The notes under the pieces: generated by a model
What the model saw: the letters and a program-made list of their open reading frames with translations, nothing else
Database searches by the model: none
Told to the model about the DNA's origin: nothing
Source: Pseudomonadota bacterium
GTDB lineage: Bacteria; Pseudomonadota; Alphaproteobacteria; Acetobacterales; Acetobacteraceae
DNA: 17,744 bases
NCBI GenBank assembly: GCA_021845835.1
Contig: JAJZVE010000018.1
Span: 1-17,744 of the forward strand
Reading direction: 5' to 3'
Shown here: in pieces, positions 1-17,744 of the stretch
Layout of the letters: each line of letters starts with the position of its first letter
Position numbering within the stretch: position 1 is the stretch's first letter
Position numbers and translations under genes: made by a program

Positions 1-1
1 C

Positions 2-211
2 GAGGCCCGCGTCGTCATCGAACGCTGGCGACAGGACTACAATCACGTCAGACCGCACTCGGCCCACGGCGGGCTCTCGCCGGAAACAGTGCGGATAAAC
101 CACGCCTCCGGACGGCCGCACAACCCAACCCGTTCCGCCGCCCAGCCGCTTCCGCCAGCGCCGGAGATCACCTATCAACTGATCTGCTCCCGGAGAACTG
201 GATCGATTTGA
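2..211 (+). pseudogene. IS3-family transposase orfB, C-terminal end (5' part outside window)
   Basis: Reading from base 2 gives an open frame to a TGA at 209-211. It contains the stretch ERWRQDYNHVRPHSAHGGL, which is the conserved end of the rve/DDE integrase core of IS3-family OrfB (the W..DYN..RPH.A pattern). The catalytic residues and the rest of the protein lie left of the window, so it cannot be said whether the upstream part is intact. The end sequence TCTGCTCC at 183-190 has its reverse complement GGAGCAGA at 247-254, next to an orfA start, as expected for terminal repeats of related elements. Family assignment is from recognition of the motif; its state (live element or fragment) is unknown. 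Confidence 0.8.
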
Positions 212-259
212 GGCAGATTTTTCTGCTTTTGTTCCCTTGGTTGGGAGGAGCAGAGAGCG

Positions 260-345
260 ATGAAGGCATCGATGTTTTCGGACGCGCAGAAGGCGTCTAT
301 CCTGAAGCAGTGAAGGGACAGCGGGCGGCCGAGCGATCAGTCTGC
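260..345 (+). pseudogene. Decayed 5' end of an IS3-family orfA transposase
   Basis: ATG at 260 opens MKASMFSDAQKASILKQ and then hits TGA at 311-313. This peptide matches the start of a common IS3-family OrfA type (MKASxFSDAQKAFILKQG...), which is normally about 90 residues with a helix-turn-helix. Beyond the stop, the bases GAAGGGACAGCGG and CGGCCGAG still resemble the next codons of that gene but with small insertions and frame changes, so it is a decayed fragment rather than a short gene. Purine-rich GGGAGGAG lies just upstream. It sits head-to-tail behind the orfB end, which is an unusual order for a single element copy. Confidence 0.6.
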
Positions 346-450
346 CGTGTGGCCCACACGCAAGTTGCTTTCTCTCCGTTTACAACTACCGCACGACGCG
401 CGATCGATCATCCATAAACACGTCGCGCTTGCCATCTGGAATAGGCCAGC

Positions 451-459
451 GGAAAGGGG
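451..459 (+). promoter_or_regulatory. Ribosome binding site for first HEPN gene
   Basis: GGAAAGGGG lies 10 bases upstream of the ATG at 470. It supports that ATG as the start rather than the longer open frame from 347, whose extra residues overlap the transposase debris. No convincing -35/-10 pair was found between 346 and 450. Confidence 0.45.
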
Positions 460-469
460 CAGATCGGAC

Positions 470-1045
470 ATGGTGTTGCAGGACGTCACGCTGCCCGTGC
501 GCGCGGAGCCGTTCATTCTGTCCTGGCCAAGCGATGGTCAAGCCGGGGGCTTCCTGCAGTTCGACTACCCCGATCAATGGCGTACCTTTATCGACAGGCT
601 TGGGATCCATCCTGTTATTCCAGCCATCGTCACCGAGAAGTTCGCCCGCGCGCAGGCGCTTTATCTCCTGGGCTGGTTCGATGTCGGTCTGATCAAGGCG
701 GGTGAGCTGGCCGCTCTGGTCGCGTTGGAGTTGGCCCTGACCGATCGCTACGGCGGAGCATTCAAAAAGAAGCCGAGCTTCAGCGCCTTGCTAAAGCATA
801 TGGTGGCTGTCGACGGCCTGACCGACGCCGGCATCCCGATGGTCGTGCGATGCGGCGGAACCGCTATCGGTCAATTGATCGGCGAGGTTCGTCCAACACT
901 TGCCGAGCGCCGGAATAGCCTGGCGCACGGCGATCCGTTCGAGGGGTGGCCCACCGCCGGATTGCTCGAGCTGGCGCGTGATCTCATCAATTTCGCCTAC
1001 CGGCGCTACATCGCCGAGGCCGCCGCAGCGGGGGTCGCCTCGTGA
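470..1045 (+). CDS. Small HEPN-domain protein (RNSLAH motif), first gene of the putative defence operon
   Basis: The product is 191 residues from the ATG at 470, chosen for its Shine-Dalgarno-like sequence. A helix with AGELAALVALELALTDRYG (about 78-96) is followed by a second helical part ending in ERRNSLAHGDPFEG, with R148 and H153 in the spacing R-x4-H. This is the catalytic signature of HEPN domains, many of which are RNases in toxin-antitoxin, abortive-infection and CRISPR systems. A last helix (LLELARDLINFAYRRY) follows the motif, as in that fold. No signal peptide or membrane segment is seen. The stop overlaps the next start (GTGA, 1042-1045), which points to translational coupling. 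That it is an RNase or a partner of the downstream NTPase is inferred from motif and context only; the family is not otherwise recognised. Confidence 0.7.
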   Translation: MVLQDVTLPVRAEPFILSWPSDGQAGGFLQFDYPDQWRTFIDRLGIHPVIPAIVTEKFARAQALYLLGWFDVGLIKAGELAALVALELALTDRYGGAFKKKPSFSALLKHMVAVDGLTDAGIPMVVRCGGTAIGQLIGEVRPTLAERRNSLAHGDPFEGWPTAGLLELARDLINFAYRRYIAEAAAAGVAS

Positions 1046-1770
1046 CACCGTTCCGATGGGAGAATTGCCATGCCGATGTCGCCGCAGCCCAGCATGACCT
1101 GACGATCCGATCCTTCCTCGACGACGTCATTCTGCCGGCGATCTGCACGCTCGAAGCCCGCATCGCCGCGCTCGGGCGCAGCGAGCGCGCTGGCGCCGCC
1201 TTCGAGCAGTCGGACATGGAGGACATGCTGTCGGAAACCAAGAAGGCGTTTGGCTTGTCGACGCAGTCGATCTGGGAGCGCCAGCTTCGGGCCTATCTCA
1301 GCGGCTGCGGAGAGGAGCTTCGTCCCGGCGAGGGATTCGGCACGAAAGTGGCCAGGGCGAATTGGCCGGGCCTATGCGACCTCTTCCGCGAGTTGCGCGG
1401 AATTCCGCTCGAAGATTTCCCGAGCTTTGGTGAACTGGATACGCTGCATCATCTGGGCAACGCTTGCCGTCATGGCGATGGCGCTTCGGGCGCAGAGCTG
1501 GCCCGACGCTGCCCGGACTGGTGGCCGATATACGCACCGATGCTGGACGAATTCGGGCTATCCGAGCCACCCGAGCTAACGGTAGTGGCGATGGACGTGC
1601 CAGTGGATCGGGTCGTGCGTTTTGTCGAGGCGATCGCCACGTTCTGGACCGACGCCAGTTATATCTACAACGAAAGTATAGAGCGGAAGCATCCAAGCCT
1701 TGAGGCGCGGCTCGCCCGTGAACGTGCGGAGCGTTCGTGGATGCCACAGGCCCGGGCTGGACAAGATTGA
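1042..1770 (+). CDS. HEPN-like protein with N-x-x-RHG motif
   Basis: The product is 242 residues with a GTG start inside the stop of the preceding gene (GTGA overlap). It is largely helical by eye. STQSIWERQLRAYL (about 73-86) is followed by LDTLHHLGNACRHGDG (132-147), then a C-terminal helical segment (VPVDRVVRFVEAIATFW, 186-202). The L.N...HG pattern resembles the conserved H-G element of HEPN families, but the usual R-x4-H arginine is replaced by N140 (N-x3-H), so it may be a catalytically weaker or inactive partner. It has no membrane segment. The next gene starts 2 bases after its stop, so the three small genes are probably co-transcribed and coupled. A HEPN assignment is plausible but less secure than for its neighbours; another helical family is possible. 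Confidence 0.6.
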   Translation: MTPFRWENCHADVAAAQHDLTIRSFLDDVILPAICTLEARIAALGRSERAGAAFEQSDMEDMLSETKKAFGLSTQSIWERQLRAYLSGCGEELRPGEGFGTKVARANWPGLCDLFRELRGIPLEDFPSFGELDTLHHLGNACRHGDGASGAELARRCPDWWPIYAPMLDEFGLSEPPELTVVAMDVPVDRVVRFVEAIATFWTDASYIYNESIERKHPSLEARLARERAERSWMPQARAGQD

Positions 1771-1772
1771 CA

Positions 1773-3071
1773 ATGGCGGACAGAGAACTCATCGCCGCCG
1801 TGGAGAAGGTCTGGCGGATTCCGCGCCCCGGCCCCGACAACCTTCCGAAAGCGCCTGCCTTCGTCGCGCTGAGCGCGCTCTGCGCCCGCCTCTACGGAGC
1901 CGGCAGTCCGAAATTCGCCCTGGGCACGGCGCTGCGATCGTTGGGGTTGCCGTGCCAGCTCCCGGCTAAACACGCCAATCTAGCCCTTGATCCCGCCACC
2001 GCCGCCACCGCGCTGGAGGCAGCCTTCAGGCGGAAGAAAGCCGTGAGGCGGCATCTATGCCCGCTCGATCTCGCTGACGACTTGGCACCGCTGGCATTTG
2101 GTCGGTCCCGCGTCGCCCAATTCGGCGCCGACGAGCTGGCTAAACTGTTTGATGCGCCGCGCCTGGTGCGCACGTTCCCGAACACGCCGCTCGACGCCAA
2201 GCGACTCGCGCAATTCCATTGGCTGGTAGTCGAAGAGGAACTCGAGCTCGATCAGCCACCAGAGGTGCGGGCGGTGCCGCTACTCTCGATGACTATGCGG
2301 CAGGACTTCGGAGAGATCGTGCCGCACCTAGGCCGCTTCCCGGCTGCCGTGGAGTCCGCGCTCGCCTTCCTGTTGCTCGCGCCGTGGGAGGAGTGGTCGA
2401 CGATGCTGGAGGTCGACTGGCGCGGCTTTCGGGTGCCCTGGATTTATACCATCAGCGACGATCTGTTCGAACGGCCCAATCTTCCACCCGGTCCAGACAG
2501 CCTCAGCCTCGAGCCCTGGATCGTCGATGACTATGGCAAAGAAATCGAACTGGAGCGGCCAACCACCCTCCCGCTAGACGATGCGGCGGCTACACTCGCG
2601 CAATTCGGCGAAAGTTCTTGGCGGGAATTCCTGCATGCCACCTCGGCGAGCGTCTACGAGACTCCGATCCTCCACTTCCTCGTGCGCGCGTTTCTCGCGG
2701 ACGGGATGGACGAGATCATGGCCCACATGACCGCGATCGAGGCGGCGCTGGGCCTGGAAGGCGATCATCGTGCGAAGCCGAAGGGGGATCCGCACCGGAA
2801 ATTCGGGGCCACGACACGTGTCATGGCGCGCATGGCGGGCCTGCTGAACGACGCTCAAGCCGCACCGGTCTACAAGGATCTGTTCCGGATTCGTAGCGAC
2901 TATGTTCACGGCCGCGGTGGCTTGCAGAAGGTGTCGACGGCCGAGCGCGTGCGCGCGCGCAGTCTGGCGCGGCGCGTTGCGCGTGCGCTTGTCGATGTGG
3001 CTGGACAACCGACGCGACCGCGCAAAGACACCATGTCGGATCTCCTCACGAAGGGCGCGCAGCTCCTCTAG
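1773..3071 (+). CDS. Apea-like HEPN-domain protein (RSDYVHG motif)
   Basis: The product is 432 residues from ATG 1773, two bases after the previous stop; a GTG at 1737 in the same frame would overlap that gene by 34 bases and is less likely. The N-terminal 280 residues are not recognised. The C-terminal part has a helix with MDEIMAHMTAIEAALGLEG (312-330) and then DLFRIRSDYVHGRGG (369-383), with R374 and H379 in R-x4-H spacing. The L..IRSDYVHG form is characteristic of Apea-like HEPN domains found in defence loci. A final helix (ARSLARRVARALVDVA) follows. The long N-terminal region could be a sensing or targeting part. The protein appears cytoplasmic. The RNase role is inferred from the motif. 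A gap of 116 bases separates it from the nuclease-STAND gene. Confidence 0.7.
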   Translation: MADRELIAAVEKVWRIPRPGPDNLPKAPAFVALSALCARLYGAGSPKFALGTALRSLGLPCQLPAKHANLALDPATAATALEAAFRRKKAVRRHLCPLDLADDLAPLAFGRSRVAQFGADELAKLFDAPRLVRTFPNTPLDAKRLAQFHWLVVEEELELDQPPEVRAVPLLSMTMRQDFGEIVPHLGRFPAAVESALAFLLLAPWEEWSTMLEVDWRGFRVPWIYTISDDLFERPNLPPGPDSLSLEPWIVDDYGKEIELERPTTLPLDDAAATLAQFGESSWREFLHATSASVYETPILHFLVRAFLADGMDEIMAHMTAIEAALGLEGDHRAKPKGDPHRKFGATTRVMARMAGLLNDAQAAPVYKDLFRIRSDYVHGRGGLQKVSTAERVRARSLARRVARALVDVAGQPTRPRKDTMSDLLTKGAQLL

Positions 3072-3187
3072 CGCGATCACCGAACGAGCGGTTCTTTCAC
3101 CATCTGATCGTCTCTGGCCCGTAGCGTCATCGACGCCATTGGCGATCCTTGATAGAATAATTACAGAACATCCTGAAGTCATTGATC
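3072..3187 (+). other. Intergenic gap before the STAND gene, with an AT-rich patch
   Basis: This is the only sizeable gap in the operon (116 bases). An AT-rich patch, TTGATAGAATAATTACAG (3149-3166), stands out from the GC-rich surroundings and contains the -10-like TAGAAT. No good -35 box lies at the right distance. It could be an internal promoter for the large gene, but this is weak. Confidence 0.25.
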
Positions 3188-6100
3188 ATGGACAGCCGGA
3201 TAGCCGGAACTAGTCCCGAACTCACCGCCGGCGCCGGCTTTACGTTCGAGGATCGCGTTGCCGCGATTTATCTGACCGCGCTCGTGGGTCGTTCCGGCGC
3301 CGCCGGTCTGCGCGGCGACGAGGTCATTGCCGTCGAGCTTCAACGCGCCGCATTCGGGCAGCCGATGGATGATCTGATCGTGACGGCCGCGCTTCCCGAT
3401 GGCTCGGCCGCGCGCCTCGCCCTGCAAGCGAAGCGGGCGCTCACGATCAGCGCCGCCGGAAGCAACACGGATTTCCGCGACGTGGTGGCAAAGGCCTGGG
3501 CGACCCTAGGCCAAGTTGGATTCCGCTTTGGGGTCGATCGCGTCGGCGCGGTGACCGGCTCGATCGCCGAAACCTCAAAGCGTGCCACGCAGACCGTCTG
3601 CGAATGGGCGCGCGTCAGTCCTAATGCCGCGGAGTTTGAGGCCAGGTTCGCGCCGGGCGCCGCCAACGACCGCCATCGCCGCGTGCGGGACGCCTTCCAT
3701 GTCGTGCTGACAGCGCTTGATCCCCTAGCGACGCTGGCCGACCTGCACCGGCTTTTCGCGAGCTTCCAACTGATCACATTCGACTTGCTACACGAAGGAT
3801 CGACGGATGAGGCCCACGCGGTCAGCCTGCTCCGCACCTACCTCGCTCCCGTTGACGCGGCGCGGTCGGAGGATTTGTTTGTTCGCCTGACCCAGATTGC
3901 GCAGGACAGCGCCGGGCGGGCGGGTCAGTTCACCCGCTCCCTATTGCTGGCCCGCTTGCGGGGTCAATTTCGGTTCGAGGCGGCGGGACAATACCAAGCG
4001 GATCTGGCCAAGCTCGCGGATGAAGCGCGACTGGCGTTGGCGGAGATCGACGATCGGGTGGAGGGCCTTCACCTTCCTCGCGAGGCCTTGTCAGCCCAAA
4101 TTGAACAAGCACTCGGGGCAAATCGTTTCGTCCAGATTAGCGGCCTGCCTGGCGCCGGCAAGTCGGTGGTGCTTCGCGGCCTGGTCGAGGCCGCGCTTAC
4201 GAGCGGTCCGGTCATCTTTCTGAAGGCCGATCGCTTGCAAGGCAAAAGCTGGACTGCCTATGCGGCCGCCCTGCACCTGCAAACGAGCCGCTTGAGCGAC
4301 CTGCTGACGGAGGTGGCGGCAGCGGGAACTCGAATTCTGTTCATCGATGGATTGGACCGGATCGAGGTCGAGCAAAGATCCATTGTCAACGACATCTTGA
4401 ACCTGCTCGCCGGGGCTCCGGGCCATGAGGATTGGCGGGTGGTCGCGTCCGTGCGCGACAATGGTCTGGAGCCCTTGAGAACCTGGCTCTCGCCTCGCTG
4501 GTTGGCCGGTGGCGCCGCAGTCCTCGACGTGAAGGCGCTCGACAACACCGAGGCGACCATCTTGGCCAAGGCGCGGCCTCAGCTTCGCGCCCTGCTATTC
4601 GGATCCGCGCGGCTGCGCGAGCTCACTCGGCGACCGTTCTTCCTGTCCGTCCTGGCGCGTCTGCCCAACGTGGGCGCCATAGCGACGGAGAACGATCTAA
4701 TCGAAGCCTGGTGGCGAGGGGGCGGTTACAACGCACCCGATGACCAGACGGGCGACCGTCAGAGAGCTCTCCTCGCCCTGGCCTGGGACGGTGCTCGGAC
4801 CCTCGGGCGGCGCATGTCTGTCAGCGCGCTCGCCGGCACGCCGTTAGCGGCGCTACGCGCCGATGGCATCATCCGCGAAGTCCGGTCCGGTCACACGGTG
4901 GCGTTTTCCCACGACATCTATTTCGAGTGGGCGTTCCTGCACCTGCTCATCGATCGGGGTGAAACCTGGCCGGAGGTTCTCAGCGCCGTCGGCGAACCGC
5001 CCGGGCTGGGCCGGGTGATCGAGCTCTTGGCTCAAGTCTATTTCCTTAATCCTCCGACCTGGGCCGATCATCTGGGTCGCCTGGAAAAGCTGAGGCTGCG
5101 CAGTCAGTGGACGAGAGCGTGGCTGCTGGGTCCCTTTGGCAGTCCCGCCTTTGAGGATCAGGCAGCGCAAATGACCGCTGCCGGCTTTGACGGCGATCAG
5201 CCTCGACTGACGAGACTAGCGGTATGGTTCCAGGCAGAAAAGACCCGGCCCAATCCCAGAATCGTCGAGCAGGGGGCGGGCGCCGACGACGTACAGTTCA
5301 CCCTGCGCATGGCCGACCTGCTCGCCTGGCCATCGGACTTCGAGGCCTGGGGTCGGCTCATCGACTGGCTCGTCAAACACAAGGATCGCATCTGGCCGGC
5401 GGCAACGGCGGATGTCGTCTCGGTGTTCGAGGTCTGGCAGAACGCGCTCGCCGATTTGGCGAACCCGCGCTCGGAAGCAATTCTTCAGCTTGCCAAGGAA
5501 TGGCTCGAAGATATTGAAGATCGCCAATACCGAAGGGACACTCGGACGTTCGACTGGGGGCGCTGGTCGGGGATGATCGGCGACCTCGACGCTCTTGAGA
5601 AACGCTTGCGTGTCCTGCTGCTCCGAGCCGCCAGGGCCTATCCCGAATTGGTGCGCGGATATCTGGATCAGCTTCAATCCCACGATCGCCTCGCCAGCGT
5701 TGCGTTTGAAAATGTGCTGCAATATTCGCGGGTTTTGGCCGACACCCTGGCCGCCGAACTCTCCGACTGCGTCCGATCCCAAGTCTTGGACGAGCTGCCG
5801 GACGAGGCGCGGGCGAGACAGCTAGCGGAAAACGATCCGTTCGTCGGTTATGGCGACGATACTTTCGCGTGGCACCAGCTGTCGATTGCCCATGTAGGGC
5901 CATTCTTCACCTCTCCTTCCCCCAAACAGGAACCGTTCCGATCGCTGTTCCAGGTGGCGCCGGATGAGGCGCGCAGGCTGGTCGCCGACCTCTGCAACCA
6001 CGCGATCACCGCCTGGCGGCAGCGCCATGCCCGCGGGGGCCATATGACGGCGCATCCCATCCCGCTGATGCTGCAATTTCCTTGGGGCGAACGAACGTTT

Positions 6101-8149
6101 TGGGGGGATGCGCACGTTTACCTCTGGTTTCGCGGGGTCTGGGGTCCGGACGCCGTGACGGGAGCGCTGATGGCGCTGGAGGCCTGGGCGCTTGGGCAAC
6201 TTGAGAGCGGCCGTGTCCTGAACGAGGTGCTGCAGGAGACCTTGGAGGGCCATGAAAGCGCGGCGGCTCTTGGGATCGCCGTCAGCCTGATGCTGAACGC
6301 GCGGACCACAACGCCAGCGGGCGTACCTTTGATCGGCTCTGCCCGATTGTGGGGTTGGGATCTGAAACGATGGCAGCATGATCGCGGCCACAACCCAAAC
6401 ATGATCGCCTTCGCGACGTCCCACGACAGCGATGGGCGCGAAGCTCTTCGGGCGAGCAACGCGTTGGCCTTCCGCCAATGGTCCCTGCGTGACCTGGCTG
6501 TGCTCTTTGTGGTTAGTGCCGACTCGCTGATCCGAGAGGCCGCTCAAAACGCTATCCAGGCGTTCGAGCAAAATCCGCCTGTCGATTTCGCCGAGGAGTT
6601 GGAGGATCCCGAACGCCTCGCCGCGGCGCAACGAACGGCGCTGATCTGGTCACGGCTGGGAAATCCAGAGAACTATACCGTTGAGCCGACGTCCGACGGC
6701 ACTGCCGTCGTGATCGCGCATACCAATCCCCATCAAAATGATCCGGATGTCGTTGAAGCGGCCGAACGCCTTAGGGCGATGAATGACCAAGCGGCCCTAC
6801 AGCTCTGGGCGAGCGATTGTTTCGAGAAGAAGGGCCTCTCGGACCGCATGCCTTTGGAACAGGCGCTGGCGGGCGCCCGCGCGCTCGATCAACCGGACCT
6901 GTTTGAACAGCCCCGCGAATTTGGGATCCGCTCAATGGCTCAGAGCGCGGTGGCCGGCGTGGCCGCGGCGGCTCTGAGATTCGCCAGACTAACCTCCACC
7001 GACGCGGATTGGGCATGGCAAACGATCCGCCGAGCCGCCTTCACACCGGAGTCACCCCATGAGCTGTTCTTCGCCGGAGCGGTGGTTCCCGATCACCCGT
7101 GCATCTACGCGGCGCGCGGATTGGCCGCGATGGTGGGCGCCGCTCGGCACTCCAAGATGGCGCGCGAGACTCTGTTGCGCCTCGCCTTGCATCCGCTCGA
7201 GCTGGTCTCGGCGACCGTGCTTTCTGAAGCGATGGGCTGTTGGGTCCTCGACCGGAAATTCGCCTGGACAGCGTTCGATCTAGGGCTTCGGCTCTCGGTC
7301 GGCTACCCCGTGGAACGGCCGTCCGCCTACGGGTACCACCACACATCGAATCGGCATGCGATGGAGGCTTCGTACCAGGTAGCAGTTCGCCGCTTGAAGT
7401 CACGCCGCGCCGATTTCACGCTGCCGGCGCCACCCGCAGCGTGGGAGCGATCCACGTCCACGGACGCCGCAGCGCCTGCGCGGCCGCGCGGCCGCCGATC
7501 GCCGCGGGGCACAGGCTGGCGCGAACCCGAGACCTTCCTTCGATGGGATTTTCTACCGAAAGTGCTGAGGGGTGTACCGATCCGGCAAATCCTCGCGGAC
7601 GCGGACTATCGGGCCGCCCTTCTGACGCTTTGCGAACAGCTACTGGACTGGACAATCCAACGGCTCGTGCCGCCGTGGGTGGACGAACAGGCGCCGGGTC
7701 AACGAGACCACCGCTCGACTGATATTCTCGAATGGCGCAGGAACCTCGGGCAATTTCTCGCCGAGGTGGGGCTGGTCCTACCAGCCGATGAAGTCCGCCG
7801 ACGCTTCCTCGATCCAATCTTCGCCTTGGAAGATGAGTTAGCTCATTCCCTGATCGCACCGATCGTGGATGTGACGAGCGCGGCTGGCCTGCTCGATCCC
7901 GTTGTGGTCGCACCCTCTGCGCTGCCGACGCTGAATGGATGCGCCGATCGTATCCTAGCGTCGGGCGAATGGGCCAAAGGCCGCCGCTCCGGAGGCGATC
8001 TTCATGGGTACAATCTACCCATGATCGTGCGGGACGTCATGTTCGTTGCGCATCTCGACGCCGGCGGAGCCTTGAGGTTTGCGAACGGCGACTGGCGTGA
8101 GTTCGGTTTAATCTCCCCAATCATTGAGAGAATGACCCGGAGAGAATGA
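3188..8149 (+). CDS. Giant PD-(D/E)xK nuclease - STAND/NACHT NTPase protein, Avs-like architecture
   Basis: The product is 1653 residues from ATG 3188; a TTG two codons upstream is the alternative start. Residues 15-110 look like a Cap4/DUF4297-type PD-(D/E)xK nuclease: GAGFTFEDRVAA (15-26), then MDDLIV (60-65, acidic D61/D62) and LALQAKRAL (77-85), where Q80-x-K82 is the active-site strand. A P-loop NTPase follows with Walker A GLPGAGKS (319-326), Walker B RILFIDGLDRIE (382-393), the strand VVASVRD (418-424) with a sensor-like arginine, and the post-ATPase segment RRPFFLSVLARL. A winged-helix-like VAFSHDIYFEWAFL comes next. The remaining roughly 1000 residues are helical and repeat-like, with no recognised domain. 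In antiviral STAND proteins this region binds a phage protein and triggers oligomerisation and effector activation; that role here is inference. The C-terminus appears cut short by a 14-bp duplication. Confidence 0.8.
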   Translation: MDSRIAGTSPELTAGAGFTFEDRVAAIYLTALVGRSGAAGLRGDEVIAVELQRAAFGQPMDDLIVTAALPDGSAARLALQAKRALTISAAGSNTDFRDVVAKAWATLGQVGFRFGVDRVGAVTGSIAETSKRATQTVCEWARVSPNAAEFEARFAPGAANDRHRRVRDAFHVVLTALDPLATLADLHRLFASFQLITFDLLHEGSTDEAHAVSLLRTYLAPVDAARSEDLFVRLTQIAQDSAGRAGQFTRSLLLARLRGQFRFEAAGQYQADLAKLADEARLALAEIDDRVEGLHLPREALSAQIEQALGANRFVQISGLPGAGKSVVLRGLVEAALTSGPVIFLKADRLQGKSWTAYAAALHLQTSRLSDLLTEVAAAGTRILFIDGLDRIEVEQRSIVNDILNLLAGAPGHEDWRVVASVRDNGLEPLRTWLSPRWLAGGAAVLDVKALDNTEATILAKARPQLRALLFGSARLRELTRRPFFLSVLARLPNVGAIATENDLIEAWWRGGGYNAPDDQTGDRQRALLALAWDGARTLGRRMSVSALAGTPLAALRADGIIREVRSGHTVAFSHDIYFEWAFLHLLIDRGETWPEVLSAVGEPPGLGRVIELLAQVYFLNPPTWADHLGRLEKLRLRSQWTRAWLLGPFGSPAFEDQAAQMTAAGFDGDQPRLTRLAVWFQAEKTRPNPRIVEQGAGADDVQFTLRMADLLAWPSDFEAWGRLIDWLVKHKDRIWPAATADVVSVFEVWQNALADLANPRSEAILQLAKEWLEDIEDRQYRRDTRTFDWGRWSGMIGDLDALEKRLRVLLLRAARAYPELVRGYLDQLQSHDRLASVAFENVLQYSRVLADTLAAELSDCVRSQVLDELPDEARARQLAENDPFVGYGDDTFAWHQLSIAHVGPFFTSPSPKQEPFRSLFQVAPDEARRLVADLCNHAITAWRQRHARGGHMTAHPIPLMLQFPWGERTFWGDAHVYLWFRGVWGPDAVTGALMALEAWALGQLESGRVLNEVLQETLEGHESAAALGIAVSLMLNARTTTPAGVPLIGSARLWGWDLKRWQHDRGHNPNMIAFATSHDSDGREALRASNALAFRQWSLRDLAVLFVVSADSLIREAAQNAIQAFEQNPPVDFAEELEDPERLAAAQRTALIWSRLGNPENYTVEPTSDGTAVVIAHTNPHQNDPDVVEAAERLRAMNDQAALQLWASDCFEKKGLSDRMPLEQALAGARALDQPDLFEQPREFGIRSMAQSAVAGVAAAALRFARLTSTDADWAWQTIRRAAFTPESPHELFFAGAVVPDHPCIYAARGLAAMVGAARHSKMARETLLRLALHPLELVSATVLSEAMGCWVLDRKFAWTAFDLGLRLSVGYPVERPSAYGYHHTSNRHAMEASYQVAVRRLKSRRADFTLPAPPAAWERSTSTDAAAPARPRGRRSPRGTGWREPETFLRWDFLPKVLRGVPIRQILADADYRAALLTLCEQLLDWTIQRLVPPWVDEQAPGQRDHRSTDILEWRRNLGQFLAEVGLVLPADEVRRRFLDPIFALEDELAHSLIAPIVDVTSAAGLLDPVVVAPSALPTLNGCADRILASGEWAKGRRSGGDLHGYNLPMIVRDVMFVAHLDAGGALRFANGDWREFGLISPIIERMTRRE

Positions 8150-8153
8150 CCCG
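8126..8153 (+). repeat. Perfect 14-bp tandem duplication at the stop/start junction
   Basis: GAGAGAATGACCCG occurs twice back to back (8126-8139 and 8140-8153). It carries the last codons and stop of the STAND gene (8147-8149) and the start codon (8146) of the next ORF. With one copy removed, the frame reads IERMTRAVGDVP straight through from the large ORF into the small one. Because 14 is not a multiple of 3, the duplication is itself the frameshift that separates them. Confidence 0.9.
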
Positions 8154-8496
8154 CGCGGTTGGCGATGTTCCGATCGTCGCCCAGTCGTTTCTGATTGCCT
8201 GTGAGCGGGCGTTGCCTTTCGTGCCGGCGAGCTGGTTTGCTGAATTGGCGCTGTCGATGGTGAGTGATCATGGCCGGCCCAAAGGTTGGGAGAAATGGTC
8301 CTTGCCGGGCCGGCTAGCGAGTGTCGTCCAGTTGGTTGCCGAACAGAGACACCCTCTCGGCGAGGACGTCGCCAGAACGCTGCTTCGGACGCTGGACGCC
8401 CTGGTGGACATGGGTGATCGACGCGCGGCGGCGCTTCAGATCAGCGAGATATTCAAGGATGTTCGGACCGATCCCCCGACGGCCGACGCGGCCTAA
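8146..8496 (+). CDS. Detached C-terminal fragment of the STAND protein (116 aa)
   Basis: ATG 8146 overlaps the stop of the large gene (ATGA) and has GGAGAGA directly upstream, so reinitiation is possible. The 116 residues are helical (FLIACERALPF, WFAELALSMV, GRLASVVQLVAEQRH, TLLRTLDALVDMGDRRAAAL), like the region before it, with no catalytic motif. The tandem duplication explains its existence as a separate ORF: one copy fewer joins it in frame to the large protein, for 1764 residues in total. It is best read as the original C-terminus, now either a separately translated piece that may still associate with the rest or a non-functional leftover. A naturally separate small partner gene is the less likely alternative. 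Confidence 0.7.
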   Translation: MTRAVGDVPIVAQSFLIACERALPFVPASWFAELALSMVSDHGRPKGWEKWSLPGRLASVVQLVAEQRHPLGEDVARTLLRTLDALVDMGDRRAAALQISEIFKDVRTDPPTADAA

Positions 8497-9008
8497 CGCG
8501 GCCGCTCTTGGCCCTCCGCCGGCGCGTTATGACTTGACGTGCGGTTCGCATGGGAAACCGCCTCTGATTCTCTCGCGGTGCAGGTCGGGCTGGGTTGACT
8601 GTGAACCGGCGTCGAATCCGGATCTCACCCCGTCCGTCGTCTAACTAATTGAATTGGCGTTGAAAATGGACGTTTGTCCGGGATTCTGTTGGCGCCGAAC
8701 GGGAGCCTGCCAAGAACAATTTTCTGAATGATATCAAGATGTTGTACTGCTCGTTGGCGACCCAATTGGTCGCCGGCTCTTAGCCATTTTCGCCGCCAAT
8801 TCCGCCTTTTGGGGTAAAGGGCTAGGCTCGGTGTGACGCCCGACTTCTCACAGCTCCATGTCGCTGTACGCGTGATACAGAAAAACTTTGACATCTCTAT
8901 GGCCATCATCGATGCTGTGGTCCGTGTACAGCCATTTAAAATCGTACCTCCGTAACCTCTGTACCATCCAGGTCGGCTTCACCGCCCGCGCCCGGTTCCA
9001 GGCTGCCG
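8497..9008. other. Stretch without a supported gene between the defence operon and the metallopeptidase remnant
   Basis: About 510 bases, visibly more AT-rich after 8640 than the flanking genes. Two overlapping weak frames compete: a minus-strand frame ending at 8848-8850 that reads PTWMVQRLRRYDFKWLYTDH and on to FLYHAYSDMEL, and a separate minus-strand open frame 8625-8909. Neither has a recognised motif or a clear start. The region may be debris from a rearrangement that also removed the 5' half of the metallopeptidase gene. No tRNA, terminator or insertion-sequence end was recognised. Confidence 0.4.
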
Positions 9009-9011
9009 CGC

Positions 9012-9446
9012 TTGAAGGTCCTCCGCTCCGACCAAACAGGCGTGAAACTGGTGCGCGGCTTCTTCATCGTTGAAGCGCCAAGGGTCGCTGACGGCGACGA
9101 GATCGGACGTCTGCTCGAAGCGTGGTACGGCGCCAAAGCCCGCCACAAATTTGCGGAGCGACTAGAAGCCAACCTCCCGCGCTTCTCGGGCCCGGAGAAG
9201 CACCGCCCCACCAGGATCATGGTGCGCCAACTCAAGCGCCGCTGGGGTTCGATGTCTCCCTCCGGTCGCCTCCTTCTGAATCGGCGCCTCATACAGGCCC
9301 CAACCGAATGTATCGACTACGTCATCACGCACGAGCTCTGCCATCGAGCCGAAGCCCACCATGGCCCCGCCTTTATTGAGCTGCTAGGCCGCGTAATGCC
9401 CGACTGGCCACGACGCAAAGAGCGCCTCGAAAAAGTGATGGCATAG
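9012..9446 (+). pseudogene. YgjP/DUF45-type zinc metallopeptidase, 5' half missing
   Basis: The open frame starts at a TTG (9012), with no good ribosome site, and gives 144 residues. It contains KRRWGSMSPSGRLLLNRRL (75-93), then the zinc site THELCHRAEAHHGPAF (106-121) with H107, E108, H111 and a third ligand at H116 or H117. This is the typical core of YgjP-like (SprT/M48-related) peptidases, which are usually around 230-240 residues. The first residues (RLKVLRSDQTGVKL) correspond to the middle of full-length relatives, so roughly the first 80-100 residues are absent. The frame just upstream runs into a stop at 8937-8939 with unrelated sequence. The catalytic core is kept, so a shortened but expressed product cannot be excluded. 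Such genes are often found beside restriction or defence systems. Confidence 0.7.
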
Positions 9447-9478
9447 CAAGCAAGTCGCGACGATCGAGGTTTCTCCAG

Positions 9479-9512
9479 GTCCAGCGTGGCTAACCGCGAC
9501 ATTCCGCTGGAC
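9479..9512 (+). other. Hairpin 1 in the leader of the DUF3489 gene
   Basis: GTCCAGCG (9479-9486) and CGCTGGAC (9505-9512) form a perfect 8-bp inverted repeat with an 18-base loop, 33 bases after the metallopeptidase stop. It could end that transcript or be part of a structured leader. There is no T-run directly after it. Confidence 0.45.
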
Positions 9513-9521
9513 TTCTGTTGG

Positions 9522-9537
9522 CACCAGAGCGTTGGTG
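9522..9537 (+). other. Hairpin 2 in the leader of the DUF3489 gene
   Basis: CACCA (9522-9526) pairs with TGGTG (9533-9537) across a 6-base loop, 9 bases after the first hairpin. It is short and significant only as part of the series. Confidence 0.35.
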
Positions 9538-9563
9538 TCCGTGCTGGTGGCCGACTGACCGGG

Positions 9564-9593
9564 CGCCAGCCGCCCCGACCGGCTTGGCTGGCG
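9564..9593 (+). other. Hairpin 3 in the leader of the DUF3489 gene
   Basis: CGCCAGCC (9564-9571) and GGCTGGCG (9586-9593) form a perfect 8-bp stem with a 14-base loop. An alternative pairing uses GCCCCG in the loop with the downstream CGGGGC, so two exclusive folds are possible, as in an attenuator. It lies 56 bases before the DUF3489 start. Confidence 0.45.
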
Positions 9594-9649
9594 GGGCCTT
9601 GGGTGGTGCGAGCGCCACGTTCGGCGCGCACCAACCGCAGGAGCCGACC

Positions 9650-10021
9650 ATGACACCAAACCAGACCGACAACGTAACAACTGCCGCAGCACCACAGGCC
9701 GTCGAAGGGGTACGCGGCAAGCGCAAGGTGAAGGGCCCAGCGATCACGAAGCCGACGGCGCCCCAGGATGGCCGCCAGACCAAGCAGGCGGTGATCATCA
9801 ACCTGCTCCAACGTTCGCAGGGTGCCTCTATCGCCGAGCTGGTGAAGGCCACCGGCTGGCAGAACCACTCCATCCGCGGCGCCATCAGTTTCACTCTCAA
9901 GAAGCAGCTCGGCGTCAACGTCACCTCGCAGCGCGATGAGATGCGTGGCCGCGTCTACCGCATCGGCAGGGCCGCCAAGCCCGGCAAGGCGTCCGGTGGT
10001 CGCACCAAGAAGCGGTCGTGA
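9650..10021 (+). CDS. DUF3489 family protein, first gene of the recombinase module
   Basis: The product is 123 residues from ATG 9650, with CAGGAG six bases upstream; the same frame is open from 9518, but that part covers the hairpins. After a basic, low-complexity N-terminus, residues about 40-110 (TKQAVIINLLQRSQGASIAE, then LVKATGWQNHSIRGAIS, then RGRVYRIGR) form a winged-helix-like domain typical of DUF3489. This suggests DNA binding; the function of the family is not established. In alphaproteobacteria it regularly precedes a DUF2924 gene and a serine recombinase, as here. Its stop overlaps the next start (GTGA). A regulatory or accessory role in recombination is inferred from that association. 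Confidence 0.85.
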   Translation: MTPNQTDNVTTAAAPQAVEGVRGKRKVKGPAITKPTAPQDGRQTKQAVIINLLQRSQGASIAELVKATGWQNHSIRGAISFTLKKQLGVNVTSQRDEMRGRVYRIGRAAKPGKASGGRTKKRS

Positions 10022-10498
10022 GCGGGGTTGACCTGGAGGAGCGGCTGCGGACGCTCGCGACCATGGACATCGCAGCCCTCCGAGCCGAGTGGCGACGCCT
10101 GTATCGGGTGTCGCCCCCCACTCGTCTCCGCCGCGATCTCCTCACCCGCGGTGCCGCCGACAAGTGGCAAGAAGCGGCCCAGGGCGGGTTGCCCGGCGCC
10201 GTCCGTCGTCGCCTGCTCGCCCTGGCCGAAGGTGGGCAGGAGGAAGGCCAGGTAGTGCGGGTTCAGCCGGCACCTCGCCTCCGTCCCGGCACTCGCCTAC
10301 TGCGCACCTGGCGCGGTCGCACCATGAGCGTCACGGTGCTGGAGGACGGCTTCTTGTTCGACGACCGCCGCTACACCTCCCTCACCAAAATCGCCAAAGC
10401 CATCACCGGCGCCCACTGGTCCGGCCCCAGGTTCTTCGGCCTGGCCAAGGCGCGACCGGTCCTTGATGGCGTCTCAAACCCCGATGAGACGGTATCCG

Positions 10499-10509
<11 letters not shown>
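10018..10509 (+). CDS. DUF2924 domain protein
   Basis: The product is 163 residues from a GTG at 10018 that overlaps the DUF3489 stop. It has the DUF2924 pattern: the early helix MDIAALRAEWRRLYRVSPP (16-34) with the following RRDLLTRG, and a C-terminal part with RPGTRLLRTWRGRTMSVTVL, FLFDDRRYTSLTKIAKAITG and HWSGPRFFGL. These look like small beta and helical DNA-binding elements, and similar sequences occur beside large serine recombinases. The exact role is unknown; an accessory factor for the recombinase is inferred. Its 3' end overlaps the recombinase start by 11 bases, so the three genes are likely translated from one message. Confidence 0.85.
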
Positions 10510-12253
<1,744 letters not shown>

Positions 12254-12494
12254 AGCCCCAGTAGCCACCCATATTGATGCGCTTTGGCATCCATCGCCCC
12301 GCATCGGCGATGCACTGAACCGTACCAAAAAACTGGGTCTCAGAGACTGTCGCCGCCGAAGCCCTCAAAAACCGGTCAGAGACCGTCTCTGGCGTCGCTT
12401 GCGGACCATCGTCGCCGCAAAATCCCACGGCATAACGGGGTTGTTTTTGTAAACCGAAATTCAGTTGAAATTATGCGATATCATGGAGTTACGC
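12254..12494. other. Non-coding stretch after the recombinase with two small palindromes
   Basis: No supported gene. GTCT-cag-AGAC lies at 12337-12347 and the perfect palindrome AGAGAC-c-GTCTCT at 12378-12390. Both share CAGAGAC, and GTCTCTGG recurs at 12524-12531. Open frames here on both strands have no motif. These could be protein-binding sites near the element end. Confidence 0.35.
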
Positions 12495-12525
12495 TGGCGG
12501 AGGGAACAGGCGGTTTCGAACCTGT
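12495..12525 (-). other. tRNA-3'-end-like sequence (T-arm plus CCA end)
   Basis: On the minus strand the sequence reads ACAGG, a loop starting TTCGAAA, CCTGT, then TCCCTCC-G-CCA. This resembles the T-arm, acceptor strand and CCA of a tRNA-Ser-like gene, but the loop is 10 bases instead of 7 and no matching D-arm, anticodon arm or 5' acceptor strand was found on the minus strand upstream (12526-12620). It is not a functional tRNA. Translated on the plus strand it gives LAEGTGGFEP, similar to the spurious peptide commonly annotated where such tRNA ends occur. It may be a relic of integration at a tRNA gene. Confidence 0.4.
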
Positions 12526-12547
12526 CTCTGGTCATCCCGGCGCAAAT

Positions 12548-12698
12548 AACAGGGAATTTTGCGCAGTTGGCCCCTGATCGACCCTCGGAACCCGTAATTT
12601 ATTGCGTCATTCCAGTGACTTGTCCCCACATTCCCTGCTCAACGGAACAGGGAATGCTTTGCTCATTAACAGGGAATTTTTATCCCAAGAACAGGGAA
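12548..12698. repeat. AACAGGGAA direct repeats, three at an exact 22-bp period, plus an inverted copy
   Basis: The 9-mer AACAGGGAA occurs at 12548-12556, 12646-12654, 12668-12676 and 12690-12698. The last three begin exactly 22 bases apart, about two helical turns. An inverted copy makes CATTCCCTG (12629-12637) and CAGGGAATG (12648-12656) a perfect 9-bp inverted repeat with a 10-base centre. The arrangement suggests binding sites for a protein such as the upstream recombinase or its accessory factors. The repeats are too short and the spacers too small for CRISPR. Confidence 0.75.
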
Positions 12699-12725
12699 AA
12701 TCTGCGCAAGCTTCAGTGGCGGACC

Positions 12726-13172
12726 GGCCATCGCGCATCAGGGGCCAAGTGCGAGCAGTAGAGGGCGCGGGCCAACCGACTCATCCGTCGAAGACCGCGT
12801 GAATCATGATTGTCCGGCGACGACGGAAACAGTCGATGGCTTGGCCGGTGGCGTCGCAGGTCCCTATCCACGGCTCGATGATTTTCTAGCAGAACGTCTT
12901 ACTGCGGAAATATATGTCGTCACTCGTTCTTGCCGACCGCATTCGGATACCGGGCGTGCGCCACCGGCTCATCGGGTGCGATTAGGGTTGGCCGCGCCTC
13001 GTCCAACAAAGACAACGACGACACCTGCGCGGCCCCGCGCTGCGACAGGATGGATCAACAGGTCGCTGTCGCGTCAGCTACGTAGAAACTCTAAGCAGGG
13101 CGGAAGGGGAATCAAGACTTGCGGCTCGTTCGTCCACGAGTTCGCCTACGATGCCGCCCACAGCGACTCCTA
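12726..13172. other. Gene-free stretch between the mobile module and the opp cluster
   Basis: About 450 bases with no recognised gene. An open frame from a GTG at 12799 to 13173 (124 codons) has no ribosome site, motif or believable composition, and a minus-strand frame at 13078-13338 runs into the opp ATPase gene in another frame. No insertion-sequence ends, tRNA or strong promoter were recognised. It probably contains the right-hand boundary of the mobile region. Confidence 0.4.
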
Positions 13173-13188
13173 GAGACGCCGAAGTCTC
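13173..13188 (-). terminator. Possible hairpin after the opp operon
   Basis: GAGAC (13173-13177) and GTCTC (13184-13188) form a 5-bp stem with a 6-base loop, 4 bases beyond the stop of the last gene on the minus strand. No T-run follows, so it is at best a weak terminator or 3'-end stabiliser. Confidence 0.3.
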
Positions 13189-13192
13189 AAAC

Positions 13193-14170
13193 CTAGTCAG
13201 CGAAATGGCACGCGGCCCAGTGGCTGGGCCGAACTTCTCGCAGTTCGGGGCGGGCGGTGGCACATACGTCTCGTGCCATCCAGCAACGGGTGCGGAAGGG
13301 GCAGCCGGAGGGCGGATCGATCGGGCTTGGGACGTCACCGTTTAGAATAATTCGCGGGCGACCGGTGGAGCCCTCGCTGCCCGGAATAGCGGATAGCAAA
13401 GCCTGAGTGTAGGGCATACGCGGGTCGGCATACAGATCCTCGGCACTCGCGAGCTCTACCAGATGGCCAAGATACATCACCCCGACGCGGTCGCTCAGAT
13501 ATTCCACCACCGAAAGATCGTGGGCGATGAAGAGGTATGTGAGGCCGAATTCCTTCTGGAGGTCCGACAGCAGGTTCAGCACCTGCGACTGGACCGACAG
13601 ATCGAGCGCCGAGACCGGCTCGTCGGCGACAATGAATTTGGGGCGCGTGGCGAGCGCCCTGGCGATGCCGATGCGCTGGCGCTGACCGCCGGAGAACTCA
13701 TGCGGATAGCGGTCGAGGTGCTCGCGCCGCAGGCCCACGACGTCGATCAGTTCCTCGACGCGGGCCTCACGCTCCGCACGGCCGACGCCCTGGATTGCGA
13801 GGCCCTCGCCGACGAGCGTTCGGACATTCATGCGCGGGTCGAGCGAGCCGTGAGTATCCTGGAAGATTGCCTGGATGCCGCGCCGCATGGCCTTCAGCCG
13901 CGCGGAGCCGGCCGCGAGGATATTTTCGCCCTCGAAAAGGACCTCCCCCGATTGCGGCGTTTCGAGCCGCAGGATGGAGCGCCCGAGTGTCGTCTTGCCG
14001 CACCCCGACTCGCCGACCAGACCGAAGGTCTCGCCGCGCTTGACGCTGAAGGAGACGTCGTCCACGGCCTTCAGCCAGTTGTCGTCGTCCCGCAGCAACC
14101 GGCCGCGCAGCGGGAAATATGTGCGTAGATGCCGCAGCTCGAGCAGCACTTCGTTCGCCGGCTCGTTCAT
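13193..14170 (-). CDS. Oligopeptide/dipeptide ABC transporter ATP-binding protein (OppF/DppF-like)
   Basis: The product is 325 residues, a normal length. It has all ABC ATPase motifs: Walker A GESGCGKT (53-60), Q-loop [15 protein letters not shown], signature [10 protein letters not shown], Walker [13 protein letters not shown] and the switch histidine in [13 protein letters not shown]. The C-terminal oligo_HPY region contains [15 protein letters not shown] and a last cysteine near the end (WAACHF), the four-cysteine pattern of this family. It energises import on the inner face of the cytoplasmic membrane as a heterodimer with the OppD-like protein encoded just upstream; the two genes overlap by 4 bases (ATGA). 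The substrate cannot be told from the ATPase; peptides are likely from context. It is the last gene of the set. Confidence 0.93.
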
Positions 14171-15150
14171 CGCGTCGCCTCATAGAGCCAGCAGGCGGCC
14201 ACGTGCCCATCACCCAGATCGCGCGGCCCGGGGTCCGCCGTGCACTCGGCGCGGGCATCCGGGCAGCGCGGGCGGAAGGGGCAGCCCTTCGGCATACGCA
14301 TCGGGTTGGGGACAGCGCCGCCGATCGTGTTCAACCGCTGACCGTGCCGCGCGCGCGAAGGCATGGAGGCGAGGAGCGCGCGGGTATAGGGATGCTTCGG
14401 GTCGCCTGTGACCTGCTCGACCCGACCGCGCTCCATGATGCGGCCGCCATACATCACGACGACCTGTTCACAGAGCTCCTGGACCACGCCGATATCGTGG
14501 GTGATCAGCAGCACGGCCGTGTTCGCGCGCCGGCGCAGGTCGCGCACGAGGTCGAGGATCTGTGCCTGAATCGTAACGTCCAGCGCCGTGGTGGGTTCGT
14601 CGAGGATCAACAATTCCGGTTCGTTCGCGAGCGCCATGGCGAGCATCACCCGCTGGCGCATACCACCGCTCAGCCGGTGCGGGTATTCGTGCACGCGCAG
14701 CTCCGGCGAGGGGATGCCGACCATGCGCAGCAGCGACACGGCGCTTTCCATCGCCGCTTCCTTTCCCAGCGAACTGTGCGCGCGCAGCACTTCCATTACC
14801 TGGGTGCCGACCGTGTAGACAGGATTGAGCGCCGTCATCGGGTCTTGGAAGACGAGGCAGATATGGCGCCCCCGGATCGCCTGCATCTGACGTTCCGGTA
14901 GGTGGGCGATGTCGCTGCCACGGAACATCACGCGCCCTGCGGCGACATACCCGGGCGGCTCGACCAGGCCCATGATGGACAGCGAGGTGACGCTCTTGCC
15001 GGAGCCAGATTCGCCGACGATGCCGAGGCTGGCACCCGGGGCGATGTCGAATGTCACGCCGTTCACCGCCTTCACCACGCCACTCCGGGTGCGGAAGTAG
15101 GTGTGTAGGTCTTCGACGGACAGCAGCGTCTCGGCGGCGTGACCGCTCAT
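14167..15150 (-). CDS. Oligopeptide/dipeptide ABC transporter ATP-binding protein (OppD/DppD-like)
   Basis: The product is 327 residues. Motifs are Walker A GESGSGKS (46-53), Q-loop [13 protein letters not shown], signature [11 protein letters not shown], Walker [13 protein letters not shown] and switch [10 protein letters not shown]. The C-terminal oligo_HPY extension has [15 protein letters not shown] plus a later cysteine (VAACW), the set of cysteines reported to bind an iron-sulfur cluster in some DppD proteins. It pairs with the OppF-like ATPase, whose start overlaps its stop. The start lies 10 bases after the amidohydrolase stop, so it belongs to the same operon. Membrane permeases that it must contact are not present in the window and are probably encoded upstream of the binding protein, to the right. 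Confidence 0.93.
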
Positions 15151-15160
15151 CGGCCGGGCG

Positions 15161-16399
15161 TCATCGCTGGGTGCGTACCTGGCCCGCCTGCATGACCATC
15201 CGCACGTCGCGGAGGCGCCCCAGATCCGTCAGCGGATCGCCGTCGACGACGATCACGTCGGCGACCTTGCCAGGCGCGAGCGTTCCGAGCTTGTCGTCGA
15301 TGCCGATGACCTTGGCGGCAAGACCGGTACCCGCGACGATCGCCTCCATCGCCGTGCAGCCGCCCTCGCGCATCAGTTCAAGCTCCAGCGGCAGTCCCTC
15401 GATCACGGTGAAGCGCCAGCCCGCGTCGGTGCCGGCAACCCAGGTGACACCGGCCTCGCGCATCTTGCGGAACTGAGAAAGATTGTCGTCGAACATGCGC
15501 AGCCAGCGGTCGAGCACGCGCTGGTCCTGGGGTAGCAACGGGCCATGCGCCTGGCGCGTGCGATATTCCCTAAGTACGTACCCGCCGACCGCGAGCGTAC
15601 TGGTGACGGGAATGCCGGCCTTGGCGACCATGGCGGCAGCGCGCGGGTCGAATTCCTGCCTGCCGTCAGCGCTCACCAGGAAGCCGCCATGCTCGATCTG
15701 ATCGAACCCGGCCTCCACCACCCATTCGATCGCCTGCGCACACAGGCAATGAGCGGTGATGCGCCGGCCGAGGCGGTGCGACTCATCGGCCAGCGCCGTG
15801 AGTTCGCCCAGGTTGTAGGAGGGCAGCCAGGACATGGTGTTGAGGGTTCCGCCGCCGGTCGCCATCACCTTGGTGAAGTCGGAGCCGGCCTTGGCCATCG
15901 CCCGCACCTTGAGGCGCACACCCTCCTCGCCGTCGGCTTCGCCGCCGAAATACCAGGTGTGCCCGCCGGTGATCGTGATCGGCTGGCCGCAGGCGAGCAC
16001 GCGCGGGCCCTCGCCATAGCCGAACGAGAGCGCGCGGCGAACGTTGAAGACCGTGTTACGCGCACCGCCGACGTCGCGAACCGTGGTGATGCCGGCGCGC
16101 AAGGCGCGGGCGGCGTTGGCCATCGAGATCGCCACCAGCACCCCGTCGTCCTCGCGTACCGCATCCTCCAGCGACAGCCCATCGCCCGGCAGGTTCAGAT
16201 GCACATGTGTATCGATCATTCCCGGCAGAATCGTGCAGCCGGGGAAAGCCAGCTCCGTCGTGGGCTGGCCCGGCGGCGCGGCCGGAACCTCGCCCGTGAA
16301 GCTTCCGAGAATACGCTCGTCCTCGATGACCAGGGTGGCATTCTCCGTCACCCCACCGGCACCGTCGATCAGCCGGTCGGCCCGAATCGTCGTTCGCAC
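15161..16399 (-). CDS. Metal-dependent amidohydrolase, imidazolonepropionase/prolidase-like
   Basis: The product is 412 residues from a GTG at 16399, supported by AGGGAGA five bases upstream. Metal and catalytic residues of the amidohydrolase superfamily are in place: DTHVHL (H65, H67), the bridging lysine in SDFTKVMATGGG (K177), H217 (ITAHC), H237 (QIEHGG) and D325 (VAGTDAG). The TTVRDVGG and FTKVMATGG segments resemble the group that includes X-Pro and X-Arg/Lys dipeptidases (Sgx9260/Cc2672 type). No signal peptide is seen, so it should act in the cytoplasm. Placed between a solute-binding protein and the ATPases of a peptide importer, it probably cleaves the imported compound, perhaps a dipeptide or N-acyl amino acid. 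The substrate is inference; a cyclic amide hydrolase is also possible. Confidence 0.88.
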   Translation of the reverse strand: MRTTIRADRLIDGAGGVTENATLVIEDERILGSFTGEVPAAPPGQPTTELAFPGCTILPGMIDTHVHLNLPGDGLSLEDAVREDDGVLVAISMANAARALRAGITTVRDVGGARNTVFNVRRALSFGYGEGPRVLACGQPITITGGHTWYFGGEADGEEGVRLKVRAMAKAGSDFTKVMATGGGTLNTMSWLPSYNLGELTALADESHRLGRRITAHCLCAQAIEWVVEAGFDQIEHGGFLVSADGRQEFDPRAAAMVAKAGIPVTSTLAVGGYVLREYRTRQAHGPLLPQDQRVLDRWLRMFDDNLSQFRKMREAGVTWVAGTDAGWRFTVIEGLPLELELMREGGCTAMEAIVAGTGLAAKVIGIDDKLGTLAPGKVADVIVVDGDPLTDLGRLRDVRMVMQAGQVRTQR

Positions 16400-16404
16400 C
16401 GCTA

Positions 16405-16411
16405 TCTCCCT
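16405..16411 (-). promoter_or_regulatory. Ribosome binding site for the GTG-started amidohydrolase
   Basis: AGGGAGA on the minus strand, five bases before the GTG at 16399. It decides this unusual start codon over later in-frame ATGs. Confidence 0.6.
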
Positions 16412-16461
16412 GAAGAATGCTTCCCCCCGCCGCCGATGGCCGCGAGGGGAAAGCGGTCAGC

Positions 16462-17744
16462 CTACTTCGTGATTGCCGCGGCACCGAAATATTCGAATCC
16501 GCCGCCTTCCCATGTCAGGCCAGTGAGCTTCTTGGAGGTCATCACCAGGTCGATGTTCTGATGCAATGGCATCTCCACCGCCTGTTCCATGATGATCTTC
16601 TGCGCCGCCTTGTAGATCCCGATGCGCTTGGCGGGATCGGTCACCTGCTGGCCCTCGGTCAGCAGCTTCGTCAGCGCCGGGTTGGTGTAGTGGCTCCAGT
16701 TGAAATACTGGCCCGGCAGGAACCAGAAGTGCAGGCCGTCTGGATCGACGTCGACGAACTGCAGCGGCGTCATGTTGATCTGGCCCTTGATGTTGGCTGC
16801 AAGCCAGGCCGGAACCGCCAACTGCTGCACCGTTGCGTCCATGCCGAACTTGAGCAGGTAGCCCTGGATGGCCTGCGCCAGCAGCGGGTACTCGGGCACC
16901 GTGGAGATCGCCGTGAGCTTGATGGTCAGCGGCTTGCCGTCTTTCTCCCAGAACTTGCCGGTCTTGGTCCAGCCATCCGCCTTGAGCAGTGTCGCCGCTT
17001 TGGCGGGGTCGTAACTGTACATGTGCTCGAGCGAGGGATCATAGGCCGTCATGCCCTTCTCAAGCGGTGTGTTGGAGATCGGGTGCGCGCCCGCGTCGGC
17101 GAGCTTGCTGACGCCGTTCTTATCCACCGCATACATGATCGCCTTGCGCACCGCGAGGTCATTCGTCGGCCAGAGGCTCGCGTTGATTGGCGCGAATATT
17201 CCCATGCCGCTGATCGGCACCGGCACCGCGTTGTAGCGCCCACCGGCCTTCAGCGCGTTCCAGAACACGCCTGGCGTCTCCTGCATCATCACGGACTGGC
17301 CGCTCTGGAACTGGTTAATGCGCGCCTGTGAGTTCGGAACGATATCGTACGTGATCTGAGCGATATCAGGTGGTCCACTGTGACCTGTCGCGGCCGGTCC
17401 CCACTTGTAAGCGTCATTCCGTTCGATCACGAGGCTCTGGTTCGGCTTGTAGCTCACGAACTTGAACGGTCCGGTGCCGGTCGGGTGCAGGCCGACGTCC
17501 TTGCCCCACTTCTTGATCGCGGTGGGGGACTGCATGCTGAGGTACGGCTCGGTGAGATGCGCGAGCAGCGGCGCGTAGGGGGCGGAGCAGGTGAACTCCA
17601 CCGTGTATTTCCCGGTTGCCTTCGCGGTCTTGCATGGGCCGAGCAGGCCCAGCGCCGACTTCGACTGTGTCGCGGGACTGGTGATGTAGTCGATATTCGC
17701 CACCACGGCCGCGGCGTCGAACGGAGTTCCGTCTTGGAAGAGAT
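16462..17744 (-). CDS. ABC transporter family-5 substrate-binding protein, C-terminal part (5' end outside window)
   Basis: The frame is open from the window end to TAG at 16462-16464, about 427 codons. It starts inside the conserved FQDGTPFDAAAVVANIDYI segment of SBP_bac_5 (OppA/DppA) proteins and has HPTGTGPFKFVSYKPNQSL, the family's T/G-TGPF motif, and KAIMYAVDKN in the second lobe. The protein end AAITK is typical. Roughly the first 80-100 residues, including the export signal, lie outside. It would capture peptides or similar solutes in the periplasm and deliver them to the transporter. A gap of 62 bases separates it from the amidohydrolase, with no terminator visible, so they are probably co-transcribed. 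Confidence 0.92.
   Translation of the reverse strand, partial: LFQDGTPFDAAAVVANIDYITSPATQSKSALGLLGPCKTAKATGKYTVEFTCSAPYAPLLAHLTEPYLSMQSPTAIKKWGKDVGLHPTGTGPFKFVSYKPNQSLVIERNDAYKWGPAATGHSGPPDIAQITYDIVPNSQARINQFQSGQSVMMQETPGVFWNALKAGGRYNAVPVPISGMGIFAPINASLWPTNDLAVRKAIMYAVDKNGVSKLADAGAHPISNTPLEKGMTAYDPSLEHMYSYDPAKAATLLKADGWTKTGKFWEKDGKPLTIKLTAISTVPEYPLLAQAIQGYLLKFGMDATVQQLAVPAWLAANIKGQINMTPLQFVDVDPDGLHFWFLPGQYFNWSHYTNPALTKLLTEGQQVTDPAKRIGIYKAAQKIIMEQAVEMPLHQNIDLVMTSKKLTGLTWEGGGFEYFGAAAITK

Follow-up and report, generated by a model that had tools for sequence, protein, structure and literature searches.

Three putative HEPN-type genes and a split Avs4-like STAND gene as neighboring, probably separate modules in a mobile-element region of an Acetobacteraceae contig

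Do three small HEPN-type genes that are followed by a giant nuclease-STAND gene make up one defense system, or do two separate units lie side by side? The question is raised by a 17,744-nucleotide stretch of an Acetobacteraceae contig (JAJZVE010000018.1; hereafter the window), for which a first-pass annotation, made from the letters alone, had proposed that genes A, B, C, and D (Table 1) form a single operon combining three possible RNases with a nuclease-tipped STAND sensor. The open reading frames and their coordinates were found as described there, as were the GTGA by which gene B, with its GTG start, overlaps gene A and the 2 bases that separate B from C. Genes C and D are 116 bp apart and not coupled, and only two promoter-like sites lie in positions 1-9100, where 1.6 are expected by chance; one of the two is the site in the C-D gap. 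The mobile-element setting was likewise confirmed, with a transposase fragment upstream (which we take to be from an IS3-type transposase) and a serine recombinase module downstream. ORF E is followed by genes for a YgjP-like peptidase, DUF3489, DUF2924, and a large serine recombinase, and beyond the recombinase come oligopeptide-transporter-type genes and an amidohydrolase gene on the opposite strand.

Table 1 Features of the window around genes A to D.
Feature	Position	Strand	Basis or remark
Transposase C-terminal fragment, integrase core rve_3, debris	2..211	+	Pfam PF13683 positions 41-67 of 67, E 1.1e-9
Gene A, 191 aa; putative HEPN protein, canonical RRNSLAHG motif (R148, H153)	470..1045	+	ORF, alignment
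Gene B, 242 aa; predicted HEPN fold, Gly139 at would-be catalytic Arg of Rx4H, R143-H144 kept	1042..1770	+	
Gene C, 432 aa; N-terminal region of ~290 aa and predicted C-terminal HEPN domain (about 293-411), R374-x4-H379	1773..3071	+	
C-D gap, 116 bp; promoter-like site at 3130-3158	3072..3187	+	
Gene D, 1653 aa; PD-(D/E)xK-like N-terminus (D62, Q80, K82), STAND NTPase (K325, D387), long C-terminal region	3188..8149	+	
Perfect 14-bp tandem duplication at the D/E junction	8126..8153	+	D and E in different frames there
ORF E, 116 aa; separated C-terminus of D, overlapping it by ATGA	8146..8496	+	

The H-G motifs noted at the outset are present, and the residue pairs named for A (R148/H153) and C (R374/H379) are each invariant in 40 aligned sequences. 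In A, N149 and G154 are invariant in the same alignment and an Rx4-6H motif is present; the status of A as a putative HEPN protein rests on its conserved RRNxLAHGDPF motif. When 40 A members were scanned with Pfam, three matched HEPN_MAE_28990 (best E 0.1) and ten the unrelated RTG2_C (best E 0.063), none significantly, a result that does not favor HEPN. The A profile gave no significant score against the Pfam members of HEPN_MAE_28990 by hmmsearch, and its hhalign alignments to B and to C were not significant; among the UniRef cluster names of A relatives, two say HEPN.

For B and C, structure models predict the HEPN helical fold, and their best structural matches by a second-look aligner are HEPN proteins, those of B including HepT toxins and HepS bound to the lambda J tail tip. 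The fold assignment depends on the second-look aligner, since Foldseek found no match at E ≤ 0.001 in the PDB for B or C or in BFVD for B; on that footing the HEPN fold is borne out for these two proteins. The catalytic motif of B is incomplete: at positions 137-139, where the arginine of Rx4-6H would fall, 75 of 76 aligned sequences have no arginine, the remaining one carries R137, and none has one at 138 or 139. Position 139 is glycine in 75 of these sequences and alanine in one, and R143, H144, and G145 are present in all 76. In the models, H144 ends B helix 129-144 much as H379 follows C helix 363-378. Pfam scans of 40 B members found no HEPN family (best DUF7602, in 3/40, E 0.0097), and a PADLOC match of B to RTasHEPN was weak (E 0.018). 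In C, R374 and H379 are also invariant in eight diverse copies (the window included), completing an Rx4-6H motif, and the ~290-aa N-terminal region is mixed alpha/beta in the structure model, with no fold recognized in it. No HEPN match at E ≤ 1 came from Pfam scans of 40 C members; three UniRef names of C relatives read Apea-like.

The claim of three HEPN-type proteins therefore stands as a predicted fold for B and C and as a motif for A, and falls short at the arginine of B. With no catalytic arginine at the usual place in B, the standard catalytic pair is probably present in at most two of the three proteins, and the three possible RNases first proposed reduce to probably no more than two. 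At E ≤ 0.001, A has 861 related proteins, B 198, and C at least 685. None of the three had a significant match in Pfam, NCBIfam, or PADLOC, and comparison of their profiles and of the D sequence with solved structures returned nothing useful.

Gene D was correctly read as a nuclease-STAND gene: K82 and K325, which the first-pass annotation had singled out, are invariant together with D62, Q80, and D387 in 10 aligned rows (D and 9 of the 11 D loci, with L005 and L033 left out); these cover the PD-(D/E)xK-like residues at the N-terminus and the Walker A/B residues of the STAND NTPase. In Pfam, AAA scored just over its cut-off, and nSTAND1 and NACHT fell below theirs. The PADLOC comparison, which gave nothing significant for the small proteins, matched D to DUF626_VIII (2.1e-12, over residues 11-150) and to Avs4 (3.8e-12). 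With Avs4 (the AVAST type 4 nuclease-STAND; NF041815), D shares a STAND NTPase, a length of ~1600 residues, a nuclease-like N-terminus, and significant profile similarity around D 292-585; it differs in that it reaches only 80.8 bits against the NCBIfam equivalog cut-off of 1500, in that its N-terminus matches DUF626_VIII instead, and in that the copy in the window is split. As far as sequence profiles can tell, D is a relative of the Avs4 type and not an Avs4. The PADLOC candidate PDC-M54A was matched by three D relatives at weak to moderate scores (highest 52 bits, Polaromonas L011), and D itself had no match to that model at E ≤ 1. Relatives of D are roughly 29-42% identical to it over most of their length. 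They come from Dyella, Aromatoleum, Candidatus Accumulibacter, a Rhodanobacteraceae genome, and Brevundimonas; plasmid-borne ones, with six records covered to at least 80%, belong to Polaromonas, Rhizobium, Pseudomonas, Shinella, and Azospirillum. A gammaproteobacterial sampling found D in 4 of 369 genomes, one being the already known center and two partial.

The C-terminal ~116 residues of D form the separate ORF E in the window, in another frame, and the corresponding segment lies in D's own frame in 9/11 sampled D loci. E is detached here because of the perfect tandem duplication, the two copies of which occupy 8126-8139 and 8140-8153. The giant gene is thus probably damaged, and unless reinitiation yields E, its product may be missing the C-terminal end. 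Since D relatives are broken in frame in five of the 11 sampled loci (L004, L005, L031, L032, and L033), by mutation or sequencing error, frame loss in genes of this type may be recurrent.

Outside the window, the full A-B-C order recurs on the Novosphingobium plasmid pLA1 (L006), after a CoiA-family gene. There A and B overlap by ATGA if B is taken to start at 9255 of L006, ahead of the annotated start, and B and C overlap by one base (TGATG). On pLA1, a gene for a 368-aa protein and the CoiA-family, nuclease-like gene precede the trio (L006 6594-8665); the matching place in the window is occupied by transposase debris, so an upstream partner of the window's A-B-C may have been lost. The A. 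rubi plasmid pW2_73_1 carries A and C with a TGATG overlap and without B, and adjacent locus tags point to an A-C pair in Labrys okinawensis and a C-B pair in Enhydrobacter. The protein listings gave 89 rows for C, 67 for A, and 71 for B with contigs of at least 5 kb; among these, pairs with a longest contig of exactly the same size numbered 11 for C/A, 10 for C/B, and 3 for A/B, compared with shifted-control means of 0.13, 0.23, and 0.1, a count that indicates shared contigs, not adjacency. Plasmid records with C contained A in 2/28 and B in 1/28, and 10 of the 11 plasmid records with B contained neither A nor C. In an alphaproteobacterial sampling of 385 genomes, C was found in two (one partial; one weak, with stops) and A in one, weakly. 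Judged by these gene orders and records, A-B-C is a recurring but loose module.

What stands next to each gene varies. Upstream of C lies a TIR protein gene with an ATGA overlap on a Ti plasmid, and a gene for a ~200-residue protein in Shinella and, overlapping C, in Rhizobium. The two proteins of this family (L028 7382-9311, L046 4388-6311) are 77% identical to each other. They carry an ECKGG motif that is PD-(D/E)xK-like by eye only, to which Pfam gave no support; all ExK-motif readings of neighbors (L028, L046, L019, and L024) were likewise made by eye and lack Pfam confirmation. Elsewhere, the upstream neighbor of C is an OLD-type ATPase gene followed by an ‘ATP-binding domain’ gene, a P-loop NTPase gene, or an Abi-like protein gene, or there is no coupled gene. 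The start of C overlaps the upstream gene in four (L006, L007, L009, and L046) of the 11 fetched plasmid C loci, which include one unannotated locus (L047). B lies downstream of, and overlaps, a TrlF-family ATPase gene on a viral contig (L017 6963-10717; TrlF 689 bits vs a cut-off of 350), follows a methyltransferase gene and a small gene in Mesorhizobium, and elsewhere adjoins a Shedu-domain gene. In Sphingobium, an AbiJ/Abi_C gene and a gene for a 375-residue protein precede A. Pattern-based IMG/VR scans found two loci for B and none for C, A, or D, and no phage record emerged from searches for C and B. The small genes thus appear, from their neighborhoods, to be a little-studied group that swaps partners. 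A literature search returned no description of the trio, which is weak evidence of absence given that subscription papers were mostly outside its coverage.

Comparison with described HEPN systems yields partial likenesses. C resembles ApeA, a HEPN protein with an N-terminal domain of ~300 aa (PMC3710099), in having a long N-terminal region, a C-terminal HEPN domain, and an Rx4-6H motif. It differs in that the same text describes ApeA-NTD1 as mostly beta (PMC3710099), as opposed to the mixed alpha/beta model of C, and in the missing Pfam HEPN match noted above. HepT, the toxin of the HEPN-MNT (HepT-MntA) toxin-antitoxin pair, ranks with the structures that B and C match best; the difference is that no nucleotidyltransferase match was found among the window proteins scanned with Pfam. 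Tha and HepS are HEPN proteins linked to phage tail proteins. The likeness here lies in the place of HepS among the best fold matches of B and in the HEPN motif of Tha, R265NSIMH270 (PMC11087260); the differences are that no sequence relation to either was found and that the window has three consecutive HEPN-type genes, one of them without the arginine.

Could the four genes nevertheless be one defense system, a DNase-tipped STAND sensor acting together with three RNases? They share a strand, A-B-C are tightly spaced with D close behind, and elsewhere HEPN genes do adjoin nuclease-like or ATPase genes. Against this, alignment searches of 12 sampled genomes or replicons with D relatives found A, B, and C in none of them, although the same queries matched the control plasmids in 2/2 (A), 3/3 (B), and 4/4 (C) cases; tblastn of A, B, and C gave no significant match in 11 D loci; and D was absent from all 16 sampled plasmid records carrying A, B, or C, with a control Polaromonas plasmid matched. 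The promoter-like site between C and D also speaks against a joint unit, though such sites are about as numerous as chance would give. The first-pass annotation had proposed to give up its operon as a chance neighborhood if the giant gene were almost never beside the small ones, and in this sample of 12 and 16 that is the pattern observed. A-B-C-D as one four-gene system was accordingly rejected for the sampled genomes, and we regard it as highly improbable altogether. We think it fairly probable instead that A-B-C and D are two neighboring, independent putative anti-phage modules in a mobile-element region; related genes in other genomes suggest that the two are separate, with a probably antiviral role, and adjoin here by chance.

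The same locus could also be read as decaying debris, in which an IS element cut the island upstream of A, the 14-bp duplication broke D, and little or nothing works now. The transposase fragment does end before A, pLA1 has two more genes ahead of A, and D is not only split here but also broken in some of its sampled relatives; A, B, and C, however, are full length with the invariant residues of their families, and E remains an open frame with an ATGA overlap to D. We consider general decay an unlikely account. Alternatively, A-B-C might be a toxin-antitoxin set, with A and/or C as the HEPN toxin and B as the antitoxin that binds it. The near-universal loss of the arginine in B, the overlaps or near-overlaps of A-B and B-C, and the HepT toxins among the best fold matches of B would fit, but because B occurs without A or C in most of its plasmid records, and A-C without B in A. 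rubi, B is not obligatory, and we find such a set distinctly improbable. More ambitious is the idea that an undescribed modular defense family centers on C, a HEPN core with an exchanged upstream partner (A; B with A; TIR; or the nuclease-like protein with the ExK motif). A single sensor-RNase core would then be joined to RNA-, NAD-, or DNA-attacking arms, and the arginine-less HEPN would regulate the active ones; this we hold to be possible, if doubtful.

With A-B-C and D taken as two independent modules, a mechanism can be sketched for each. C would act as an RNase-type HEPN protein with its ~290-residue N-terminal region as a sensor or regulator, and A as a small protein of HEPN type whose motif is intact. 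B, with its predicted HEPN fold and no usual catalytic arginine, would probably pair with active HEPN domains and so regulate or scaffold them. C and A may be abortive-type RNases that stay inactive until infection and, once released, would cut RNA and stop growth. HEPN RNase activity operates in defense, and the catalytic histidine is required in Tha (PMC11087260). D would be a separate one-gene STAND sensor, by analogy with the Avs proteins, which are described as STAND proteins whose defense is set off by phage proteins, terminase and portal among them (PMC10286901). On that model, its C-terminal part would bind a phage protein, the NTPase would drive oligomerization, and the N-terminal PD-(D/E)xK-like domain would cut DNA. 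The window copy of D, with its last ~116 residues in a separate frame, is probably impaired unless the ATGA-coupled E complements it.

What remains after the analysis is, on present sequence evidence, an unmodeled HEPN module whose partners vary and an Avs4-like gene that is split, and a tempting but unsupported four-gene system is corrected. Defense-finding programs built on Pfam, NCBIfam, or PADLOC models would probably miss the A, B, and C families, which match none of these significantly. Should C prove to be a partner-swapping core, it would show new bacterial immune systems arising through recombination of one constant HEPN protein with a range of effectors, and B would then offer a natural test of what a HEPN protein without the catalytic arginine does.

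The remainder of the window yielded some minor observations. It contains no tRNA gene and no Rfam match above the gathering scores, and megablast of positions 1-12300 against plasmids found no match. The YgjP-like metallopeptidase gene (9012-9446) is apparently N-terminally truncated because only profile positions 83-206 of 207 match. The DUF3489, DUF2924, and large serine recombinase genes follow consecutively at 9518-12253, and ~500 bp at the start of the recombinase gene are 72-75% identical to alphaproteobacterial and other plasmids among the matches listed. Between E and the peptidase gene lies an inverted repeat of 19 nt (8651-8669 and 8784-8802), the arms of which are 89% complementary and 114 nt apart.
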